From: a bacterium
GTDB lineage: Bacteria; Patescibacteriota; Saccharimonadia; Saccharimonadales; UBA4665
Direction of reading: 5' to 3'
DNA: 64,000 bases
Assembly (NCBI GenBank): GCA_021783725.1
Contig: JAJXTN010000001.1
Coordinates: forward strand, 62,001 to 126,000
This document shows, in pieces, positions 1-64,000 of this stretch. Below the pieces are notes generated by a model. The model was not told the origin of the DNA and searched no databases. It worked only from the letters and a program-made list of their open reading frames with translations. How positions within the stretch are numbered: the stretch's first letter is position 1; each line of letters starts with the position of its first letter. The position numbers and the translations under genes are program-made.

Positions 1-38
1 GTAACCCGTGTAAGCTTACGCTTTGCAACTAAAGGACG

Positions 39-44
39 TATACT
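39..44 (+). promoter_or_regulatory. putative -10 box of topA
   Basis: TATACT lies 10 nt upstream of the topA ATG, predicting a leader of about 3 nt. The -35 region is poor, so confidence is limited. Confidence 0.35.
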
Positions 45-54
45 TAATCAGCGC

Positions 55-2349
55 ATGGCAAAAAATCTAGTAATAGTCGAATCCCCAGCTAAGGCAAAAA
101 CTATCGAGAAGTTCCTTGGCAAAGATTATGTGGTCAAGAGTAGTTTTGGCCATATTCGTGATTTACCTAAAAAAGGTTTAAACATCGACATTGAGCACGA
201 TTTCAAACCAAATTATGAAGTCAGTGCCGACAAGCGAAAAATCGTTAGCGAACTCAAGAAGGCCGCAGCTGGTAGCGAAGTCTGGCTAGCCAGCGATGAA
301 GATCGAGAAGGGGAAGCGATTGCTTGGCACTTAACCCAGGCTCTAAAGCTTGATCCAACCAAAACTAAACGTATTGTTTTTCACGAAATCACCAAAACAG
401 CTATCGAAGCCGCCATTCAAAATCCACGTACCGTCGATGTTAAGCTCGTCGATGCCCAACAGGCCAGGCGAATACTCGACCGGCTAGTCGGCTACGAATT
501 ATCACCGGTACTATGGAAGAAAGTCCGGACCGGATTGAGCGCTGGGCGCGTACAGTCAGTAGCTGTTCGTCTAATCGTCGAGCGTGAACGCGAGATTCGC
601 GATCACAACGCCGAAAGCTCTTATAAAGTCACAGCCGTATTTGACGCTAAAGGTCAATCTTTACCAGCTGAGCTCCAATCTAAATTATCAGACTTAGAAG
701 TCACTCGCGATTGGCTGACGACAGCTAAAGATGCCGCTTTCACAGTGGCCAATATTGCTCAAAAGCCGAGTAGCCGCAACCCTGGTGCGCCATTCACCAC
801 CAGCACACTTCAACAGGAAGCTAGTCGGCGTTTGGGGTTCAGTGTACGACAGACAATGACTGTCGCTCAAAGACTATACGAATCAGGTCACATTACATAT
901 ATGCGTACTGATAGCACTACCTTGTCAGGTCTTGCCATCAATGCCGCCAAAGACTACATCGTCAAATCATTTGGTCAGGAATACTACAATTTACGTCAGT
1001 ATAAAACCAAAAGTCAGGGCGCCCAAGAAGCCCATGAAGCGATTCGGCCAACCGATTTTAACAGATTAGAGGCCGGCGATGATGACACCCAAATCAAACT
1101 GTATAAATTGATCTGGCAGAGAACGCTAGCCTCACAAATGGCTGAAGCCAAGCTCGAACGCAGTGAGATGACTATCAATGTCAGTAATCAAACCCAGGTT
1201 TTCGTCGCCAAAGGTGAAGTTTTGAAATTTGATGGTTTTATGAAAGTTTACGGCGGCACTAAAGATGACACCATCTTGCCAAGCGTAAATGTCGGTGACC
1301 AACTGGAGCTCAACGAACTATTAGCCACCCAAACGTTCACCAAACCACCAGCTCGCTACTCAGAAGCCGCCCTGGTTCGGAAGCTTGAGGAACTAGGTAT
1401 CGGCCGACCTAGCACTTACGCACCAACGATTTCGACAGTTCAATCCCGCGGTTATGTCGAAAAATCCGATTTAGAAGGCGAAGAACGAAGTATCATTGAA
1501 CTAAGATTTGTCGACCAACAAATCGTCGAAGCTACCAATAAAGTCATTGTCGGCGCCGACCGCAACAAATTGGTTCCAACTTCGATAGCTGAAGTCACTA
1601 CTGACTTTTTGGTCAAATATTTCCCGACGATTGTTGATTATGACTTTACAGCCCGGGTTGAAGATGATTTCGACAATATCGCCGATGGAAAACAGCAATG
1701 GCAGGCAATGATTGCCAATTTCTACAAAGAATTCCATCCGTTAGTCGAACAATCAGCTGACGTTTCGCGCCAAGAAGTATCGCAAGCCCGAGAAATCGGT
1801 ATTAACCCAAAGACCAATGAACCAATTTTTGCTCGCTTCGGCCGTTATGGACCAATGTTACAGATGGGTGACTCGACCGATGAAGCCAAGAAAGTTACTT
1901 TTGCACCAATGCCCAAGGGCGCAACTATTGATACCGTCAGTCTCGAACAAGCTTTGGAAATGTTCAAGCTGCCTCGAACCGTAGGAACTACCAAAGACGG
2001 AGAAGAGATCAAAGCCAATATCGGTCGTTTTGGACCCTACATTCAGGTAGGCAAGACTTTTGTATCGATCAAACCGCTCGATCCACACACCATCACCGAA
2101 GCTGAGTCTAGAGAATTATACGAACAAAAATTGACGAAAGATGCCGCTAAAAACATCAATGAATTCGCCAGTGGCATCAAAGTCCTCAATGGTCCATACG
2201 GTGCCTACGTAACTGACGGCAAAAAGAACGCCAGAATTGCCAAAGACGTCGATCCTGCCAAACTGACAGAAGCCGAAGCCAAAGCTTTGCTAGCCGCCGC
2301 ACCCGCCAAGAAGCGAGGCTTCAAGCGACGAGTCGCCAAGAAGAAATAA
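55..2349 (+). CDS. topA: DNA topoisomerase I (type IA)
   Basis: Relaxes negatively supercoiled DNA by cutting one strand through a tyrosyl intermediate. The 764-residue protein opens with the Toprim signature VIVESPAKAKTIEKFLG. The catalytic tyrosine lies in YMRTDST (Tyr282 by my count). The C-terminus carries no cysteine zinc ribbons; it has GRYGP/GRFGPYIQVG-type repeats (about residues 585-730) and ends in a Lys/Arg-rich tail that probably binds DNA. MAKNLVIVESPAKAKT is the usual family start; the frame is open upstream to the window edge, but there is no reason to extend it. A TATACT hexamer ends 10 nt before the ATG and no close Shine-Dalgarno is seen, so the mRNA leader may be only a few nucleotides. 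Confidence 0.97.
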   Translation: MAKNLVIVESPAKAKTIEKFLGKDYVVKSSFGHIRDLPKKGLNIDIEHDFKPNYEVSADKRKIVSELKKAAAGSEVWLASDEDREGEAIAWHLTQALKLDPTKTKRIVFHEITKTAIEAAIQNPRTVDVKLVDAQQARRILDRLVGYELSPVLWKKVRTGLSAGRVQSVAVRLIVEREREIRDHNAESSYKVTAVFDAKGQSLPAELQSKLSDLEVTRDWLTTAKDAAFTVANIAQKPSSRNPGAPFTTSTLQQEASRRLGFSVRQTMTVAQRLYESGHITYMRTDSTTLSGLAINAAKDYIVKSFGQEYYNLRQYKTKSQGAQEAHEAIRPTDFNRLEAGDDDTQIKLYKLIWQRTLASQMAEAKLERSEMTINVSNQTQVFVAKGEVLKFDGFMKVYGGTKDDTILPSVNVGDQLELNELLATQTFTKPPARYSEAALVRKLEELGIGRPSTYAPTISTVQSRGYVEKSDLEGEERSIIELRFVDQQIVEATNKVIVGADRNKLVPTSIAEVTTDFLVKYFPTIVDYDFTARVEDDFDNIADGKQQWQAMIANFYKEFHPLVEQSADVSRQEVSQAREIGINPKTNEPIFARFGRYGPMLQMGDSTDEAKKVTFAPMPKGATIDTVSLEQALEMFKLPRTVGTTKDGEEIKANIGRFGPYIQVGKTFVSIKPLDPHTITEAESRELYEQKLTKDAAKNINEFASGIKVLNGPYGAYVTDGKKNARIAKDVDPAKLTEAEAKALLAAAPAKKRGFKRRVAKKK

Positions 2350-2383
2350 CCTCGCCCCACATTCCCATAGTCCGCCATCTGAG

Positions 2384-2428
2384 ATCTGCTTTCTGTTTTC
2401 TGTATTCTGCTATCTGTTACGTCTGTCC
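2384..2428 (+). repeat. period-7 TCTG tract, family A copy 1
   Basis: A run of 7-mers of the form WTCTGYW (ATCTGCT, TTCTGTT, TTCTGTA, TTCTGCT, ATCTGTT) lies 35-80 nt after the topA stop. Positions 2399-2426 match 52696-52722 over 27 of 28 positions and 29921-29947 with four differences, so this is a dispersed repeat and not chance low complexity. Confidence 0.75.
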
Positions 2429-2544
2429 TACGCAGGCCGTCAATTTGCGACAGCGTAAAGGCTGTGGCATGATAACATTTTTACAACATAGAATACGCAC
2501 GATTGTCATGAATGTGCTACAATCATCATATCGAAGTGAATTGT

Positions 2545-2573
2545 TTGACTTTTAAATTCTAAAGTTATATAAT
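2545..2573 (+). promoter_or_regulatory. sigma-70 type promoter of the sigma4/HARE gene
   Basis: TTGACT (2545-2550), a 17-nt spacer and a perfect TATAAT (2568-2573). The predicted start near 2580 leaves a leader of about 30 nt containing GGGAAGAG ahead of the ATG at 2610. This is among the best promoters in the window. Confidence 0.87.
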
Positions 2574-2609
2574 ACTAATTAATTCGCATTATTAACAGGG
2601 AAGAGACTT

Positions 2610-3650
2610 ATGGCAGATACCAAGGCCCCAGCTGTACAATTGACCGAACAACTAGTAACTGACGTATTGGCAACGATTGACCGTGAACGAGAACGAGAAA
2701 TCATCGCTCGACGCTTTGGTTTATTTGATCGCAAAGAAACGCTAGAACAAATCGGTGAAATGCTAGGCATTACCCGAGAGCGTGTTCGTCAGCTCGAAAA
2801 GACCGTCGTTACTCGATTGAAAGCTTCAGCCGAGCAGGGTGTTTTACCACATATAGTTGAATTCCAAGCACAAGTTATAGCCATTCTTGATGATATTGGT
2901 GAAGTCGCCCGAGTTAGTGAACTGGCCAACAAATTGTCCAAGACTACCAACCGGGAAGAGCAGGCTAGAATCGCTTTTCTAAGCTTACTATCCCCAGAAT
3001 TAGTGGTTGTTCACGAAGATGATAATTTCTATTACAGTGTCGGTATCAAGAAAGTCCGTGACGAGAAAGCGCTCAAAGCTGAAACCGTTAAGCTAATCGC
3101 TGTTATCAAACAATTGGGCGAACCTAAAGCAATCGACGATATTGCTAAAGCCGCCGACATCAGCGATTCTAAGCAAGCCGCCGCTCTAGCTAGCACCTCT
3201 AAGTCACTAGCCACCCTCAACGGCCGATGGGGCCTAGTCAAATGGCCAATGGTTAACCCTAAGAACATTCGTGACAAGATTTACGTTATCCTCAAAGAGA
3301 ATGGCAAACAGATGCATTTCAATGAAATTGCTGAAGCCATCAAAGACAGTGATTTCAAACGCAAAGACGTTACAACCCAAGCCATCCACAACGAACTTAT
3401 CAAAGATAAGCGTTTCGTACTAATCGGCCGAGGTATTTACGCTCTCAAAGAATGGGGTTACGAAAAAGGCACGGTGTCTGATGTTATCGCCGATATCTTA
3501 CGCGACGCTGGCGAACCTCTGCATCGTGATGAGATAGTCAAGCGTGTCCTTAAAAGCCGTTTCGTCAAAGAAACTACTATTCTATTGAATCTGCAAGGCA
3601 AACCGCAATTCAAGCGAGTCGCCAAAGCCACTTACACTCTCGCCGAATAA
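2610..3650 (+). CDS. sigma-70 region 4 / HARE winged-helix fusion (RNAP delta-like regulator)
   Basis: Probable RNA polymerase-associated regulator. Residues about 24-71 form a sigma region 4 helix-turn-helix (TLEQIGEMLGITRERVRQLEKT). There is no region 2, so it cannot melt a promoter as a normal sigma factor. The rest looks like serial winged helices: about 82-145, 150-210, and two clear HARE-HTH/RpoE-delta type domains near 215-275 and 283-343 (VILKENGKQMHFNEIAEAI; DILRDAGEPLHRDEIVKRV). HARE-HTH domains in the Firmicute delta subunit bind polymerase. It has its own strong promoter and is followed after 8 nt by the next gene. Function is inferred from domains; the exact role is unknown. Confidence 0.85.
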   Translation: MADTKAPAVQLTEQLVTDVLATIDREREREIIARRFGLFDRKETLEQIGEMLGITRERVRQLEKTVVTRLKASAEQGVLPHIVEFQAQVIAILDDIGEVARVSELANKLSKTTNREEQARIAFLSLLSPELVVVHEDDNFYYSVGIKKVRDEKALKAETVKLIAVIKQLGEPKAIDDIAKAADISDSKQAAALASTSKSLATLNGRWGLVKWPMVNPKNIRDKIYVILKENGKQMHFNEIAEAIKDSDFKRKDVTTQAIHNELIKDKRFVLIGRGIYALKEWGYEKGTVSDVIADILRDAGEPLHRDEIVKRVLKSRFVKETTILLNLQGKPQFKRVAKATYTLAE

Positions 3651-3658
3651 TCAAACCA

Positions 3659-4327
3659 ATGCTTAAAGATACGTTTGGTGCTACGTCATCAATGGTTTTA
3701 AAGCCATCTAACTACGATGCTATCAGCCGGCAAATGCTCACCACCAGACCGCATCTCCCGCCAGCCATCATAGTCGTTGAACAAGACAGCGATTCACTAC
3801 CGCTTGATCCAAACAGCCAAGATTCATCATTCACATCTCAGATGATCCAACTGTCGATCAGTCCAGATGAAATAAAACGTCAATTATCACCGCCAGAAGC
3901 TATAGTATTTACCTCATTATCGGCTATACCTATAGCCGATGCCGTGCGCGGCTACTATGACGGCCTAGGATTATCTCGTCCTCTAATGTCACATATAACA
4001 GCCAATCGCGCTTTAGCTAAACGATTCGCGTCAATTCGACGTCTATATACATTCCAGACACCGGCAGAAAAAGCCGAAATCAATCGTCTTGGCTCACTAT
4101 TTGCCGGACTGCAACATGTAAGCGTCGTAGAACAATACGTCGACAGCGGCAAAACAAGTTTATATGCCGGTAGACTGTTGCTTGCCGCCGGAGTAGAGCA
4201 GGTTAGCGTTGTACGTGGTAATTGGTTCAACGACGCCAGACAACTTGAACTTGATGTGCCTACTTTAACTTCAAGTCACGCTGGATTCATGCGCTCAATC
4301 GGCTTACAAGCTGCAAAAATATTATGA
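3659..4327 (+). CDS. phosphoribosyltransferase-like protein
   Basis: A 222-residue protein. Near residues 155-175, VSVVEQYVDSGKTSLYAGRLL resembles the PRPP-binding loop of type I phosphoribosyltransferases (hydrophobic strand, acidic pair, TGKT-like turn), with DSGKT replacing D-TG-T. The upstream half contains a conserved-looking strand-helix (AIPIADAVRGYY). No purine or pyrimidine hood domain is recognisable, so the substrate cannot be named. It starts 8 nt after the sigma4/HARE gene and is presumably cotranscribed. It could be a degenerate non-catalytic PRTase-fold regulator. Confidence 0.6.
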   Translation: MLKDTFGATSSMVLKPSNYDAISRQMLTTRPHLPPAIIVVEQDSDSLPLDPNSQDSSFTSQMIQLSISPDEIKRQLSPPEAIVFTSLSAIPIADAVRGYYDGLGLSRPLMSHITANRALAKRFASIRRLYTFQTPAEKAEINRLGSLFAGLQHVSVVEQYVDSGKTSLYAGRLLLAAGVEQVSVVRGNWFNDARQLELDVPTLTSSHAGFMRSIGLQAAKIL

Positions 4328-4505
4328 ACGTTTTGCGAACACTAGTGCAGTGATCGAGAATTAGGCAAGTCAGCACTTAAGTAAGAAATCTAACTGGAAG
4401 TGTCCGTAGGGCAGAAAACAATAAAAATAATTAAATAAAGTAGGTAGCAAAATAAATTTTTGAGAATTGGAGAATGCAGTAGAGCATCAATTCAATCAAT
4501 ACACA

Positions 4506-4537
4506 TCATGTCGCACATTGTATATTTTGCGTCATGA
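4506..4537. other. dif-like inverted repeat
   Basis: Ten-base arms 4506-4515 and 4528-4537 are inverted repeats with one mismatch. As an 11-6-11 Xer-type layout (4508-4518, 4519-4524, 4525-4535), the central hexamer TGTATA equals that of the E. coli dif site, and 15 of 18 core bases match it. The outer part of the XerD-side arm does not match. It lies at the convergent strand switch, where a terminus would be expected. A transcription-factor operator is an alternative. Confidence 0.35.
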
Positions 4538-4565
4538 ATATATTATTAATAGATGACTATTGATA

Positions 4566-4588
4566 CCCCCCTATACAGGGGAGTTTTT
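4566..4588 (+). terminator. rho-independent terminator
   Basis: A CCCCT/AGGGG stem (4568-4572 with 4577-4581) with a 4-nt loop, followed by AGTTTTT. It lies 240 nt past the PRTase-like stop and could end that operon or a short RNA started near 4553. Confidence 0.7.
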
Positions 4589-5039
4589 GGTATATGCCCT
4601 ACGTTAGTTGCTATTTGGTATAACTACACTGTCATTAACTAGCCTTATACTTTCATTAAATAAACACCCTCAATATCGTCTAGTGTCTGTAGTAAATTTG
4701 GGCCGCTATTTGACTTATCCACAGTTATGTCGTGAAACACTTGCTTTTTAGCGATTTCGTTTCGTTTTATAGTTTTCCCTGTTTATTGCTCAATATTGTA
4801 AAATATTTGACTTTTACCCTTCTCGATAGGCTGGTATAGTTTTTTTCAATATTTATATATTTATCAATTGCTGAACAAATTGCGAACTGGAGGGGGAGCA
4901 GTAGGGCCAACACAGGCCAACTCAACATTTAACATTTACTATTTATAAATGCCCGGCTGATTTATCATTTAATAATAGGTGCCAAGCACAATGTCCCTCA
5001 GACCCTAGGTCCCCCGCCCCACCTTTAACTTTACAAACT

Positions 5040-5080
5040 TTCTAACTATCCCCACTATTAAACTATCCTACTATCCAACT
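5040..5080 (-). repeat. tandem GGATAGT tract after ftsQ
   Basis: On the ftsQ strand the 3' region, starting within a few nt of the stop codon, reads as about four degenerate 8-mers built on GGATAGT. No long hairpin partner was seen. It belongs to the class of gene-3'-adjacent short-unit repeats found elsewhere in the window, with a different unit. Confidence 0.6.
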
Positions 5081-5083
5081 AAG

Positions 5084-6016
5084 TTACTGATAGTAAGCCC
5101 GCCCCGACACTCTAACATCTATATAATGCGCTGGAGTGATGTTTTGACTACTTAAGCGCGCTCGCGTGGCCAAAAAAGTGCCAGCTTGTTGTCGGGCATC
5201 GCCATCTTGTAGATTAAACTTAACAATATAAGATTGAGTGGCAATACCGACATCAAGTTCGCGAGTAGCGACCGGCAGAGTCAACGACGATACCACTACC
5301 TGTTTAGCCGCCAACTGGGCGACAACCGTAACTATAAACTCAACATCAGTCGAACTGAGAGCTTGTTGATTAATCGCCAGTTTTAAACCGCTTTGATCAG
5401 TTACTAACGGTAAGGTCAAATTCAACAAATCTTTGGGATTATTGACGACCATCAAAGCCCGGCCAGACGTATCTAACACATACGCCCCATTACTACCGAC
5501 CAACAATAGCGCCGGTTGAGCTGGTGATATATAAATAATCGGACGATGGGTCAATATAGGTAAAGTTACACTAGCGGCACTCAACTCTGGAAACTGCGCC
5601 ATAAGCTGTTTGGTAATGCTTTCGGTGTTAATTGTAAGCTTATTACGGTTCCAAATAGAGCTCGCCAATAGCTTGCTGGCAGCCGTCTGATAGGTCGCTT
5701 GACTGTGCAAGAAGCCGACATTAGTCGACTGCAAAGGTACAACCTTGGCATTCGACGACAAACTAAACACATATATCACTGACACAAATAACACGATTAT
5801 AAATATCAAAAAACCAAAGCGTTGAATCCAATAATTTCGAATTTTATTGGGGCGGCCGGTAATCGGCGGTCTAGATTGGCCCCTGCCGGTATTGGCATAC
5901 TGATCATTGCGCTGAGAATAATAAGTCAGATCGCCACCCTTGCGCTCAAGACCTGTTAACGTCTGTTTTCTTTGGCGGACGCCACTTTTAGTCGATGGTT
6001 TATTGAACATTTTCAT
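5084..6016 (-). CDS. ftsQ: cell division protein FtsQ/DivIB
   Basis: Septal divisome protein that bridges FtsL/FtsB-type partners and the wall synthase. The 310 residues comprise a basic cytoplasmic tail (about 1-65), one membrane helix (about 67-87) and an extracytoplasmic part with POTRA-like then beta-rich character. Overall identity is weak, as is usual for this family, so the call rests on topology and on its place directly after murG (7 nt gap) as last gene of the dcw cluster. No ftsA or ftsZ follows; a convergent intergenic region does. Confidence 0.8.
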   Translation of the reverse strand: MKMFNKPSTKSGVRQRKQTLTGLERKGGDLTYYSQRNDQYANTGRGQSRPPITGRPNKIRNYWIQRFGFLIFIIVLFVSVIYVFSLSSNAKVVPLQSTNVGFLHSQATYQTAASKLLASSIWNRNKLTINTESITKQLMAQFPELSAASVTLPILTHRPIIYISPAQPALLLVGSNGAYVLDTSGRALMVVNNPKDLLNLTLPLVTDQSGLKLAINQQALSSTDVEFIVTVVAQLAAKQVVVSSLTLPVATRELDVGIATQSYIVKFNLQDGDARQQAGTFLATRARLSSQNITPAHYIDVRVSGRAYYQ

Positions 6017-6023
6017 ATCGAAC

Positions 6024-7199
6024 TTAATTCGCCGTTTTTAATATAATTTCAGCTAAATCGTGGGTAGCATTAGGTTTAGCGAAAGTCGACAGATTCTTAG
6101 CCAGGCTCTGGCGACCGGCGCCATCATTCAAAAGATTACTGACTTGCTTGGCGAGACGGTTGGGATCGGCTTCAACATTTACTTCATTCATGATTACAGC
6201 GGCTTGCTTATCAGCCAAGATTTTGGCATTTTTGAGTTGATGACCACCGGTCAAGAAAGGACTTGGAATAATGATGCAAGCCTTAGCCTGGACGGCAAAT
6301 TCAGCTATGTTAGTGGCACCAGCCCGCATGATTATTAAATCAGCCGCACCGCTGTATCGAAACACATCGGTTTTGTAGCCGAAAATTGAAAGTCGTGTCT
6401 GTTCTTTCGTTGTAAGTTTGTCAGCATATAACTGTTTCATATAGTCTTCGTTAGCCCGCCCTACCCCGTGAATAACATACAAATCCTTAAACTCATTGAT
6501 CAAATGTGGAACGGTTTCAGCGACCGCCTCATTAATTCGTTGCGAGCCCAAACCACCACCGATTATGAATAGCACTTTGGCTGTTAGCGGAATATTGAGC
6601 TGTTGTCGGTATAGCTTATTTGACTTGTTATCAACTGGCTGGAATTGGGGTTGTAGTGGAATTCCAGTCGTCACCGTTTTAGATTGAGGGTAAGGATAAA
6701 CTTCGGCCGGCAAAGCAACGGTGTGCAACTTCGCCCAACGACTAATGATGCGATTAGCCAGCCCCGGAATGGCATCCGAATCGTGAGTGATATAAGGAAT
6801 GTTTAGTATGGCTGCGGCCAGGCCGACCGGCACACCGACAAAGCCGCCTTTTACGAATATGACATTCGGCCGTAATTGACGCAGTAACCGAAAACTTTGG
6901 ACTATGCCAACCACTACGAACAGCGCATCACGCATATTTTTAAACAGCGTGGCTAGATCGAAGATTTGCTTAAAGCCTTCGCCGTGATAACGTCTAAACT
7001 TCCCCGCCCTAACTGAGTAAACAGCATCAATGTGCTGGTCATTAGCCGGAATATCACCCAGCTTATCACCAATTTGCCCGATATATATTATATTGACGCT
7101 CGGTTTCAACTGTTTTAGCTCACCGGCAATCGCCTGAATAGGCGTAATATGACCGCCCGACCCACCACCAGTTAAGACTATTTTGTATTGGTCAGGCAT
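6024..7199 (-). CDS. murG: UDP-GlcNAc--lipid I N-acetylglucosaminyltransferase MurG
   Basis: Adds GlcNAc to undecaprenyl-PP-MurNAc-pentapeptide on the inner membrane face, making lipid II. The 391 residues show the N-terminal GGGSGGHITP loop, a second glycine loop (GGGLGSQRINEAV) and the C-terminal donor site with AGATNIAEF and GGHQLKNAK. It is packed 2 nt after ftsW and 7 nt before ftsQ, so it is translated from the same transcript. It implies that lipid I is made here even though no murC-F genes lie nearby. Confidence 0.96.
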   Translation of the reverse strand: MPDQYKIVLTGGGSGGHITPIQAIAGELKQLKPSVNIIYIGQIGDKLGDIPANDQHIDAVYSVRAGKFRRYHGEGFKQIFDLATLFKNMRDALFVVVGIVQSFRLLRQLRPNVIFVKGGFVGVPVGLAAAILNIPYITHDSDAIPGLANRIISRWAKLHTVALPAEVYPYPQSKTVTTGIPLQPQFQPVDNKSNKLYRQQLNIPLTAKVLFIIGGGLGSQRINEAVAETVPHLINEFKDLYVIHGVGRANEDYMKQLYADKLTTKEQTRLSIFGYKTDVFRYSGAADLIIMRAGATNIAEFAVQAKACIIIPSPFLTGGHQLKNAKILADKQAAVIMNEVNVEADPNRLAKQVSNLLNDGAGRQSLAKNLSTFAKPNATHDLAEIILKTAN

Positions 7200-7201
7200 G
7201 A

Positions 7202-8431
7202 TTAATTTTTCACCTCTCGCAGTCGATTGGGGGTCGTCCGCCGCAAAGTTTCAGTGCTGACGCGTGGTGTCGAATAAGACGTGTACTGTGATGCTTGAAA
7301 AGCTAAACCAACGGCCGCCGCCACAATCACCACACTTGTGCCACCGGAACTAATAAACGGTAGAGTAATGCCTTTCAACGGCAACAGCCCGAGCATTGAA
7401 CCTATATTAATAAACGCTTGGACGCTTAACCAAGCCAATATTCCAACCACTATCAAGCGACTGAAATCATCGGTCAAGCGCTCGGCAATTGTTTTTAGGC
7501 GAGCAAAAAATGCTACCAGCACTACTAGCAATAAGGCACTGCCGATAAATCCAAATTTTTCAGCGTAAATCGCGAATATTGAGTCATTAGCCGCTTCCGG
7601 CAAATACCCATAGGCCTGGACACTGCTACCCAGCCCTAAACCGACGATACCACCGGAACCAACAGCAATCAGCGCCTGGCAGGCCTGATAGCCCGTACTT
7701 TGGCAATTAGACGTCGGATGCAAATATGTCTCTAAACGAGCTCGGCGATAAGGGCTAACCGATATTGCTAATGATCCAATTAAAATAATAATTAAACCGA
7801 CCAACAATATTCGCTTAAACGGCAGACCGGCCACATAAGCCATGGTGGCCACCATCGCCAACATTACCCCCGACGAACCTAGATCGCTCTGAATACCTGC
7901 CACGACAACGGCTATCGCTATTACAGCATAGATGATAGGCTTCACCGTTTTCGAGAAGTTAATTATTTGACCGGCGTGAATCTGTTGAGACAAAAAGCCG
8001 GCCAACCAAACCAAAATCGCCAATTTGACCAACTCCACCGACTGAAATGAAAAACCGCCTAGACGCACCCAACGATGAGCAGGATAGGCTGGATTCACCG
8101 GTAGCACAAACGCCAAAAGGGTTGCTAGGCCAGCAATAATCAAAAGTGGCTTATAGGCCTGTCGCCACCTACTTAATGGGATATTAGCGGTGACAATGAA
8201 AGCCACCAGACTCAATCCAATCGCAATCAACTGTTTAGTAACGTAATAATTATTACTAACGTGGTTAGCTTGAGCCAAAGCCGGGCTAATAGCATAAACG
8301 ACCATGAGACCAATAGCTAACATGACCGCACATAATATCAATAAGACGTAATCTGGACGATGCTTACGCCCAAGATCGAGCTCTGGCTGTCGAGCTGTTA
8401 GTGAGCGCCGTGGCGTTGTTGGGAACGCCAT
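7202..8431 (-). CDS. ftsW: lipid II polymerase FtsW (SEDS family)
   Basis: Polytopic SEDS glycosyltransferase of the divisome, partner of the class B PBP encoded two genes upstream. About ten membrane helices; the family signature appears as SVQAYGYLPEAANDSIFA and the C-terminal GITLPFISSGGTS. The frame is open to a TTG at 8455 overlapping mraY, but I choose the ATG at 8431 because AGGG lies 11 nt before it. An N-terminal basic cytoplasmic tail of about 30 residues precedes the first helix. Confidence 0.94.
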   Translation of the reverse strand: MAFPTTPRRSLTARQPELDLGRKHRPDYVLLILCAVMLAIGLMVVYAISPALAQANHVSNNYYVTKQLIAIGLSLVAFIVTANIPLSRWRQAYKPLLIIAGLATLLAFVLPVNPAYPAHRWVRLGGFSFQSVELVKLAILVWLAGFLSQQIHAGQIINFSKTVKPIIYAVIAIAVVVAGIQSDLGSSGVMLAMVATMAYVAGLPFKRILLVGLIIILIGSLAISVSPYRRARLETYLHPTSNCQSTGYQACQALIAVGSGGIVGLGLGSSVQAYGYLPEAANDSIFAIYAEKFGFIGSALLLVVLVAFFARLKTIAERLTDDFSRLIVVGILAWLSVQAFINIGSMLGLLPLKGITLPFISSGGTSVVIVAAAVGLAFQASQYTSYSTPRVSTETLRRTTPNRLREVKN

Positions 8432-8438
8432 AGTATGG

Positions 8439-9476
8439 CTAGCCCTGCCTTCCAAATAGGAAAACTATCAGTCCTAGCACCCCGGCCACTTGACCGAGTA
8501 TCCAGAAGCGCATCGTGACTTTAGTCTCCGGCCAACCAATAGCTTCAAAATGATGATGAATCGGTGACGACAGGAAGACTTTTTTACCATTACGGAGTTT
8601 GCGTGATAAACGATTAATAATGACTGAACCGGTCTCACCGACATAAACTAAGCCGATAATCGGTAGAACATAGATTGTATCAGTTTGCATAGCCACAATA
8701 CCCAAGGCAGTACCGAGAGCAAAAGCCCCCACATCACCCATCATGAACCGCGCTGGGAAGATATTGAACCAAGTATAACTAAGCAAAGCGCCGACAATTG
8801 TCACACAAAAACCAGCTAAAGCCAGTTTACCCTCGACGATACAGATAATTGCATAGGCCGTGAATGACGAAACCAATAATCCGCCAGCCAAGCCATCGAG
8901 ACCGTCAGTAATATTAACGGCATTAGCTGTGGCGATTACCACCAACCAGAACAGTGCAATCACCATGATACCGATATGCCATTGATTGATTCCCGGCAAA
9001 TAGATAGAGCTAACGCCTAACTTGCTATAGAACCACCAGCCGCCAATTAGAGCGACCATACTATACAGCAGAAATTTAGGTTTCGACCGCATCCCGGCCA
9101 CTCCCTTGCCACTACTCCGAATATTCATAGCGTCATCAACTAATCCAATAACGGCGGCGCCCAACATCCCGGCCAATGGCAACCATGTTTGGCTACGATG
9201 CAGATTTAACAAAGTGACGATCGCGATTGACGTGACAAAAATTAAGCCGGCCATAGTTGGTATGTCACGCTTGTGTTTGGCGGCGTGCAGTTTTTGATAA
9301 ACCGTCGCTTGCCCGCCCGACCAAGCTTCAGTTCGCTGGCGCTTCCACCATTTTTGGCGATAAGCAATCGTCGTATAGATTGGTGTGATTAACATGCTCA
9401 AGGCGAAGCTAGCAAAGCCTAAAGCCAAGATTAGCATTAAATTGTCGGTCGTGATTGAAATGTGTAGTGTATTCAT
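8439..9476 (-). CDS. mraY: phospho-MurNAc-pentapeptide transferase MraY
   Basis: Transfers phospho-MurNAc-pentapeptide to undecaprenyl phosphate to give lipid I. The 345-residue polytopic protein has the active-site motif ITDGLDGLAGG, the MGDVGAFALG loop and the cytoplasmic HHHFE histidine cluster. It ends just before ftsW and has its own extended -10 element 17 nt upstream, so it may start a sub-operon within the dcw cluster. Confidence 0.96.
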   Translation of the reverse strand: MNTLHISITTDNLMLILALGFASFALSMLITPIYTTIAYRQKWWKRQRTEAWSGGQATVYQKLHAAKHKRDIPTMAGLIFVTSIAIVTLLNLHRSQTWLPLAGMLGAAVIGLVDDAMNIRSSGKGVAGMRSKPKFLLYSMVALIGGWWFYSKLGVSSIYLPGINQWHIGIMVIALFWLVVIATANAVNITDGLDGLAGGLLVSSFTAYAIICIVEGKLALAGFCVTIVGALLSYTWFNIFPARFMMGDVGAFALGTALGIVAMQTDTIYVLPIIGLVYVGETGSVIINRLSRKLRNGKKVFLSSPIHHHFEAIGWPETKVTMRFWILGQVAGVLGLIVFLFGRQG

Positions 9477-9493
9477 AGGTGAATTTTTGTTTA

Positions 9494-9502
9494 ATTATAC
9501 CA
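9494..9502 (-). promoter_or_regulatory. extended -10 upstream of mraY
   Basis: TGG followed by TATAAT on the minus strand (hexamer 9494-9499). It predicts a leader of about 10 nt that is A/C-rich and has no Shine-Dalgarno. Confidence 0.45.
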
Positions 9503-9579
9503 TTTTATATTGGTTGATATCTGACGTCCCAGCCATTATGTCACTGATGGGTTGCCTAGAGCAATACAGCATAGTCCTA

Positions 9580-11355
9580 TCAATGGCTACCAGTCTTGGG
9601 TATGACATAAGAATCGTTAATCAACATGTGGGCAAGATCAGCGAATATCGGTTGAGCGGCGGCTGTTCCGGCATAGCCACCATTAGTCGGCTTATCGACA
9701 AAAACCGCAATCACATACTGCACCTTGTCCCCACCTACAAATCCCAAATAACTACCGTTGAACAGATTACTATAGTAGCCTCCCCCAGGCTTAGCTATCT
9801 CAGCCGTTCCGGTCTTGCCACCAACTATATAAGCCTGCTGATCAAATGGCGGCCTAATATAATGGTTCTCGACAACAAACTGCATCAAAGGTATTAATTC
9901 CGAGCCAACGTTGGGGCCAACTACGTGTTGAGCAATAACTTTTGGTGTTGTTTTGGTCACTTTGCCGTCGGCGCTGATAATCTGATCGACTAAATGCGGT
10001 TGATAATAAGTTCCGCCATTGAGCACTGACGACAATGCCGCAGCCATTTGTAATGGCGTGGCTGTCATGGCTTGGCCAAAAGCCGTATTGGCATAAGTTA
10101 AATCAATACCTGCCCCATTGTCGGCCGGCTTAGGAATATAACCTGGTGATTCATAGCCCTGTTCAATTCCGGTCAACTTTCCAAGTTGAAAATGGTTGAC
10201 CATGTAGTTGTACCAAATATTTCGTCCTTTGGTGTCCAACTGGCCACCCCCCATCTGCATCAACAACCAAGTTGCTCCGGTGTTTAGAGACAAGTTCAGC
10301 AAATCAGCAATACTACGCACGCCAGGGCCACCATCTTCTTCGATATTAGTTATTTTGAAGCCGTCGACCACCCAAGACGCCGGATCAAAGTATGTAGTAT
10401 CGGCCTTAATAACGCCTTGGTCCAAGGCCGCCGATGAAGTCAAGGTTTTCATTATTGAGCCAACTTCGATAGGTTGAGAGACAGTCCCGTTGGCGAATAC
10501 CGCCGGATCACTAACTTTGTAATATTGCGATGGATCATAGGTTGGTAGATTGGCCATAGCTTTAACTGCGCCGGTGTAAGGATCCATGATCAAAGCGCTA
10601 ACTCCACTGGCTTTCAGCGACGGAAATATTTTGGCCAAGATATTCTCCATCTGTTGTTGCATGGCCACATTAAGCGTCAGAACAACATTTGACCCAGCCT
10701 TAGGCGCAATATCAATATTGTCCTTGCTAGCCGCCAGAGGTATTCCGTTGACGTCAGTAATCGCCTTCAATTGACCAGGCGTGCCGTCCAATTGCTTGTT
10801 CATCGCCTGCTCGATTCCATATTCCCCACTGCCGTCATCATTTACAAAGCCAAGGACTTGGGAAGCCAAGTTCCCCTGAGGATAGGTCCGATAATCAATT
10901 GCCGTTGTGCCCAATCCTGGATATTTTAGGGCGGCAATGCTTTTCTGCTGATCTACGGTTAGTTTTTTGGCCAAAACCACATAGCGGGTGTTTTTGGTAC
11001 GCATCAGTTGAGCATAGTCACTGGACTGACCACCGATTATTGGTGTGATTTTGGCTGCCACCTGATCAGCGTTCTTAATGTAGGTCGGGTCAGCAAACAA
11101 CGTATATAGCTGTTGATTGAGTACTATAGGCAGAATCGAACCATTATAATGAGCCGAAATAACTCCTCTAGTAGCCGGTATTTGATACTGTTTCAGCTGA
11201 TCATTTAGGGCCGCAGTTTTGTAATAATCATAGCGAATGACCTGCACGTAGAATAATCTGACGCCAAAAATGATGACAACCAATATCAACAAAGCGTACC
11301 AGATACGTAGCCGCTTAACAGTTTGAGCGATGGTGTTTGTGTTTGGCAAAGCCAT
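9580..11355 (-). CDS. ftsI: class B penicillin-binding protein (FtsI/PBP2-type transpeptidase)
   Basis: Cross-links septal peptidoglycan. The 591 residues have a membrane anchor at about 18-38, a pedestal domain to about 240, and a transpeptidase domain with SxxK (Ser300-Lys303, GSIMKTL), SxN (Ser356-Asn358, SLNTG) and KTG (Lys514, GGKTGTAE). All three motifs are intact, so it should be active. No PASTA domains. A TGT-TATAAT element ends 7 nt before the ATG, predicting leaderless transcription. It sits between ftsL and mraY in dcw order. Confidence 0.95.
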   Translation of the reverse strand: MALPNTNTIAQTVKRLRIWYALLILVVIIFGVRLFYVQVIRYDYYKTAALNDQLKQYQIPATRGVISAHYNGSILPIVLNQQLYTLFADPTYIKNADQVAAKITPIIGGQSSDYAQLMRTKNTRYVVLAKKLTVDQQKSIAALKYPGLGTTAIDYRTYPQGNLASQVLGFVNDDGSGEYGIEQAMNKQLDGTPGQLKAITDVNGIPLAASKDNIDIAPKAGSNVVLTLNVAMQQQMENILAKIFPSLKASGVSALIMDPYTGAVKAMANLPTYDPSQYYKVSDPAVFANGTVSQPIEVGSIMKTLTSSAALDQGVIKADTTYFDPASWVVDGFKITNIEEDGGPGVRSIADLLNLSLNTGATWLLMQMGGGQLDTKGRNIWYNYMVNHFQLGKLTGIEQGYESPGYIPKPADNGAGIDLTYANTAFGQAMTATPLQMAAALSSVLNGGTYYQPHLVDQIISADGKVTKTTPKVIAQHVVGPNVGSELIPLMQFVVENHYIRPPFDQQAYIVGGKTGTAEIAKPGGGYYSNLFNGSYLGFVGGDKVQYVIAVFVDKPTNGGYAGTAAAQPIFADLAHMLINDSYVIPKTGSH

Positions 11356-11362
11356 TGATTAT

Positions 11363-11371
11363 ATTATAACA
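11363..11371 (-). promoter_or_regulatory. extended -10 of ftsI
   Basis: TATAAT (11363-11368) preceded by TGT on the minus strand; 7 nt separate it from the ATG, so the transcript would begin at or next to the start codon. The -35 is weak. Confidence 0.55.
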
Positions 11372-11415
11372 GATAAGCTCTAGGGGTAAGAGACCGGCCC
11401 TGAGCCTAGATGTAT

Positions 11416-11763
11416 TTAATTCTGGACGGTATCACTCGGAGCGACCGAGACTAGTCCGCTAGCAACCGTACTGGTTTGGACGCGTTGTAGTGATTGTAGT
11501 CTGGCTGAAGCCACTGCCAAATCATCGTGTTGCGACTTCAGCTGGGTTTGCTGTTGTTGCAGAGTATTGATCTGATAACCATAGGCGTTGGTTTTTGTCA
11601 CTTGAGTCAGGTACAGCAATCCTAACAAACAAGCCAGTACAATCAATACGATAGTGTTGCTAACTGGGCCTAAAGCCCGACTGCGTATCTGGAAGCTAAC
11701 CGAATTTTGATTACGGCCAGAAAATTGAGTTCGATTCATAGCTAATGAGCTGGAGTATGTCAT
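11416..11763 (-). CDS. ftsL: FtsL/DivIC-like division protein
   Basis: Small bitopic protein of 115 residues: a cytoplasmic tail of about 35, one membrane helix (about 36-54), then a Gln/Leu-rich coiled coil (about 62-95). This matches FtsL topology, and the gene is in the FtsL position between rsmH and the class B PBP. Sequence alone would not identify it. Its 5' leader contains a 7-bp hairpin followed by an A/C-rich stretch and no Shine-Dalgarno. Confidence 0.8.
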   Translation of the reverse strand: MTYSSSLAMNRTQFSGRNQNSVSFQIRSRALGPVSNTIVLIVLACLLGLLYLTQVTKTNAYGYQINTLQQQQTQLKSQHDDLAVASARLQSLQRVQTSTVASGLVSVAPSDTVQN

Positions 11764-11794
11764 ATTTTGTCTTTGTTTTGATTTTTGTTTGGTT

Positions 11795-11822
11795 CCAGCT
11801 CCGGCGCAAGCACCAGAGCTGG
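11795..11822 (-). promoter_or_regulatory. hairpin in the ftsL leader
   Basis: Perfect 7-bp stem CCAGCTC/GAGCTGG with a 14-nt loop, about 30 nt before the ftsL ATG. The linker to the ATG is an unstructured CAAAA-type sequence, as also seen before rsmH. Confidence 0.5.
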
Positions 11823-11894
11823 CTTGTTTAGCGTCTAGATCACTTTAACGTGAACTTTGTACGCTCGGGAGCTACTTTTTACCTGGATTGGCAT

Positions 11895-12812
11895 TTATCG
11901 TTCCCTTTCTTTGGTTTTTATTTTAACTGCGGCTCTTAGTTTTGCACTACGAGCTCGCGGATTAAGAACTAATTCAATCGGGCTGGCGGTTATCGGACTT
12001 TTGGTCAAAGCTCTTAACTCAGCATCGTAGCGATCGCCACAATTATCAGCCAAGAACTGTTTAACTATTCGGTCTTCCAAGGAGTGGAAACTAATGATGA
12101 CTAATCGTCCACCCGGTGATAGCAAGTCTTGCCAAACTGGTAAGGCTTGCTTCAACAGGCCGAGTTCATCATTCACCGCTATTCGCAGTGCCTGAAAGGT
12201 CCTTGTAGCTGGGTGTGTCCGACTGTGGCCTGGCCAGGCTCTAGCCGCAATATCGGCCAACTGGTCAGTGGTGTTCACTGGCCTAGCCAACACGATAGCA
12301 CGAGCTATTTGGCGAGCTTTGGGCTCTTCACCATATTCAGCTAGCAATTCGGCCAATTTGGCTTCCGAGTAACTGTTTACAATAATTTGAGCTGTCAGGT
12401 CTTGTCGTTGATCCATTCGCATATCTAGCAGTGCTGATTCACGAATGGCGAAACCACGAGTCCCCTCGTTAAGGTGCGGTGACGATACGCCCAAATCGGC
12501 CAAAATTAGATCAAATTGTCTATTTTCCGCGACAAGTTCCTGACTGGCTGTCAAAAAATCTTGCCACTTAATTTCGATACCGGATTCTGAAAACTTTCGC
12601 TTGAGTTCATCGATAGCGTTTTGATCGCGATCAACTATCACGCTTGATTTGTAGTTCCCGGTGCGCTCCAATACCGCCGACGCATGTCCGCCGTAGCCAG
12701 CTGTCAGATCAAGGTAATTTTCACCTTTATCTGGCGCTAGATAGCGTAGAACTTCGTCCAGCAGTACCGGTTGGTGCTGTGTATGATTATTTTGGTTTTT
12801 GTTTTGGTGCAT
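11895..12812 (-). CDS. rsmH: 16S rRNA (cytosine-1402-N4)-methyltransferase RsmH (MraW)
   Basis: SAM-dependent methyltransferase acting on 16S rRNA. It shows HQPVLLDEVLRYL, LTAGYGGHASA (SAM loop; LTAGYGGH instead of the common D-T-GGGGH), LADLGVSSPHL and the C-terminal ISFHSLEDRIVK. An upstream TTG at 12959 would add 49 non-conserved residues. I choose the ATG at 12812, just before HQNKNQ..HQPVLLDEVL, the family start. A GGAGG lies about 21 nt before the ATG, unusually far, and can pair with CCTCC in a hairpin. Second gene of the dcw cluster after mraZ. Confidence 0.94.
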   Translation of the reverse strand: MHQNKNQNNHTQHQPVLLDEVLRYLAPDKGENYLDLTAGYGGHASAVLERTGNYKSSVIVDRDQNAIDELKRKFSESGIEIKWQDFLTASQELVAENRQFDLILADLGVSSPHLNEGTRGFAIRESALLDMRMDQRQDLTAQIIVNSYSEAKLAELLAEYGEEPKARQIARAIVLARPVNTTDQLADIAARAWPGHSRTHPATRTFQALRIAVNDELGLLKQALPVWQDLLSPGGRLVIISFHSLEDRIVKQFLADNCGDRYDAELRALTKSPITASPIELVLNPRARSAKLRAAVKIKTKERER

Positions 12813-13269
12813 CTTTGCTTGTTTTTGTTTTTCCCTCCGTCGCCAGGAGGCTATGGAGGACTTGGCAAGGTCACCTATCCAGCAGCCAGCTGTTTGTTTT
12901 TTTGTAGGGTTTTTGTTTTTGTGTGACGAGGCTTCTTCGAAAAATTTCAATTTGGCCAAGTCGATACTGAATCGAGTCCAGTATAAAGTTTGAGAGACTT
13001 ATGTGTGAGGTGGAGTTTTGGGAGGTGTTTTTAGTAAAGGTGCGAGTTTTTTAGCGTGGTTGCCTATCTAGTTCCACGTGTTGGCTGCCGAATAGCTAAC
13101 CTCGGAGAATGAAAACCCTTGTAGGGTTTCTCATCGCAACTTTCCGAATGAATCGGAATCCGCTTTCAGCGGACCGTTGCTACTCTTCCCAATGCGAATT
13201 AGGGATGAGCGGTTGTCTATTCGTTGTTTGTAGTTTTAGTTTTTAATGATCAATTCTGGTGCTAATAGC
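12813..13269 (-). promoter_or_regulatory. structured 5' leader of rsmH (candidate cis-regulatory RNA)
   Basis: 457 nt between mraZ and rsmH without a credible gene. The core folds as follows. A three-way junction 13136-13180 is closed by GCAAC/GTTGC, with helices 13142-13158 (TTCCGA/TCGGAA) and 13159-13173 (TCCGC/GCGGA). Further stems lie at 13111-13130 (AAACCC/GGGTTT), 13088-13105 (CCGA/TCGG) and 13055-13078 (CGTGG/CCACG). Nearer the gene, CCTCC can pair with the only GGAGG. A cis-regulatory motif called mraW RNA is known upstream of this gene in Actinobacteria; I cannot tell whether this is homologous. RNase P RNA was considered but its conserved boxes are missing. Confidence 0.55.
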
Positions 13270-13620
13270 TTATTTAGCCATTAATCGCCAGTATTTGCCG
13301 ACTCTTACGGCAATCACGTCTCGCTGAATGCCAGCGTATTCCAATAGGTGTTGCTCAAGGCTGAACCGACCCTGCTTTGCATCGATCTCACCTTCAGTTT
13401 TACCCATCCGAAATTGGACGTTCAGGTCGGCGGTAGCTTCATCAAGGATATTTCCCTTCAGAAGTGGCTCGACCTCTTCATCCCAAACCGCTTTCGGGTA
13501 AAGATGAAGGTATGATTGGAAGCCTCTAGTGACTACTACTCCGCTATGGAACTCGGCGCGCAACTCGGTCGGTATGGTTAACCGTCGCTTGTCGTCTAGT
13601 TTCCTTTCGAAGTAATCCAC
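13270..13620 (-). CDS. mraZ: transcriptional regulator MraZ
   Basis: AbrB-fold DNA-binding protein that represses its own dcw operon by binding TGGG direct repeats. The 116-residue protein has two MraZ half-domains; the N-terminus YFERKLDDKRRLTIPTELR carries the conserved LDDKGR-L-IP motif, and the second appears as KQGRFSLEQHLLEYAGI. The start is GTG at 13620, chosen because it places the motif at the normal distance from the N-terminus. Four TGGGT boxes lie 66-111 nt upstream. Confidence 0.95.
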   Translation of the reverse strand: MDYFERKLDDKRRLTIPTELRAEFHSGVVVTRGFQSYLHLYPKAVWDEEVEPLLKGNILDEATADLNVQFRMGKTEGEIDAKQGRFSLEQHLLEYAGIQRDVIAVRVGKYWRLMAK

Positions 13621-13685
13621 TTATGGCCATCCCGTTAGTTTATATAGTGGTGTTTTTGTTTTATCGAGGGGAGGTCTGCTAGCTG

Positions 13686-13731
13686 ACCCACGATTACCCA
13701 CTGCCATGAGTGTACTACCCACATTCACCCA
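13686..13731 (-). promoter_or_regulatory. MraZ operator: four TGGGT boxes
   Basis: On the minus strand TGGGT occurs at 13727-13731, 13717-13721, 13696-13700 and 13686-13690: two pairs with 10-nt repeats, the pairs 21 nt apart. So all boxes lie near one face of the helix with a middle one missing. This is the known MraZ box layout (TGGGN repeated every 10 nt) upstream of mraZ, and it supports autorepression of the dcw cluster. Confidence 0.88.
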
Positions 13732-13750
13732 CTACAAGCCTATATTATGT

Positions 13751-13776
13751 AAAAAGTGGTGTTTCTGACACCACTT
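13751..13776 (-). terminator. rho-independent terminator before mraZ
   Basis: A perfect 9-bp stem AAGTGGTGT/ACACCACTT with a 5-nt loop, followed on the minus strand by a short T-run. It ends transcription from the LysM-like gene and insulates the mraZ promoter. A perfect DnaA-box 9-mer TTATCCACA (13775-13783) overlaps its edge. Confidence 0.75.
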
Positions 13777-13848
13777 ATCCACAGTTTTTATAGAGGTAGC
13801 TCACAATGTCCACATATAGCGTAGTATGATAGTTTGCGAACGCTATTT

Positions 13849-14298
13849 TTAAGAAGTCGGCGAAGTTTTTAACTGATCTACCGGAATATATACTATTTCA
13901 CCAGGGTTCATTGACTTAGGACCACCAACTTGAGCACTGATTTCATCGGCAACTGTGTAAATGTCTGTGGCTCCCAGATCGATAGCCAATTGGTTAGGGC
14001 CTTTAGTATCAGTCGCTTTCAATGTATAAGAAATAACACTATCTGGAGTGTAACCCTTCTCTTCTAACTCTTGTCCAATTTTTGGGTCAGTAAAATCACG
14101 GTACTCCTTCATGTCATGAGCCACTTGTTTGACGTGCTCAAACGCCACTTTACCAGTTTGATAAACACCCAAACCAGCTAATACCGTCATTACCCCGATC
14201 ACTGGGTACAATCTGGTTCGGCGTCGATGAGCAGCTTCATCGGCGGCTGATCTTGGTAGTTCAGTTGTTGGAGAGTGTGATTTATTTAGAGTTGTCAT
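13849..14298 (-). CDS. membrane-anchored protein with LysM-like domain
   Basis: 149 residues: a cytoplasmic basic tail, one membrane helix (about 31-47), a short charged linker and a C-terminal domain (about 95-144) with LysM-like pattern: SYTLKATDT, then a helix, and NPGEIVYIPVDQL. LysM domains bind N-acetylglucosamine polymers, so it may tether the membrane to the wall. Similarity is moderate. An extended -10 (TATAAT 14316-14321) lies 17 nt upstream; a terminator follows the gene. Confidence 0.65.
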   Translation of the reverse strand: MTTLNKSHSPTTELPRSAADEAAHRRRTRLYPVIGVMTVLAGLGVYQTGKVAFEHVKQVAHDMKEYRDFTDPKIGQELEEKGYTPDSVISYTLKATDTKGPNQLAIDLGATDIYTVADEISAQVGGPKSMNPGEIVYIPVDQLKTSPTS

Positions 14299-14315
14299 AA
14301 TTTATATATTAGCAC

Positions 14316-14324
14316 ATTATACCA
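14316..14324 (-). promoter_or_regulatory. extended -10 of the LysM-like gene
   Basis: TGG then TATAAT on the minus strand, 17 nt before the ATG. It predicts a leader of about 10 nt. Confidence 0.42.
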
Positions 14325-14336
14325 TAAAGGTCAAGC

Positions 14337-14630
14337 TTATTTTATCTTACCAAAGCGACCGGGAGTCCGTTGGGCGATACTGTAACTGATGTGGGTGACG
14401 CCAGCTTCTTCACTGCCCTTTTCGCGGCGCATTGGATTATTGTCGGTAGGAATATTCTCAGCAAAAGCCAATACCGGTTGAGCAGTTAACGCAATCTTAT
14501 TCTCAGGATGATTGGGTAATTCCAACATACCGGTGACGGCGGCTAAGGCCATCAATAGGATGCCGGTCTTTTGACCTACTTCAGATAAGTTGTCGGTTGC
14601 ATGATCGTAAATTGATTTTTGTTTTAGCAT
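14337..14630 (-). CDS. small membrane protein of unknown function
   Basis: 97 residues from the ATG at 14630: a hydrophobic stretch in the first half (GILLMALAAVTGML) and an uncharacterised basic C-terminus. The frame opens earlier (ATG at 14660), but that codon lies inside a strong promoter whose -10 ends 9 nt before 14630. The shorter start is therefore preferred and the mRNA is predicted to be leaderless. It precedes the LysM-like gene by 38 nt. I do not recognise the family. Confidence 0.6.
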   Translation of the reverse strand: MLKQKSIYDHATDNLSEVGQKTGILLMALAAVTGMLELPNHPENKIALTAQPVLAFAENIPTDNNPMRREKGSEEAGVTHISYSIAQRTPGRFGKIK

Positions 14631-14639
14631 TACCGTATT

Positions 14640-14668
14640 ACAATAGCAAATAATACGCATTTTGTCAA
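14640..14668 (-). promoter_or_regulatory. promoter of the small membrane protein
   Basis: TTGACA (14663-14668), a 17-nt spacer and TATTGT (14640-14645). The ATG follows after 9 nt, giving a leader of 0-3 nt. It also decides the start codon of the gene. Confidence 0.8.
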
Positions 14669-14742
14669 TAATGTATTGTGGCTACAATCCTCGAGTTCTC
14701 AGTTGTGACGGACTTCTAGACGGGAGCTGTTCCCTGTTAAGG

Positions 14743-15738
14743 TCAGCCGATATTTAGCAGATCGAGTATGCTGGTGGCAATCGAATCGGCATCGTGGCGA
14801 ATGAGCGATCGCTCCTTGAATATGTCGTTTTTATTGCGGGCTTGGGCTTTACGCGACAAGAAATTGCCCCCTATAGCTTGATAATGAGTTTTGGACATAG
14901 CCTGATCATTGATTATCACTGGGTACTCTTCGTCTAATGCATACTTATCTAGCATGTCTTGGTCGGGCTCGTCGGTGTTATACAGTACGAAATCGAGAAT
15001 TCTGCCGTTGGCAAAGCGCTCTATCTCGGTGGCATAATCAGTTATCGAATACCCCCTAGTGTAATTGGACTTATTGACCATATTACAGACGAAAACCACT
15101 TTGGCCTTAGTGTCCTTGAGTGCCTCACCGACACCCTCTACTAGTAATGCTGGTGCCAGTGAGCCGTACAGGTTGCCGGGCGCGATGACTACTAAATCGG
15201 CATAAAGTATGGCGTTACGAGCTTCTTTGTTGATGACTGATTTGGGCGTTAGTGACAGTTGGGGCTTTCCGGCTAGCGGGATGTTGGAATAAGCTATCTC
15301 ATACTCACCGACAATCTGTTGATCGCCTTCAGTCAACACTAAGTTGCAATCTTGAAGCGTGATTGGCAAAACCCGGCCCTGGATGCGCAAAACATCGCCG
15401 GCCATGCGCACAGCATCGTTGAAGTCACTGGTCATATTCTCAACGGCACTCAAGAATAAGTTGCCGAAGGAGTGACCACTGAAAGTGCCTTCCGGGAAAC
15501 GATAATTGAATAATTCGCGTAGTTCCTGAGGGGCGGTGCTCAAGGCCACTAGGCACTGCCGGATGTCGCCGGGTGGCAGGACGCCCAATTCGTCGCGCAG
15601 AGTACCTGTCGAACCACCATTGTCAGCCATATTTACTAGAGCCGTTAAATCGACATCGTGCTGTTTGAGAGCTGACAATAGAGTAAAACTACCAGTTCCT
15701 CCACCTATAACTACAATTTTTGGTCGGGTTTGAGGCAT
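14743..15738 (-). CDS. yvcK: YvcK/CofD-like gluconeogenesis factor
   Basis: 331 residues of the YvcK family, which binds UDP-sugars and is linked to cell shape and carbon flux into wall precursors in Bacillus and mycobacteria. Motifs: VVIGGGTGSFTLLSAL, VNMADNGGSTGTLRDE, LPPGDIRQCL, FSGHSFGNLFL. RapZ and WhiA, its usual neighbours, are absent. A TAAACT hexamer lies 7 nt before the ATG, but it could equally be read through from the NYN gene 42 nt upstream. Confidence 0.93.
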   Translation of the reverse strand: MPQTRPKIVVIGGGTGSFTLLSALKQHDVDLTALVNMADNGGSTGTLRDELGVLPPGDIRQCLVALSTAPQELRELFNYRFPEGTFSGHSFGNLFLSAVENMTSDFNDAVRMAGDVLRIQGRVLPITLQDCNLVLTEGDQQIVGEYEIAYSNIPLAGKPQLSLTPKSVINKEARNAILYADLVVIAPGNLYGSLAPALLVEGVGEALKDTKAKVVFVCNMVNKSNYTRGYSITDYATEIERFANGRILDFVLYNTDEPDQDMLDKYALDEEYPVIINDQAMSKTHYQAIGGNFLSRKAQARNKNDIFKERSLIRHDADSIATSILDLLNIG

Positions 15739-15780
15739 AACTAATAGTTTACTAGATTTTGCGCTCTGGCGGGCCAGAAA

Positions 15781-16356
15781 TTATTTCTTCTTGCGATCAT
15801 GATAGGCTAATTGCTTGCGCTGTTGATCGAGCCGGACGATGTTCGATTCAAAAGCTTTCAATAAACTCGAATATTGCCAGTTGGGTGTCATGACGCATGA
15901 CAACTTGTTAATCTGCTGTAAATATTCGATTAGACTAAAGAAGTCACCGTCACCCGACACAATTATGGCTTTAGAATAGTTGGGCAATTCTTTCATGGCG
16001 TACAGTACCAACTCGGCGTCGACATTGCCTTTGATCAGTGGTTTCTGGTCTTCAGCTTCTTTGGCATTCTCGGCGACTGATAGTTCGGGGTTGGTCACGT
16101 GAGTCTGCTTGACGTCAACTGTCGGTTTGAGGACGACTAGATAGCCTAGTTCGTGCATATATTCATACATCGATTCGTTCTCACTCATGTAGCCGATGAA
16201 CATGTAGGCTCGGGTGACACCATATTTATTTTTAAGGAGCTGACGGAACTTTCGCCAGTCAAGTTTCCAACCCATACGTTGGGTACCTAGATTCAAGTTC
16301 TGGCTATCGATGAAGGCGTAGACATTATTAGATTTGTTAGACTTCTTCAGTATCAT
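15781..16356 (-). CDS. NYN-domain (LabA/DUF88-type) putative RNase
   Basis: PIN-like NYN nuclease fold. The first strand gives YAFIDSQNLNLG with the leading Asp; the second acidic cluster is IIVSGDGDFFSLIEYL. Both are hallmarks of LabA/DUF88 proteins. The frame is open to 16407, but the ATG at 16356 begins just ahead of the domain and has TGG-TAGACT 7 nt upstream, so I use it. The family is thought to process or degrade RNA; the substrate here is unknown. Confidence 0.82.
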   Translation of the reverse strand: MILKKSNKSNNVYAFIDSQNLNLGTQRMGWKLDWRKFRQLLKNKYGVTRAYMFIGYMSENESMYEYMHELGYLVVLKPTVDVKQTHVTNPELSVAENAKEAEDQKPLIKGNVDAELVLYAMKELPNYSKAIIVSGDGDFFSLIEYLQQINKLSCVMTPNWQYSSLLKAFESNIVRLDQQRKQLAYHDRKKK

Positions 16357-16407
16357 ATATTTAAGTCTACCACTCCCTGCCCATTGGCCTCCATCGATTA
16401 GTACCAT

Positions 16408-17007
16408 TTATTGACTGACAGCCGTGCCACTAAAGCTGAAGTCCAGATTACTTATGCTAGCACTCGCACCACTTAAAGCATCAATGTCCATCGATACCTG
16501 AATGCGGTAAGTAGTGCTTTCGCCCGGCAATAAACTAATGGGCGTCAGCAAAGCCATTCCGCCGCTAGGATCAGGTGTAATCAAAGATTGCATCGTAAAA
16601 TTCTGGGGAGAGCCACCAGAAGTCGGGGTGACGATGACATGGACCTTGGTCAGATCAACATTATCGGGGTTCAATGGCGTGCTCGATATCGCTAGTTTTA
16701 GAGCCAACGCCGAGTCCCCCGTGTTCTTGATGCACACCACATTGCCGTCTACAGGCAAAGCTTGGCCACCCGGTATCAACCCAACAAAGCTATAACCAGC
16801 TAAGCTGTCACTGTAATTCACGCCGTCATTACTGACTTGTAGATTGGCGGTAGCCGTTTGAACCGTATTACCTGTCAGTTTGGCTTGTTGGCTAAGCAAA
16901 GCCGCATAGCTGACACTGCCACTAACGGCGACGATACTCAAGACTATTAAAGCGGCTTTGATGGTTGTTGGTAGCTTTTGAGTTTTTTTGTAATAATTCC
17001 ATTTCAT
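16408..17007 (-). CDS. TasA/camelysin-like secreted protein
   Basis: 199 residues with a basic N-terminus, a hydrophobic helix (about 16-36, VLSIVAVSGSVSYAALLS) and a beta-rich remainder resembling SipW-dependent TasA/CalY-type surface proteins (ANLQVSNDGVNYSDS, then the long KNTGDSALALKLAIS strand). In Bacillus such proteins form extracellular fibres. No signal peptidase SipW is in the window. AGGAGG with a 9-nt spacing gives one of the strongest ribosome binding sites here. Confidence 0.62.
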   Translation of the reverse strand: MKWNYYKKTQKLPTTIKAALIVLSIVAVSGSVSYAALLSQQAKLTGNTVQTATANLQVSNDGVNYSDSLAGYSFVGLIPGGQALPVDGNVVCIKNTGDSALALKLAISSTPLNPDNVDLTKVHVIVTPTSGGSPQNFTMQSLITPDPSGGMALLTPISLLPGESTTYRIQVSMDIDALSGASASISNLDFSFSGTAVSQ

Positions 17008-17048
17008 GGCTATTCCCTCCTAAAGTTAGTGGGAGGTATCATCGCACT

Positions 17049-17067
17049 CGGTCAATCTTCCGGTCAA
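17049..17067 (-). promoter_or_regulatory. paired TTGACCG direct repeats
   Basis: Two identical TTGACCG heptamers spaced 12 nt apart (17061-17067 and 17049-17055), about 45-60 nt before the TasA-like start. They could be an operator or tandem -35-like elements; no matching -10 at normal spacing was found. Confidence 0.35.
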
Positions 17068-17117
17068 ATTAATAACCAATTTATTTTGATTGCTTAATGA
17101 TTATTTAATCATCAGAA

Positions 17118-18647
17118 CTAGCTATTAGACTTATGGTCAGCGACAATAGCCAGAATCTCTGGACCATAAGTCTCGACTTTTTTAGCACCAAAACCAGAGA
17201 CACCAAGTAGTTGTTGGCTGGTGGTTGGTTGGGCGGCGGCTACGGCACTCAGGGCCACATCATGGGCAATGATGTAGGCTGGTAATTTATCGGCTTGAGC
17301 CCGACTAGCGCGCCAAGTTTTAAGTTTCAAGAATAAGCTTTCGTCGATAATCGGCGATGCCGGTTTAGCAATAATCACTTCGTCTTCGATGTCGTCAGTA
17401 ATGTTGCTTAAACTATCCGACATAGACCTTAGGACATTATCAAGTTCGAATATTTGCGGGTGCATATTCAGCGCCATACGATTAATGCCCTGCAGATATA
17501 GACCGTTCAGACTACGAACTCGTGATAAGGCCACGTAACCCATACCGGGAGTAAAGGTTTTCGACAAATCAATCTCGGCAGCGTCCAAACTCATGCCCTG
17601 ACTTTTGTGAATCGTGATCGCCCAAGCTAGTCTTAGTGGCAGTTGCGAGACTTCAGCTCGGATTTTGCCATCTTCACTCAAACTCCAACTGTGTTCTTCG
17701 ACATAGATTTTTCGGCCGTTCATCAACCGCACGACTGGCGTGTCGTCATCGAAGTCAACGACCTGGCCACGACTACCATTGACATATCCTTCGGCGAAAT
17801 TGTTAGCTACGAACATCACTTCGGCGCCAACTTTGAGCTCGAGAATTTCTGGGGCTAATAGACTTTTGGTCAGTTGCTCAACTTTGGCTTTGCCACCCTT
17901 GGTATGACTTTGAAAAGATCGGCTTTTACCGGGTAAAGCATCGAGGTGACGTTGATTTATGGCGTCGACATCTAGGTTGTGCGAATACAGCCGGGTCACC
18001 ACGACTGATTCTTCGGGTTGTTGGCCAAGACGTTCTTGTAGTAAGCGACCGTGCTCCTCATTAACGTCATCCTGGCGCATGGCCGACAGTAAACTCAAAA
18101 GTTTGTCATTACCCTGTTGGCGATGTTGCTCAGACAAATAACAAATTTGCGGTTGTAATTCGTCCCAAGCTTGCGATAAATGCACGAAATCAAAATTGTT
18201 AGTCCCGCGTCTTATCGGTGGCAATTGGAATAAATCGCCGACTAAGATTACTTGAATACCGCCAAAAGCTAAATCATTGCCACGCAATATTTTTGCCAAT
18301 TGATTGACCATATCGAGTCGCATACCGTGCAACATCGAAACTTCATCAATGACCAATACATCGATGCTGTTATAACGCTTGATCAAGCGTTCGCTACCGC
18401 CTAAGCGTTTCAGGTCATCGGACGATAGACTGTCGAGAATCCCCAAGCCCGACCAAGAATGGATGGTCGTACCGCCGATGTGACTGGCGGCAATACCGGT
18501 ACTAGCCGTCACTGCCAAGCGCTTGCCAGACCGAATGGCTCGACCGATGAACTGATTCAGCACATAGGTTTTGCCAGCCCCTGGCGCGCCAGTCAAAAAG
18601 ACATTAGCGCCGCTAATCATTACCTTTAACGCTTGTGTTTGCCTCAT
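17118..18647 (-). CDS. PIF1-like superfamily 1 helicase with C-terminal HRDC domain
   Basis: 5'-3' DNA helicase of the PIF1/RecD group. Walker A GAPGAGKT (about 20-27), Walker B LVIDEVSML, an arginine/helical motif region and the late motif AITIHKSQGMSLD followed by GYVALSRVRS. The last 75 residues (about 430-505) form a helical bundle with the HRDC pattern (LKTWRASRAQADKLPAYIIAHD, then LLGVSGFGAKKVETYG), as in RecQ helicases. It probably resolves G-quadruplexes or R-loops; rnhA lies directly upstream. TGC-TACAAT ends 9 nt before the ATG. Confidence 0.92.
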   Translation of the reverse strand: MRQTQALKVMISGANVFLTGAPGAGKTYVLNQFIGRAIRSGKRLAVTASTGIAASHIGGTTIHSWSGLGILDSLSSDDLKRLGGSERLIKRYNSIDVLVIDEVSMLHGMRLDMVNQLAKILRGNDLAFGGIQVILVGDLFQLPPIRRGTNNFDFVHLSQAWDELQPQICYLSEQHRQQGNDKLLSLLSAMRQDDVNEEHGRLLQERLGQQPEESVVVTRLYSHNLDVDAINQRHLDALPGKSRSFQSHTKGGKAKVEQLTKSLLAPEILELKVGAEVMFVANNFAEGYVNGSRGQVVDFDDDTPVVRLMNGRKIYVEEHSWSLSEDGKIRAEVSQLPLRLAWAITIHKSQGMSLDAAEIDLSKTFTPGMGYVALSRVRSLNGLYLQGINRMALNMHPQIFELDNVLRSMSDSLSNITDDIEDEVIIAKPASPIIDESLFLKLKTWRASRAQADKLPAYIIAHDVALSAVAAAQPTTSQQLLGVSGFGAKKVETYGPEILAIVADHKSNS

Positions 18648-18656
18648 AGTCCCCCG

Positions 18657-18665
18657 ATTGTAGCA
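18657..18665 (-). promoter_or_regulatory. extended -10 of the PIF1-HRDC gene
   Basis: TACAAT (18657-18662) preceded by TGC; 9 nt to the ATG, so the leader would be about 2 nt. Confidence 0.45.
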
Positions 18666-18733
18666 CTGGACGCCTACAATTTATGCATTTTTCATTATCT
18701 ATTTAACAAATAAATGAGAAATATATTAATTTA

Positions 18734-19159
18734 TTAATTGTTATTGTGTTGGAGGCGTGCTTGATTGGCCCAATGATCGGCCAGTTCATTACCTGGATCA
18801 TTGTTGTGACCACGTACCCAAATCAATTCGGCTTGGCTTATTCGGTATAACGGACAGATCTCCATAACGATATCGAGGTTCTTGATACCGCCCTTTTTCT
18901 TCCAGCCATTCTTTTCCCATGCCAATGACCAGACGGTAATCGTCTTAATCCAAAATTCACTATCGCTATGAATTTTACACGGAGCGCCATTAGCGTCTTT
19001 CAGCGCCGCCATAATGGCAAAGCCTTCCATCCGAATATTAGTCGTATGCGCGCCAGACGGTTCCCCGCCCAACACCGCCGGCTTCATATCTTTAATAACC
19101 GCAAACCCACCCGGCCCCGGATTCGGACTAGCACTCCCATCGGTATAATAAATAATCAT
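18734..19159 (-). CDS. rnhA: ribonuclease HI
   Basis: Cleaves RNA in RNA-DNA hybrids. The 141 residues keep the DEDD set: YYTDGSASPNPG (first Asp), MEGFAIMAAL (Glu), IHSDSEFWIK (Asp) and, near the C-terminus, GHNNDPGNELAD. The length is typical of a stand-alone enzyme with no hybrid-binding domain. It precedes the helicase gene by 86 nt. Confidence 0.93.
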   Translation of the reverse strand: MIIYYTDGSASPNPGPGGFAVIKDMKPAVLGGEPSGAHTTNIRMEGFAIMAALKDANGAPCKIHSDSEFWIKTITVWSLAWEKNGWKKKGGIKNLDIVMEICPLYRISQAELIWVRGHNNDPGNELADHWANQARLQHNNN

Positions 19160-19220
19160 TGTATTTGTTAATAAAGTTCTTATTGACCAAGTAATTATGT
19201 AGTACTTAGAATGGATAGTA

Positions 19221-19391
19221 TTAAGCGTGTTTCTCTTCTAGTTCAACTCGTTTAAGTAATTCGATGCGCTTATCCATTGAACCTTCTACAGCCTTTGAAA
19301 GAATTTTTTCATCAGTAACAAACTCGATAAGCTGATCCTGATTTTGCTTACGAGTAAACTTAGAATTTAACTTACGTATAATATATTTCAT
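19221..19391 (-). CDS. small ORF downstream of the zeta-like kinase (56 residues)
   Basis: Reads MKYIIRKLNSKF and ends RVELEEKHA. It starts 9 nt after the zeta-like stop, with AGGAAG overlapping that stop as ribosome binding site, so it is translationally linked. It is highly charged and probably helical, with no recognisable family. Codon use is AT-rich like the kinase and unlike flanking genes. A toxin-antitoxin partner is possible, but epsilon-type antitoxins are longer and usually precede the toxin, so this is only a suggestion. Confidence 0.6.
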   Translation of the reverse strand: MKYIIRKLNSKFTRKQNQDQLIEFVTDEKILSKAVEGSMDKRIELLKRVELEEKHA

Positions 19392-19400
19392 TCTTGCTTC

Positions 19401-20117
19401 CTAATACTCTAAAGTATAAGGCTTATCAATTATCTTATCAACTTCTATTAATTCTGTTGTAATATAATAATCTTTATCCCTTAGTTTCTTCTGTACTACT
19501 GCGACAATCTGGAATTGTGGGTTCTCTGCAAACCTTTTTCTAACTTCTTTCAGGTTGACTATAATATTCTTGCATGCAGCAACAAAACCATCCCTGCTAA
19601 CTCCACGGTAAGTTTCCAATTCTCTTTTCTGAGTATAGTCCCAAGCTGTTTCAGCATTATCATAAAGATAAAAAAGTACTACAAAATATCCATTATCGAG
19701 TAAATCACCAATAGTATTAACGGTTGCGCCTGATTTTCCGGAGAATGTTCCATCAATCATCATGTTATATCGACCATGTTTAGCAATATCTATGCATCGT
19801 GCTAGAACTACATTCCCTGAAGACCTGAATTTATAATAATCTTTAGGGGTATAGTCTGGATATACCGTAACAATTTGATCCAGATCTATTCTTACAAAAT
19901 TTGAATTACCCTTTGTCTTTATTAGTACTTCACTCAAAGTGTCCAAAAATTCCGTTTTCCCAGCACCTGGCAATCCAGCCATCACAAATGCAACTGGTGT
20001 TTCTGTAGCGCTAATTGGAGTAGCTTTAGATTCTTTGATTAGAAGATTAGCGATGTATTTCTTCTTTTTCTCATTACTTAAAGAATCAAAATCGTCAGCT
20101 GAAATATCCAAGTTCAT
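19401..20117 (-). CDS. zeta-toxin-like P-loop kinase
   Basis: 238 residues. Walker A GLPGAGKT (48-55), then FVRIDLDQIV (about 75-83) where zeta toxins have their substrate-binding Asp, and MMIDGTFS as the third strand. Zeta toxins phosphorylate UDP-GlcNAc and block wall synthesis; related kinases have other targets. The gene begins 3 nt after the glyS stop and is followed by a tiny ORF. The segment 19200-20117 is visibly more AT-rich than its surroundings, which suggests recent acquisition. A housekeeping nucleotide kinase is the alternative. Confidence 0.75.
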   Translation of the reverse strand: MNLDISADDFDSLSNEKKKKYIANLLIKESKATPISATETPVAFVMAGLPGAGKTEFLDTLSEVLIKTKGNSNFVRIDLDQIVTVYPDYTPKDYYKFRSSGNVVLARCIDIAKHGRYNMMIDGTFSGKSGATVNTIGDLLDNGYFVVLFYLYDNAETAWDYTQKRELETYRGVSRDGFVAACKNIIVNLKEVRKRFAENPQFQIVAVVQKKLRDKDYYITTELIEVDKIIDKPYTLEY

Positions 20118-20120
20118 CGA

Positions 20121-21560
20121 TTAGTCTTTGAGGGATTCTATTAATTCGCTAATTACAATTCGGGTTTGTTTAGTGGTGTCACGGTCGCGAACGGTGACGG
20201 TGTTGGCGGTGTCGCCTTCTAGGGTGTCGAAGTCGATTACTACGCAGTATGGGGTGCCGATTTCGTCTTGGCGGCGATAGCGTTTACCGATGTTGCTGTT
20301 ATCGTCCCACATAACATTGCCGAACTCTTTCTTCAGCATCGAGTAAACTTCGCGGGCTTTAGCCACTAGCTCTGGCTTATTCTTGAGAAGTGGGCTAACT
20401 GCTACGCGATATGGTGCGATAGAAGGTTTGAGCTTGAGTACTACGCGCTGTTCTCCATTCACTTCTTCTTCGTGATACGCGTCTGTTAATACAGCCATAA
20501 GCATGCGCCCAACACCAACTGAACTTTCAATAACATATGGTATAAATCGCTCGCGAGTTGATTCTTCAAAATATGATAAATCTTTACCGCTCACTCGCGC
20601 ATGGTTGCTAAGGTCAAAGTCTGTTCGATTATGGGTACCCCAGAGCTCTTTAAAGCCTTGCGGGAAATTAAAGTAAATGTCATGTGCGGCGGCAGCATAG
20701 TGAGCGCGTTCTTTTTCGTCATGTTCGTGCCACTGCAAGTTTGATTCGGCGATACCAAGACGATTAAATAAGAAATCCCAGGCAAAATCTCGCCAGCGCT
20801 GATACACCTCTTCTTGGTCAGCTGGAGGTATAAAATATTGCATTTCCATCTGTTCAAGTTCTCGGACTCGAAATATAAAGTCACGGGGGGAAATTTCGTT
20901 GCGAAATGCTTTGCCTATTTGCGCTACGCCGAATGGTAATTTGGCACGCATAGTTTCACGAACATTATCATAATTGGTAAATATTGAACCAGCTGTTTCT
21001 GGGCGTAGGTATGCTAATTGCGTCTTTTCAAAAATCCTTACAGAAAAAGCTTTGCCTTCTTCCGTTTCAAAAAAACTACTATCTATGAATTGAACAGCGG
21101 CGGCGTCATCACCCTTACCTACTGGGCCAATAAAAGTCTCCATCATCATGTTAAACACACGCGGTTCGCTTAGTGCATTACCGTCAGGAGACTTCATGTC
21201 CTTTAATAACTCTTTTAGTTCAGCTAAATCAGTTGAATCTGTATTTGCAAGATGATCAGCGCGATATCGTTTGTGAGTTACGAGGTCTTCGACCATTGGA
21301 TCGGTGAATCCAGCAACGTGACCACTTGCCTCCCACAATTTAGGGTTCTGAATAATCGCACCGTCTACACCAAATATGTTGTCATGCTCGCGAACCATCG
21401 CGCGCCACCACTCTTGCTTAATATTGTTAACGAGTTCCACTCCCAGTGGACCGTAATCATAGAATCCGGCAAGGCCACCATATATTTCACTGGCCTGAAA
21501 AACAAAGCCGCGGCGTTTGCACAGACTAACGATTGCTTCTAGGGTTGGTGTATCGGCCAT
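20121..21560 (-). CDS. glyS: glycyl-tRNA synthetase (single-chain alpha2 type)
   Basis: Class II synthetase charging tRNA-Gly. The 479 residues start with LEAIVSLCKRRGFVFQASEIYGG, typical of the eukaryote/archaeal-like single-chain GlyRS rather than the tetrameric form. Motif 2 is FRNEISPRDFIFRVREL, motif 3 SVGVGRMLMAVL, and a C-terminal anticodon-binding domain begins near residue 375. TGT-TACAAT ends 7 nt before the ATG, predicting a leaderless mRNA. Confidence 0.96.
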   Translation of the reverse strand: MADTPTLEAIVSLCKRRGFVFQASEIYGGLAGFYDYGPLGVELVNNIKQEWWRAMVREHDNIFGVDGAIIQNPKLWEASGHVAGFTDPMVEDLVTHKRYRADHLANTDSTDLAELKELLKDMKSPDGNALSEPRVFNMMMETFIGPVGKGDDAAAVQFIDSSFFETEEGKAFSVRIFEKTQLAYLRPETAGSIFTNYDNVRETMRAKLPFGVAQIGKAFRNEISPRDFIFRVRELEQMEMQYFIPPADQEEVYQRWRDFAWDFLFNRLGIAESNLQWHEHDEKERAHYAAAAHDIYFNFPQGFKELWGTHNRTDFDLSNHARVSGKDLSYFEESTRERFIPYVIESSVGVGRMLMAVLTDAYHEEEVNGEQRVVLKLKPSIAPYRVAVSPLLKNKPELVAKAREVYSMLKKEFGNVMWDDNSNIGKRYRRQDEIGTPYCVVIDFDTLEGDTANTVTVRDRDTTKQTRIVISELIESLKD

Positions 21561-21567
21561 TTAGACT

Positions 21568-21576
21568 ATTGTAACA
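21568..21576 (-). promoter_or_regulatory. extended -10 of glyS
   Basis: TACAAT (21568-21573) preceded by TGT; 7 nt to the ATG. The same TGT-TACAAT-AGT string occurs before ftsE. Confidence 0.55.
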
Positions 21577-21581
21577 GATGA

Positions 21582-22289
21582 CTAGCCGAGAGTGTTAGAG
21601 CCTCTTATATAAAGATCACTCAAGGTTTTAACAACCGGTCTAATATCAGCCAGACTTTCGACGACTCCGTCGACTCGACTCAAAGCGATTGGGCTGTTGC
21701 CACCGAAAATCAAGCGTAGAGTTTTTATCTGATTGGCATCGAAATGACCATCACTAGTTTTGTGAAATGATACGCTGTCGAAATCGAAATCGTAATGACC
21801 AGCAATCTCCAGTCGATGACCGTCAGTATCATCCAATAGGTTTGGGGTGTGGCCGTCCAAATGCAATAACTGGGCCATGAACCACAGTTCGACCAGCATT
21901 AGTGGCACTTCGGCATCATCTAGCGCCAAGAAAGCCCGCTCTAACAGCTCAAAATAATCGGCTTCTGGTTGATCTTCGGTGGCCGTATTCAACAGTTTAA
22001 TCAATCGGTAGCCGAGTTGAACCCGATCAATGTCTTGAACAATCCGACCAAAATGTTTAATCAGTCTAGACGATACCATCGTGCCTATTTCACCGAGGCC
22101 ACGGATATAACTGACTTCACTAATACTGAACAGCTCGATACCACCTGCTAAACGACTTTTGATTTTGCGCACGCCCCGGGCCATCAACCGCAGTTTGCCA
22201 TGATCGGGAGTCAAAACCGTGACGATACGATCAGCTTCACCGTAATCGGTCCGACTGAGAATTATACCGGTAGTTTGAAGCTGTTTCAC
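21582..22289 (-). CDS. recO: DNA repair protein RecO
   Basis: Promotes annealing and RecA loading in RecFOR-type recombination. The 235 residues have the N-terminal OB fold (TTGIILSRTDYGEADRIVTVLTPDHGKLRLMARGVRK) and a helical C-terminal domain; the zinc-finger cysteines seen in some RecO proteins are absent. The start codon overlaps the receiver gene stop by 4 nt, so RecO is translated from the same message as the two degenerate signalling proteins upstream. Confidence 0.9.
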   Translation of the reverse strand: MKQLQTTGIILSRTDYGEADRIVTVLTPDHGKLRLMARGVRKIKSRLAGGIELFSISEVSYIRGLGEIGTMVSSRLIKHFGRIVQDIDRVQLGYRLIKLLNTATEDQPEADYFELLERAFLALDDAEVPLMLVELWFMAQLLHLDGHTPNLLDDTDGHRLEIAGHYDFDFDSVSFHKTSDGHFDANQIKTLRLIFGGNSPIALSRVDGVVESLADIRPVVKTLSDLYIRGSNTLG

Positions 22290-22672
22290 GCTGGTATCGG
22301 GGCCAGACTGGCAACCATTCTGAGCATATTGGCCAGCGACGTTTTGGGCTTATAGGCGTAAGCTACAACACCGAGTTCTTTGGCTAAAATGTCTTGACTG
22401 CCACCGAACTCCACTTCCGGAACATTACTTAGAATCATCACTGGCACCGACTGCCACTCCGGATAAGATCGAAACTCGTACAAGAATTCGATGCCCGAAT
22501 GATTGATCAATTGGACTTCTAAGATAATGAGATCCGGACAAATGGCATCGGCGGCGAATATCGCCGACTGGGCGCTAGCGCACATCAACACTTCATAACC
22601 AGCTGATTCCAAACTAGTTCGGTAGATATCAGCCAATATCCGATCGGGTTCGATGAGTAATATCTGGGCCAT
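22286..22672 (-). CDS. pseudo-receiver protein (REC fold, phospho-Asp replaced by Glu)
   Basis: 128-residue stand-alone receiver fold. ILLIEPDRILADIY supplies the acidic pair and YKPKT the conserved Lys. The phosphorylation-site strand reads DLIILEVQL: Glu52 stands where Asp is required. The usual switch Thr/Ser is Ser in MILSN. A Glu there often mimics permanent phosphorylation, so the protein is probably locked and used as a protein-protein adaptor. It is packed between the kinase-like gene (no gap) and recO (4-nt overlap). Confidence 0.82.
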   Translation of the reverse strand: MAQILLIEPDRILADIYRTSLESAGYEVLMCASAQSAIFAADAICPDLIILEVQLINHSGIEFLYEFRSYPEWQSVPVMILSNVPEVEFGGSQDILAKELGVVAYAYKPKTSLANMLRMVASLAPIPA

Positions 22673-23383
22673 TTATACCAACTGTAGTTGATTATTGAGC
22701 TGCAGAACAGTACCGAGGCCAAATAAATGTTGGTGTCTGGACACTTTGAGTTTGAGGCTCATGGCCGATAGTAAAGCATCAGCTACGAATATACCTGCCC
22801 CACTACTTTGACTAAGTCCAGCCAGCGGCTGTCGAGCTCGGCCTTGCAAAGAACGACCTTGACGCAAAAGATCGCCAGTCAAATGTTCAGTATCAGCGTA
22901 CAGACCAGCGACAATGCCATAACGACAACGGTGAGTCGCTAAATGCAGTTTGAGCTGATTGGTTTCCAAGGCTGGCAAAGCTTCAATCAATGAAGTACCC
23001 AAGCTAACTAGAGCCGCCTGCAGGGCAATGCGATTAGCCATGACTGGACCAAAGCGGCCAGCAATATTTAGTTCCAAACCAACGCCATAACTTTTGGCCA
23101 AGCTATCAAGTTGCTGTCCAGTATCGTACAACACCGATGATACCGAAACCGGTTCAATGTCCAACAATTGATGATCAAGACTCAGCCGGACGCCCAAAAC
23201 ATAATTATCGATAAGTGCCAGCGCACTATCAGCCGTGGTTTGGATAGCACTGATATCGGTATTGCCAATCAATAGTGCCTGCTCAGCTTGGCGAGCAATC
23301 TGAAGTAATGGCAATTTGAGTTGTTCGGCGACACTCAACAACAGCTCTTGTGACAAGATAGTCGGATCGGCTGACTGAAACAC
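22673..23383 (-). CDS. degenerate histidine-kinase-like protein
   Basis: 236 residues, no membrane helix. The N-terminal helix pair resembles HisKA, but the H-box reads EQLKLPLLQ (about residues 20-28) where HELRTPL is expected, so the phosphorylated His is missing. The C-terminal half follows a HATPase_c pattern with a damaged N box (LVSLGTSLIEAL) and a partial glycine box (SSGAGIFVADALL, later GLGTVLQLN). It is likely a pseudokinase. The start is GTG at 23383. It is translated together with the pseudo-receiver and recO. Confidence 0.68.
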   Translation of the reverse strand: MFQSADPTILSQELLLSVAEQLKLPLLQIARQAEQALLIGNTDISAIQTTADSALALIDNYVLGVRLSLDHQLLDIEPVSVSSVLYDTGQQLDSLAKSYGVGLELNIAGRFGPVMANRIALQAALVSLGTSLIEALPALETNQLKLHLATHRCRYGIVAGLYADTEHLTGDLLRQGRSLQGRARQPLAGLSQSSGAGIFVADALLSAMSLKLKVSRHQHLFGLGTVLQLNNQLQLV

Positions 23384-23468
23384 TTTTGTACTATCCCCCA
23401 GATATTATCTAAAGTAAGTATAACTCAAAAAGTCCAACCACTGTTAAATATAATGTGTCAGAGGGCAG

Positions 23469-24140
23469 CTAAGGCGAATAACTTAGATTCGGCAAAATGT
23501 AAGTATTGAAATCATTAAGATATTGACTACCCTCTGTCCATACTTGCAATGTTTTATCGCGCAACGGCAGAACTACCATCGTACCTGTTTTGCTATCACT
23601 GATTTGACCGCTGACTTTAACACCGACTTGGCTAGGCACTTTTGGCAAAGAATAGGCCGTGACTGTTGTGGCGGCTACCTGTGGGCCGGTCAGCGACTGA
23701 TTGATGGCTTGAACGGTTTGACTATAACTCTGGGCAATCACTTGGACCCTCAATGCGAATATCGAGTTGGTGTCAGTAATCGACGGTACGGTAGAGTTAG
23801 CGAAATAGCCATCAACTAAAGCTGTGTTGTTGGAACCGCTATCGTCGACGTAGCCACTCCATGTCTTCGGGAACATGACTACTAGGCTGCCATAAGCTTG
23901 AGGACCGTTATAGGTGCGTAGTGGCGATTTTTGGGCTTCAGCGAACTGAGCATCTTTAGCAGTACCCTCTTGTTGCTTGGCGACGGTCACGGCGGCAGCA
24001 ATTTTAGCATCGACATTATTCTTATAATCTTGGCGACCCTTGAAAGCCCAACCACCGAATACGAGAGCGATTATCAGGAATACTACCAGTCCCAAGGACA
24101 ATAGCCAGGAACTTGACCCAAGTTGGTTAAGCTTATGCAT
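23469..24140 (-). CDS. membrane-anchored extracytoplasmic protein, unknown
   Basis: 223 residues: a short cytoplasmic tail, one membrane helix (about 12-32), a charged helical spacer and a beta-rich extracellular domain starting near YGSLVVMFPKTWSGY. The domain has a PsbP-like strand order (FPKTW followed by alternating strands), but I would not name a family. TTGCCA-17-TAACAT lies 6 nt before the ATG, so a leaderless message is predicted. Confidence 0.7.
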   Translation of the reverse strand: MHKLNQLGSSSWLLSLGLVVFLIIALVFGGWAFKGRQDYKNNVDAKIAAAVTVAKQQEGTAKDAQFAEAQKSPLRTYNGPQAYGSLVVMFPKTWSGYVDDSGSNNTALVDGYFANSTVPSITDTNSIFALRVQVIAQSYSQTVQAINQSLTGPQVAATTVTAYSLPKVPSQVGVKVSGQISDSKTGTMVVLPLRDKTLQVWTEGSQYLNDFNTYILPNLSYSP

Positions 24141-24146
24141 ATGGTA

Positions 24147-24175
24147 ATGTTAGCGAAGTTTACCCGAGCTGGCAA
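24147..24175 (-). promoter_or_regulatory. promoter of the 23469-24140 gene
   Basis: TTGCCA (24170-24175), a 17-nt spacer, TAACAT (24147-24152), then 6 nt to the ATG. Confidence 0.62.
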
Positions 24176-24177
24176 GT

Positions 24178-24666
24178 CTATCGATAAGTGTAAACTGACA
24201 CGCCGTTGGTCTGCTTATCAAACGACTTATCGGGCACCGTAAAGGCCACGCTTATTAACTTAATCGGTTTATGCTGGTAATGGTTGATCGCCGTATCAAG
24301 TTTGGACATATATTTTTGCAGCAAGAACACATATATGGCGTCGGCTGGTGGCCAAGGTTTAGTCCAGAAGTTGCCCCATATTACTGTGACTTGCGATCGA
24401 TAAGCTCTAGTCCGAAACCAAGCTAGCAACGCCAGAAATGGATTAAGTTCATAGCCAGTTACTTTTAAGCCAAGGCTGGCGGCCGCCAATAACACTTTGC
24501 CATCACCACAGCCTAGCTCCAACAAATGGTCGCCAGGCTTAAGCCCAGCTAGTTTGAGACCGGTATCAATTTGCGGTTTTAAAGTTGGCAAATACGGTGC
24601 GCCGTAGAGCAATACATAGCCAAAACTCAATATGAATATCAAACCAAGGCTAGTCAGCCAGATCAT
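24178..24666 (-). CDS. membrane-anchored class I SAM methyltransferase
   Basis: 162 residues. One N-terminal membrane helix (about 3-22) precedes a Rossmann methyltransferase core: motif I LLELGCGDGKVLLAA, motif II VTGYELNP, then a hydrophobic strand near AIYVFLLQKYM. The core is short, with no separate substrate domain. The start overlaps the xseB stop by 4 nt, tying it to the exonuclease VII operon. Substrate unknown; a lipid or quinone is possible given the anchor. Confidence 0.78.
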   Translation of the reverse strand: MIWLTSLGLIFILSFGYVLLYGAPYLPTLKPQIDTGLKLAGLKPGDHLLELGCGDGKVLLAAASLGLKVTGYELNPFLALLAWFRTRAYRSQVTVIWGNFWTKPWPPADAIYVFLLQKYMSKLDTAINHYQHKPIKLISVAFTVPDKSFDKQTNGVSVYTYR

Positions 24667-24875
24667 TTATCGGTCGCAAATTTAGCTTTTAGCTCAGTAA
24701 TCTTATTTTCGGCCGTCTTGAGATAAGTTTCCAGCTCATGGACTACGACTAATCCCCGTTCATAATGTTTGATGGCTAGATCAATATCTAAATCAGCCGT
24801 TTGAAGTTCGGCCATAATTGATTCAAGTTCTGAATTTAATTGCTGATAACTAGGTTTGGTAGCTGACATAATCAA
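24663..24875 (-). CDS. xseB: exodeoxyribonuclease VII small subunit
   Basis: 70 residues with the helical-hairpin pattern of XseB (YQQLNSELESIMAELQTADLDIDLAIKHYERG). It partners with XseA in degrading single-stranded DNA. It lies between xseA and the methyltransferase with stop/start overlaps on both sides. Confidence 0.92.
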   Translation of the reverse strand: MIMSATKPSYQQLNSELESIMAELQTADLDIDLAIKHYERGLVVVHELETYLKTAENKITELKAKFATDK

Positions 24876-26023
24876 TCCTTAATATTAAGTTTAGTGACAT
24901 CGGCCGTAAAATCACCCTTGGCTAAACGTACTTTCACTATAGCACCGACTTTTAATTGTTGAGTGTCACGGACTAGCTGGTTCTGATTATCGCGAACGAC
25001 TGCGTAACCGCGACTCAAAATGCTTTGCGGATTATACGCCGTTAACAATTGTCGATAACTATCATTCTGGGTGTAAGCTCGTTTAATCACCTGCTGAGTG
25101 TCATAAACTAATTTATCAACCTTAGATTGAAAACTACTGCTTGTCTGTCCGATCAATCGCCGGACAGCTAACTCCAGTTGTTGGCTAGATTGGCTCAATT
25201 GGTCTAGAACTTGGCGCCGATCCGGCACCAATAATTCGGCGGCATTGCTGGGCGTGCTAGCTTGCTTGTCGGCGGCTAGTTCAGCCAGCGACAAATCAAT
25301 TTCGTGTCCGATCGCCACCAACGTCGGCACTCGACTGCCAGCAACGGCTCGAGTCACCGATTCGCTACTGAAGGCCGCCAAATCTTCGGCACTACCACCA
25401 CCCCTAATCAGTATTAATACTTCGGGTGGTTCGGCCATGGCATTGAATTGACCAATAGCTTGGACAATCTGACTCGGCGCAATCTCGCCCTGCACTTGCA
25501 CGTCAATCAAATCAATCGCTACTCCCTGCCACCGAGCATTGAGAATTTTCACGAAATCGGCGTAGGCCGCTGATTGTTTAGATGTTATCAACCCGATGCG
25601 TGACGGCGGATATGGTAATAATCGCTTACGTGATTCGTCGAACAAACCTTCTTTAACCAATTTGGCTTTCAGTAATTCGGCGGCCCGACGAATAGTCCCC
25701 TCACCAGCTGGTTGAATCGATAAAACGTTGACACTAAAGCCATATAGGGCATGCAATCGTGGCTGACCACGAACTTTGAGTAACATCCCATCCTCTAACG
25801 GCCCAGGCAATTGATAGATCGTGCCAAAGAATTTTACTGACGCTGTTTCGTCTTTCAGATCGAAGTACACCCAGCGGTTTTTGCTAACCCGCAGATTGGC
25901 CAACTCTCCCTGGATAACGACAGACGGATACGCAAAATCTAATGTTTGATTGAGCAAGGCAACAAATTCGCTAACTCCAAGTTCGATAGTTTGATCGTCT
26001 AACACATCAACCCTGTTCGACAC
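24872..26023 (-). CDS. xseA: exodeoxyribonuclease VII large subunit
   Basis: Catalytic subunit of ExoVII. The 383 residues have an N-terminal OB fold (SYPSVVIQGELANLRVSKNRWVYFDLKD-like region, about 28-100) and the catalytic domain with RIGLITSKQSAAYADF and the LIRGGGSAEDLAAF motif, then VATLVAIGHEIDLSLAE-type helices. It is shorter than E. coli XseA (456) because the C-terminal coiled coil is reduced. The start overlaps the flippase-like gene by 17 nt. Confidence 0.95.
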   Translation of the reverse strand: MSNRVDVLDDQTIELGVSEFVALLNQTLDFAYPSVVIQGELANLRVSKNRWVYFDLKDETASVKFFGTIYQLPGPLEDGMLLKVRGQPRLHALYGFSVNVLSIQPAGEGTIRRAAELLKAKLVKEGLFDESRKRLLPYPPSRIGLITSKQSAAYADFVKILNARWQGVAIDLIDVQVQGEIAPSQIVQAIGQFNAMAEPPEVLILIRGGGSAEDLAAFSSESVTRAVAGSRVPTLVAIGHEIDLSLAELAADKQASTPSNAAELLVPDRRQVLDQLSQSSQQLELAVRRLIGQTSSSFQSKVDKLVYDTQQVIKRAYTQNDSYRQLLTAYNPQSILSRGYAVVRDNQNQLVRDTQQLKVGAIVKVRLAKGDFTADVTKLNIKD

Positions 26024-27056
26024 GTTTAGCAGTCAAATTGCGGTGATACAAATAATAGCCCGGTGGCAATTGGATGAGAGTATTCAAAACCCGATACATA
26101 ACCGTCACTGGCAAGCTGACCGCCGCCGGCACACCAGTGCTGGCCAGAACGGCCGTCATCAATGCTTCATAGATACCGATACCACCAGGCAGAACCGAGA
26201 TTAAACCAGCGAAATTGGCAATCGCATAAGCCAAGATAACGGCACCGATATTGACTAAGTGACCAAAAGCCAAATACACCGCATACAGCACTAATACTTC
26301 TGTGACATTGGCCATCAAAGCGTACATAAACGGTGCTCTAAGTGATTTATTATCAACTCTAAACAGCGCATAGCTGTCATGGAAATCATCAAACACTTTC
26401 TCGACTCGACTCACGCTAACGGTTTCGGGATGGCGTCGACGAACGATTTGAATTAAACGGTTGATGGTTTTGGTCGCTACTTTAGTAAAACTACTTATTC
26501 GCTGGTGACTACCGGCAATATAGATAAACCCAGCCGTGCCGATAAACAGCAGTGTCGACAATGAACCGGCAACCAGTATTGTTAAGTTATTGGCCCGGCC
26601 CATAACTGCCAAAGCTATCAAACCAAAAACTATCAACACTTCGAAAGATAACAGCGTCAATGCAACTTTCATAATCTGAATGAATGTCGCCCGACCGCCA
26701 CTGATAGCATCGCCGTCTCGTAAGCGCATACCGAAATATGAAATACCAGTTACACCTCCACTAGGAAAAACATGATTAACAAAATTCAGTTCCAGTGACA
26801 TTTTAAATAGAAATTTGTAAGACAGTTTGTTGCCGACGATGCCAAATAGTCGTTGATATAGTCGGGCTTGAGCGTGATAATTCAAAAATTCCAGCGGTAT
26901 CATCAACAACAATGCCCAGGCATTAACTCTAGTCAAATTATCGATAGTAGCGACAATTTGATCACGAATCGCATATATCAACACCGCCAAAGCCACCAGT
27001 GTCACGACATTGAGAATCAGTTTCCAGTGTGTCTTGGCGTAGAGCTTAAAATCCAT
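26007..27056 (-). CDS. lysylphosphatidylglycerol synthase TM-region / UPF0104 flippase-like protein
   Basis: About 349 residues and eight or more membrane helices, matching the LPG synthetase transmembrane region family (PF03706 type): FVNHVFPSGGVTGISYFGMR and the C-terminal GLISVLPGGIGIYEALM. No aminoacyl-transferase domain is attached, so it is a lipid flippase-like or polyisoprenoid-handling protein. The frame begins 9 nt earlier, but that ATG overlaps a TATAAT; the ATG at 27056 lies 7 nt after the box and is preferred, giving a leaderless message. Confidence 0.85.
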   Translation of the reverse strand: MDFKLYAKTHWKLILNVVTLVALAVLIYAIRDQIVATIDNLTRVNAWALLLMIPLEFLNYHAQARLYQRLFGIVGNKLSYKFLFKMSLELNFVNHVFPSGGVTGISYFGMRLRDGDAISGGRATFIQIMKVALTLLSFEVLIVFGLIALAVMGRANNLTILVAGSLSTLLFIGTAGFIYIAGSHQRISSFTKVATKTINRLIQIVRRRHPETVSVSRVEKVFDDFHDSYALFRVDNKSLRAPFMYALMANVTEVLVLYAVYLAFGHLVNIGAVILAYAIANFAGLISVLPGGIGIYEALMTAVLASTGVPAAVSLPVTVMYRVLNTLIQLPPGYYLYHRNLTAKRVEQG

Positions 27057-27063
27057 TGACACC

Positions 27064-27069
27064 ATTATA
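27064..27069 (-). promoter_or_regulatory. -10 box of the flippase-like operon
   Basis: TATAAT on the minus strand with 7 nt to the ATG at 27056. It forms a divergent pair with the box at 27119-27124; the starts are only 75 nt apart. Confidence 0.55.
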
Positions 27070-27118
27070 CTGGAGTTTTGCTCAGGTTTAATCTTTTCGC
27101 TATCAGCGGTCTACTAGC

Positions 27119-27124
27119 TATAAT
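27119..27124 (+). promoter_or_regulatory. -10 box of the THUMP methyltransferase gene
   Basis: TATAAT on the plus strand, 7 nt before the ATG at 27132, predicting a leaderless transcript. Confidence 0.55.
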
Positions 27125-27131
27125 GTAAGTC

Positions 27132-28370
27132 ATGCAAAGTGTTATGATCCTTGGTCGGCAACCAGCTCTTGGTTTAGCCGAATTAGAAAGTCTGTATGGC
27201 GGAGCCGCGATTCGACCGGTTGGCAACAGTGTTGCTGTCGTCGATGTCGACCCTTGCCTGCTGGCTTTTGACCGATTAGGCGGATCAGTTAAATTTTGTA
27301 AATTACTAGCCACCCTCGACACCACCGTTTGGCGCGATATAGAAGATTATTTACGTAAAGTCGCTCCCGACCACTCCAAAGCCATGCCCGAAGGCAAACT
27401 CCAACTCGGTCTGAGTGTTATTGGAATTGATGTCAACTTACGCCAATTAGAAGCTAGTGGTCTGAATCTCAAGAAAGCTATCCGCAAAACTGGCCGGTCG
27501 GTCCGTCTCGTTCCCAATAAAGCTCTGGAGCTTAACAGTGCTCAAGTCATTCATAACCATTTGACTGGCGTCACCGGCTGGGAACTAGTATTTATCCGCG
27601 ACGGTGATAAAACCATCATCGCTCAAACCGTTAAAGTCCAAAATATCGACGCCTACGCTCGCCGTGACCGCGAACGACCGAAGCGTGACGCTCGAGTCGG
27701 TATGTTACCGCCCAAGCTGGCTCAAATCATCGTCAACATCGCCGTCGGTAAGTTGTCCAAAAGTTTATTGACTTCGATCTGCGACATCCCAGCCGACAGC
27801 CCCATTCCCCGCCCGCTCATCGACCAAACCATCTTAGACCCCTTCTGCGGCACTGGAGTTATCCTTCAAGAAGCCAGCCTGATGGGTTATCAAACATATG
27901 GCACCGATCTCGAGACCCGCATGATCGATTACAGCCAAAAGAACTTAGCTTGGCTGGGCCTGCACCACGCCATGGCGCCAACTTGTTGCCGTCTAGAAGT
28001 TGGTGACGCTACCAATCATCACTGGAAAACGCCGATTAACATTGTGGCCAGCGAAACTTACCTAGGCCGGCCGTTCACCGATCGACCGACGCCCGAAGTG
28101 CTGACTCAGACCGTCGCCGACTGTAACTTGATCATCAAGAAGTTCTTGCGCAATCTTCACCCACAACTAACCAAAGGCACGCGGTTATGTCTAGCCATAC
28201 CAGCCTGGCAAATTAGCCCAAATGACTTCAAGCTCCTGTCTCTTATTGACCAGATTGAAGATTTGGGCTATAATCGAGTGAGTTTTGAGCACATTGGGGA
28301 CCAAGATTTGATATATTATCGTGATAATCAAATAGTGGCCCGCCAATTACTCGTAATAACTAGAGTTTAG
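27132..28370 (+). CDS. Trm11-like THUMP-type RNA/DNA methyltransferase
   Basis: 412 residues. An N-terminal ferredoxin/THUMP-like part (about 1-170) is followed by an UPF0020 methyltransferase domain with motif I LDPFCGTGVILQEASLMG and GTDLETRMIDYSQKN. Archaeal and eukaryotic relatives make m2G in tRNA. The catalytic motif IV position reads VASETYLGRPF instead of D/N-PPY, so activity or substrate may differ. It is one of two plus-strand genes inside a long minus-strand block, divergent from the flippase operon. Confidence 0.8.
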   Translation: MQSVMILGRQPALGLAELESLYGGAAIRPVGNSVAVVDVDPCLLAFDRLGGSVKFCKLLATLDTTVWRDIEDYLRKVAPDHSKAMPEGKLQLGLSVIGIDVNLRQLEASGLNLKKAIRKTGRSVRLVPNKALELNSAQVIHNHLTGVTGWELVFIRDGDKTIIAQTVKVQNIDAYARRDRERPKRDARVGMLPPKLAQIIVNIAVGKLSKSLLTSICDIPADSPIPRPLIDQTILDPFCGTGVILQEASLMGYQTYGTDLETRMIDYSQKNLAWLGLHHAMAPTCCRLEVGDATNHHWKTPINIVASETYLGRPFTDRPTPEVLTQTVADCNLIIKKFLRNLHPQLTKGTRLCLAIPAWQISPNDFKLLSLIDQIEDLGYNRVSFEHIGDQDLIYYRDNQIVARQLLVITRV

Positions 28371-28418
28371 AAGTTCGAATATAGAATTTCTAAATTCGAG
28401 ATTCCAAATTCTAACTTC
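28370..28418 (+). repeat. nested inverted repeat in the rpmA leader
   Basis: An outer stem GAAGTT/AACTTC (28370-28375 with 28413-28418) and an inner stem AGAATTT/AAATTCT (28383-28389 with 28406-28412). It begins at the stop of the methyltransferase gene and ends just before the rpmA Shine-Dalgarno. The units AATTCTAA and ATTCGA recur, so it is also one of the gene-3' short-unit repeats. It could act as an L27 leader. Confidence 0.55.
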
Positions 28419-28427
28419 GGAGAACAT

Positions 28428-28700
28428 ATGTCACACGTTAAAGCTGGCGGAACTTCCAAAAATACCCGCGACTCCCAAGGTCAACGCCTAGGTGTTAAGT
28501 TATTTGGTGGTGAAAAAGTTTTAACCGGCCAGGTTATCGTACGCCAAGTTGGCGAAAGCAAACGAGCTGGCGTCGGCACATCACTTAGCCGCAATTACAC
28601 TATTCATGCCGCCCGTGACGGCGTAGTCAAATTTGAAACCCAAAAAGTTCGCCGCTTCACCGGCAAAACCGTTCGCCGCACCACCGTCAGCGTCGTTTAA
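28428..28700 (+). CDS. rpmA: 50S ribosomal protein L27
   Basis: 90 residues: HVKAGGTSKNTRDSQGQRLGVK and FGGEKVLTGQVIVRQ are canonical L27. The N-terminus reaches the peptidyl transferase centre and has no Firmicute-type cleaved extension. CGGAGAA gives a good ribosome binding site. The usual partner rplU (L21) is not adjacent; the gene follows a methyltransferase instead. Confidence 0.97.
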   Translation: MSHVKAGGTSKNTRDSQGQRLGVKLFGGEKVLTGQVIVRQVGESKRAGVGTSLSRNYTIHAARDGVVKFETQKVRRFTGKTVRRTTVSVV

Positions 28701-28705
28701 TCATT

Positions 28706-29740
28706 TTAGTATTCACGAGCATTTAAGATAGTTCTAGCCGCCGCGCGGTGTTGTCCCAATGTAGCTACCCCTCTTGCGTCATGGTCGTATATCTTCTCTT
28801 CGAGCGAATAATCAAAACTCCCGTCAAGCATCGCTAAAGCTAATAGCGCGACGTAGTCCCGGCTAGGTAGCGTACCGTAACCATTAAATTTAGGGCTTTT
28901 GGTGACATCAATACCGCCGATCCTACTGGGCATCCGAGCATAGTTACGGGTTATTTTGTCTAAATAATGTTTGCCCAACTGATAGCGCAGTTCTGGATCA
29001 GTCCGAATTTTATCAACGATGTCCAAATCGGCCTGGAGAATTCGCTTTTCAACATCTTGACCAGTAGCCTCACCTAATATTTTCTCAACAGTCGAGTCAG
29101 CCATAGCCGCCTCGTGAACGACTGATACAGCCCGTTTACGATTAGCTTCGTTGGCCACGCCCCGGTCGTTTTTCTTTTCGTGACTATAATTGGCTGGCTC
29201 ATGGCTTTGCAAATCTTTTAGATCGTCGTTGCGATCCAATATACGATCAAACACCCTAGATTGAGCTTCTTCGTCAACTTCCGGTGCGGCTTTTACTGGC
29301 GCTGGCGCGAATAATTCACGGAGTCTAGCTTCTTGACGCTGTTCTTGAGTGAGTGCCGGTTTAACTTCTACGGCATGATTGCTTGCAACCTCGCCAGCAT
29401 AGCTAATAATCTGCTGATCAATTTTAGCGTCGATTTCTGGATTGCTAATCTGGTCTAGATCAGATTCCTTAAAACCAATCCAGTTCATATAATCAGCGGT
29501 TGGGACTTCTAGCAATCCATCACTGTTATTAATAACGACCACTGGTTCTCGACCAGGATTGCCATCAACATCTACGGTGTGTTTGTAGGCAGTATCGACT
29601 ATTTCGACGGTTTCGATACCATTACCCCTATCAATATTGGTTGGTCCATTCGGCGCAATATAATCAGATACTTTCATCCAGCGATCGACCATATCGGGGG
29701 TAATCGGCTTAGGAATAGTGTTGGATAATTGTTCTGACAT
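28706..29740 (-). CDS. hypothetical cytoplasmic protein
   Basis: 344 residues, acidic, no membrane helix or signal. An N-terminal part (about 1-115) contains short beta segments; a charged linker (about 120-215) is rich in Glu/Arg/Ala; a helical C-terminal part (about 220-344) includes YQLGKHYLDKITRNYARMPSR. No known family recognised. It converges on rpmA with a 5-nt gap. A TTGACT-17-TAATAA promoter lies upstream, followed by a short A/C-rich leader containing AGGT. Confidence 0.65.
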   Translation of the reverse strand: MSEQLSNTIPKPITPDMVDRWMKVSDYIAPNGPTNIDRGNGIETVEIVDTAYKHTVDVDGNPGREPVVVINNSDGLLEVPTADYMNWIGFKESDLDQISNPEIDAKIDQQIISYAGEVASNHAVEVKPALTQEQRQEARLRELFAPAPVKAAPEVDEEAQSRVFDRILDRNDDLKDLQSHEPANYSHEKKNDRGVANEANRKRAVSVVHEAAMADSTVEKILGEATGQDVEKRILQADLDIVDKIRTDPELRYQLGKHYLDKITRNYARMPSRIGGIDVTKSPKFNGYGTLPSRDYVALLALAMLDGSFDYSLEEKIYDHDARGVATLGQHRAAARTILNAREY

Positions 29741-29761
29741 TTGTTTTGTTACCTATGTATA

Positions 29762-29790
29762 TTATTAGCATAAGTTTTATTAAAAGTCAA
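29762..29790 (-). promoter_or_regulatory. promoter of the 28706-29740 gene
   Basis: TTGACT (29785-29790), a 17-nt spacer and TAATAA (29762-29767) preceded by TGC. The leader is about 15-20 nt. Confidence 0.5.
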
Positions 29791-29829
29791 TAAGAGGTCG
29801 TAATCTGGATACCGCTCTCGACTTCCTAG

Positions 29830-29920
29830 ATGGTAATTGGCTAACAACGAGCGATTTGCGATTACAATAGTCAATGGCTAATCGCTAATCTATCGCCAAT
29901 CGTAAATAGCTAATTGCCAT
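29830..29920. repeat. long imperfect hairpin of GCTAAT/ATTAGC units
   Basis: The outer 14-bp stem pairs 29830-29843 with 29907-29920 (two G-U pairs, no mismatch); the inner 12-bp stem pairs 29853-29864 with 29879-29890 (one mismatch). The sequence is built from 7-8-nt words such as GCTAATCG. It is adjacent to a family A copy at 29921-29947, which abuts the stop of the response regulator gene. Confidence 0.75.
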
Positions 29921-29947
29921 TCTGCAATCTGTTATCTGTTTGTCTGT
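29921..29947 (+). repeat. family A TCTG tract, copy 3
   Basis: Aligns to 52696-52722 with four differences in 27. It ends 4 nt before the stop codon (minus strand) of the response regulator gene, the same placement as the copy beside the CPBP gene. Confidence 0.7.
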
Positions 29948-29950
29948 CTT

Positions 29951-30352
29951 CTAGGCTTGGGATAAGTGAGCTCGAATGCGGTCAATGACATCGGCGATGA
30001 CGACTTGAGATTTGACTAAGTATTCGTCGACTCCGAGAGCTTCGGCCCGCTGTTTGTCGCTGTCCTGGCTGAGTGCCGTCAGCATGATAATCTTGAGATT
30101 GGCAGTTTCTGGGGTGTTACGCAGGATATCGAGAACATCAAAACCACTAACTTTCGGCATCATAACATCGAGTAGCACCAAATCGGGTTTATAACTAAGA
30201 GCTGACGCTAGCGCATCTTCTCCATTAGCTACGCGTCGGACATCAAAGCCTTCGGCTTGCAAACGAGTGACGTAGACATTGGCCAGCGCATCGTCATCTT
30301 CAACTAATAGAATTCTTTTGAGTCGTTCGCTATTGGTTGTGTTTTGATCCAT
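29951..30352 (-). CDS. single-domain response regulator (CheY-like)
   Basis: 133 residues of receiver fold with all key residues: ILLVEDDD (acidic cluster), phospho-acceptor Asp62 in LVLLDVMMP, Thr in MLTALSQ and Lys in YLVKSQ. No output domain, so it acts by protein contact or as a phospho-relay. No kinase is adjacent, only pyrG upstream. TTGAGT-17-TAACAT lies 9 nt before the ATG. It contrasts with the Glu-bearing receiver at 22286. Confidence 0.9.
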   Translation of the reverse strand: MDQNTTNSERLKRILLVEDDDALANVYVTRLQAEGFDVRRVANGEDALASALSYKPDLVLLDVMMPKVSGFDVLDILRNTPETANLKIIMLTALSQDSDKQRAEALGVDEYLVKSQVVIADVIDRIRAHLSQA

Positions 30353-30361
30353 ATACAGTTA

Positions 30362-30390
30362 ATGTTACACAATTAATGCCCACTACTCAA
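30362..30390 (-). promoter_or_regulatory. promoter of the response regulator gene
   Basis: TTGAGT (30385-30390), a 17-nt spacer, TAACAT (30362-30367), then 9 nt to the ATG. Confidence 0.65.
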
Positions 30391-30439
30391 GTGCCGGAAT
30401 ACAATAATGACCTTTAGCCATTTCCAATTGGCAATACAT

Positions 30440-30510
30440 TAGCAATTAACCATTAGCCAAGATAATCGCTAAACGCTAATTGCTAAAACATTGGCCTATG
30501 TTAATTGCTA
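30440..30510. repeat. inverted repeat of TTAGCAATT units after pyrG
   Basis: A perfect 11-bp stem pairs 30440-30450 with 30500-30510; alternative pairings between other units (for example TTAGCAATTA with TAATTGCTAA) are equally good. It lies between the pyrG stop and the response regulator promoter and belongs to the same word family as 29830-29920 and 32256-32389. Confidence 0.65.
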
Positions 30511-30547
30511 CTTGCTAAATTGTGTTGAATTAACTTTGCTAGCCGTA

Positions 30548-32152
30548 TTACTTCTTGAGCAGTGCTTGAATAAAGCCTTCAAACAGTGGGTGTGGTCGAT
30601 TCGGTCGAGATTTAAACTCTGGGTGAAATTGGCAAGCAATCAAAAACGGATGGTCAATACCTTCGATAATTTCTACCAGATCATTGTCCTTGTTAACGCC
30701 ACTAGCTCGGATGCCCCAAGCAGTATACTGGTCACGATAAGCATTATTACACTCTCCTCGGTGTCGGTGACGTTCGACGATATTCGTTTGGCCGTACAAT
30801 TTGTAAGCTAAGCTATGCTTATCAACTTGGCAGTCGTAATTACCAAGGCGCATCGTGCCGCCAGTCATCAACTTATTGTGTTGATCGGCCATGGTATTGA
30901 TGACGACATTTGGACTAGTAGGATCAATCTCGAAACTAGTGGCGTCTTTGATACCGGCATTACGGGCGGCGGCCACGACTGCCATCTGAAGACCTAAACA
31001 CAGTCCCAAATACGGTACTTTGTGCTTCATGGCAAACTGAGCTGCCTTAATCTTGCCTTCTAGGCCGCGCTGGCCGAAGCCACCAGGCACCAAAATACCG
31101 TCAAATTTATCAAGCGTTTTGGAAATATCGGCTTTAGATTCATCGAAGTCACTGGCATCAATCCAAGTAATTTCGACCCCAGTGTTATTGTGCCAAGCGG
31201 CGGCTTTCAATGCTTCAAAAACTGACATATAGGTATCGGAGTTATCCATGTATTTGGCTACAAAACCAACTCGCACCGTTCGGGTATGATTGACCGTCGC
31301 CTGATCGACGACTGCTCGCCATTCTTTGAGATGCGGTTTAGTGACTTTGAGTGATAATTGCCTGGCGATGACATCGGCGATACCAGTATCTTCTATCGTC
31401 AATGGAACCTGATAGATACTGGCAGCGTTCGGTAATAAGGCTATGGCCTCTTCCGGCACACCACTAAACAGGCTGAGCTTACGTTTAACACCATCGTTGG
31501 CTGGGTTCTCACTGCGGCCGACTAAAATGTTCGGGGCGATGCCTAGACCCCTTAATTCACGAACCGAATTCTGGGCTGGCTTGGTCTTAGTCTCATTGCT
31601 AGCGCCCAAGTACGGTAAATAAACGACATGCACATAGCAACAATTCTCCAGACCGACTCTGACACCCAGTTCACGAATGGCTTCAATAAACGATAAAGAT
31701 TCATAATCACCAACCGTGCCACCGATTTCGACAATATGAACATCATAGCCTTTGCTGGCTTCGATGATATGTTCTTGAATTGAGCCAGTTAAATGCGGAA
31801 TGATTTGAACGTCATCACCTTCAAATTTACCGGCTCGTTCATCTTGAATAAGTTTGAGCAGAACTCGACCACTCATTAAGCTACTCGATTGAGTTAATTC
31901 TTCATCGATAAAACGCTCATAATGTCCGAGGTCCAAGTCAGTTTCAGCACCGTCTTTAGTCACGAAGCATTCGCCATGTTCGCGAGGATTCAATAAGCCG
32001 GCGTCGACGTTCAAATATGGATCACATTTTTGAAGATTGACTTTGAGCCCTCGAGCTTTTAAGAGGTTGCCAATAGAAGCGGCAGTAATACCCTTGCCTA
32101 ATCCGGAAAGAACACCGCCTGTTACAAATACATACTTAGTCGGCTTAGCCAC
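30548..32152 (-). CDS. pyrG: CTP synthase
   Basis: Makes CTP from UTP, ATP and glutamine. The 534 residues have the N-terminal synthetase domain (YVFVTGGVLSGLGKGITAASIG; KCDPYLNVDAG; EIGGTVGDYES) and a C-terminal class I glutaminase with the nucleophile in PYLGLCLGLQMAVV and the late CQFHPEFKSRP His/Glu. The start is GTG at 32152 with GAGAGGTG six nt upstream. Degenerate repeat tracts flank the gene on both sides. Confidence 0.97.
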   Translation of the reverse strand: MAKPTKYVFVTGGVLSGLGKGITAASIGNLLKARGLKVNLQKCDPYLNVDAGLLNPREHGECFVTKDGAETDLDLGHYERFIDEELTQSSSLMSGRVLLKLIQDERAGKFEGDDVQIIPHLTGSIQEHIIEASKGYDVHIVEIGGTVGDYESLSFIEAIRELGVRVGLENCCYVHVVYLPYLGASNETKTKPAQNSVRELRGLGIAPNILVGRSENPANDGVKRKLSLFSGVPEEAIALLPNAASIYQVPLTIEDTGIADVIARQLSLKVTKPHLKEWRAVVDQATVNHTRTVRVGFVAKYMDNSDTYMSVFEALKAAAWHNNTGVEITWIDASDFDESKADISKTLDKFDGILVPGGFGQRGLEGKIKAAQFAMKHKVPYLGLCLGLQMAVVAAARNAGIKDATSFEIDPTSPNVVINTMADQHNKLMTGGTMRLGNYDCQVDKHSLAYKLYGQTNIVERHRHRGECNNAYRDQYTAWGIRASGVNKDNDLVEIIEGIDHPFLIACQFHPEFKSRPNRPHPLFEGFIQALLKK

Positions 32153-32239
32153 TAATTACACCTCTCGTTATCGTATTAATGCTAACCCATTACGTAGCTG
32201 TTTGGCAAGCCCAAACAGCATCCCGGTAGCTGGTAGCTC

Positions 32240-32392
32240 AATTTAGCAATTAACTATTAGCAAATGACAATGAATTAGCCAATACCAATTATCTATGGAA
32301 AGCCAATATTTAGTGTATAGAGTTTGGGGATTATAGATTCAATCGTAAATCGATAATTGTTAATGCATCGCGAATTGCACTTTGCTAATCGC
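32240..32392. repeat. inverted repeat of ATTAGCAAA units after ctpA
   Basis: A perfect 9-bp stem pairs 32256-32264 with 32381-32389; further partial pairings are AATTATC/GATAATT and related words. On the ctpA strand the tract starts within a few nt of its stop codon and reads CATTAGCGATTAGC. Same word family as the tracts on the other side of pyrG. Confidence 0.65.
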
Positions 32393-33627
32393 TAATGATT
32401 ATTTTTGAGGTACGTTTCGGCGGCCATAAGTTGAGGGTCGTTGCCGGCCGACACATCAGCGGCTGATATGGTTACGGTCTTGTCAGGTGTGATGCCTTTT
32501 TTGTTGATATTTTGGCCATTCGGACGATACCAACTGGCGACTGTGACTTTGAGCTGTGAACCATCGGTAAAGTTAATCAGTTGTTGGACCACGCCTTTGC
32601 CATAGCTCTTTTCACCAATGACATAAGCTTGATTGTTGTCGTGTAAAGCGCCAGTGGTAATCTCCGAGGCTGAAGCGCTACCACCGTCAATCAATATAAC
32701 TGTCGGTATGCCATGCAAAACGTCGCCACCTAGCGCTTGATAACTCTGGACGACTTCGGTTCCCCGCTTCTCCTGCAGAACTAACTGTCCTGGACTAAGC
32801 CATAGACTCGAAACATTAACTGCAGCGTCCAATAACCCACCAGGGTTTTCGCGCAAATCAACTATGATGCCCGAAACATTTTGGGCTTTAAATTGATCAG
32901 CCGCTTTTTGCATCAAACTAGTTGTATCGTCGGCGAATGTCGATATTTGAACATAGCCGATATTGCCATCGAGGATTTTAGTTTTAACGCTTGGCAAGGT
33001 GATGTTATCGCGCATGATTTTGAAAGTTAACGGCTCAGTCTTGTTGCGGACAATCTGCAAAACGACGGTCGTACCTTTGGGTCCACGGATTTTACTAACA
33101 GCCGTATCAACCGACATACCAGAAGTGCTGACGCCGTCAATGTCGACGATCAAATCACCAGGCTTAATACCCGCCTTATCAGCCGGTAAATCAGCGATTG
33201 GGGCAATGACTTCGATAGTTCCGTTGCTATCGGCACCCAGCTGGGCACCGATACCACTAAATGAATTATTTAGTTCTTGATTGAAATTCTTAGCTTCAGC
33301 GGGGGTAAAATAAACCGTGTATGGATCATTGGTGGCGGTCGCCAAACCGTGTTTCATGCCATCTATAATTTGGGTTTCGGTCAGTTTACCGTCGTAGTTC
33401 TGGCGGAGAGATTGATATACCTGGTCGACGCTAGAATAATCAATTTTAACTGGCAGACCACTGACTGGCTGGGCACCGAAGTGCAAATAAGTCTTAACTC
33501 GGCCATCACCTACCCCGACCCCTACAGCGAACACCGCCACAATAAAAGACAATCCCAGCAAGCGCGGCAACCATCGGCGACGCCTCAAATATACACCGGT
33601 ATTACCCAGTTTTTGCTTAATAGTCAT
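32392..33627 (-). CDS. ctpA: carboxy-terminal processing protease (S41, CtpA)
   Basis: Extracytoplasmic serine protease. The 411 residues have a membrane anchor (about 21-40), a PDZ domain (about 125-205; GIGAQLG, AGIKPGDLIVDIDGV) and the S41 core with the catalytic Ser in GGSASASEI and Lys in GEKSYGKGVVQQ. In other bacteria CtpA trims wall hydrolases or their activators; here the adjacent upstream gene encodes a CHAP hydrolase next to ftsEX. TGG-TATAAT lies 7 nt before the ATG. Confidence 0.93.
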   Translation of the reverse strand: MTIKQKLGNTGVYLRRRRWLPRLLGLSFIVAVFAVGVGVGDGRVKTYLHFGAQPVSGLPVKIDYSSVDQVYQSLRQNYDGKLTETQIIDGMKHGLATATNDPYTVYFTPAEAKNFNQELNNSFSGIGAQLGADSNGTIEVIAPIADLPADKAGIKPGDLIVDIDGVSTSGMSVDTAVSKIRGPKGTTVVLQIVRNKTEPLTFKIMRDNITLPSVKTKILDGNIGYVQISTFADDTTSLMQKAADQFKAQNVSGIIVDLRENPGGLLDAAVNVSSLWLSPGQLVLQEKRGTEVVQSYQALGGDVLHGIPTVILIDGGSASASEITTGALHDNNQAYVIGEKSYGKGVVQQLINFTDGSQLKVTVASWYRPNGQNINKKGITPDKTVTISAADVSAGNDPQLMAAETYLKNNH

Positions 33628-33634
33628 TACCGCT

Positions 33635-33643
33635 ATTATACCA
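33635..33643 (-). promoter_or_regulatory. extended -10 of ctpA
   Basis: TATAAT (33635-33640) preceded by TGG; 7 nt to the ATG, so leaderless. Confidence 0.55.
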
Positions 33644-33674
33644 AAGATACTGAATCAAAGCTTAGTAAATGTTA

Positions 33675-34802
33675 CTAAAAATGGATAAACACTAAACCTG
33701 TGGTGTAACGCCAACCTTCGGAATATTGTCCATTTAATTGTTGGTTATATTGCTGGACATATATCTCGTTACCGTTCACGGCTTCTACGTACATGGCGTG
33801 TCCATAAAAACCAGCAGTACTAATAGCTATCGAACCAGCTTTTGGCGTACTATCGACGGCTATACCGGCGTTTCTAGCGTCTCCTGGCCACTGTTTGGCG
33901 TTACCGACACCACCCCACCAAGGCATGTCATGGGTGTTTTTACCAGCCAAGTAGTCCTGATGAACTTTGAAAGCCGTGTAGCTAACACACTCTCGATTAA
34001 ACATTCCCCAGTCATCAACTAGTGTGTCTTGGCCAGCATTAGCCCAAACATTAGGATAGCCACCGTTACCAGGATCGCCTTTGAAATTACCGATGTTATA
34101 GCGATTGTTAGCGATAATCTGGAGTCGTCGCAGTTCACCGATTTGTGCGGTATTCGCGGCAATTTGAGCATTATAATTATTTTGCTGGTTTTGGTTATAG
34201 GCTAACATTTGGCTCTGTTGAGCGACCGTCGAACTTAGTTGTTGATTTTGAGCTTTCTGTGACGTAATCAGGCTATCCAAATTGATTTTCTGGGTTTGGA
34301 GTTGAGCTTGAAGCTGTTCTATTTGAGAAATCATGGCATTTAACTGAGTCTGGACCGTTTGGCGATAAACTTGTTTATCGACGTAATCGCTCAAATTACT
34401 ACTAGTGGCTAGTTGTTCAATGGTCGATATTTGGCCGTCAATATACATCGCCTTAATAGTAGCGCCGAGTTCTTGGCGCTTTAAGTCAATCTGATGTTGA
34501 TCATCAGCAATTTGCTGTAATAATCGAGCCTGCTGATTTTCATTGGCTACAATTTGATTTTGCAATGTATAAATTTGAGCTTGAAGCTGATTTATTACTT
34601 CCTGATAGCTACCCGCCTGATTTTCGAGACCGTTTAGTAGACCTTGGACGTTTTGGTTTTGATTCTGCAAGGCATTGATCTGAGCGTCATATGTGTCGGC
34701 GTGCGCTAATACCCCACCACCAACCACACTTACAGCCAAGACGATCACTGCTAAAGCGCGCCAACGGTATAAAAGTGAGGTAATTTGATGAATTTTAGGC
34801 AT
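33675..34802 (-). CDS. PcsB-like peptidoglycan hydrolase: coiled coil plus CHAP domain
   Basis: 375 residues from the ATG at 34802. A signal-type N-terminus (WRALAVIVLAVSVVGGG, cleavage near AHA-D) is followed by about 200 residues of Gln-rich coiled coil and a C-terminal CHAP amidase domain with the catalytic Cys in NRECVSY and His in GHAMYVE. Streptococcal PcsB has the same architecture and is activated by FtsEX; ftsX and ftsE are the next genes upstream. The frame extends to a TTG at 34850 inside the promoter, so it was not used. Confidence 0.88.
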   Translation of the reverse strand: MPKIHQITSLLYRWRALAVIVLAVSVVGGGVLAHADTYDAQINALQNQNQNVQGLLNGLENQAGSYQEVINQLQAQIYTLQNQIVANENQQARLLQQIADDQHQIDLKRQELGATIKAMYIDGQISTIEQLATSSNLSDYVDKQVYRQTVQTQLNAMISQIEQLQAQLQTQKINLDSLITSQKAQNQQLSSTVAQQSQMLAYNQNQQNNYNAQIAANTAQIGELRRLQIIANNRYNIGNFKGDPGNGGYPNVWANAGQDTLVDDWGMFNRECVSYTAFKVHQDYLAGKNTHDMPWWGGVGNAKQWPGDARNAGIAVDSTPKAGSIAISTAGFYGHAMYVEAVNGNEIYVQQYNQQLNGQYSEGWRYTTGLVFIHF

Positions 34803-34830
34803 ATTTTTATTTTGGTTTATGCTGGTTATG

Positions 34831-34839
34831 ATTATATCA
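34831..34839 (-). promoter_or_regulatory. extended -10 of the CHAP hydrolase gene
   Basis: TATAAT (34831-34836) preceded by TGA. The ATG is 28 nt downstream; the leader of about 20 nt is A/C-rich without a Shine-Dalgarno. Confidence 0.5.
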
Positions 34840-34874
34840 TATTTAATCAAGCATTACCCCCTTTTTAAGTGTAG

Positions 34875-34940
34875 ACCGGAAACCGGAAACTGTAGACTGT
34901 AGACAATAGTTAAACTACGGTCTACTTGCTACTGTCTATT
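34875..34940. repeat. GTAGAC-unit hairpin after ftsX
   Basis: Stacked stems: GTAGAC/GTCTAC (34899-34904 with 34920-34925) and TAGTT/AACTA (34907-34911 with 34913-34917), continued outward by ACTGTAG/CTACTGT (34889-34895 with 34929-34935, one mismatch). The tract starts about 10 nt past the ftsX stop. GTAGAC words recur on the other side of ftsX. Confidence 0.7.
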
Positions 34941-34949
34941 ATTATTTAT

Positions 34950-35891
34950 TTACTTTGTCTTGAATTTTAGATAGCGATGGGTCGCAATGGTGGCAGATAC
35001 CGCTCCAAGTATTATACCAATAGCCAGTTGGATACCCAAAAGTTGCCAGAAATGTTGATCAAAATATGCATTTGCATAATTAATATCCAGGAGTCCTAAG
35101 CTACTAGCTTGTAGGGCTGAGCTGGTAGCCACAAAAGCCGAATTGATAATCAATACTGATATAACCGCCGATAATATGCCATAGATGATACTTTCGACGA
35201 CGAATGGGCCACGAATATAAGTCGTGCTGGCGCCCAATAATCGCATTATTTGGATTTCATCACGTCGATTGAAGATGGCCATTTGAATCGTATTGAAAAT
35301 GATCAAAGCGCAGATCAGTGCGAAAACCATCACCGTCACCACACCGATGCGACGCAAAACATTGGTGGCGTGTGTAATATTATCGATAGCCTGTTTTCGA
35401 TCGCCACTGTAACTTGGTTGATCTGACTGCAGAGCCACTACTGACGGTTTTGACAAGAAGGATTTAATCTCACCGATACGATTAAGATCGACGGGCTTGA
35501 TTAGGATTGTTGCCGGCAATGGATTAGATGTGGCATTGATGGCGGTCAGTAGTTGAAGGTTGCCAGCGTTCTGAGCAATATATTTCTTGAGCGCGGCATC
35601 TTTTGACAGATAGCTGACTGATTTGACGTTTGGTAGTGCTTTCAGATTTTTCAACAATTCATCCGTTTGAGCCGGTGTAGCGTTGTCATTTAAATACACG
35701 GAGATGTCAATCTTATTGGTTATCTGGGTAATCGTGTTGACAAAAGTGGCGTTAGTGACTACCGAGAATAGAACGATTGTCAGCGTCACGACCATGACCG
35801 CCATGGCGGCCACAGCCAAACTGATGTTGCGCATGAAGTTAACTACTCCAGTGTTGATAATTCGCCAGAAAGTTATCAGTCTGCGTTTCAT
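34950..35891 (-). CDS. ftsX: cell division protein FtsX
   Basis: Permease-like subunit of the FtsEX complex, which transmits ATP hydrolysis to extracellular wall hydrolases. The 313 residues show one N-terminal helix (about 22-45), an extracellular domain (about 48-175) containing DISVYLNDNATPAQTDEL, and three C-terminal helices in the FtsX/MacB fold (IFNTIQMAIFNRRDEIQIMRLLGAS). Gene order ftsE-ftsX-CHAP hydrolase is a functional set. Confidence 0.95.
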   Translation of the reverse strand: MKRRLITFWRIINTGVVNFMRNISLAVAAMAVMVVTLTIVLFSVVTNATFVNTITQITNKIDISVYLNDNATPAQTDELLKNLKALPNVKSVSYLSKDAALKKYIAQNAGNLQLLTAINATSNPLPATILIKPVDLNRIGEIKSFLSKPSVVALQSDQPSYSGDRKQAIDNITHATNVLRRIGVVTVMVFALICALIIFNTIQMAIFNRRDEIQIMRLLGASTTYIRGPFVVESIIYGILSAVISVLIINSAFVATSSALQASSLGLLDINYANAYFDQHFWQLLGIQLAIGIILGAVSATIATHRYLKFKTK

Positions 35892-35912
35892 CGACTAATT
35901 TCCGAATCACTT

Positions 35913-35945
35913 AGTAGAAAGTAGACAGTAAACTGTAGACAGCTA
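35913..35945. repeat. GTAGAC-type tract upstream of ftsX
   Basis: Words AGTAGAAAGTAG, GTAGACAG and CTGTAGAC recur. Positions 35913-35924 can form a 12-bp stem (one G-U pair) with 36014-36025, which covers the ftsE stop codon and final codons, so the 3' end of ftsE and this tract may fold together. Confidence 0.55.
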
Positions 35946-36013
35946 GCCGAAAGCTTGGGTGAGCTTTGATTCATCAACTTAATTAATGGGTGAAGTTTCA
36001 CTTTATAATCTTT

Positions 36014-36718
36014 CTACTTTTTACTTACCGAACTAGATGTGTAGCCGGCGTTTGCTCGGTCACTGATGATTTTACCACCGCTTATCGTCACGACTCGGCG
36101 TTTTAACTTATTAACAATCTCTTGGTTGTGGGTCGTCAGTAAGACAGTTGTGCCGTATCGATTGATTTTTTCCAACACCGCAATTACGTCCCACGCGTGC
36201 TTGGGATCAAGATTACCGGTCGGCTCATCGGCAATTAATATTCGTGGCTGTCGAACTATCGCCCTGGCTATCGCTACACGTTGGCGTTCCCCACCACTCA
36301 GTTCGCGTGGCATACGCTTTTCTTTGCCTTTAAGATTTACGATTTCTAGAACTTTAGGAACAGTGTGCCGAATTTCACGATTACTGACGCCGACTATTTC
36401 TAGCGCAAAAGCGACGTTTTCGAAAACGTTTTTGTTCGGCAATAGTTTGAAGTCCTGGAAAACCACTCCAATCTTTCGCCTCAATAAAGGGATATCGCGA
36501 TCTTTGAGTTTGTCGTAATCGACGCCACCGATAATGATTTTGCCACTAGTAGGTCGCTCTTCGCGGGTCAACAGTCTCAATAGTGTAGTTTTACCGGCAC
36601 CACTCTGCCCGACAACTATCACAAATTCTTTAGGCTCAACATGTAAACTGATGCGGTCTAGCGCCGAATCACTACTGTTGCGTCCATAAGTTTTGGTAAC
36701 ACGGTCAAGCAGAATCAT
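36014..36718 (-). CDS. ftsE: cell division ATP-binding protein FtsE
   Basis: ABC ATPase partner of FtsX. Walker A VGQSGAGKTTL, Q-loop VFQDFKLLP, signature LSGGERQRVAIARAI, Walker B ILIADEPTGNLD and switch His in LLTTHN. The frame opens at 36763, but a promoter (GTGACA-17-TACAAT) ends 7 nt before the ATG at 36718, which begins the family sequence ILLDRVTKTYG; I therefore take 36718 and predict a leaderless mRNA. Confidence 0.96.
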   Translation of the reverse strand: MILLDRVTKTYGRNSSDSALDRISLHVEPKEFVIVVGQSGAGKTTLLRLLTREERPTSGKIIIGGVDYDKLKDRDIPLLRRKIGVVFQDFKLLPNKNVFENVAFALEIVGVSNREIRHTVPKVLEIVNLKGKEKRMPRELSGGERQRVAIARAIVRQPRILIADEPTGNLDPKHAWDVIAVLEKINRYGTTVLLTTHNQEIVNKLKRRVVTISGGKIISDRANAGYTSSSVSKK

Positions 36719-36725
36719 TAGCACT

Positions 36726-36754
36726 ATTGTAACATCGTCATAACCGGTTGTCAC
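36726..36754 (-). promoter_or_regulatory. promoter of ftsE
   Basis: GTGACA (36749-36754), a 17-nt spacer and TACAAT (36726-36731) preceded by TGT; 7 nt to the ATG. Confidence 0.7.
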
Positions 36755-36763
36755 AACTGCCAT

Positions 36764-37187
36764 ACAGTCTCCCTGTCATTCCAGTGAAAACTGGAATCCA
36801 ATCATAATTAATAGCTGAACGTTTAGTTCAGCTGCCATGGCGATTGTCCCGGCCTGTAGTGAAGCCCTGATTATTTGTTGTAAGAACCAAGCGGGCTTGG
36901 CTGCCACAAGCTGTTTGACGATTATTAGTTCTAGTAGCACTAATATGAGGAGTTCTTGTGGCAAGCTTGGTTATTACAACCAATAGTCACGGCGTAACGT
37001 TTGGCCGGTGGTTTTTTTGGCTACTTTTTTGCCATCAAAAAAGTAACAGGTAATAAGACATAACAAGCACTTATGTATGGAGGTATGTATCTAGTGTAGG
37101 GTCTGTTTGTCTGGATCCCCGATCTAGTCGGGGATGACAGGGACCGGGTTTGGGACATTAGTAGTTCGGGATGACATGGTCTAAGCT
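36764..37187. repeat. palindromic repeat cluster between ftsE and prfB
   Basis: No gene of coding character. Contents: a REP-like palindrome TTCCAGT/ACTGGAA (36778-36793) flanked by TGTCA; a long imperfect hairpin 36885-36972 (AACCAAGC/GCTTGGTT and TGCCACAAG/CTTGTGGCA); a perfect 10-bp hairpin TACTTTTTTG/CAAAAAAGTA (37022-37045); and a second REP-like palindrome near 37112-37130 (GGATCCCCGA/TCGGGGATGAC) in inverted orientation to the first. CCCTGTCAT occurs at both outer ends in inverted orientation. It looks like a graveyard of short mobile palindromes. Confidence 0.7.
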
Positions 37188-38267
37188 CTAACTGTCGGAG
37201 AGGTTTTGTTCTAGGTAGGCGTTGATTAACGGATCGAGCTGACCATCGAGCACAGCTTCGGGATCGGACGTCTCGTATTTAGTGCGCAGATCTTTCACTT
37301 GTTTATAAGGGTGCAGAACGTAACTGCGGATCTGATTACCCCACTCAGCCGATTGGTTCGGACCTTTTAATTCCGATAATTTATCCTGATGCTGTTCGAG
37401 CTGGAGCTGAGCTAAACGCGAGCGTAATATCGTCATGGCCGTTTCGCGGTTCTGTAACTGGCTCCGCTCGTTCTGTATGGCAACTGTTAAGCCGGTCGGC
37501 AAATGTGTTACTCTAACCGCTGAATCAGTCGTATTAACACTTTGGCCTCCATGGCCACCGCTCCGGTAGACATCGATTTTTAGATCTTTTTCATCAATCA
37601 CCAAATCATCGGGCTTGTCGATTTTAGGCATAATTTCAACTTTTGCGAAGCTAGTCTGACGCAAATTATCAGAGTTAAATGGACTCAATCGGACTAGTCG
37701 ATGAACGCCGTTCTCGGACTTAAGTTTACCGTAGGCAAAATTGCCTTCAACCTCGATGGTGATACTTTTTAGACCAGCCTCGTCACCGGCCGATTGGTCG
37801 ACAACACTAGCCTTCCATCTGTTATTTTCAAAATAGCGACTATACATTCTGAACAACATTTGTGTCCAGTCTTGAGCATCGGTACCCCCGGCTCCAGCGT
37901 AAATACTCAAAATAGCATCGTGATCATCATACGGTCCATTGAACTTTAATTCGTCTTTTAGGGCCAAAAATTGACTAGTTAAATTAGCTAATTGACCGGC
38001 GAGCTCATCGTCCAAACTACTGTCATGGGCTTCAAGTAGTTCAATCAAATCGTCAACCCCAGTTTGAAGCTTCAACCAAGGTTGTACCCTGGCATCAAGC
38101 TTAGCAATCTGTTTCATAACCATCTGAGCCTGTATCGAATCATCCCAAAATGTTGATTGTTGGCTTTGTGTCTGCAAACTGTATAGCTCGCTGACTTGCT
38201 CAATAATCTGTAGTTGTTTGATAGCCGCAGTCACTGAAATTCGTAGCTGTTTAGCTGACGTTTCCAT
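37188..38267 (-). CDS. prfB: peptide chain release factor 2
   Basis: Terminates at UGA and UAA. The 359 residues carry the recognition tripeptide SPF (RLSPFNSDN) and the GGQ motif in [19 protein letters not shown]. It is read in one frame from ATG, so the common programmed +1 frameshift near codon 25 is absent and RF2 is not autoregulated that way. The start overlaps the M16 peptidase stop by 17 nt. Its presence shows that UGA is a stop codon here. Confidence 0.96.
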   Translation of the reverse strand: METSAKQLRISVTAAIKQLQIIEQVSELYSLQTQSQQSTFWDDSIQAQMVMKQIAKLDARVQPWLKLQTGVDDLIELLEAHDSSLDDELAGQLANLTSQFLALKDELKFNGPYDDHDAILSIYAGAGGTDAQDWTQMLFRMYSRYFENNRWKASVVDQSAGDEAGLKSITIEVEGNFAYGKLKSENGVHRLVRLSPFNSDNLRQTSFAKVEIMPKIDKPDDLVIDEKDLKIDVYRSGGHGGQSVNTTDSAVRVTHLPTGLTVAIQNERSQLQNRETAMTILRSRLAQLQLEQHQDKLSELKGPNQSAEWGNQIRSYVLHPYKQVKDLRTKYETSDPEAVLDGQLDPLINAYLEQNLSDS

Positions 38268-39594
38268 GTACTGCTTCCTTCTTTATAAGATTATCTTCTA
38301 GGACTGTCTTGCTCCATAGCGGCGCCAAACACAATCTCAACTCATTGGCGAATACTTCACCACAATTCCCTAACACACCAAAGCCCCAGAGGTTATCAGC
38401 AAACATCGCTTGAGCGATATCGATAATTTGTTGCTTAGTAACGTCCTTGATGCGTTGTGGTACCAGATAATAACTCTCGATGACGCCGTCAAAGAAATAG
38501 CGTCCAGTATAGCCAGCCGCCGTACCGCCAACAGTTTGAGCGCTACGCTGGAACCGACCAAGCGCGTACTGTTTAGTAGTCTCGATCTCCTCTTTGCTAA
38601 TGTCACCCTCTAAAACTTTGTATAATTCTTCAACGATAATGTCGATTAAAGCTAAGGCATTCTTGTCTGATACCTGAGCTCCGAACCACCAATTGCTGGC
38701 ATCACGAGTTTGGGCTAACCCCGAGTTCATGCCATAGACCAAGCCCCTTTCCCTAGCCGTACCAAGTATTTTTGAATACAAAGTCTCGGTCAACATCGTA
38801 TTGACCAAATTGAGAGCGTCAGTTTCCGGATCACTTAGCCGGCATTTCATAAATGTATCAATGTAGAAGTAAACATTCTCAACAGTGTCGTTCTGAACGT
38901 ACACTGGATGACTTAATTTAACCGGTTTTTCGTGTGGCAAAGCGAACCGACGACCTTTATGCGGCAAATCAATTGATTCTAGTATGTTAGTCACTAGCTC
39001 TTGACGGCCCTTGGTCAAATTACCAGCAATCACAAATCGCATATTGGCGGTATGATGAGTTCTAACATAATGCTCTCGAACATCAGCCACCGTAACATTA
39101 GTCATCAATTCCAGTCGTTCAGAATCAGTTTTAGCAATCAGCCCAAGTTGTTTGCGCATTTCCAGGCTTAAACGACGGAAATGATTATTGCTTCGTGACG
39201 CCATTTCTTCCTGAACATTACCAAATTCGGCAGCAAATTCATCATCAAGGAATAACGGCTTGGTGATAGCTACCAACAACAGCCCCAAGACTCTATCCCA
39301 CTCAAAATCAGCGCATTCGGCTTCATATGTAATGTCATAGACACCAGTTGTAGCGTTGCTATAGGCTCCATTGCGCTCTAGTTCGGCTTGAAAATCTCGA
39401 GCCCGAGGAATCATTTCATTGGCCCCCAATAGAACATGTTCCATCAAGTGTGGCACTTCCCATTTATCCGGCTCGACAAGATACTCACCAGCTCTAAAAT
39501 TAATGTCGAAAGTCATAACTGAAGCATCCGGAACATGAATCAACAAGCCTTTGGAGCCGTTCTTCAGGACAATCTCGTTGACGATGTGTTTCAT
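38251..39594 (-). CDS. M16-family zinc peptidase
   Basis: 447 residues from the ATG at 39594. The inverted zinc motif HLMEH (HxxEH) near residue 42-46 is followed about 75 residues later by a conserved Glu in NVQEEMASR, and the C-terminal half repeats the fold (VNTMLTETLYSKILGTARERGLVYG). Bacterial relatives act as processing peptidases or in peptide clearance. No signal peptide, so cytoplasmic. The frame continues to a TTG at 39633, but that lies 1 nt past a TATAAT and cannot be transcribed from it. Confidence 0.9.
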   Translation of the reverse strand: MKHIVNEIVLKNGSKGLLIHVPDASVMTFDINFRAGEYLVEPDKWEVPHLMEHVLLGANEMIPRARDFQAELERNGAYSNATTGVYDITYEAECADFEWDRVLGLLLVAITKPLFLDDEFAAEFGNVQEEMASRSNNHFRRLSLEMRKQLGLIAKTDSERLELMTNVTVADVREHYVRTHHTANMRFVIAGNLTKGRQELVTNILESIDLPHKGRRFALPHEKPVKLSHPVYVQNDTVENVYFYIDTFMKCRLSDPETDALNLVNTMLTETLYSKILGTARERGLVYGMNSGLAQTRDASNWWFGAQVSDKNALALIDIIVEELYKVLEGDISKEEIETTKQYALGRFQRSAQTVGGTAAGYTGRYFFDGVIESYYLVPQRIKDVTKQQIIDIAQAMFADNLWGFGVLGNCGEVFANELRLCLAPLWSKTVLEDNLIKKEAVHGNVS

Positions 39595-39634
39595 GTTGAA
39601 GATATTGGCGATAGGTTTAGTGACTAGGCTCAAG

Positions 39635-39640
39635 ATTATA
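39635..39640 (-). promoter_or_regulatory. putative -10 box of the M16 peptidase operon
   Basis: TATAAT, giving a leader of about 34 nt to the ATG at 39594. The -35 is weak. It argues against the TTG start. Confidence 0.38.
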
Positions 39641-39681
39641 GATCTAGCTAAGCTAAACCTTAATCTCGCCCTTGGCCTACC

Positions 39682-42291
39682 CTAGCGCTTTCTCCTCTTG
39701 CCGGCGGCTTTGCGCTTACGTTCGATTTTGCGGGCTTTTTTACGGGCTTCGGCTTGTTTCTTCTGGTTTTCATGAGTCACTTTCTTGTCGTCAAAATCTT
39801 CAGCATCAAATTCAGTCTCAGCACTAACTATCTGCGCGGCATTCTCGATTGAACCGCGCGCCGCCCTAGTCAAATCAGTCTCGGTCGCTCGATCTAATTC
39901 ATCTTGGCTAAGTGGTTGGGCGTGAAACAGGGCTCTTAGCACATCGTGACGCAAAGTCATCTGCATGCTTTCAAATAATTGCTGTCCTTGACGACGGTAT
40001 TCAACCAATGGATCCTGTTGGCCGACACTCATCCAGTGAATTCCTTCACGTAAGTGATCCATGTTCTCAAGATGTTGCATCCAGAGGTTGTCTAATACCT
40101 GGAGATAGATATCGCGCTCGACTTTGCGCATGATTTCCGGCGTAAAAGCCGTTTCTCGACCGTCATATAGTTCTTTGACTTCAGTTTGCAGAACTTGTTT
40201 AAACTTGCTGGCATCAGAATCAAACAAGCGGTCTAGAGTGGCTTCGTCGAATGGGAATAGCTCACGTAGGACATCTTCAAACTCATCAGTCGTAACTAGT
40301 GTTGATGTAGCAAGACTAAGTGCTTCTTCTTCTATAAATATCTTAATCCGTTTGGAAATATCGTTGGAACGTAGTATTTCTCGGCGCATCGCATAAATCG
40401 CTTTACGGTGACGGTTCATGACATCATCGTATTGAACGACGCTTTTACGTTGATCGAAGTGATAGCCTTCGACTTTCTTCTGAGCACCTTCTAAACTTTT
40501 AGATATAATCCGATTCTCGATCGGCGTTTCATCATCGACACTCAAGCGATCCATAATACTAGCGATACGATCACCGCCAAAAATACGCATCAAGTCATCT
40601 TCAGTGCTGACAAAGAACTGGGTAGTCCCCGGATCACCCTGACGACCGGCTCGTCCGCGTAACTGGTTATCGATGCGACGTGATTCGTGACGTTCGGAAC
40701 CTAGGACAAACAATCCGCCCAATTCTTTAACACCTTCTCCAAGTACGATGTCGGTACCTCGACCGGCGATGTTCGTGGCCAACGTAACTGCGCCTTTTTC
40801 TCCGGCTTGCGATACAATTTTGGCTTCACGTTCATTGTTCTTGGCGTTAAGTACTTGGTGCGGAATTCCCTGCTTATCTAGCATTGCACCTAGAGCCTCG
40901 TTCTTCTCGATCGACACTGTACCAATCAACACTGGTTGACCTTTGGTATGCAAAGCTTTAACCTCACGGGCAATGGCTTTAAATTTGGCTCGTTCACTGC
41001 GGTAAATTCGATCAGTTCGGTCGATACGAGCTAAACCACGGTTGGCTGGAACTTCCACAACATCAAGCTTATATATCTGATGGAACTCTTCAGCCTCGGT
41101 CATAGCCGTACCAGTCATACCGGCTAACTTGTCGTACAGACGGAAGTAGTTTTGGAATGAAATGGTTGCCAGTGTCATACTTTCCTCTTGAACTTCAACA
41201 CCTTCCTTGGCTTCGATAGCCTGGTGTAGTCCTTCGTTATAACGTCGACCGGCCAATAATCGGCCGGTGAATTCATCGACGATTACGACTTCGCCTTCCT
41301 TGGTGACGACATAATCTTTGTCCCGGGTAAATAATGCATAGGCTCGCAAAGCTTGTTGTAAGTGATAGATCGTCCGGATGTTTTCACTGCCATACAGATT
41401 GTCGATGCCCAAAATTTTCTCGACTTTCTCTACTCCGGCGTCGGTCAGAATAACAGTTTTGCGCTTTTCATCGGTTTCAAAATGTTTGGTTTTCACCAAC
41501 TGACGGACAACTTTGGAAAATTGTGCATAAGCATTGCCGCTGGTAACACTTGGCGCACTAATGATTAGAGGCGTACGCGCCTCATCAATCAAGATCGAAT
41601 CAACTTCGTCAACAATCGCGTAATGCAAGTCACGTTGACGCAATTGATCCTCTTCCCGAACCATATTGTCACGCAAATAATCGAAACCGTATTCATTATT
41701 AGTGCCATAGGTTATATCAGCGGCGTATGCTTCTTGGCGGGTCGCTGGTTTAAGGTGTCGGAAGCGTTCATCTTCGTGATCGGTGTTTGTAAAGTCGGCG
41801 TCATAAACAAAACTTTGATCGCCAACAATTACCCCAGTAGTCATGCCAAGCGCGGCATAGACTTTACCCATCCAACCGGCATCACGCTGGGCCAAGTAAT
41901 CATTAACCGTGATGACATGAACACCCTTACCAGTTAAAGCATTGAGGTACACCGGCGCCGTAGCCACCAAAGTCTTGCCTTCACCGGTTTTCATTTCGGC
42001 CACATTACCTTCATGCAGAACCATGCCACCAATCAACTGAACATCAAAGTGCCGTTGACCTAGAGCCCGGCTAGCGGCTTCACGCACCACCGCAAAAGCG
42101 TCAGGCATAATATCGTCGACTGTTTCTTTCTTGAGACGTTTCTTGAGTACTTCGGTTTGATCACGAAGTTGCTGATCGGATAATTTCTCATACTTGGCGG
42201 CTAGATCGTTAACCAATTTGACACGTTTACGTAATCGTTTGATCGTTCTAGCTTGCGGATCACCTAATATTTTCTTAAATATAATATTCAT
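39682..42291 (-). CDS. secA: preprotein translocase ATPase SecA
   Basis: Motor of Sec export. The 869 residues have Walker A EMKTGEGKTLVA, DEVDSILIDEARTPLIIS, and RGRAGRQGDPG in the second nucleotide-binding fold. The C-terminus is a Lys/Arg-rich tail with no Cys-zinc SecB-binding motif, consistent with an organism lacking SecB. It has TTGGCC-17-TATTGT 5 nt before the ATG. It provides export for the many anchored proteins nearby. Confidence 0.97.
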   Translation of the reverse strand: MNIIFKKILGDPQARTIKRLRKRVKLVNDLAAKYEKLSDQQLRDQTEVLKKRLKKETVDDIMPDAFAVVREAASRALGQRHFDVQLIGGMVLHEGNVAEMKTGEGKTLVATAPVYLNALTGKGVHVITVNDYLAQRDAGWMGKVYAALGMTTGVIVGDQSFVYDADFTNTDHEDERFRHLKPATRQEAYAADITYGTNNEYGFDYLRDNMVREEDQLRQRDLHYAIVDEVDSILIDEARTPLIISAPSVTSGNAYAQFSKVVRQLVKTKHFETDEKRKTVILTDAGVEKVEKILGIDNLYGSENIRTIYHLQQALRAYALFTRDKDYVVTKEGEVVIVDEFTGRLLAGRRYNEGLHQAIEAKEGVEVQEESMTLATISFQNYFRLYDKLAGMTGTAMTEAEEFHQIYKLDVVEVPANRGLARIDRTDRIYRSERAKFKAIAREVKALHTKGQPVLIGTVSIEKNEALGAMLDKQGIPHQVLNAKNNEREAKIVSQAGEKGAVTLATNIAGRGTDIVLGEGVKELGGLFVLGSERHESRRIDNQLRGRAGRQGDPGTTQFFVSTEDDLMRIFGGDRIASIMDRLSVDDETPIENRIISKSLEGAQKKVEGYHFDQRKSVVQYDDVMNRHRKAIYAMRREILRSNDISKRIKIFIEEEALSLATSTLVTTDEFEDVLRELFPFDEATLDRLFDSDASKFKQVLQTEVKELYDGRETAFTPEIMRKVERDIYLQVLDNLWMQHLENMDHLREGIHWMSVGQQDPLVEYRRQGQQLFESMQMTLRHDVLRALFHAQPLSQDELDRATETDLTRAARGSIENAAQIVSAETEFDAEDFDDKKVTHENQKKQAEARKKARKIERKRKAAGKRRKR

Positions 42292-42296
42292 CGTTT

Positions 42297-42325
42297 ACAA
42301 TAGTCTCCCTATAAGAAATGGCCAA
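42297..42325 (-). promoter_or_regulatory. promoter of secA
   Basis: TTGGCC (42320-42325), a 17-nt spacer, TATTGT (42297-42302); 5 nt to the ATG. GGGAGA within the spacer would be untranscribed, so initiation would be leaderless. Confidence 0.55.
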
Positions 42326-42431
42326 AAGTGTTCAATATAGTATAGCTAAATATAATGATAATTGCGACCGATATTGGACAATTTGACGACATTTTACGTC
42401 TTAATTACCAATAATTAGCCCTAATCTGCTA

Positions 42432-42785
42432 TCAACGGCGCAATCTAGCTAATAATCGTTGATGGATTTTACTGGTGTCGTTCAAATCTTTATACTTCTT
42501 GAGTCGTAATTTGAGTTTGGCTTCAGCAATATCAACTGCCGCATACATATTTAAAGCGCTTTCGGTTACGGCGATTGTTTGGTGAGGCAGAAATAGAGTT
42601 ACTTCACAGCTACAATTTACTTTGTTCTTAGCCTTGCTCTCCTTCAAGAAAACTTCACCATGAGCGCTGAGTCGAGTATGTTTAGAAATGTATTTATCCA
42701 AGCCACCGATTTTCTTGGTAACATACTTTCGCAGATTATCATCGACTACGTGGTGAACTCCCTGAATCTCAAACTTTTGTAGCAT
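42432..42785 (-). CDS. hpf: ribosome hibernation promoting factor, short form
   Basis: 117 residues of HPF/YfiA fold (KFEIQGVHHVVDDNLRKYVTKKIGGLDKY and AALNMYAAVDIAEAKLKLRLKKYK). It binds the small-subunit decoding region of idle ribosomes. It lacks the C-terminal dimerisation domain of long HPF. It has its own promoter, a hairpin leader and AGGGG before the ATG. It sits between serS and secA, as hpf-secA pairs do in many bacteria. Confidence 0.93.
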   Translation of the reverse strand: MLQKFEIQGVHHVVDDNLRKYVTKKIGGLDKYISKHTRLSAHGEVFLKESKAKNKVNCSCEVTLFLPHQTIAVTESALNMYAAVDIAEAKLKLRLKKYKDLNDTSKIHQRLLARLRR

Positions 42786-42815
42786 ATTAACCCCTTTTGT
42801 TAGGCTGTTGATGAT

Positions 42816-42830
42816 AACGAGCGCCTCGTT
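42816..42830 (-). promoter_or_regulatory. hairpin in the hpf leader
   Basis: AACGAG/CTCGTT stem with a 3-nt loop, in the transcribed leader between the promoter and the hpf ribosome binding site. Confidence 0.4.
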
Positions 42831-42844
42831 TTGAAGCTACTTTA

Positions 42845-42874
42845 ATTATACGCTCGTAAACAACTCGCGGACAA
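42845..42874 (-). promoter_or_regulatory. promoter of hpf
   Basis: TTGTCC (42869-42874), an 18-nt spacer and TATAAT (42845-42850). It starts inside the serS-hpf gap and leaves a leader of about 52 nt. Confidence 0.7.
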
Positions 42875-42910
42875 TGACCTGAGGCCAATAAATAACCTGG
42901 CTCCAGCCAA

Positions 42911-44155
42911 TCATATTTGAGTTCGTCCACCCATAAAAGGTTGCAAAACGTCAGGAATCCGTAAGCTGCCGTCATCATTTTGATAGTGCTCGACTATCGC
43001 TACTAGCGACCGAGCTAGCGCCGTGGCCGTACCATTTAATGAATGGGCCATTTCAATACTGCCATCGGCTCGGCGGACTCGAATATTTAAGTTACGAGTT
43101 TGGAAGTCAGTGCAATTTGAACAGCTCGTTAGTTCACGGTAATGTCCGTCGACTTTCGACCAATACTCGATATCATACTTCTTGGCGGCCGGCGCCCCCA
43201 GATCGCCCGATGCGATATTTATCACATGGTATGGAATGCCAATGGCTTGCCACAGTTCTTCTTCTATAGCCCGAATTTGCTCATGCATCTGGTTACTTTT
43301 CTCGGGTAATGAATAAGCGTACATCTCGAGCTTATTGAACTGATGGACTCGGAATAAGCCACGCGTATGTTTGCCGTAAGTTCCGGCTTCTTTGCGATAA
43401 CACGGGCTATAACCGACATACAATAATGGTAAATCGGCTTCGTCGAGTATTTCGTCGGCGTGATAGCCGGTAAGCGGCATTTCAGCCGTGGCGATTAACG
43501 ACAGGTCTTCACCCTCGATATAATATTCATCGCTCTGTTCGCTAGTTCGCGGCGCAAAACCGGTACCGCTGGCGATTCGGCTATTAACCATATTTGGTAC
43601 GGTCATATAGGTGAAGCCTTTACTCAGCACAAACTGTAAAGCGAATTGGGTTATAGCGTTCTCAAGGAGCGCCAAATCGCCTTTCAGAAAGTAAAATTTA
43701 GCGCTAGCGACTTTAGCGCCACGATCAAAATCTACCCAACCACGACGAGTCATGAAATCTAAATGATCCTCTGCCCCAGTCAGCTTATCTCCCCAAGCTG
43801 AGACTTCTACGCTTAATTCTTCACCGCCAATGGGCACATCGTTCTGCGTCAGGTTCGGAATCGCCGACAGTAGTATTAAATATTCTTTATCGATAGCGGC
43901 TAATTTGTGCTCCAAGTCAGTCAGCTGATCTTTCAGCTGGCGACCGGCGATAACTTGATCTTCGGCCGGCTTCTGGCCTTTGGTTTGAGCATTCAGATCA
44001 TTGCGCTGGCGTCGTAATTCTTCAACTTGAGTTAGTAATTTACGGCGCTCGGTATCGAAGCCTAATAATTGTTGAACATCGACATTATACCCCTTGTCGA
44101 GAGACTTTTTGGCAACCAATTCTGGATTGTCGCGCACCAACTGAATATCTATCAT
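42911..44155 (-). CDS. serS: seryl-tRNA synthetase
   Basis: Class II synthetase for tRNA-Ser. The 414 residues begin with the antiparallel coiled-coil arm (about 25-105), then the core with TAEMPLTGYH, motif 2 SPCYRKEAGTYGKHTRGLFRVHQF and motif 3 NGTATALARSLVAIVE. It starts 6 nt after TATACT with no Shine-Dalgarno, so the message is probably leaderless. Confidence 0.97.
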   Translation of the reverse strand: MIDIQLVRDNPELVAKKSLDKGYNVDVQQLLGFDTERRKLLTQVEELRRQRNDLNAQTKGQKPAEDQVIAGRQLKDQLTDLEHKLAAIDKEYLILLSAIPNLTQNDVPIGGEELSVEVSAWGDKLTGAEDHLDFMTRRGWVDFDRGAKVASAKFYFLKGDLALLENAITQFALQFVLSKGFTYMTVPNMVNSRIASGTGFAPRTSEQSDEYYIEGEDLSLIATAEMPLTGYHADEILDEADLPLLYVGYSPCYRKEAGTYGKHTRGLFRVHQFNKLEMYAYSLPEKSNQMHEQIRAIEEELWQAIGIPYHVINIASGDLGAPAAKKYDIEYWSKVDGHYRELTSCSNCTDFQTRNLNIRVRRADGSIEMAHSLNGTATALARSLVAIVEHYQNDDGSLRIPDVLQPFMGGRTQI

Positions 44156-44161
44156 ATATTT

Positions 44162-44167
44162 AGTATA
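44162..44167 (-). promoter_or_regulatory. putative -10 box of serS
   Basis: TATACT with 6 nt to the ATG; it overlaps the tail of the upstream nuclease gene. No good -35. Confidence 0.4.
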
Positions 44168-44169
44168 GC

Positions 44170-44976
44170 TTACTTATTTTTGGATTTAGGCGATTTTACG
44201 GATTGTAATTCTTTGATAGTTAGCTCAGTACGTGACCGAGCATAACTACAAAAATCACAGTCACCACCCATGGCCGCTTGACCAACTGGTGGCATGACGT
44301 CGGACTCTAAGCATTGTTTCATTTTAACCAAAGTCGGCTCGACCCACGAAACGTCACCGGTGTAAGGTATCAATTTGGTTTGAAACTCCAGTCGATCACC
44401 GAAACCGTCCGAATCTAAGCGAGCATTAGTGTATACAAAGTAGCCGGTATCGCTGACACCGAAACCATTGGCTCTCAGTAACCACTGATAAACTTCCATT
44501 TGACGTTTATAGCTTTTCTGCCAATCGGAATCGATATTCACTTCACTAGTTTTGGCGGTGGCTTTATAGTCAACAACGATTAAGTTGCCTTCGTCATCGA
44601 CCCAGACATCATCAACCGCCCCAGTAACTAACAAGTTCGATTTTGGATCGACGAATTGTACGCCAGTGAAATTATGACGCCACTTATCGAGATCGTGGTG
44701 GACGAAAGGCACGGCTTTGATTTGATTATCGGACATGATGGGGTGTGGTTTGCCCAACACCCGATAGCTATCAAATTCCTTTTTGAATAATTCGTCGATT
44801 GCTGAGTTAATCCGGAAAGGCGGCCCGTTGGGTCGCTTTATTTTAAGTCGGGCGTCGAGCCAAAAACAACGTTGGCATTGGGTAAATAGCTCGATTTTAC
44901 TGCGACTGATTTTGAAAGGCGTAGTTTGCCCAACCTGATAGGCTGGGGCTCGCTCCTGATAGTATGTGTTAGCCAT
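44170..44976 (-). CDS. PD-(D/E)XK nuclease, RecB/Cas4-like
   Basis: 268 residues. The nuclease core shows TGAVDDVWVDDEGNLIVVDYKA (Asp then D-x-K). A CxxC pair at residues 34-37 (CQRC) and another near the C-terminus (CDFC) suggest an iron-sulfur or zinc clasp of the kind seen in Cas4 and AddB; the spacing is CxxC/CxxC rather than C/CxxC-x5-C. No cas genes or CRISPR are nearby, so a repair role is likelier. TACAAT ends 10 nt before the ATG. Confidence 0.85.
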   Translation of the reverse strand: MANTYYQERAPAYQVGQTTPFKISRSKIELFTQCQRCFWLDARLKIKRPNGPPFRINSAIDELFKKEFDSYRVLGKPHPIMSDNQIKAVPFVHHDLDKWRHNFTGVQFVDPKSNLLVTGAVDDVWVDDEGNLIVVDYKATAKTSEVNIDSDWQKSYKRQMEVYQWLLRANGFGVSDTGYFVYTNARLDSDGFGDRLEFQTKLIPYTGDVSWVEPTLVKMKQCLESDVMPPVGQAAMGGDCDFCSYARSRTELTIKELQSVKSPKSKNK

Positions 44977-45021
44977 TATCTAATCTATTGTACAGCTAAA
45001 ACTGGCATTACTCGTGATTAA

Positions 45022-45642
45022 CTATATATTTTCCAGATAGTTAAGTAATTCTTCAGGATTATCGACTGTCTTCGTTGGCTCAGCGGCCTGTAAATCGGCC
45101 CGCTTAGCAAACCCCCAAGTCACTGCAACAACGCGCATGTTGACGGCTTTCGCGCCTTCAACATCACGGACCTCATCCCCCACGTAGATACTGTTCCGTA
45201 ATTCTAAGCGATGCTTCCTGATGAGTCTACGCAACGCGGGGCGCTTTCCAAACAGCACCGCACCACCCCGCAAATCGCCAAAATATGAATCAAGTTTATA
45301 GAGCATTAAGAAATCACGCATATTTGGCATGCTATTACTGCTAATTATATACAGCTCGTGGCCTTCTGAGTGCAGTTTTCTTATGACCTCCGGCATGCCG
45401 GCGAATGGTTTATAGTGGTCGATTACTGGGTTGAGTTTGGTGCGACCGGCAAAATACAACCGAACTAATCGCCACCACGGATGCCCGAGTTTTCGCGCAA
45501 TACCGATAAGCGTAAGACCATGGAGCGCTTTTTTTTCGGTCGCAGTCAATGGCTCATGTTTTGCTTCACTTACCAGAAAATCTTGAAAAAATTCCAAGGT
45601 GTCGGCAATTGTCCCATCAAAGTCGAAAATTATAGCGCTCAT
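45022..45642 (-). CDS. HAD-family phosphatase
   Basis: 206 residues. The nucleophile motif IIFDFDGTIADTL at the N-terminus, Ser/Thr motif YIISSN and the acidic motif IYVGDEVRDVEGAKA are all present, with a helical cap between them. It resembles phosphoglycolate phosphatase/Gph-type enzymes; the substrate cannot be told from sequence. It is 18 nt after msrA and probably shares its transcript. Confidence 0.88.
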   Translation of the reverse strand: MSAIIFDFDGTIADTLEFFQDFLVSEAKHEPLTATEKKALHGLTLIGIARKLGHPWWRLVRLYFAGRTKLNPVIDHYKPFAGMPEVIRKLHSEGHELYIISSNSMPNMRDFLMLYKLDSYFGDLRGGAVLFGKRPALRRLIRKHRLELRNSIYVGDEVRDVEGAKAVNMRVVAVTWGFAKRADLQAAEPTKTVDNPEELLNYLENI

Positions 45643-45660
45643 TAGCTTATAGTTTAGCAG

Positions 45661-46146
45661 TTAATCTAGCGGTGCGTAATCAATGTGGCACAGACCTCGG
45701 CCGGTGCGTTCAGCATATTTCTGATGATAATCTTCGGCTGGGTAGAATTGACCGGCTGCCGCGATTTCAGTAACAATTGGTTGGTCATAATCGGGCTGTA
45801 AGCTTTTCATTACTTGATTGGCAATTACTTTTTGATCATTGTCAAAATAATAGATAGCGGAACGATAGTTATCACCTATGTCTGGCCCTTGACGATTTAG
45901 CTGAGTCGGATCATGCAACCGGAAAAAATGCCGACAAAGAGATTGATAATCTATAATGACACGATCATATTCGACTAGTACGGTCTCGGCATGACCAGTA
46001 GTTTGTGAGCAGACGGCTTCATAGGTTGGATTATTGGTGTGGCCACCGCTGTAGCCAACAGTAGTTTGGGTCACGCCCGGGACTTGATCAAAGTAATATT
46101 GAACTCCCCAGAAACAACCAGCGGCGAATAAGGCTTTTGTTGGCAT
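45661..46146 (-). CDS. msrA: peptide methionine-S-sulfoxide reductase MsrA
   Basis: 161 residues. The active-site motif AAGCFWGVQYYF near the N-terminus and GYSGG are canonical. Repairs oxidised methionine in proteins. No MsrB fusion. TGT-TATACT lies 6 nt before the ATG, predicting a leaderless mRNA. Confidence 0.96.
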   Translation of the reverse strand: MPTKALFAAGCFWGVQYYFDQVPGVTQTTVGYSGGHTNNPTYEAVCSQTTGHAETVLVEYDRVIIDYQSLCRHFFRLHDPTQLNRQGPDIGDNYRSAIYYFDNDQKVIANQVMKSLQPDYDQPIVTEIAAAGQFYPAEDYHQKYAERTGRGLCHIDYAPLD

Positions 46147-46152
46147 ATATCA

Positions 46153-46161
46153 AGTATAACA
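46153..46161 (-). promoter_or_regulatory. extended -10 of msrA
   Basis: TATACT (46153-46158) preceded by TGT; 6 nt to the ATG. Confidence 0.5.
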
Positions 46162-46208
46162 ACTAATGAACTCCACCGTAGATTACCCACAAGGCTGAGT
46201 ATAAATTG

Positions 46209-46237
46209 TTGCAAATATCACATAATAGGCTTACATT
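46209..46237 (+). promoter_or_regulatory. promoter of the 46267 membrane protein gene
   Basis: TTGCAA (46209-46214), a 17-nt spacer and TACATT (46232-46237). The leader of about 23 nt contains the strong ribosome binding site AAAGGAG 8 nt before the ATG, in contrast with the leaderless genes. Confidence 0.5.
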
Positions 46238-46266
46238 GATATTTGTAACCTAAAGGAGTATATGAG

Positions 46267-46773
46267 ATGAGTGCAATACAATCATTAGAAAAATTTTTCG
46301 ACGATTTGTTCGTCAAAAAAGCACCTGCCCTACCCGACAACGGCAAAAAAGCTTTAGTAAAATATCTGCCTTGGATCAACTTGGCACTGGGCCTTTTCAC
46401 CCTGCTATCGGCCTACGGACTATGGCGCTGGGCTCATACTTATAATGACCTGGCGAATAGTTTAAATACACTTAATACCTTATATGGTGGTAGTGCGGTT
46501 GTGGCGGTCAACCGTCTAAACTTCGCAGTTTGGCTGGGCGTGATTGTCTTGGTGGTCCAAGGATTGCTCTATCTATTTGCCTTTCAAGCCACTCGAGATC
46601 GTAAAAAACAAGGCTGGAACCTAATGTTCTACGCTTTACTAGTCAATGTTGTTTACGCTGTAGTTACTCTGTTCGACAACTACGGCTCAGGTTATGTTTT
46701 GTCGACCATTGTCGGCTCAGCAATAGGTTTGTACTTCCTATTCCAGCTGCACAGCAGTTACGTCAAAGCCTGA
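46267..46773 (+). CDS. four-helix membrane protein, unknown
   Basis: 168 residues: an amphipathic N-terminus (SLEKFFDDLFVKKAPALPDNGKK), then four membrane helices (about 35-55, 80-102, 112-133, 140-160). No family name recognised. It has the best Shine-Dalgarno of the window and a lone plus-strand position, converging within 8 nt on the ABC permease gene. Probably well translated. Confidence 0.72.
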   Translation: MSAIQSLEKFFDDLFVKKAPALPDNGKKALVKYLPWINLALGLFTLLSAYGLWRWAHTYNDLANSLNTLNTLYGGSAVVAVNRLNFAVWLGVIVLVVQGLLYLFAFQATRDRKKQGWNLMFYALLVNVVYAVVTLFDNYGSGYVLSTIVGSAIGLYFLFQLHSSYVKA

Positions 46774-46781
46774 ATTGTCGC

Positions 46782-48077
46782 CTACTCAGTTCTCAGAGCT
46801 TCAATCGGATCAAGTCGAGCTGCACTGCGAGCTGGCAATAGACCAGCTATGGTCGTAACTATCATCAAAAATATGATAAGCCCGACCAGTTGCGACGGTT
46901 TAAACACGAGTAGGCTGTCACTCCCGAAATTAAGTTTGTGACTAATCCACGGGTTAATCGATAAGCCGATGATGACTGCGCCAAGCGCACCAATTAAAGC
47001 CCCGAAAAAGCCAATCCAGGTAGCTTCAATCACGAATAGCCCTAGCACCGACCGCCGACCCATACCTAGAGCTTTCATTAGACCTATTTCTCTAGTGCGT
47101 TCTAGGACGCTAATGTATTGGGTATTCACGACTCCAAAAAAGGATGCGATCAGAGTGATTAAACCAAAGACCAGAATGATTATCTGTAGTACGTTGATGA
47201 TTTGTCCAATGACAGCTTGGGTGTCCGCGGCGCTTTCGGCGGCGTAGCCGGCATTAATGATTGTGGCTTTGGTGGCATTTAATTTCTGAGCATTATTACC
47301 ATTAACAACGCGGGCCGAAACGAACAGAAAACGATTGGCATTAATTGTGCCGCTATTTATGAAGTTATAGATATTTCTAGCGTCAGTGGTAGAAGTTAGC
47401 AAAGTTGAACCAACGTCACCGCTTATTAAAGTTGATGGCGTGGTTAAGACGGCGACAATTTTGAAATCCTGACTCTTAGTAGTACCGGTCACCTGCTGTG
47501 TCTTGACGGTTACAGTTTTGCCTATGGCCTGATTGGCCGATCCAAGATTCAATAATGATAAATAGCTGTCAGGAATGACGACACTGCCATCCGGCACGAC
47601 CGTTGAAACCGTACCAGCAATAAAATCATGACTAATCTTATTGTTATAAGCTTGGATTGAAGCTGTATACTTCTTGGAATTGGCTGTAGTAACATATTGA
47701 GCGTTAGTCGCATAAGTTTGGAATACACTTTCGACACCGGGCAATTTGGCAATCTTATCGATATCCGCTTGGTTAAGTTCCTTAACTAGCACTCCCCGAG
47801 ATCCCAGACTGGTTAGGGAGTCGTCATACTCTTGAGGCTTAGTGTTCACCCCACCGCCTTGACCAAATAAGCCTTTGTCTTTGGTGACGATTAAAGAAGA
47901 TGAATCCAAGTTGGTAGCTATTAAGCGATTGGAATAAGCTTTGGCGCCATTAGCCGCGGCTAGTGTCAAAGTCAAAGTAAAGCCACCGACGGCCAGCGCT
48001 AGGGCGGTTAAAATGGTTCGGGTTTTGGCCTGGCGTAGATTCCGTCCACTACGCTTAAAAGTATCAATGACTTTCAT
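46782..48077 (-). CDS. MacB/FtsX-family ABC permease
   Basis: 431 residues with MacB topology: a first helix (about 20-42), a large extracellular domain (about 45-285), and three C-terminal helices with TREIGLMKALGMGRRSVLGLF and SARLDPIEALR at the end. It moves or mechanically signals to extracellular substrates such as peptides or lipoproteins. Its start overlaps the ATPase gene stop by 4 nt. No adaptor (MacA) gene is present. Confidence 0.9.
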   Translation of the reverse strand: MKVIDTFKRSGRNLRQAKTRTILTALALAVGGFTLTLTLAAANGAKAYSNRLIATNLDSSSLIVTKDKGLFGQGGGVNTKPQEYDDSLTSLGSRGVLVKELNQADIDKIAKLPGVESVFQTYATNAQYVTTANSKKYTASIQAYNNKISHDFIAGTVSTVVPDGSVVIPDSYLSLLNLGSANQAIGKTVTVKTQQVTGTTKSQDFKIVAVLTTPSTLISGDVGSTLLTSTTDARNIYNFINSGTINANRFLFVSARVVNGNNAQKLNATKATIINAGYAAESAADTQAVIGQIINVLQIIILVFGLITLIASFFGVVNTQYISVLERTREIGLMKALGMGRRSVLGLFVIEATWIGFFGALIGALGAVIIGLSINPWISHKLNFGSDSLLVFKPSQLVGLIIFLMIVTTIAGLLPARSAARLDPIEALRTE

Positions 48078-48760
48078 GACTTATTAGCCTCTGTGGAGGA
48101 AACCATCTGACCATCTTTCATGGTTATCTGCTGGCTACAGCGAGCCGCCAAGTCTTCGTCATGGGTAACAATGATCAGCGTACAGTTAAGTGTTTTATTC
48201 AGTTCGAATAGCAAATCAATCACTTTGTCGCCAGTCGCACTATCAAGATTACCGGTCGGTTCATCGGCCATAATAAGTTTCGGTTTAGACACGATGGCCC
48301 GAGCAATAGCTAAGCGCTGTTTTTGGCCACCAGATAGATTCTTGGCTTTAACATCAATCTTGTCCAACAGTTCGACCTGTTCAAGCGCGGCCGTGATCAT
48401 CGCCCGTCGATTACGAACTGGCACTTCGGTAATTTCCAGTGGCAAAGCGACGTTTTGGTAACAACTCTGATTACCTTCTATGAAAAATGATTGAAAAACA
48501 AAGCCTAAATCATTAGCCCGAAATTTATCCATCTCAGTCCGTTTGAGTTGACTCAGAACTTTACCATTAATCTCGACTTCGCCAGCTGATGGGTGATCTA
48601 GCCCGCCGATGATGTGCATCAGGGTACTTTTGCCGGAGCCACTTTTACCGACGATCGCCACGGTTTTACCATCAGCTATCGAAAAACTAACGTCATTGAG
48701 CGCGACGAATTCATTCGGTTTTTTGCCATAAACCTTGTGGACTGACTTGAGTTCTACCAT
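48074..48760 (-). CDS. ABC transporter ATPase (LolD/MacB type)
   Basis: 228 residues: Walker A VGKSGSGKSTL, signature LSGGQKQRLAIARAI, Walker B LIMADEPTGNLD, switch His VTHDEDL. It pairs with the downstream permease. TATAAT lies 8 nt before the ATG, predicting leaderless translation. Confidence 0.95.
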   Translation of the reverse strand: MVELKSVHKVYGKKPNEFVALNDVSFSIADGKTVAIVGKSGSGKSTLMHIIGGLDHPSAGEVEINGKVLSQLKRTEMDKFRANDLGFVFQSFFIEGNQSCYQNVALPLEITEVPVRNRRAMITAALEQVELLDKIDVKAKNLSGGQKQRLAIARAIVSKPKLIMADEPTGNLDSATGDKVIDLLFELNKTLNCTLIIVTHDEDLAARCSQQITMKDGQMVSSTEANKS

Positions 48761-48768
48761 TAAGCTAA

Positions 48769-48774
48769 ATTATA
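48769..48774 (-). promoter_or_regulatory. -10 box of the ABC operon
   Basis: TATAAT, 8 nt before the ATG; weak -35. Confidence 0.5.
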
Positions 48775-48797
48775 CAGTCCTAACTGATAAATAACTG

Positions 48798-49166
48798 TTA
48801 CTTTTCCAGTTCGCTGATGCGTTGGTGATTGAGACCATAATAATGACCGATCTCATGCCACAATGTATGCCGAATATCTTCCTGGAGAACAACTTCATCG
48901 TTGGCTCGGCGCGATAATGGGCCTTTGAATAAAGTAATTTTGTCAGGCAAAATACGGGTCATGCCTTGGCGTTGACTCAGTGGCGTTCCTTCATATAGAC
49001 CAAGTAGTGTTTGATCATGGCGCAATAACAACTGTTGTCGCTGTTCATCAGTTGGATCTTCTTCATACAAGATGGCCACATTAGCAATATTTTTGACGTG
49101 CTCACCTGGCAAGGTCTCTAGTGCTTGATTAATTAATCGCTGGAAATCCTCATCACTAATTTGCAT
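48798..49166 (-). CDS. zincin-like metallopeptidase
   Basis: 122 residues ending in HEIGHYYGLNH (His104, Glu105, His108, His114): the extended HExxHxxGxxH zinc motif of minimal zincins (PF06262 type). No signal peptide. Its start is 3 nt after the lysS stop, so it is translated from the lysS message. Function of the family is poorly known. Confidence 0.88.
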   Translation of the reverse strand: MQISDEDFQRLINQALETLPGEHVKNIANVAILYEEDPTDEQRQQLLLRHDQTLLGLYEGTPLSQRQGMTRILPDKITLFKGPLSRRANDEVVLQEDIRHTLWHEIGHYYGLNHQRISELEK

Positions 49167-49169
49167 GGC

Positions 49170-50702
49170 TTACTTCAAATCTAATTCAGGATAAATAGTC
49201 TTAGTCACGTCACTTATATCGTGTTTAAGCGCTGGGAAAGGTACACCCTCGCGAGCCGATACGCCTTCAAATACCCAGAACACGCGTTCACTCAAGCCCC
49301 AACCACAAGCTGGTGGCATACCGTATTCCAACATTTCGACGAAATCGATGTCTAACATCATGGCTTCTTGATCGCCAGCATCACGCATCGCCTGTTGCTC
49401 TTTGAAACGATTTAACTGGTCAATCGGGTCGTTTAATTCACTAAAGCCATTACCTAGCTCACTACCAGCAATTATCGGCTGGAAACGTTCGACAACTAAA
49501 GGATTACTGGGATTAGTCTTACTAAGTGGACTAATGAAAGCTGGAGTGTTGATAAGCCACACCGGGCCAGCGACATCTTTACGGATATTCTTCCACAATT
49601 TATCAATTCCGCGGGCTTTATTCTCAGTCTTCTCGACTTCCAAATGATTGTCGGCCAGGGCTTTCTTGACCTCATCAATCGTACAATTAAAGATATCGAT
49701 GTTGTAGCGTTTGGCGATCGTTTCGGCATAGTCCCACTCTTCCCAATCTTTAGCCAAATCAATATCAAACTCACCGAGTTTAAACTGCAGGGTTCCAAAT
49801 GTTTTTTGCAAGACATCCCGAAATAGCTCGGTCATGAATTTCATGCCATCACGCCAATCGGCGTAAGCCCAATACCACTCCATGGCAACGTGTTCCGGCA
49901 AATGTTCCTCGCTATAATTCTCATTACGAAAGCGTGGACCAATATCAAACACTTTTTCGTAACCACCGCCGATTAAACGCTTGAGTGGTAATTCGTGGCT
50001 GATCCGCAAATAGAAATCTTGGTCTAAGGCATCCATGTGCGTAACGAATGGTGTGGCATCGGCACCACCAGTAGTATGCTCAAGAACCGGTATATTGATC
50101 TCTATGAATTCGTGATTGAGCAAGAATTCACGAGTTGCCTGCCAGAATTTGCTCCGCCTAATATAGCGCTCGTAGACATCAGCGTTAACGTTAGTGTCGA
50201 TATAACGGCGTCGCAAGCGCTCTTCTTTGTTAGTAAATCCATCTTGCTGGGTCGGCATCGGCCTTAGGCTTTTAGTTAGGATCCTTAGACTTTTAGCCTC
50301 AATCGATATTTCGCCTGTTTGGGTTTTGATGACCGGGCCACTGACTTCAAAGAAATCTCCAATATCAAGTAAGGGTAACTGCTTGAGACCAATATAGCCA
50401 TCAGCCCGCTGTTCAGGAGTTAAATCTGTAGCTGAGCTCGGTAAATCGTCAGCTTTCAGGAAAGCCTGAACCTGACCACTATTGTCTTTGATGACAATGA
50501 AAGCAATTTGGCCAAATTTACGAATACTTTTAATCCGGCCGGCGATCGTTACCTCTTGACCTTGAAGTTTATCGAAATCACTAACCACCGCACCGGCCAT
50601 GGTCGACCGGTGACTAGTAGCTGGAAACGGGTTAACCTCTAATTGTTTGAGGTCTTCGAGCTTCCTGAGGCGTTCGTCACGCAGTTCTTTTAGTGTTGCC
50701 AT
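49170..50702 (-). CDS. lysS: lysyl-tRNA synthetase (class II)
   Basis: 510 residues: N-terminal OB-fold anticodon domain (about 55-150) and a class II core with motif 2 RFRNENYSEEHLPEHVAMEWYWAY (arginine and ExH), and motif 3 near GWGLSERVFWVFEG. A small insertion relative to E. coli LysS is present around 330-380. TTGGCT-17-TATAAT lies 8 nt before the ATG, so the message is leaderless. Confidence 0.95.
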   Translation of the reverse strand: MATLKELRDERLRKLEDLKQLEVNPFPATSHRSTMAGAVVSDFDKLQGQEVTIAGRIKSIRKFGQIAFIVIKDNSGQVQAFLKADDLPSSATDLTPEQRADGYIGLKQLPLLDIGDFFEVSGPVIKTQTGEISIEAKSLRILTKSLRPMPTQQDGFTNKEERLRRRYIDTNVNADVYERYIRRSKFWQATREFLLNHEFIEINIPVLEHTTGGADATPFVTHMDALDQDFYLRISHELPLKRLIGGGYEKVFDIGPRFRNENYSEEHLPEHVAMEWYWAYADWRDGMKFMTELFRDVLQKTFGTLQFKLGEFDIDLAKDWEEWDYAETIAKRYNIDIFNCTIDEVKKALADNHLEVEKTENKARGIDKLWKNIRKDVAGPVWLINTPAFISPLSKTNPSNPLVVERFQPIIAGSELGNGFSELNDPIDQLNRFKEQQAMRDAGDQEAMMLDIDFVEMLEYGMPPACGWGLSERVFWVFEGVSAREGVPFPALKHDISDVTKTIYPELDLK

Positions 50703-50710
50703 ATGGCGCT

Positions 50711-50739
50711 ATTATAAGGCTTATCAGCCCCTGAGCCAA
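50711..50739 (-). promoter_or_regulatory. promoter of lysS
   Basis: TTGGCT (50734-50739), a 17-nt spacer, perfect TATAAT (50711-50716); 8 nt to the ATG. One of the clearest leaderless promoters. Confidence 0.76.
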
Positions 50740-50763
50740 AGATAGTTATTATATTCGATTAAT

Positions 50764-51222
50764 TTAAGAGATATCGATGACTTTGAATGTTCGAGTTTCG
50801 GCTGGAGTAGTAATCTCGACCGAGTCGCCAACTTTCTTACCGAGTAAAGCTAAGCCAATTGGCGATTCATCACTAATTTTGCCGTTGAGTGGGTCGGCTT
50901 CGACAGTGCCGACTACTTGAAACTGTTTAGTAGTACCATCGTCTTTTAATTTAACCGTTGAGCCGATTTGAACCTTACCACCAGCGGTTGGTTTCTTGAT
51001 GACTTCGACGTTTTGCAAAATGTTTTCGATCTCTTGAACGCGTTGCTCGTTTTTCTCCTGGTCAGCGCGAGCTGATTGATATTCAGCGTTTTCCGCTAAA
51101 TCACCTAGTTCACGGGCAGTTCGAATCGACTCAGCCAAGGTCGGACGATTAGAGATAAGACTGGCGAGCTCGGCCTTAAGTTCATCTACGCCGCTTTGAG
51201 TTAATCTAAATTGCTTCTTCAC
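50764..51222 (-). CDS. greA: transcription elongation factor GreA
   Basis: Rescues backtracked RNA polymerase. The 152 residues have the N-terminal coiled coil with the acidic tip (ARELGDLAENAEYQSARADQ) and the C-terminal FKBP-like domain (SPIGLALLGKKVGDSVEI). The start is GTG with AAGGAG 7 nt upstream, and a hairpin precedes the ribosome binding site. Confidence 0.97.
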   Translation of the reverse strand: MKKQFRLTQSGVDELKAELASLISNRPTLAESIRTARELGDLAENAEYQSARADQEKNEQRVQEIENILQNVEVIKKPTAGGKVQIGSTVKLKDDGTTKQFQVVGTVEADPLNGKISDESPIGLALLGKKVGDSVEITTPAETRTFKVIDIS

Positions 51223-51239
51223 AGTAATTCTCCTTCCCT

Positions 51240-51261
51240 TACCCTGGCAATGAGCCGGGTA
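51240..51261 (-). promoter_or_regulatory. hairpin before the greA ribosome binding site
   Basis: TACCC/GGGTA with inner GGC/GCC, loop TCATT, one bulge. It lies just ahead of GGAAGGAG; there is no T-run, so leader structure is more likely than a terminator. Confidence 0.4.
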
Positions 51262-51302
51262 TTTACATTAATCAGAATCAGATAGCTCCACTATATCAAA
51301 AT

Positions 51303-52559
51303 CTAGGCCGAGACACCTAGCGTTTTTAGCAGTTGGTCTAAACTTACAGATTGTGAATCATTGGCGCTGCGCGCTTTGAGTTCATACTTGCCGGCGGCTA
51401 CGGTTTTATCACTAATCACCACGCGGTATGGTATACCCATCAAGTCGGCGTCGGCGAACTTCTCGCCAGCACGCAACTCTCGGTCGTCATATAATACTCC
51501 AACCCCTGAAGCTGTCAAGCGATTATATAACTCATCAGCTTGCTTAACGACCTCATCCCTGTCACTCAGTCTTACCAGATAAACTTTAGCTGGCGCGACA
51601 CTCTCTGGCCAGACTAAACCTTTGTCATCAGAGAACTTCTCAGCAATAACGCCCATTAATCTAGTAATGCCAATACCATACGAACCAAGGTGGACAAATT
51701 TCTTTTCTCCAGACTCATCTGTAAATGTGAAATCCATATCTTCGCTTTTCTGAATGCCAAAATTAAAAATGTTGCCGACTTCGGCGCTTTTAACTTCTTC
51801 AAGCTCGTCACGTTTTACCCCAAGTTTACTTAAAGTGGCTTCGTCTAGTACTTCTTCATTAACGGCAATGTTCTTGCCACGATGAATGTATATGACGTCT
51901 TCGCCAGCTTCACAGATTGTTTGAAACTCGTGACTAAACTGAGTAAACGCCCCTCCGCTAGCAAAAGTAACGTAAGTTTCCTGACCAATGCCGACGCGGT
52001 CAAAAACCCGCTTATAGGCTTCAATGGTGGCCGCATAAAAAGCTTCGTGTTGTTCGGAGTCAATGCTACAAGAGTACATATCCTTCATAACAAACTCGCG
52101 ACCGCGCATAATTCCACTTTTTGATCGAACTTCATTACGTAACTTAGTCTGGAACTGATAAACATTTGCTGGTAAATCTTTATAACTACTGACAAACTGC
52201 TTCATCATATTTACTATCGGCTCTTCGTGTGACCAGCCAAAGCCTACAGGAGTACCGTTCTTTAATTCGGATTTAAACCAAATATCTACGACTTTGTCAT
52301 CCCAACGTGAAGTTTTTTCCCACAATTCTTTGGGTTGCAAGCTAGTCATAATTAGCTCTTGTCCAGTAATGGCGTTCATTTCTTCTCGAACGATAGACTT
52401 AATATTCTCGACAACCATTAGCCCTAGGGGCAAGTAGGCGTAGACACCGGCCATCTCTTTGTGAATGAAGCCGGCTTGGATCAATAATTGGGCGTTACGG
52501 GCCGTTTCATCGGCTGGCACGTTTCTAGTAGTCTTGGTAAATAGTTTGGACAGTCTCAT
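51303..52559 (-). CDS. proS: prolyl-tRNA synthetase, short form without editing insert
   Basis: 418 residues. It follows bacterial ProRS at the N-terminus (LFTKTTRNVPADETARNAQLLIQAGFIHKEMAGVYAYLPLG) with motif 2 RNEVRSKSGIMRGREFVMKDMYS and motif 3 GSYGIGITRLMGVI, then the anticodon domain. Motif 2 and motif 3 are close together: the roughly 180-residue INS editing domain of E. coli ProRS is missing, so Ala-tRNA-Pro must be cleared otherwise or tolerated. Confidence 0.95.
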   Translation of the reverse strand: MRLSKLFTKTTRNVPADETARNAQLLIQAGFIHKEMAGVYAYLPLGLMVVENIKSIVREEMNAITGQELIMTSLQPKELWEKTSRWDDKVVDIWFKSELKNGTPVGFGWSHEEPIVNMMKQFVSSYKDLPANVYQFQTKLRNEVRSKSGIMRGREFVMKDMYSCSIDSEQHEAFYAATIEAYKRVFDRVGIGQETYVTFASGGAFTQFSHEFQTICEAGEDVIYIHRGKNIAVNEEVLDEATLSKLGVKRDELEEVKSAEVGNIFNFGIQKSEDMDFTFTDESGEKKFVHLGSYGIGITRLMGVIAEKFSDDKGLVWPESVAPAKVYLVRLSDRDEVVKQADELYNRLTASGVGVLYDDRELRAGEKFADADLMGIPYRVVISDKTVAAGKYELKARSANDSQSVSLDQLLKTLGVSA

Positions 52560-52607
52560 AACTCGCTTTCGTTAATCTGTTTATTGTAACCCAAGATTTA
52601 GCTAGAT

Positions 52608-52722
52608 AACAGAAAACAGACCAACAGATTGCAAATAGATTACAGAATAACAGATTACAGACTTCCAAGTCTGCTGGTCTGATGCCTGCCATCTATCTGT
52701 ATTCTGCTATCTGTTCGTCTGT
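52608..52722. repeat. inverted ACAGA/TCTGT tract (family A copy 2)
   Basis: The left arm 52608-52671 is built of AACAGA/TTACAGA words and the right arm 52690-52722 of TCTGT words, with a perfect CAGACTT/AAGTCTG hairpin in the centre (52659-52674 region). Positions 52696-52722 nearly duplicate 2399-2426. The tract runs from about 50 nt before the proS start to 4 nt from the CPBP gene stop. Confidence 0.75.
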
Positions 52723-52725
52723 TAC

Positions 52726-53553
52726 CTAATGAGTGTTTAAAATGAATATTGCTACGAAAGCGATACCATTCTTAAAGCCATGCAAAGTTATGCTGGCCCA
52801 CAAACTACCGGTTCGATTACGCAGATAGATTAATACTAGCGACAAAACAAAGGTATCGAGAGCGGCGATGTACAGCGGACCAGCCGATCCACCTTCTGGC
52901 AAATGGGCGCTGGCAAAAATTATACTAGTCAAGATTACCGCCATTATTTGCGGCAGGCCTTTGCGCAAACTACTGTATAGAAATCCGCGGACCATTATTT
53001 CTTCGGCAATCGGTGGCAATATGACTAGGCTTATAAATGTCATAAGTAACATAGCCAAACCGTGCACATCAGTAAAACCGACATTCTGGTGTTGATTGAT
53101 ATTCAAGCTGGGCACGAAATGACTAACCACTGTGACCGTCAAAAGATAAAAAACATAATAAAACGGCACGGCCAACAGCCCGTAACCAAGGTCTCGCCAG
53201 CGCGGTTTTCTCAAACCGATAATACTAAAATTGGTTTTATAACGTTTGAGGAATAGATAGATTAACCCGATGGAATAGGTCTCGGCGATAAGTACGTAAA
53301 CGAATTGGGCGGGAACAGAATTGTTCAGCCAGGCATTAGCCTGAACCGTTGACCACTGCTGAATCCAAGGATACAACGAAATTATCAGACTACTAAATAA
53401 TTGTGAGGAGTAGAAAATTACGACGATAAATATGAAGCCTAGCCACGGCTTCCACGGAACAATAGGGATGCTGGCCTTTAAGTTGGACACCGAACTAGCT
53501 TCAACATTTTGTGGAACTGGATTCGCAACCGGTTTAGAAGAAACGTTTGACAT
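52726..53553 (-). CDS. CPBP-family intramembrane glutamic protease (Abi/CaaX-like)
   Basis: 275 residues, about eight membrane helices. Motifs PPIAEEIMVRGFLYSSLR (EExxxR), FASAHL (FxxxH) and a late SLWASITLHGFKN (His) define the CPBP/ABI protease family. The start overlaps the rseP stop by 20 nt, so two intramembrane proteases are co-expressed. Confidence 0.92.
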   Translation of the reverse strand: MSNVSSKPVANPVPQNVEASSVSNLKASIPIVPWKPWLGFIFIVVIFYSSQLFSSLIISLYPWIQQWSTVQANAWLNNSVPAQFVYVLIAETYSIGLIYLFLKRYKTNFSIIGLRKPRWRDLGYGLLAVPFYYVFYLLTVTVVSHFVPSLNINQHQNVGFTDVHGLAMLLMTFISLVILPPIAEEIMVRGFLYSSLRKGLPQIMAVILTSIIFASAHLPEGGSAGPLYIAALDTFVLSLVLIYLRNRTGSLWASITLHGFKNGIAFVAIFILNTH

Positions 53554-54703
53554 CTACGACGGTTACTAGAATTATCAAACTAATCAAAACCGCGAAGCCA
53601 GTGGCGTTAATCATTTCTTCACGCTTCGGTGACAATGGCTTGTTTATGGCTCTGGTAGCAAGCGTTAACCACAGTCGGCCACCGTCAAGGGCCGGTATGG
53701 GCAAGATATTCATAATCGCCAAAGTCAGTGAAATAATAGCAATAATTAATAACATGTATTGATAACCCAACATACTGCCATTCTTAAGGATGAAGTATAT
53801 ACCGACCGGTCCGGATACTTGAGCCGAAGCAGCTGTCTGGCCGTTTTGACGGGCCGTCGTGTTGCCAGTCACAGCACCAGCTATCAGACTACCGAGACCG
53901 TGCAAGGCGTGACCAAGCCCCTGAAAAGTTAAAGCCGTAACCTGAGCCGACAAACCGATAGCTACGATTGGGGCTGACCAAGTCGATCGTTGAACTACGA
54001 ACTCGGTTGGCACAATACCTAAATAACCTTTAGGATTGTTGGTCTTGTCGCTAGCTGCAACTTCCGATTGTGACAATAAAGTTAATCGAGCTTGGTCGTT
54101 ATGCCCAGCTCGGATGTAATAAACATCGACAGTTTTGCCAGCAAAGTTTTTGGTAATATCTGGCAAACTTTTGGCGTCGTTAATACTAACTGGGCTATAA
54201 CCCGGCAAACTTATAGCCGTAATCTCATCCTCAGATTGCAGACCAGCTTTTTGAGCTGGCGATCCAGGTTCGACATATGATATCAACACGCGTTGACTGA
54301 CTAAAGTCGTGTCTTGCTTGATTGTAAATTGATTATCGATAAGTTTGGGCATGCCGACTAGCGCTAGAAAAGTCAGTAGGAACAGGGCTGTCAATAAGTT
54401 CATCACCACTCCAGCAGCCATAATCTTGGTTTTGGTAGTTAACGATGCGGCGCCGAAACTGCCCTTTTCGGTATCAGTATCGTGCTCACCTTTTAACTTA
54501 ACGAATCCGCCGAGTGGTAGAGCGTTAATCGTAAAGTCCCAGCCGGCCTTGGTTTTGTGCTTAAATAAACGTGGTGGGAAAAAGATACCGAATTCTTCGA
54601 CTTCAACGCCGCCCCGTCGAGCCATGATAAAGTGACCGAACTCGTGGACGACCACTAGCCCGACAAACAAAATGAGCCCCACGATTAACAATACGATTGC
54701 CAT
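53534..54703 (-). CDS. rseP: site-2 intramembrane metalloprotease RseP
   Basis: 389 residues. Zinc motif HEFGH (His20, Glu21, His24) in the first membrane helix, a PDZ domain (about 130-215; VEPGSPAQKAGLQSEDEI) and the second zinc ligand in NILPIPALDGGRLW. It cleaves anti-sigma factors or signal-peptide remnants. TATAAT ends 8 nt before the ATG, so leaderless. Confidence 0.95.
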   Translation of the reverse strand: MAIVLLIVGLILFVGLVVVHEFGHFIMARRGGVEVEEFGIFFPPRLFKHKTKAGWDFTINALPLGGFVKLKGEHDTDTEKGSFGAASLTTKTKIMAAGVVMNLLTALFLLTFLALVGMPKLIDNQFTIKQDTTLVSQRVLISYVEPGSPAQKAGLQSEDEITAISLPGYSPVSINDAKSLPDITKNFAGKTVDVYYIRAGHNDQARLTLLSQSEVAASDKTNNPKGYLGIVPTEFVVQRSTWSAPIVAIGLSAQVTALTFQGLGHALHGLGSLIAGAVTGNTTARQNGQTAASAQVSGPVGIYFILKNGSMLGYQYMLLIIAIISLTLAIMNILPIPALDGGRLWLTLATRAINKPLSPKREEMINATGFAVLISLIILVTVVDVKRFF

Positions 54704-54711
54704 TAAAATCT

Positions 54712-54717
54712 ATTATA
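54712..54717 (-). promoter_or_regulatory. -10 box of rseP
   Basis: TATAAT, 8 nt before the ATG; weak -35. Confidence 0.5.
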
Positions 54718-54751
54718 GCCTATTGAACTTTAGAATTAGCTGAAACCGTAT

Positions 54752-55315
54752 TTAAACGGTCATTATTTCCGTTTCTTTGGCTTTGGCGGCCGCTTCAGTG
54801 GCAGACCGGAAACTATTCATCAACTCCTCGATTTGAGAAGTCAGTCGCTTGGTTTCATCCTCGCCCAATATCTTATTCTTTTTAGCTTCATCCAGCGCAT
54901 CGATGGCTTCATGGCGAATCGCCCGCATACTGACCATGCATTCTTCTTGTTTCTGGCCTATCTGTTTAGCCAAATCACGCCGGCGTTCTTCGGTCAAAGG
55001 TGGTACTGGTACGCGCACCACCCGTCCATCATCCGATGGATTCATACCTAGACTTGGATTATTCCGGATGGCGGCAGTTATAGCTTGCAAGTTGCTCGGA
55101 TCAAATGGCGTTACTTGTAGTAATTGAGCTTCCGGAGCCGAAACAGTTGCGACTTGGATTAACGGCATAGTCGCGCCGTAGGCGTCAACCACAACGCCAT
55201 CGAGCATACTAGGCGCCGCCCGACCGGTTCTCAGACTGTTCAAAGAACTTTTAAAATGCTCGACCGCTTGATTGAATTTGTCCTTCGCATCACTAACTAC
55301 TTGGGTTGGATTCAT
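54752..55315 (-). CDS. frr: ribosome recycling factor
   Basis: 187 residues with RRF motifs SLRTGRAAPSMLDGVVVDAYG, VSAPEAQLLQVTPFD and PPLTEERRRDLAKQ. With EF-G it splits post-termination ribosomes. GGAGG 9 nt before the ATG. It is separated from tsf by a terminator and a new -10 box, although pyrH, usual in this cluster, is absent. Confidence 0.97.
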   Translation of the reverse strand: MNPTQVVSDAKDKFNQAVEHFKSSLNSLRTGRAAPSMLDGVVVDAYGATMPLIQVATVSAPEAQLLQVTPFDPSNLQAITAAIRNNPSLGMNPSDDGRVVRVPVPPLTEERRRDLAKQIGQKQEECMVSMRAIRHEAIDALDEAKKNKILGEDETKRLTSQIEELMNSFRSATEAAAKAKETEIMTV

Positions 55316-55343
55316 ATATACTCGCCTCCGTTTCTGTATCTAA

Positions 55344-55349
55344 ATTATA
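55344..55349 (-). promoter_or_regulatory. putative -10 box of frr
   Basis: TATAAT 28 nt before the frr ATG, directly after the tsf terminator; no good -35. Confidence 0.4.
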
Positions 55350-55351
55350 CA

Positions 55352-55388
55352 AGATAATAAAATTCGGCGGTCATAATCCGCCGAATTT
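55352..55388 (-). terminator. rho-independent terminator after tsf
   Basis: A perfect 11-bp stem AAATTCGGCGG/CCGCCGAATTT with a 7-nt loop, followed on the minus strand by TATTATC. It begins 22 nt past the tsf stop. It ends the rpsB-tsf transcript. Confidence 0.88.
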
Positions 55389-55409
55389 AGACAATTACGC
55401 TTGATGCTA

Positions 55410-56006
55410 TTAAGCAACTTCGCCAAGAGCCAAACGACTAAAGCGCCGTACAACGACGTTTTCGTTCATTAAGGCAGCGTTAGCTTTGACATGATCACCT
55501 ACGGTGATGTCAGGATTCTTGACAAACGGCTGGTCTAGTAAACAGCGCTCGGCAAAATGCTTCTTGATCTGGCCGTCGACGATTTTATCAATCATATTAG
55601 CTGGCTTGCCTTCACTGGCGGCTTTTTCGCTAAATTCTTTTTTAACTTTTTCAATTTCCTCGGCTGGTATTTCTTCACTGTTGACGTATAGGGGGGCGCT
55701 GGCGGCAATGTGCATAGCTACGTCTTTGACGAGGGCAGCAAAAATGTCTCCGCGAGCTACAAAATCGGTTTCACAGTTTACTTCGACCAATACACCGATC
55801 CGACCATCGTGATTATAGGTGCCTATGACGCCCGAACGGGCTTCGCGCTCACCGCGCTTCTCGGCCTTAGTCAGACCTTTCTTGCGCATCGCCGCCAAAG
55901 CTTTATCAAAATCGCCTTTAGCTTCTTCGAGCGCAGCTTTAGCGTCAGTTAGACCGACGCCAGTTAAATCTTTTAGTCGCTTAATCTCTGCGATATCAAT
56001 TGCCAT
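55410..56006 (-). CDS. tsf: elongation factor Ts
   Basis: 198 residues; nucleotide exchange factor for EF-Tu. The N-terminal UBA-like domain (IKRLKDLTGVGLTDAKAALEEAKGD) is followed by a single core half with VEVNCETDFVARGD; the second subdomain is short, as in other compact EF-Ts. The frame starts 21 nt earlier, but AAGGAG sits 6 nt before the ATG at 56006, which gives the family N-terminus. Confidence 0.97.
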   Translation of the reverse strand: MAIDIAEIKRLKDLTGVGLTDAKAALEEAKGDFDKALAAMRKKGLTKAEKRGEREARSGVIGTYNHDGRIGVLVEVNCETDFVARGDIFAALVKDVAMHIAASAPLYVNSEEIPAEEIEKVKKEFSEKAASEGKPANMIDKIVDGQIKKHFAERCLLDQPFVKNPDITVGDHVKANAALMNENVVVRRFSRLALGEVA

Positions 56007-56066
56007 GTCATTCTCCTTGATAGTCATCCCAGTGAGACTGAGAGTAGTTATTAAATATTTAGTTAA

Positions 56067-56852
56067 TTAAGCTTTTTTGATGGGAACTGGTTCGCTAGTT
56101 GTGGCTTTAGGCTTAGCTATTGGTTTAGTGGCGGCAACGTCAGCCTTATCTTCAGATTTCTTAGCCTTGGCTTTGCCAGTTTCGATAGCGGTTTTGACGT
56201 AATCAGCTATCAATTGAATGGTTTTGATAGCATCGTCATTAGCTGGTACCGGATAAGTAACTTGGCTTGGGTCGGCGTTGGTGTCAACTAGAGCGACAAT
56301 TGGAATCTTGAGCTTGTTAGCTTCTTTGACGGCGTTATCATCACTGACGATATCGACGACGAAGACGGCTCCTGGGCGAGAATTCATTTCTTTGATACCA
56401 CCATAGATCGAGTTCATGTGATCAATTTCTTCTTGAAATCGTTGAACTTCAAGCTTGTTGTACTTGTTGGCCAGTTCACCGTTCTGCATTCGAGCTTCAA
56501 GATCTTTGAGGTGCTTGATGCGTCCACCAATGGTATTCCAGTTGGTCAACATACCACCGAGCCAGCGCTCAGTAACATATGGCATATTGGTTTCTGTGGC
56601 GACTGTTTTGATGATGTCTTGGGCTTGGCGTTTGGTACCAACTAACAAGATTTGCTTGCCCTCTGACGCAGTTTTAGTGATGAAGCTGAGCCCAGCTTCA
56701 AGACCACTGACCGTTTTGGTCAAATCGATAATGTGTGTCCCACCGCGTTTGGAGTGGATGTAAGGCGCCATTTTAGGGTGCCAACGTTCAGTTTTGTGGC
56801 CGAAGTGAGCTCCGGCGGCTAATAATTGTTTAATGTCTACCTCAGTAGCCAT
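56067..56852 (-). CDS. rpsB: 30S ribosomal protein S2
   Basis: 261 residues. KQLLAAGAHFGHKTERWHPKMAPYIHSKRGGTHIIDL and FVVDIVSDDNAVKEANKLKIPIVALVDTNADP are canonical. A Lys/Ala/Pro-rich C-terminal tail of about 35 residues extends past the core. AAAGGAA lies 6 nt before the ATG. It is first in the rpsB-tsf operon behind a roughly 90-nt structured leader. Confidence 0.98.
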   Translation of the reverse strand: MATEVDIKQLLAAGAHFGHKTERWHPKMAPYIHSKRGGTHIIDLTKTVSGLEAGLSFITKTASEGKQILLVGTKRQAQDIIKTVATETNMPYVTERWLGGMLTNWNTIGGRIKHLKDLEARMQNGELANKYNKLEVQRFQEEIDHMNSIYGGIKEMNSRPGAVFVVDIVSDDNAVKEANKLKIPIVALVDTNADPSQVTYPVPANDDAIKTIQLIADYVKTAIETGKAKAKKSEDKADVAATKPIAKPKATTSEPVPIKKA

Positions 56853-56869
56853 GATATGTTCCTTTCTCT

Positions 56870-56923
56870 TCGATCGGGAGCCTATCGAGCCCTACACGGG
56901 TTATCAATAGGAGGATTTAACCC
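56870..56923 (-). promoter_or_regulatory. rpsB leader hairpins (possible S2 autoregulation)
   Basis: Two hairpins in the transcribed leader: GGGTTA/TAACCC (56898-56903 with 56918-56923) and TCGAT/ATCGA (56870-56874 with 56884-56888). S2 represses its own operon through the leader in E. coli; homology of this structure is untested. Confidence 0.45.
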
Positions 56924-56949
56924 CAACCTGCTTAATAATTTACTGGTCT

Positions 56950-56978
56950 ATAATAACAGATTAGTTCTGGGGTGACAA
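56950..56978 (-). promoter_or_regulatory. promoter of rpsB-tsf
   Basis: TTGTCA (56973-56978), a 17-nt spacer and TATTAT (56950-56955) preceded by TGT. The -35 lies in the final codons of the upstream hypothetical gene. Confidence 0.8.
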
Positions 56979-57692
56979 TAGCTCATCGGCGTGAGCAATG
57001 GCAACCACTCCCGCCAATAGCACCAGTTGTTGGTTGTTTTGATATATATTATGGTCATCGAGATCGAATACTTCGGACGCCGGATTATATGCCTGGCCGT
57101 CGGTATCCAGGCTACAGCTGCCTTCGCGCAAAGTTTCAAGTGTCACTCCCGATTCGCGACTCACTATTGCGTAGATGGTTTCCATGCGCAATTTCGGCGA
57201 TAAATTAGGTAAATAATTAATGTCTCGAGCGGTTTTACGCATTTTTTGCCCAGCCAATCCAGCAACCCGTAATTCGGCTGAAGCACCTTGCTTAATCATC
57301 GTCGGCCATCTTACGGTGGCCTCCATTGGAAAACGGCTGTGGTCACCGGGGTATGGTTTTTGGCCCATCCAGACTCTCATCAAAGGGTCGCCATATAATG
57401 TCGGAGTATTACAAATACTAAATAAAGTATTAGTGGCAGCCTGCGAAGCTCTTTTAAAAATATCTGGATTTCGTTTCCTAAATATCGCCGGGAAATCAAA
57501 AATTACTTGCTGACTACCTTTTTCAATTAATAATTCATGTATCAGTGAGCCGGTTTTCTTGCCGACGGCTAAACGTTTTTCAAAATCTTTATCATGATTA
57601 GCGGCATCATTTACAAAATAGTCGTCAAATTCCACGCTCAAAAGCGATCCAGCGGCTGATTCACTAAATCCAAATCGTAACATGTCAGCCAT
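56961..57692 (-). CDS. hypothetical protein
   Basis: About 243 residues, soluble, with no family recognised. Notable segments are FEKRLAVGKKTGSLIHELLIEKG, a central RVWMGQKPYPGDHSRFPMEA and an acidic C-terminus. The frame opens at 57740; TATAAT (57697-57702) lies 4 nt before the ATG at 57692 and 13 nt before another ATG at 57683, so the true start is one of these two. It lies just upstream of rpsB but ends where the rpsB promoter begins. Confidence 0.6.
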   Translation of the reverse strand: MADMLRFGFSESAAGSLLSVEFDDYFVNDAANHDKDFEKRLAVGKKTGSLIHELLIEKGSQQVIFDFPAIFRKRNPDIFKRASQAATNTLFSICNTPTLYGDPLMRVWMGQKPYPGDHSRFPMEATVRWPTMIKQGASAELRVAGLAGQKMRKTARDINYLPNLSPKLRMETIYAIVSRESGVTLETLREGSCSLDTDGQAYNPASEVFDLDDHNIYQNNQQLVLLAGVVAIAHADELLSPQN

Positions 57693-57743
57693 TGTAATTA
57701 TATTTGACCAACTAGCAAGCATTAACGTGACTAGCGACAACTA

Positions 57744-57772
57744 TTGACCAAAGGTTAACAGATGTGTATAAT
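57744..57772 (+). promoter_or_regulatory. promoter of rpmE
   Basis: TTGACC (57744-57749), a 17-nt spacer and perfect TATAAT (57767-57772); 13 nt to the ATG, so a leader of about 6 nt with no Shine-Dalgarno. Confidence 0.86.
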
Positions 57773-57785
57773 TGGCATCTGAATT

Positions 57786-58139
57786 ATGAAAAAGAGTTTA
57801 CACCCCGATAATTACCGCCCAGTGGTTTTCGAAGACCTCAATAATGGTTTTCGATTTTTGACGCGTTCAACAGTTAGCGCTGAAGAAACCACCAAATGGG
57901 AAGATGGCCAAGAATACCCATTAGTCAAAGTTCACATCACTAGCGCCTCTCACCCATTCTTCACAGGTGAAGAGCGCATTCTTGACATTGAAGGTCGGGT
58001 TGATAAGTTTAAAGCTCGAGCCGCCGCCGGTGCCGCTGCCAAAGACAAGCGAGCCGCCGCCGCTAGCAAACAAGCCAAGCGTCAAGCTGCCAAGATCGAA
58101 AAAGCCGAGACTAAAGCCGAAGCTTCTAAGTCTAAATAG
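57786..58139 (+). CDS. rpmE: 50S ribosomal protein L31 (zinc-free type B) with basic tail
   Basis: 117 residues. The first 78 match L31 type B ([46 protein letters not shown]), without the CxxC zinc ligands. A C-terminal extension of about 40 residues is an Ala/Lys helix ([19 protein letters not shown]), probably lying on rRNA. It has a strong promoter and its own terminator, so it is a single-gene unit. Confidence 0.95.
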
Positions 58140-58152
58140 CTAAGTTTTTCTA

Positions 58153-58189
58153 CTGCCTATAATCTTTGATTCAGGCGGTTTTTATTTTT
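58153..58189 (+). terminator. rho-independent terminator after rpmE
   Basis: CTGCCT/AGGCGG stem (58153-58158 with 58173-58178, one G-U) followed by a 12-nt T-rich run. Confidence 0.78.
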
Positions 58190-58194
58190 AGAGA

Positions 58195-58200
58195 TATACT
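58195..58200 (+). promoter_or_regulatory. putative -10 box of prfA
   Basis: TATACT 14 nt before the prfA ATG, immediately after the rpmE terminator; leader about 7 nt; no good -35. Confidence 0.35.
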
Positions 58201-58214
58201 TAAATCATAAAACT

Positions 58215-59273
58215 ATGGATAGCAAGCAAATACATCTTAAAGCCGAATTTGACGAGTTGGAATTAAAACTCCAAGACCCGGCAATATATAGCGACCCAAA
58301 TTATCCCAAATACGCCAAGCGTCGGGCTGAATTAGAAGAAATTCTTGGACTATTCGAGACCAAAGCTAAACTACTAAAAGCTAAGCATGAGGCCGAAGAG
58401 CTTCGCGGTTCAGCTGATAGCGACCTGCACGACATGGCGGTCACCGAACTTCAAGAGCTTGAGCCCAAACTGGCAGCTAACGAAAGTCGCTTGGTAGAAC
58501 TGCTAATGCCTCAAGATCCCAACAATAGCCGTGATGTAATTATCGAAATCCGCGCCGCCGCCGGTGGTGATGAATCCAGCCTATTCGCCGGTGAACTGTA
58601 CCGAATGTACGCCCGTTGGGCCGAACTTCATCATTACAAAATCGAACTTATCAGCGAATCGCCCAATGAGGTCGGTGGCTTCAAGGAAATCATATTTGAA
58701 GTTCATGGCGTCGACGCCTATAAAAATTTGAAGTTTGAAGCCGGTGTTCACCGCGTCCAGCGCGTGCCAATAACCGAGAGTCAGGGGCGTATCCATACTT
58801 CGACAACGACGGTCGCCGTCTTGCCTGTGGCCGAGGAATCAGATATTGAGATTAATCCCAATGATTTGCGCATCGACGTTTATCGTAGTGGTGGTCATGG
58901 TGGTCAAAGTGTTAACACTACCGACTCGGCCGTCCGAATCACACACTTGCCTTCGGGACTAGTCGTAAGCAATCAGGATGAGAAATCACAGCTCAAGAAC
59001 AAAGCTAAAGCTATGAGCGTATTAAGAGCTCGCTTGCTTCAGCAGAAGATTGACGCCGAACAAGCGCAGTTGAGTGAAGACCGCAAGAAACTAATCGGCT
59101 CTGGCGATCGATCAGAAAAAATCCGGACTTACAATTTCCCGCAAGACCGCATCACAGACCATCGCATCGGTTATTCCCGCAGTAACATCCCGTCCGCCCT
59201 TGATGGCAATATCGACGATCTGATCGAAGCCCTTCAAACTGTCGAGCACAAACTACTTAGCACCGAAAGCTAA
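58215..59273 (+). CDS. prfA: peptide chain release factor 1
   Basis: 352 residues; terminates at UAG and UAA. It carries the PxT-type tripeptide PIT ([12 protein letters not shown]) and GGQ in [19 protein letters not shown]. The next gene, prmC, methylates this glutamine; the start codons of the pair are separated by a 2-nt gap. Confidence 0.97.
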
Positions 59274-59275
59274 AA

Positions 59276-60127
59276 GTGAAAACCAGCCAATGGCTAAAAT
59301 CGGCAACTAAAAAGCTAGAATCGGCCGGGATTGGCACGGCCCGTCTTGATGCCTTAATCCTACTTGAATTGATCACCGAGCTTGATCGGTCAAAAATATT
59401 AGCTGAGCCTGACCGCGATTTGACCAAAGGCCAAATCACTAAACTCAATAATTTGCTCAATCGACGGGTTCGGCATGAACCGATTGCCTTCATCCGCGGC
59501 TATACCGAATTCTATGGTCGCCGATTTGTGATCAATCGTCACGTACTTGAGCCTCGGCCAGAATCCGAAACCATGATTGAGCTACTACTTAAACTAAAAA
59601 AAATCACCCTGCAAACTCATCATAGTGCCGGACACCACCTGCATTGGAGCGACGCTATGGCTATCGCTGATGTCGGCACTGGGTCCGGAGCCTTAGGCAT
59701 AACCGCCAAACTGGAACTACCGTCGAACCCAGTCGACTTGATTGATATTGATCCGTCAGCTCTAAAAGTTGCTAAATCGAATGTCGATTTATTTACAATA
59801 CCGGTAAGTCTAATTGAATCCGACCTGCTTGCAAACGCTCCTAATACATACGATATACTGCTGGCTAACCTACCGTATGTTCCAGATGAATATCATATCA
59901 ATGAAGCGGCTGGATTTGAGCCCCGTCTAGCCATTTTCGGCGGCCCTGATGGACTTGATGTCTATCGTCGACTATTCGACCAGCTTAAAATGGCTGTAAA
60001 TAAGCCGTTGTATTTATTAACTGAAAGTTTACCACCCCAACATCATACTCTGCAACAAATAGCTCTAGTTAATAACTATCGGTTGATAGATGAAACAGAC
60101 TTCATCCAGGTATTTTCACTAAACTAG
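59276..60127 (+). CDS. prmC: release factor glutamine methyltransferase PrmC
   Basis: 283 residues. Helical N-terminal domain (DALILLELITELDRSKILAEPD) and a methyltransferase core with motif I IADVGTGSGALGITAK and the substrate motif ANLPYVP, where the usual NPPY is NLPY. RPESETMIELLL is typical. The start is GTG 2 nt after prfA. Methylates the GGQ glutamine of RF1 and RF2, both encoded in this window. Confidence 0.94.
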   Translation: MKTSQWLKSATKKLESAGIGTARLDALILLELITELDRSKILAEPDRDLTKGQITKLNNLLNRRVRHEPIAFIRGYTEFYGRRFVINRHVLEPRPESETMIELLLKLKKITLQTHHSAGHHLHWSDAMAIADVGTGSGALGITAKLELPSNPVDLIDIDPSALKVAKSNVDLFTIPVSLIESDLLANAPNTYDILLANLPYVPDEYHINEAAGFEPRLAIFGGPDGLDVYRRLFDQLKMAVNKPLYLLTESLPPQHHTLQQIALVNNYRLIDETDFIQVFSLN

Positions 60128-60298
60128 TTGCGGTCAACAATGCATTTTTTACAGCCAATGAAATACTCATGTCCCGACCTGCTATTAGTAATTTTTTATC
60201 TTTCAGCGGACGTCTATATTTAAATATACGAACCTAAAATAAACAAATCATAGCATTATGATTGAATAAATTTATGTATATGCTCTTGTTTTTTTAGC

Positions 60299-60323
60299 TT
60301 AATAAAATTTCAAATTTTATTAG
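60299..60323. terminator. AT-rich palindrome between convergent prmC and htrA
   Basis: AATAAAATTT/AAATTTTATT (60301-60310 with 60312-60321), extendable by two pairs. No proper T-run on either side, so a bidirectional terminator is only plausible. The rest of the 220-nt gap shows nothing recognisable. Confidence 0.4.
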
Positions 60324-60347
60324 TGTACACATTTTTATATATAGGGT

Positions 60348-61676
60348 TTATTGATTAGTCGGTAAAGTACCCAACGTAACGTTAACATGTATGCTTTGCC
60401 CATTCCTTAGAATTGTCAGACTGACACTGTCACCGGGCTGATGCTGTACAAGTAGACTAGTTAGACTATGCGTCTGGTCGATGGATTTTCCATCAACCTG
60501 AGTGATGATGTCGTTAATTTTCAGACCGGCTGTAGCGGCGGGGCTTCCATCAATTATTGAAGGGGCGTTTGGATCGGTACTCGGTGGTATAAACGCGCCT
60601 TTCTCAACACTCAAGCCATAGGTACTGGCTACATCGGCAGTTATCGGTATATAACGTACGCCTAGATATGAACGTTGAAATTTGCCGGTTTGTAACACCT
60701 GATTAATCAGTCCCTTGATATCGTTAATCGGTATTGAGAAACCAATGTTCTGGGAATTGCTGGCAATCGCCGTGTTAATACCTATGACCTGCCCGTTCAA
60801 ATTAACTAACGGGCCTCCGGAATTACCTTCATTGATGGCGGCGTCAGTTTGAAACATATCATCCAAATTCTCAGTCGACGCGGCCGCCGTGATACCACCT
60901 CCCGAGCTGGCCTGAACGCTTCGTCCATAGCCAGAAATAATCCCCTCAGTCACTGTGTTCTGGAACTGACCTAAAGCATTACCGATAGCTACAACATTAT
61001 CCCCTACTTGGACATCAGCTGAGTTGCCGATTACTGCTGGGACCAACTTGTGTCCTTTAGCATCGTTAATTTTTAGAAATGCCACATCCAAACTATCGCT
61101 CGAGCTAGTTCGACCAATAACGCTCACATCTTTCAGTTCGGTGCCATCACTTAAAGTTACACTAACGGCCGACGTGCCCAATGGAACAACATGACGATTG
61201 GTAATTACAATTCCGCTGGAGCTAATGATAATACCGGTGCCTGCGGCTTTTTGGTTGGTCGGCTGAGACAATCCGAACAAACCGAACGGATCGGTCGTGC
61301 TGGCAGAAGTTATACTGACATTGACACTAACAACACTCGGACCAACAGTTTTAGCGATTTGATTGATAAGTTGGCTCTGGCTAGTGACAATCTTCTTTTG
61401 ATTACTCAGACTACCCGATAAGACTGTATCCTGATTATTCCGATCGGCTATCCAAGCGCCGGTAAAACCCGACAATAGAGCAATTGCCACGAACATCACC
61501 GCCAGAACAGCATTACTTAAACGCACCCCGTTAAAATTAACCGCCTTTAGGTTCGGCTTAGGAATTGTCGGAACAGTAAAACTAACCGTCTTGGGGCTAC
61601 GTTTTGATGAACTCGAAACTGAATGGGTTTGAGTAATATTGGTTTTAGACTGCTCGTCCGATGCTTTGGGTTGCAT
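60348..61676 (-). CDS. degP: HtrA/DegP-type serine protease
   Basis: 442 residues. A cytoplasmic tail rich in Ser/Thr/Lys, a membrane anchor (about 53-75), a trypsin-like domain with His162 (TNRHVV), Asp197 (SLDVAFLKI) and Ser286 (NEGNSGGPL), then one PDZ domain (about 340-435). Membrane-anchored HtrA proteins degrade misfolded envelope proteins. AGGGGG lies 7 nt before the ATG. It is last in the minus-strand block entering the window from the right. Confidence 0.96.
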   Translation of the reverse strand: MQPKASDEQSKTNITQTHSVSSSSKRSPKTVSFTVPTIPKPNLKAVNFNGVRLSNAVLAVMFVAIALLSGFTGAWIADRNNQDTVLSGSLSNQKKIVTSQSQLINQIAKTVGPSVVSVNVSITSASTTDPFGLFGLSQPTNQKAAGTGIIISSSGIVITNRHVVPLGTSAVSVTLSDGTELKDVSVIGRTSSSDSLDVAFLKINDAKGHKLVPAVIGNSADVQVGDNVVAIGNALGQFQNTVTEGIISGYGRSVQASSGGGITAAASTENLDDMFQTDAAINEGNSGGPLVNLNGQVIGINTAIASNSQNIGFSIPINDIKGLINQVLQTGKFQRSYLGVRYIPITADVASTYGLSVEKGAFIPPSTDPNAPSIIDGSPAATAGLKINDIITQVDGKSIDQTHSLTSLLVQHQPGDSVSLTILRNGQSIHVNVTLGTLPTNQ

Positions 61677-61729
61677 TTAAATACCCCCTTATTAATTGCT
61701 ACATGGCTATATGAATCACGTTGTTTGAG

Positions 61730-62479
61730 CTACAGTGCTTTATCACCCCAGTCCGAGAAGACTAGGACAACCACAACTATGGCTATCATTATGAATATGA
61801 TCTGGCGTCGAGCCATATTACTTAAACGATCCTTGTGATCCAAGTAATAGATCACCGCCAAACCATAACCAAGCGTCGACAATATCAGTGTTGGCTGGGC
61901 GACTGTCTGGTAATACAGTAGCCAGTGACTCAGCAACCAGCCGACCGCCGCTCCAAAATATCCCCAATAATACGACAACATCCTAGCGTAAGGCTCGTCG
62001 AAACTATCTAAGAAATGTCGGGCGGCTAGAAAGCATATCAAACCAGTCATCAAAGTTAATCCGAAACTTGGACCATCAGCCCAAACCAGATATAGCGCTG
62101 TTAGACCGAAAAGTTGTCCAATAAAGGCTTGGACCGAAGTCATGAACAGTCCTGACGCCGGTTTAATGAACAATAGCCAGCTGGCATACAATAATGTCCA
62201 AACTAGTTGTAGCAATATGCTACTACTGTGGCTCATGAAAAGAACTATCGACAGTCCGACCATCAAATCAACCGCGTTAGCGCGAATGTTTGCCGGCCAG
62301 AACCTTGGCCGAACGGCGATCATCCGCCACTTACTTAACACCACCATGCTGAGGGCTAGCTGAACAAAGCCGAGTCTAACCAACACAAACACGACTATTG
62401 GCAATATAACCAACAGTATAATATGTAGAATTTGTGAAAAACCACCTACCGGTTTAAATTTTTGGAGAAGTAATCTCAT
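61730..62479 (-). CDS. polytopic membrane protein, unknown
   Basis: 249 residues and about eight membrane helices with few charged loops; none of the usual transporter motifs are visible. It contains FFD-like loop HFLDSFDEPYARMLSYYWGYFGA. The start at 62479 is preferred (AGGTG close upstream; 26-nt overlap with the LCP gene); a GTG 6 nt earlier is possible. Translational coupling to the LCP protein suggests an envelope role. Confidence 0.7.
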   Translation of the reverse strand: MRLLLQKFKPVGGFSQILHIILLVILPIVVFVLVRLGFVQLALSMVVLSKWRMIAVRPRFWPANIRANAVDLMVGLSIVLFMSHSSSILLQLVWTLLYASWLLFIKPASGLFMTSVQAFIGQLFGLTALYLVWADGPSFGLTLMTGLICFLAARHFLDSFDEPYARMLSYYWGYFGAAVGWLLSHWLLYYQTVAQPTLILSTLGYGLAVIYYLDHKDRLSNMARRQIIFIMIAIVVVVLVFSDWGDKAL

Positions 62480-64000
62480 CGCCACCTATTATGATAACAA
62501 AGTCCGCGCCATTCGCGTTAATAGTTTGAGCTGGTAGTGCATTAATTGCAGTTAGATTAAACCGTTGTTCTAGATAATGCTTGGTATAAGCGTCCTTACC
62601 TTTCGTTAAATCAACCACCATCGTTTGATCATAACCATTAGTTGGTGCGTTGGCCATTCCGACCACTGTATAACCATAGCTAGTTAGCGCTTTACCAACT
62701 TTGGTAGCTAGACCAGCAGTAGCCGTACCATTGAGAACCAAAATTTTGGCATTCTCTTTAATGATGTGCCCGTCTTTAAGCTGTGTCCGAATAAAAGCTT
62801 GGATGGCACTATAATTATTCAGTCCGGCGGTTGGCAGGTCTATTGACTGACCTTTCATAGAGCCAGTGGTGATGAAATGATTGGGAGCATCTGACAGACC
62901 TACCGAAGTTATATTAGAATCGGAGATATTCTTAACGATGTTGTATAATCGGCTAGCGTCACTTAGTGACAGGTCAGTGGCGACATTATTGCCAAAAGTG
63001 TTAATCAAGCCGGCAATTTTAATTGGATTACTCAGCGTACCCAAAGTATCAACTTTGGACTTTAAAGCCAGCATGACAGTTCTCTGCCTTAGCGATCGAG
63101 CGAAATCACTGGTAGTCTCCCGAGATCTGACGTATATCAAGGCTTGGGTACCGTTAAAGTTTTGGACCCCAGCCTTGGCCAAAAGTGGATTATTGTGATT
63201 CTCCCAAGCCATTGTCGGGTCATATAAATCGGTCGGAACATTTACAGTTACGCCACCAACCGTGTCGACAGCCTGCTTGAAGGCCTGAAAGTTAAGAATC
63301 ACATTATAGTTAATCGTGACTCCGAAAATTGATGTTACAACTTTATCAACCTCGTCAAAACCTGCCTGGATGGCTGCAGGATTGGTGCTACCGGTTTGGA
63401 CTTTACCGAAATAACCGAACTCTCCGGTTTCCCAAGCGGCATTAATCTTCATTGAGCCATGACCAGGGTCGGTTATCCATAAATCGCGCGGGATACTTAT
63501 CATTACGGCCGTGTTATTGACCGGATCAATGCTGGCCAATATCATAGTGTCCGTCAAATCGGGCGCATCATGTCTACCACCACCGCGACCAAGCAACAAT
63601 ATATTAACTCGACCATCGCCCTCGCCTTTCAATAAGCTAGGGTTAACATCGTTTCTCAAACCTGCCACACTAGCCGCACTACCATTGAAGGCACGATGTA
63701 TCTTGAGTAAGCCTTTAGATGCCAGTAAACCACCGGTACCCAGTAACAGAACCAGCACGACTGCTAAACTACTTAGAACCAACTTTTTAATTTTAATCCG
63801 GCGCCTAACTCTAACCGTCGGTTGAGTCGCCAGACTGCTCGGACCTCCTGGTAAGTTCATATCAATCAGCGATGCACTTTTTAGCGGTTGAGCTGGTGGC
63901 AGTTGTTCGGCCCTATTGAGCCGTTTGGCTTTGATGAGCTGGTCTTCGTAAATAGTTTGATTCGTGAGACCCGTCTGAACTATTGGTTTTTGGCTATGAT
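62454..64000 (-). CDS. LytR-CpsA-Psr (LCP) phosphotransferase, N-terminus beyond the window
   Basis: Attaches polymers to peptidoglycan or acts on undecaprenyl-linked glycans. A membrane helix (LVLSSLAVVLVLLLGTGGLL) is followed by the LCP domain with NILLLGRGG, LTDTMILASIDP, ISIPRDLWI and RSRETTSDFARSLRQRTVML, and a C-terminal LytR_C domain (ILVLNGTATAGLATKVGKAL). An internal ATG at 63860 could be read as a start, but the frame stays open with protein-like sequence (for example EDQLIKAKRLNRAEQLPP) to the window edge, so the true start lies outside. Confidence 0.93.
   Translation of the reverse strand, partial: HSQKPIVQTGLTNQTIYEDQLIKAKRLNRAEQLPPAQPLKSASLIDMNLPGGPSSLATQPTVRVRRRIKIKKLVLSSLAVVLVLLLGTGGLLASKGLLKIHRAFNGSAASVAGLRNDVNPSLLKGEGDGRVNILLLGRGGGRHDAPDLTDTMILASIDPVNNTAVMISIPRDLWITDPGHGSMKINAAWETGEFGYFGKVQTGSTNPAAIQAGFDEVDKVVTSIFGVTINYNVILNFQAFKQAVDTVGGVTVNVPTDLYDPTMAWENHNNPLLAKAGVQNFNGTQALIYVRSRETTSDFARSLRQRTVMLALKSKVDTLGTLSNPIKIAGLINTFGNNVATDLSLSDASRLYNIVKNISDSNITSVGLSDAPNHFITTGSMKGQSIDLPTAGLNNYSAIQAFIRTQLKDGHIIKENAKILVLNGTATAGLATKVGKALTSYGYTVVGMANAPTNGYDQTMVVDLTKGKDAYTKHYLEQRFNLTAINALPAQTINANGADFVIIIGGDEITSPKI

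Follow-up and report, generated by a model that had tools for sequence, protein, structure and literature searches.

The window, i.e. the whole 64,000-nucleotide stretch of DNA analysed here, encodes directly upstream of recO a histidine kinase-like protein and a receiver, both of which lack the residues used for phosphotransfer. We are highly confident that these two proteins, called KL and RR below, form a non-phosphorylating pseudo-pair. Concerning their role, we give a probability of about 0.5 to a phosphotransfer-dead adaptor that would derive from a two-component pair, dock on the sliding clamp and work with RecO. The genes lie on the minus strand of an assembly of 843 kb (19 contigs), in the order xseA, xseB, methyltransferase, Up, KL, RR, recO and glyS. 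As an earlier sequence-only reading of this DNA had stated, KL and RR run into recO: no nucleotide separates KL from RR, and RR shares 4 nt with recO. The features are distributed as follows:

23469..24140, minus strand: Up, membrane-anchored protein 5' of KL
22673..23383, minus strand: KL, pseudo-histidine kinase with DHp and CA domains, 236 aa, GTG start (ORF, AF2, Foldseek, profile matches, comparison of 172 loci)
23324..23326, minus strand: Glu20 codon of KL, aligned with the phospho-accepting His
22676..22690, minus strand: KL tail QLQLV (Q232-V236), resembling a beta-clamp-binding motif
22286..22672, minus strand: RR, single-domain pseudo-receiver, 128 aa, ATG start (Pfam Response_reg, AF2, Foldseek)
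22646..22648, minus strand: Pro9 codon of RR, replacing the second acidic residue
22517..22519, minus strand: Glu52 codon of RR, replacing the phospho-Asp
21582..22289, minus strand: recO (TIGR00613, 100.8 bits), partner gene by synteny

Up is kept at the same operon position across the order, and has no Pfam match over the cut-off. The RecO of the window contains no cysteine, so that the usual four-Cys zinc site is absent, and its RecO_C Pfam score is just under the cut-off.

Kinase and receiver folds without catalytic residues

The sequence-only reading had described KL as kinase-like, devoid of the H-box histidine and damaged in the N box, and each of these points held. At the H-box position KL reads VAEQLKLPLL, and in the alignment its Glu20 falls in the column occupied by His in the 59 orthologues that keep both His and Asp. 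The N box is SLGTSL instead of NLxDN; the G1 box is broken too, both its Asp and its Gly being lost. KL alone gives no Pfam match. The profile of its family, built from a 56-member alignment, matches solved histidine kinases, DivL and RetS included, with a best E-value of 1.5e-17. The AF2 model (pLDDT 89, pTM 0.86) shows two DHp helices followed by a CA domain, and Foldseek searches with this model return HK853 among the best matches (E 5.8e-10) and DivL lower (E 1.7e-8). Orthologues encoded at the same locus are ordinary HisKA plus HATPase_c proteins. KL itself has no sensor domain and no transmembrane segment.

These replacements extend well beyond the window. Glu occupies the His column in 84 of the 99 loci where both His and Asp are missing. 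In the 97 loci that combine a Glu-bearing RR with a His-less KL, the first N-box Asn is kept in only 7, the second is changed to Ala or Ser in about two thirds, the G1 Asp is replaced, and the second G of the G2 box is retained in 85. Judged from these residues, KL cannot be phosphorylated at the usual site, where Glu stands for His, and very probably does not bind ATP. The non-phosphorylating character proposed earlier for the pair thus stands on the lost residues; a nucleotide-sensing pair, offered at the same time, is disfavoured, since the N-box Asn/Asp and the G1 Asp/Gly (ATP-Mg) are gone in nearly all of these 97 loci.

RR scores 39.7 bits against the Pfam Response_reg cut-off of 30.2 (E 6e-10). 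Its AF2 model (pLDDT 96) has the (beta-alpha)5 receiver fold, and the Foldseek neighbours of this model include RR468, DivK and PhoB D10A/D53E (2JB9). The site residues are E8-P9-D10, E52, S82 and K108, and there is no output domain. Alignment with Asp-bearing orthologues bears out that Glu52 stands in place of the phospho-Asp, as previously read from the sequence. EP is found at the acidic pair in 92 of 98 loci with E52; the position is acidic in most Asp-bearing loci. RR is therefore a receiver fold without phospho-Asp, i.e. an Asp-less receiver or pseudo-receiver. It is plausible that it is locked in an activated-like state, because Glu is the commonest replacement of Asp in Asp-less receivers (26%, PMC4395418), because a second change is frequently required for constitutive receiver activity, PhoB being an example (PMC4395418), and because 2JB9 is a structural neighbour.

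Residues 58-77 of RR (about 22442-22501 of the window), HSGIEFLYEFRSYPEWQSVP, surround helix 3; nowhere are the dead receivers more conserved (E66, Y70, G60). Kinases do not usually make contact here, and the stretch may be the effector surface.

In close pairs where dS could be estimated, dN/dS ranges from 0.03 to 0.13 for KL and from 0.05 to 0.19 for RR, values that are rough since many dS are saturated. KL is at least as conserved as RecO in most close pairs. By these sequence ratios both genes are under purifying selection, and pseudogene decay was rejected on the KL values. KL is thus a kinase fold without catalytic residues and under selection: a pseudo-histidine kinase.

Ancestry of the pair beside recO

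We compared 172 distinct loci with adjacent KL, RR and recO, 163 within the class and 9 outside. His and Asp are both kept in 59 loci and both lost in 99; His only is lost in 13, Asp only in one. The dead state is found in essentially all sampled genera of the family to which the window belongs, hence the degenerate pair is not a chance event; it is also present in many other families of the order. Large family f26 has an intact pair with a short soluble kinase (AAHELKSPL in the kinase; EDD and Asp in the receiver). In some outgroup families, f39 and its relatives, a kinase of 657-1133 aa stands beside the same recO, and the two proteins that were scanned contain PAS and GAF domains. Outside the class the order kinase-receiver-recO still occurs.

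Orthologues keeping His and Asp, which the sequence-only reading took as evidence against a pseudo-pair should they occur in close relatives, are absent from the family of the window; other families within the order and the class do have them. Intact orthologues in such distant families show the ancestry of the pair and do not refute its present state. The conservation of the Glu and of the gene order, also raised in that reading, could be followed in relatives: a large clade has the loss in common, and the order holds across the class. The comparison shows that the ancestors of KL and RR were an intact sensor kinase and a receiver, already located beside recO.

On the RecO tree, which is weakly resolved inside the order, the state at the root is an intact pair and several His losses are needed. 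Branches with good support lie between the dead Saccharimonadales clade on one side and f36 and other families, in which KL has decayed further, on the other, so that His was lost independently at least two times. The losses of His and Asp are associated and not locked to each other; with only 2 well-supported independent contrasts, no significance is claimed. A strict joint loss was considered and rejected on the 13 loci with Asp and no His and the single reverse case. The loss of His can come first, since His is gone without loss of Asp in these 13 loci, to which further, more degraded families are added. The idea that the two partners are damaged in complementary ways is therefore right as to both being degenerate and overstated as to their coupling. 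The 13 loci that lost His alone belong mainly to one clade.

Some individual loci deserve mention. In a side clade made of f29 and its kin (L170, L174, L176, L178, L181-L183, L282-L285) the KL His is lost, often with Asp or Asn in its place, and RR keeps its Asp and has lost the second acidic residue. L286 is the sole locus where the KL His is kept and RR carries Glu. L129 and L182 come from public records titled Chlamydiae and Kerfeldbacteria, yet bear the Saccharibacteria KL-RR-recO locus; these records are probably mislabelled or contaminated bins.

The KL tail, the clamp and RecO

The most constant part of KL is its C-terminal tail, which the sequence-only reading had overlooked. Gln232, five residues from the C-terminus, is the only invariant column among 56 KLs with identities down to 19%. 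It is present in all 163 aligned KLs of the class, intact or dead, and in 5 of the 9 outside the class; with the four tailless outside loci set aside, it ranks first in conservation among KL positions. The consensus reads Q-L-x-L-[VLIF]: large sensor kinases end in QLPLL, short intact kinases in QLSLL, QLSLF or QASLF, and members of the dead clade in QLQLV. Even the most degraded KLs keep it (QLNVF, QLSLP, QIPF, QIPLL, QMPL), the Gln being one of 3 columns invariant among them. All these tails are homologous, and their agreement reflects inheritance plus selection rather than independent origin. In intact orthologues the tail lies beyond the HATPase_c match. The pattern Q[LMIAT]x[LFIMW][LVIFMW] occurs within the last 14 residues of 167/172 KL, 0/172 RR and 3/172 RecO, and in 19 of 1180 other ORFs of at least 150 aa, a background of mechanical ORFs from the locus regions rather than annotated genes or a whole genome. 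It is absent from 8 other kinases of the genome to which the window belongs. Outside the class, full-length kinases beside recO end with QLPLI or QLSLI in two families (L242, L244, L247, L250, L253); those of L238-L240 and L245 have no tail.

We consider with good confidence that the tail is a short linear binding motif. The beta-clamp-binding motif is QL[S/D]LF or QxxLF and is often C-terminal (PMC12309361; PMC4549789); on this resemblance DnaN has an even chance of being the partner. The DnaE of the genome carries QTDIF in its C-terminal third. The DnaN of relatives retain TDSYRLA, YPDY.KLIP and VMPLK, which we take to be the residues of the cleft. dnaN is present in 29 of 31 genomes; neither dnaN nor recF was found in the assembly of the window. 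This is likely an assembly gap and not a true absence, because the two missing genes are neighbours in relatives. For E. coli it has been proposed that RecF, through its contact with DnaN, directs RecFOR to gaps (PMC10287930). That KL replaces RecF in bringing RecO to the clamp was envisaged and rejected, since 179 of the 195 class genomes have a recF scoring above the cut-off.

The link with recO is the second constant feature. KL, RR and recO are adjacent in 55 of the 56 loci examined, the 56th being cut by a contig end. RR lies directly upstream of recO, adjacent or overlapping, throughout the class, even in families whose KL can hardly be recognised. Four genomes, 2 of them under 90% complete, lack KL and RR, and no recO was found in these either. 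The tie to recombination repair seen earlier in the gene overlap is thus extended by a class-wide gene order. An operon neighbourhood need not mean interaction; we lean slightly towards RecO as the functional partner.

In the reading that we prefer, the tail would dock KL on the sliding clamp DnaN, and the KL dimer would hold RR in a fixed activated-like state without exchange of phosphate. The complex would then act on or with RecO, placing it at clamps on newly replicated DNA or at gaps. A tentative history, which we find somewhat less probable than this reading itself, would start from an ancestral cytosolic PAS/GAF kinase of Patescibacteria, tethered to DnaN by a C-terminal motif and signalling through a recO-linked receiver to recombination repair; most soil and groundwater Saccharibacteria would have dropped the phosphate chemistry and kept a fixed clamp-receiver-RecO adaptor.

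The closest rival also takes the pair as a phosphate-independent adaptor, with a tail that is no clamp motif: it would pack on the CA domain of KL, or bind RR, RecO, SSB or another protein. This is a serious possibility, although we rate it below the clamp. AF2 predicts a short helix at the tail with fair confidence (pLDDT about 80), and just some 4 residues separate the tail from the last CA strand. Within the dead clade Gln predominates at position 3, and position 5 is usually Val or Ile in place of Phe or Leu. With this drift from the consensus QLQLV, which ends with Val, is a weak match to the clamp motif. Against this, the grammar of the clamp motif (QLSLF, QASLF, QLSLL, QLPLL) is class-wide and includes intact kinases; moreover, related kinases of the phylum stop at the same place without tail (FSFSLPVAK, FYFTLPITK), and the fold therefore does not need it. 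Another reading, which we regard as slightly less probable than this rival, is that the module regulates transcription or some other process and sits beside recO only since the operon is old. Single-domain receivers usually act on varied targets by protein contact, and the operon also holds xseA, the methyltransferase gene and glyS; however, RR-recO is the tightest link of the locus and outlives a recognisable KL, and the genomes without a recO match have neither RR nor KL.

It is unlikely that KL is a DivL-like sensor of another phosphorylated receiver, with RR as a DivK-like ligand and only a part of the scaffold. DivL has no His and senses a receiver in its phosphorylated form (PMC4211667), the fold of KL resembles it, and the genome has other intact receivers and kinases; but nothing points to a second receiver, and in most lineages KL and the contiguous RR have altered together, a sign that they are still paired. 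That KL and RR are drifting relics with no present function is strongly disfavoured. All catalytic residues are indeed gone and some families have degraded further, whereas the ORFs are intact in nearly all genomes, KL has a dN/dS of 0.03-0.13, the tail is invariant and the gene order is conserved.

Comparison with known systems

KL is a structural match to DivL of Caulobacter, and both have a DHp-CA fold in which the phospho-His is replaced. DivL has no autokinase activity and binds ATP weakly (PMC4211667). It differs from KL by its PAS domains and by sensing DivK, a receiver that is normally phosphorylated; KL carries no sensor, its N and G1 boxes are gone, and the receiver paired with it is itself dead and adjacent to recO. 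We know of no report of a clamp motif in DivL. RR resembles the Asp-less and pseudo-receivers (ALR, PsR; ChxR, RitR, FrzS), with Glu for Asp, the first acidic residue and the Lys kept and the second acidic residue lost; unlike them, it is a stand-alone protein of 128 aa without output domain, whose pairing with a pseudo-kinase and recO is conserved. The constitutive receiver PhoB D10A/D53E is changed at the same two positions (P9 and E52 in RR); it is a laboratory mutant of a DNA-binding regulator, whereas RR has Pro, not Ala, and lacks an output domain. KL shares with proteins bearing a beta-clamp motif (PolC QLSLF, Hda QLSLPL, transposases) a C-terminal peptide Q-L-x-L-hydrophobic located beyond the folded domain.

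In the open-access literature searched, no histidine kinase with a clamp motif is reported, and nothing relevant was found on Saccharibacteria and the KL-RR pair. Pseudo-kinases and pseudo-receivers, whose way of working is described as open (PMC12632262), are known singly; the literature searched holds no cognate pair of the two that is linked to recO and bears a clamp-type tail. If the tail binds the clamp, a two-component protein would sit on the replication machinery in bacteria with reduced genomes and a mostly host-dependent life, a location for which we know of no earlier example. Within one class, a single locus shows all the stages, the sensor kinase being intact at one end and the pair dead at the other, with a soluble kinase in between and a constant tail motif, and so provides a natural experiment on two-component function once phosphate is gone.
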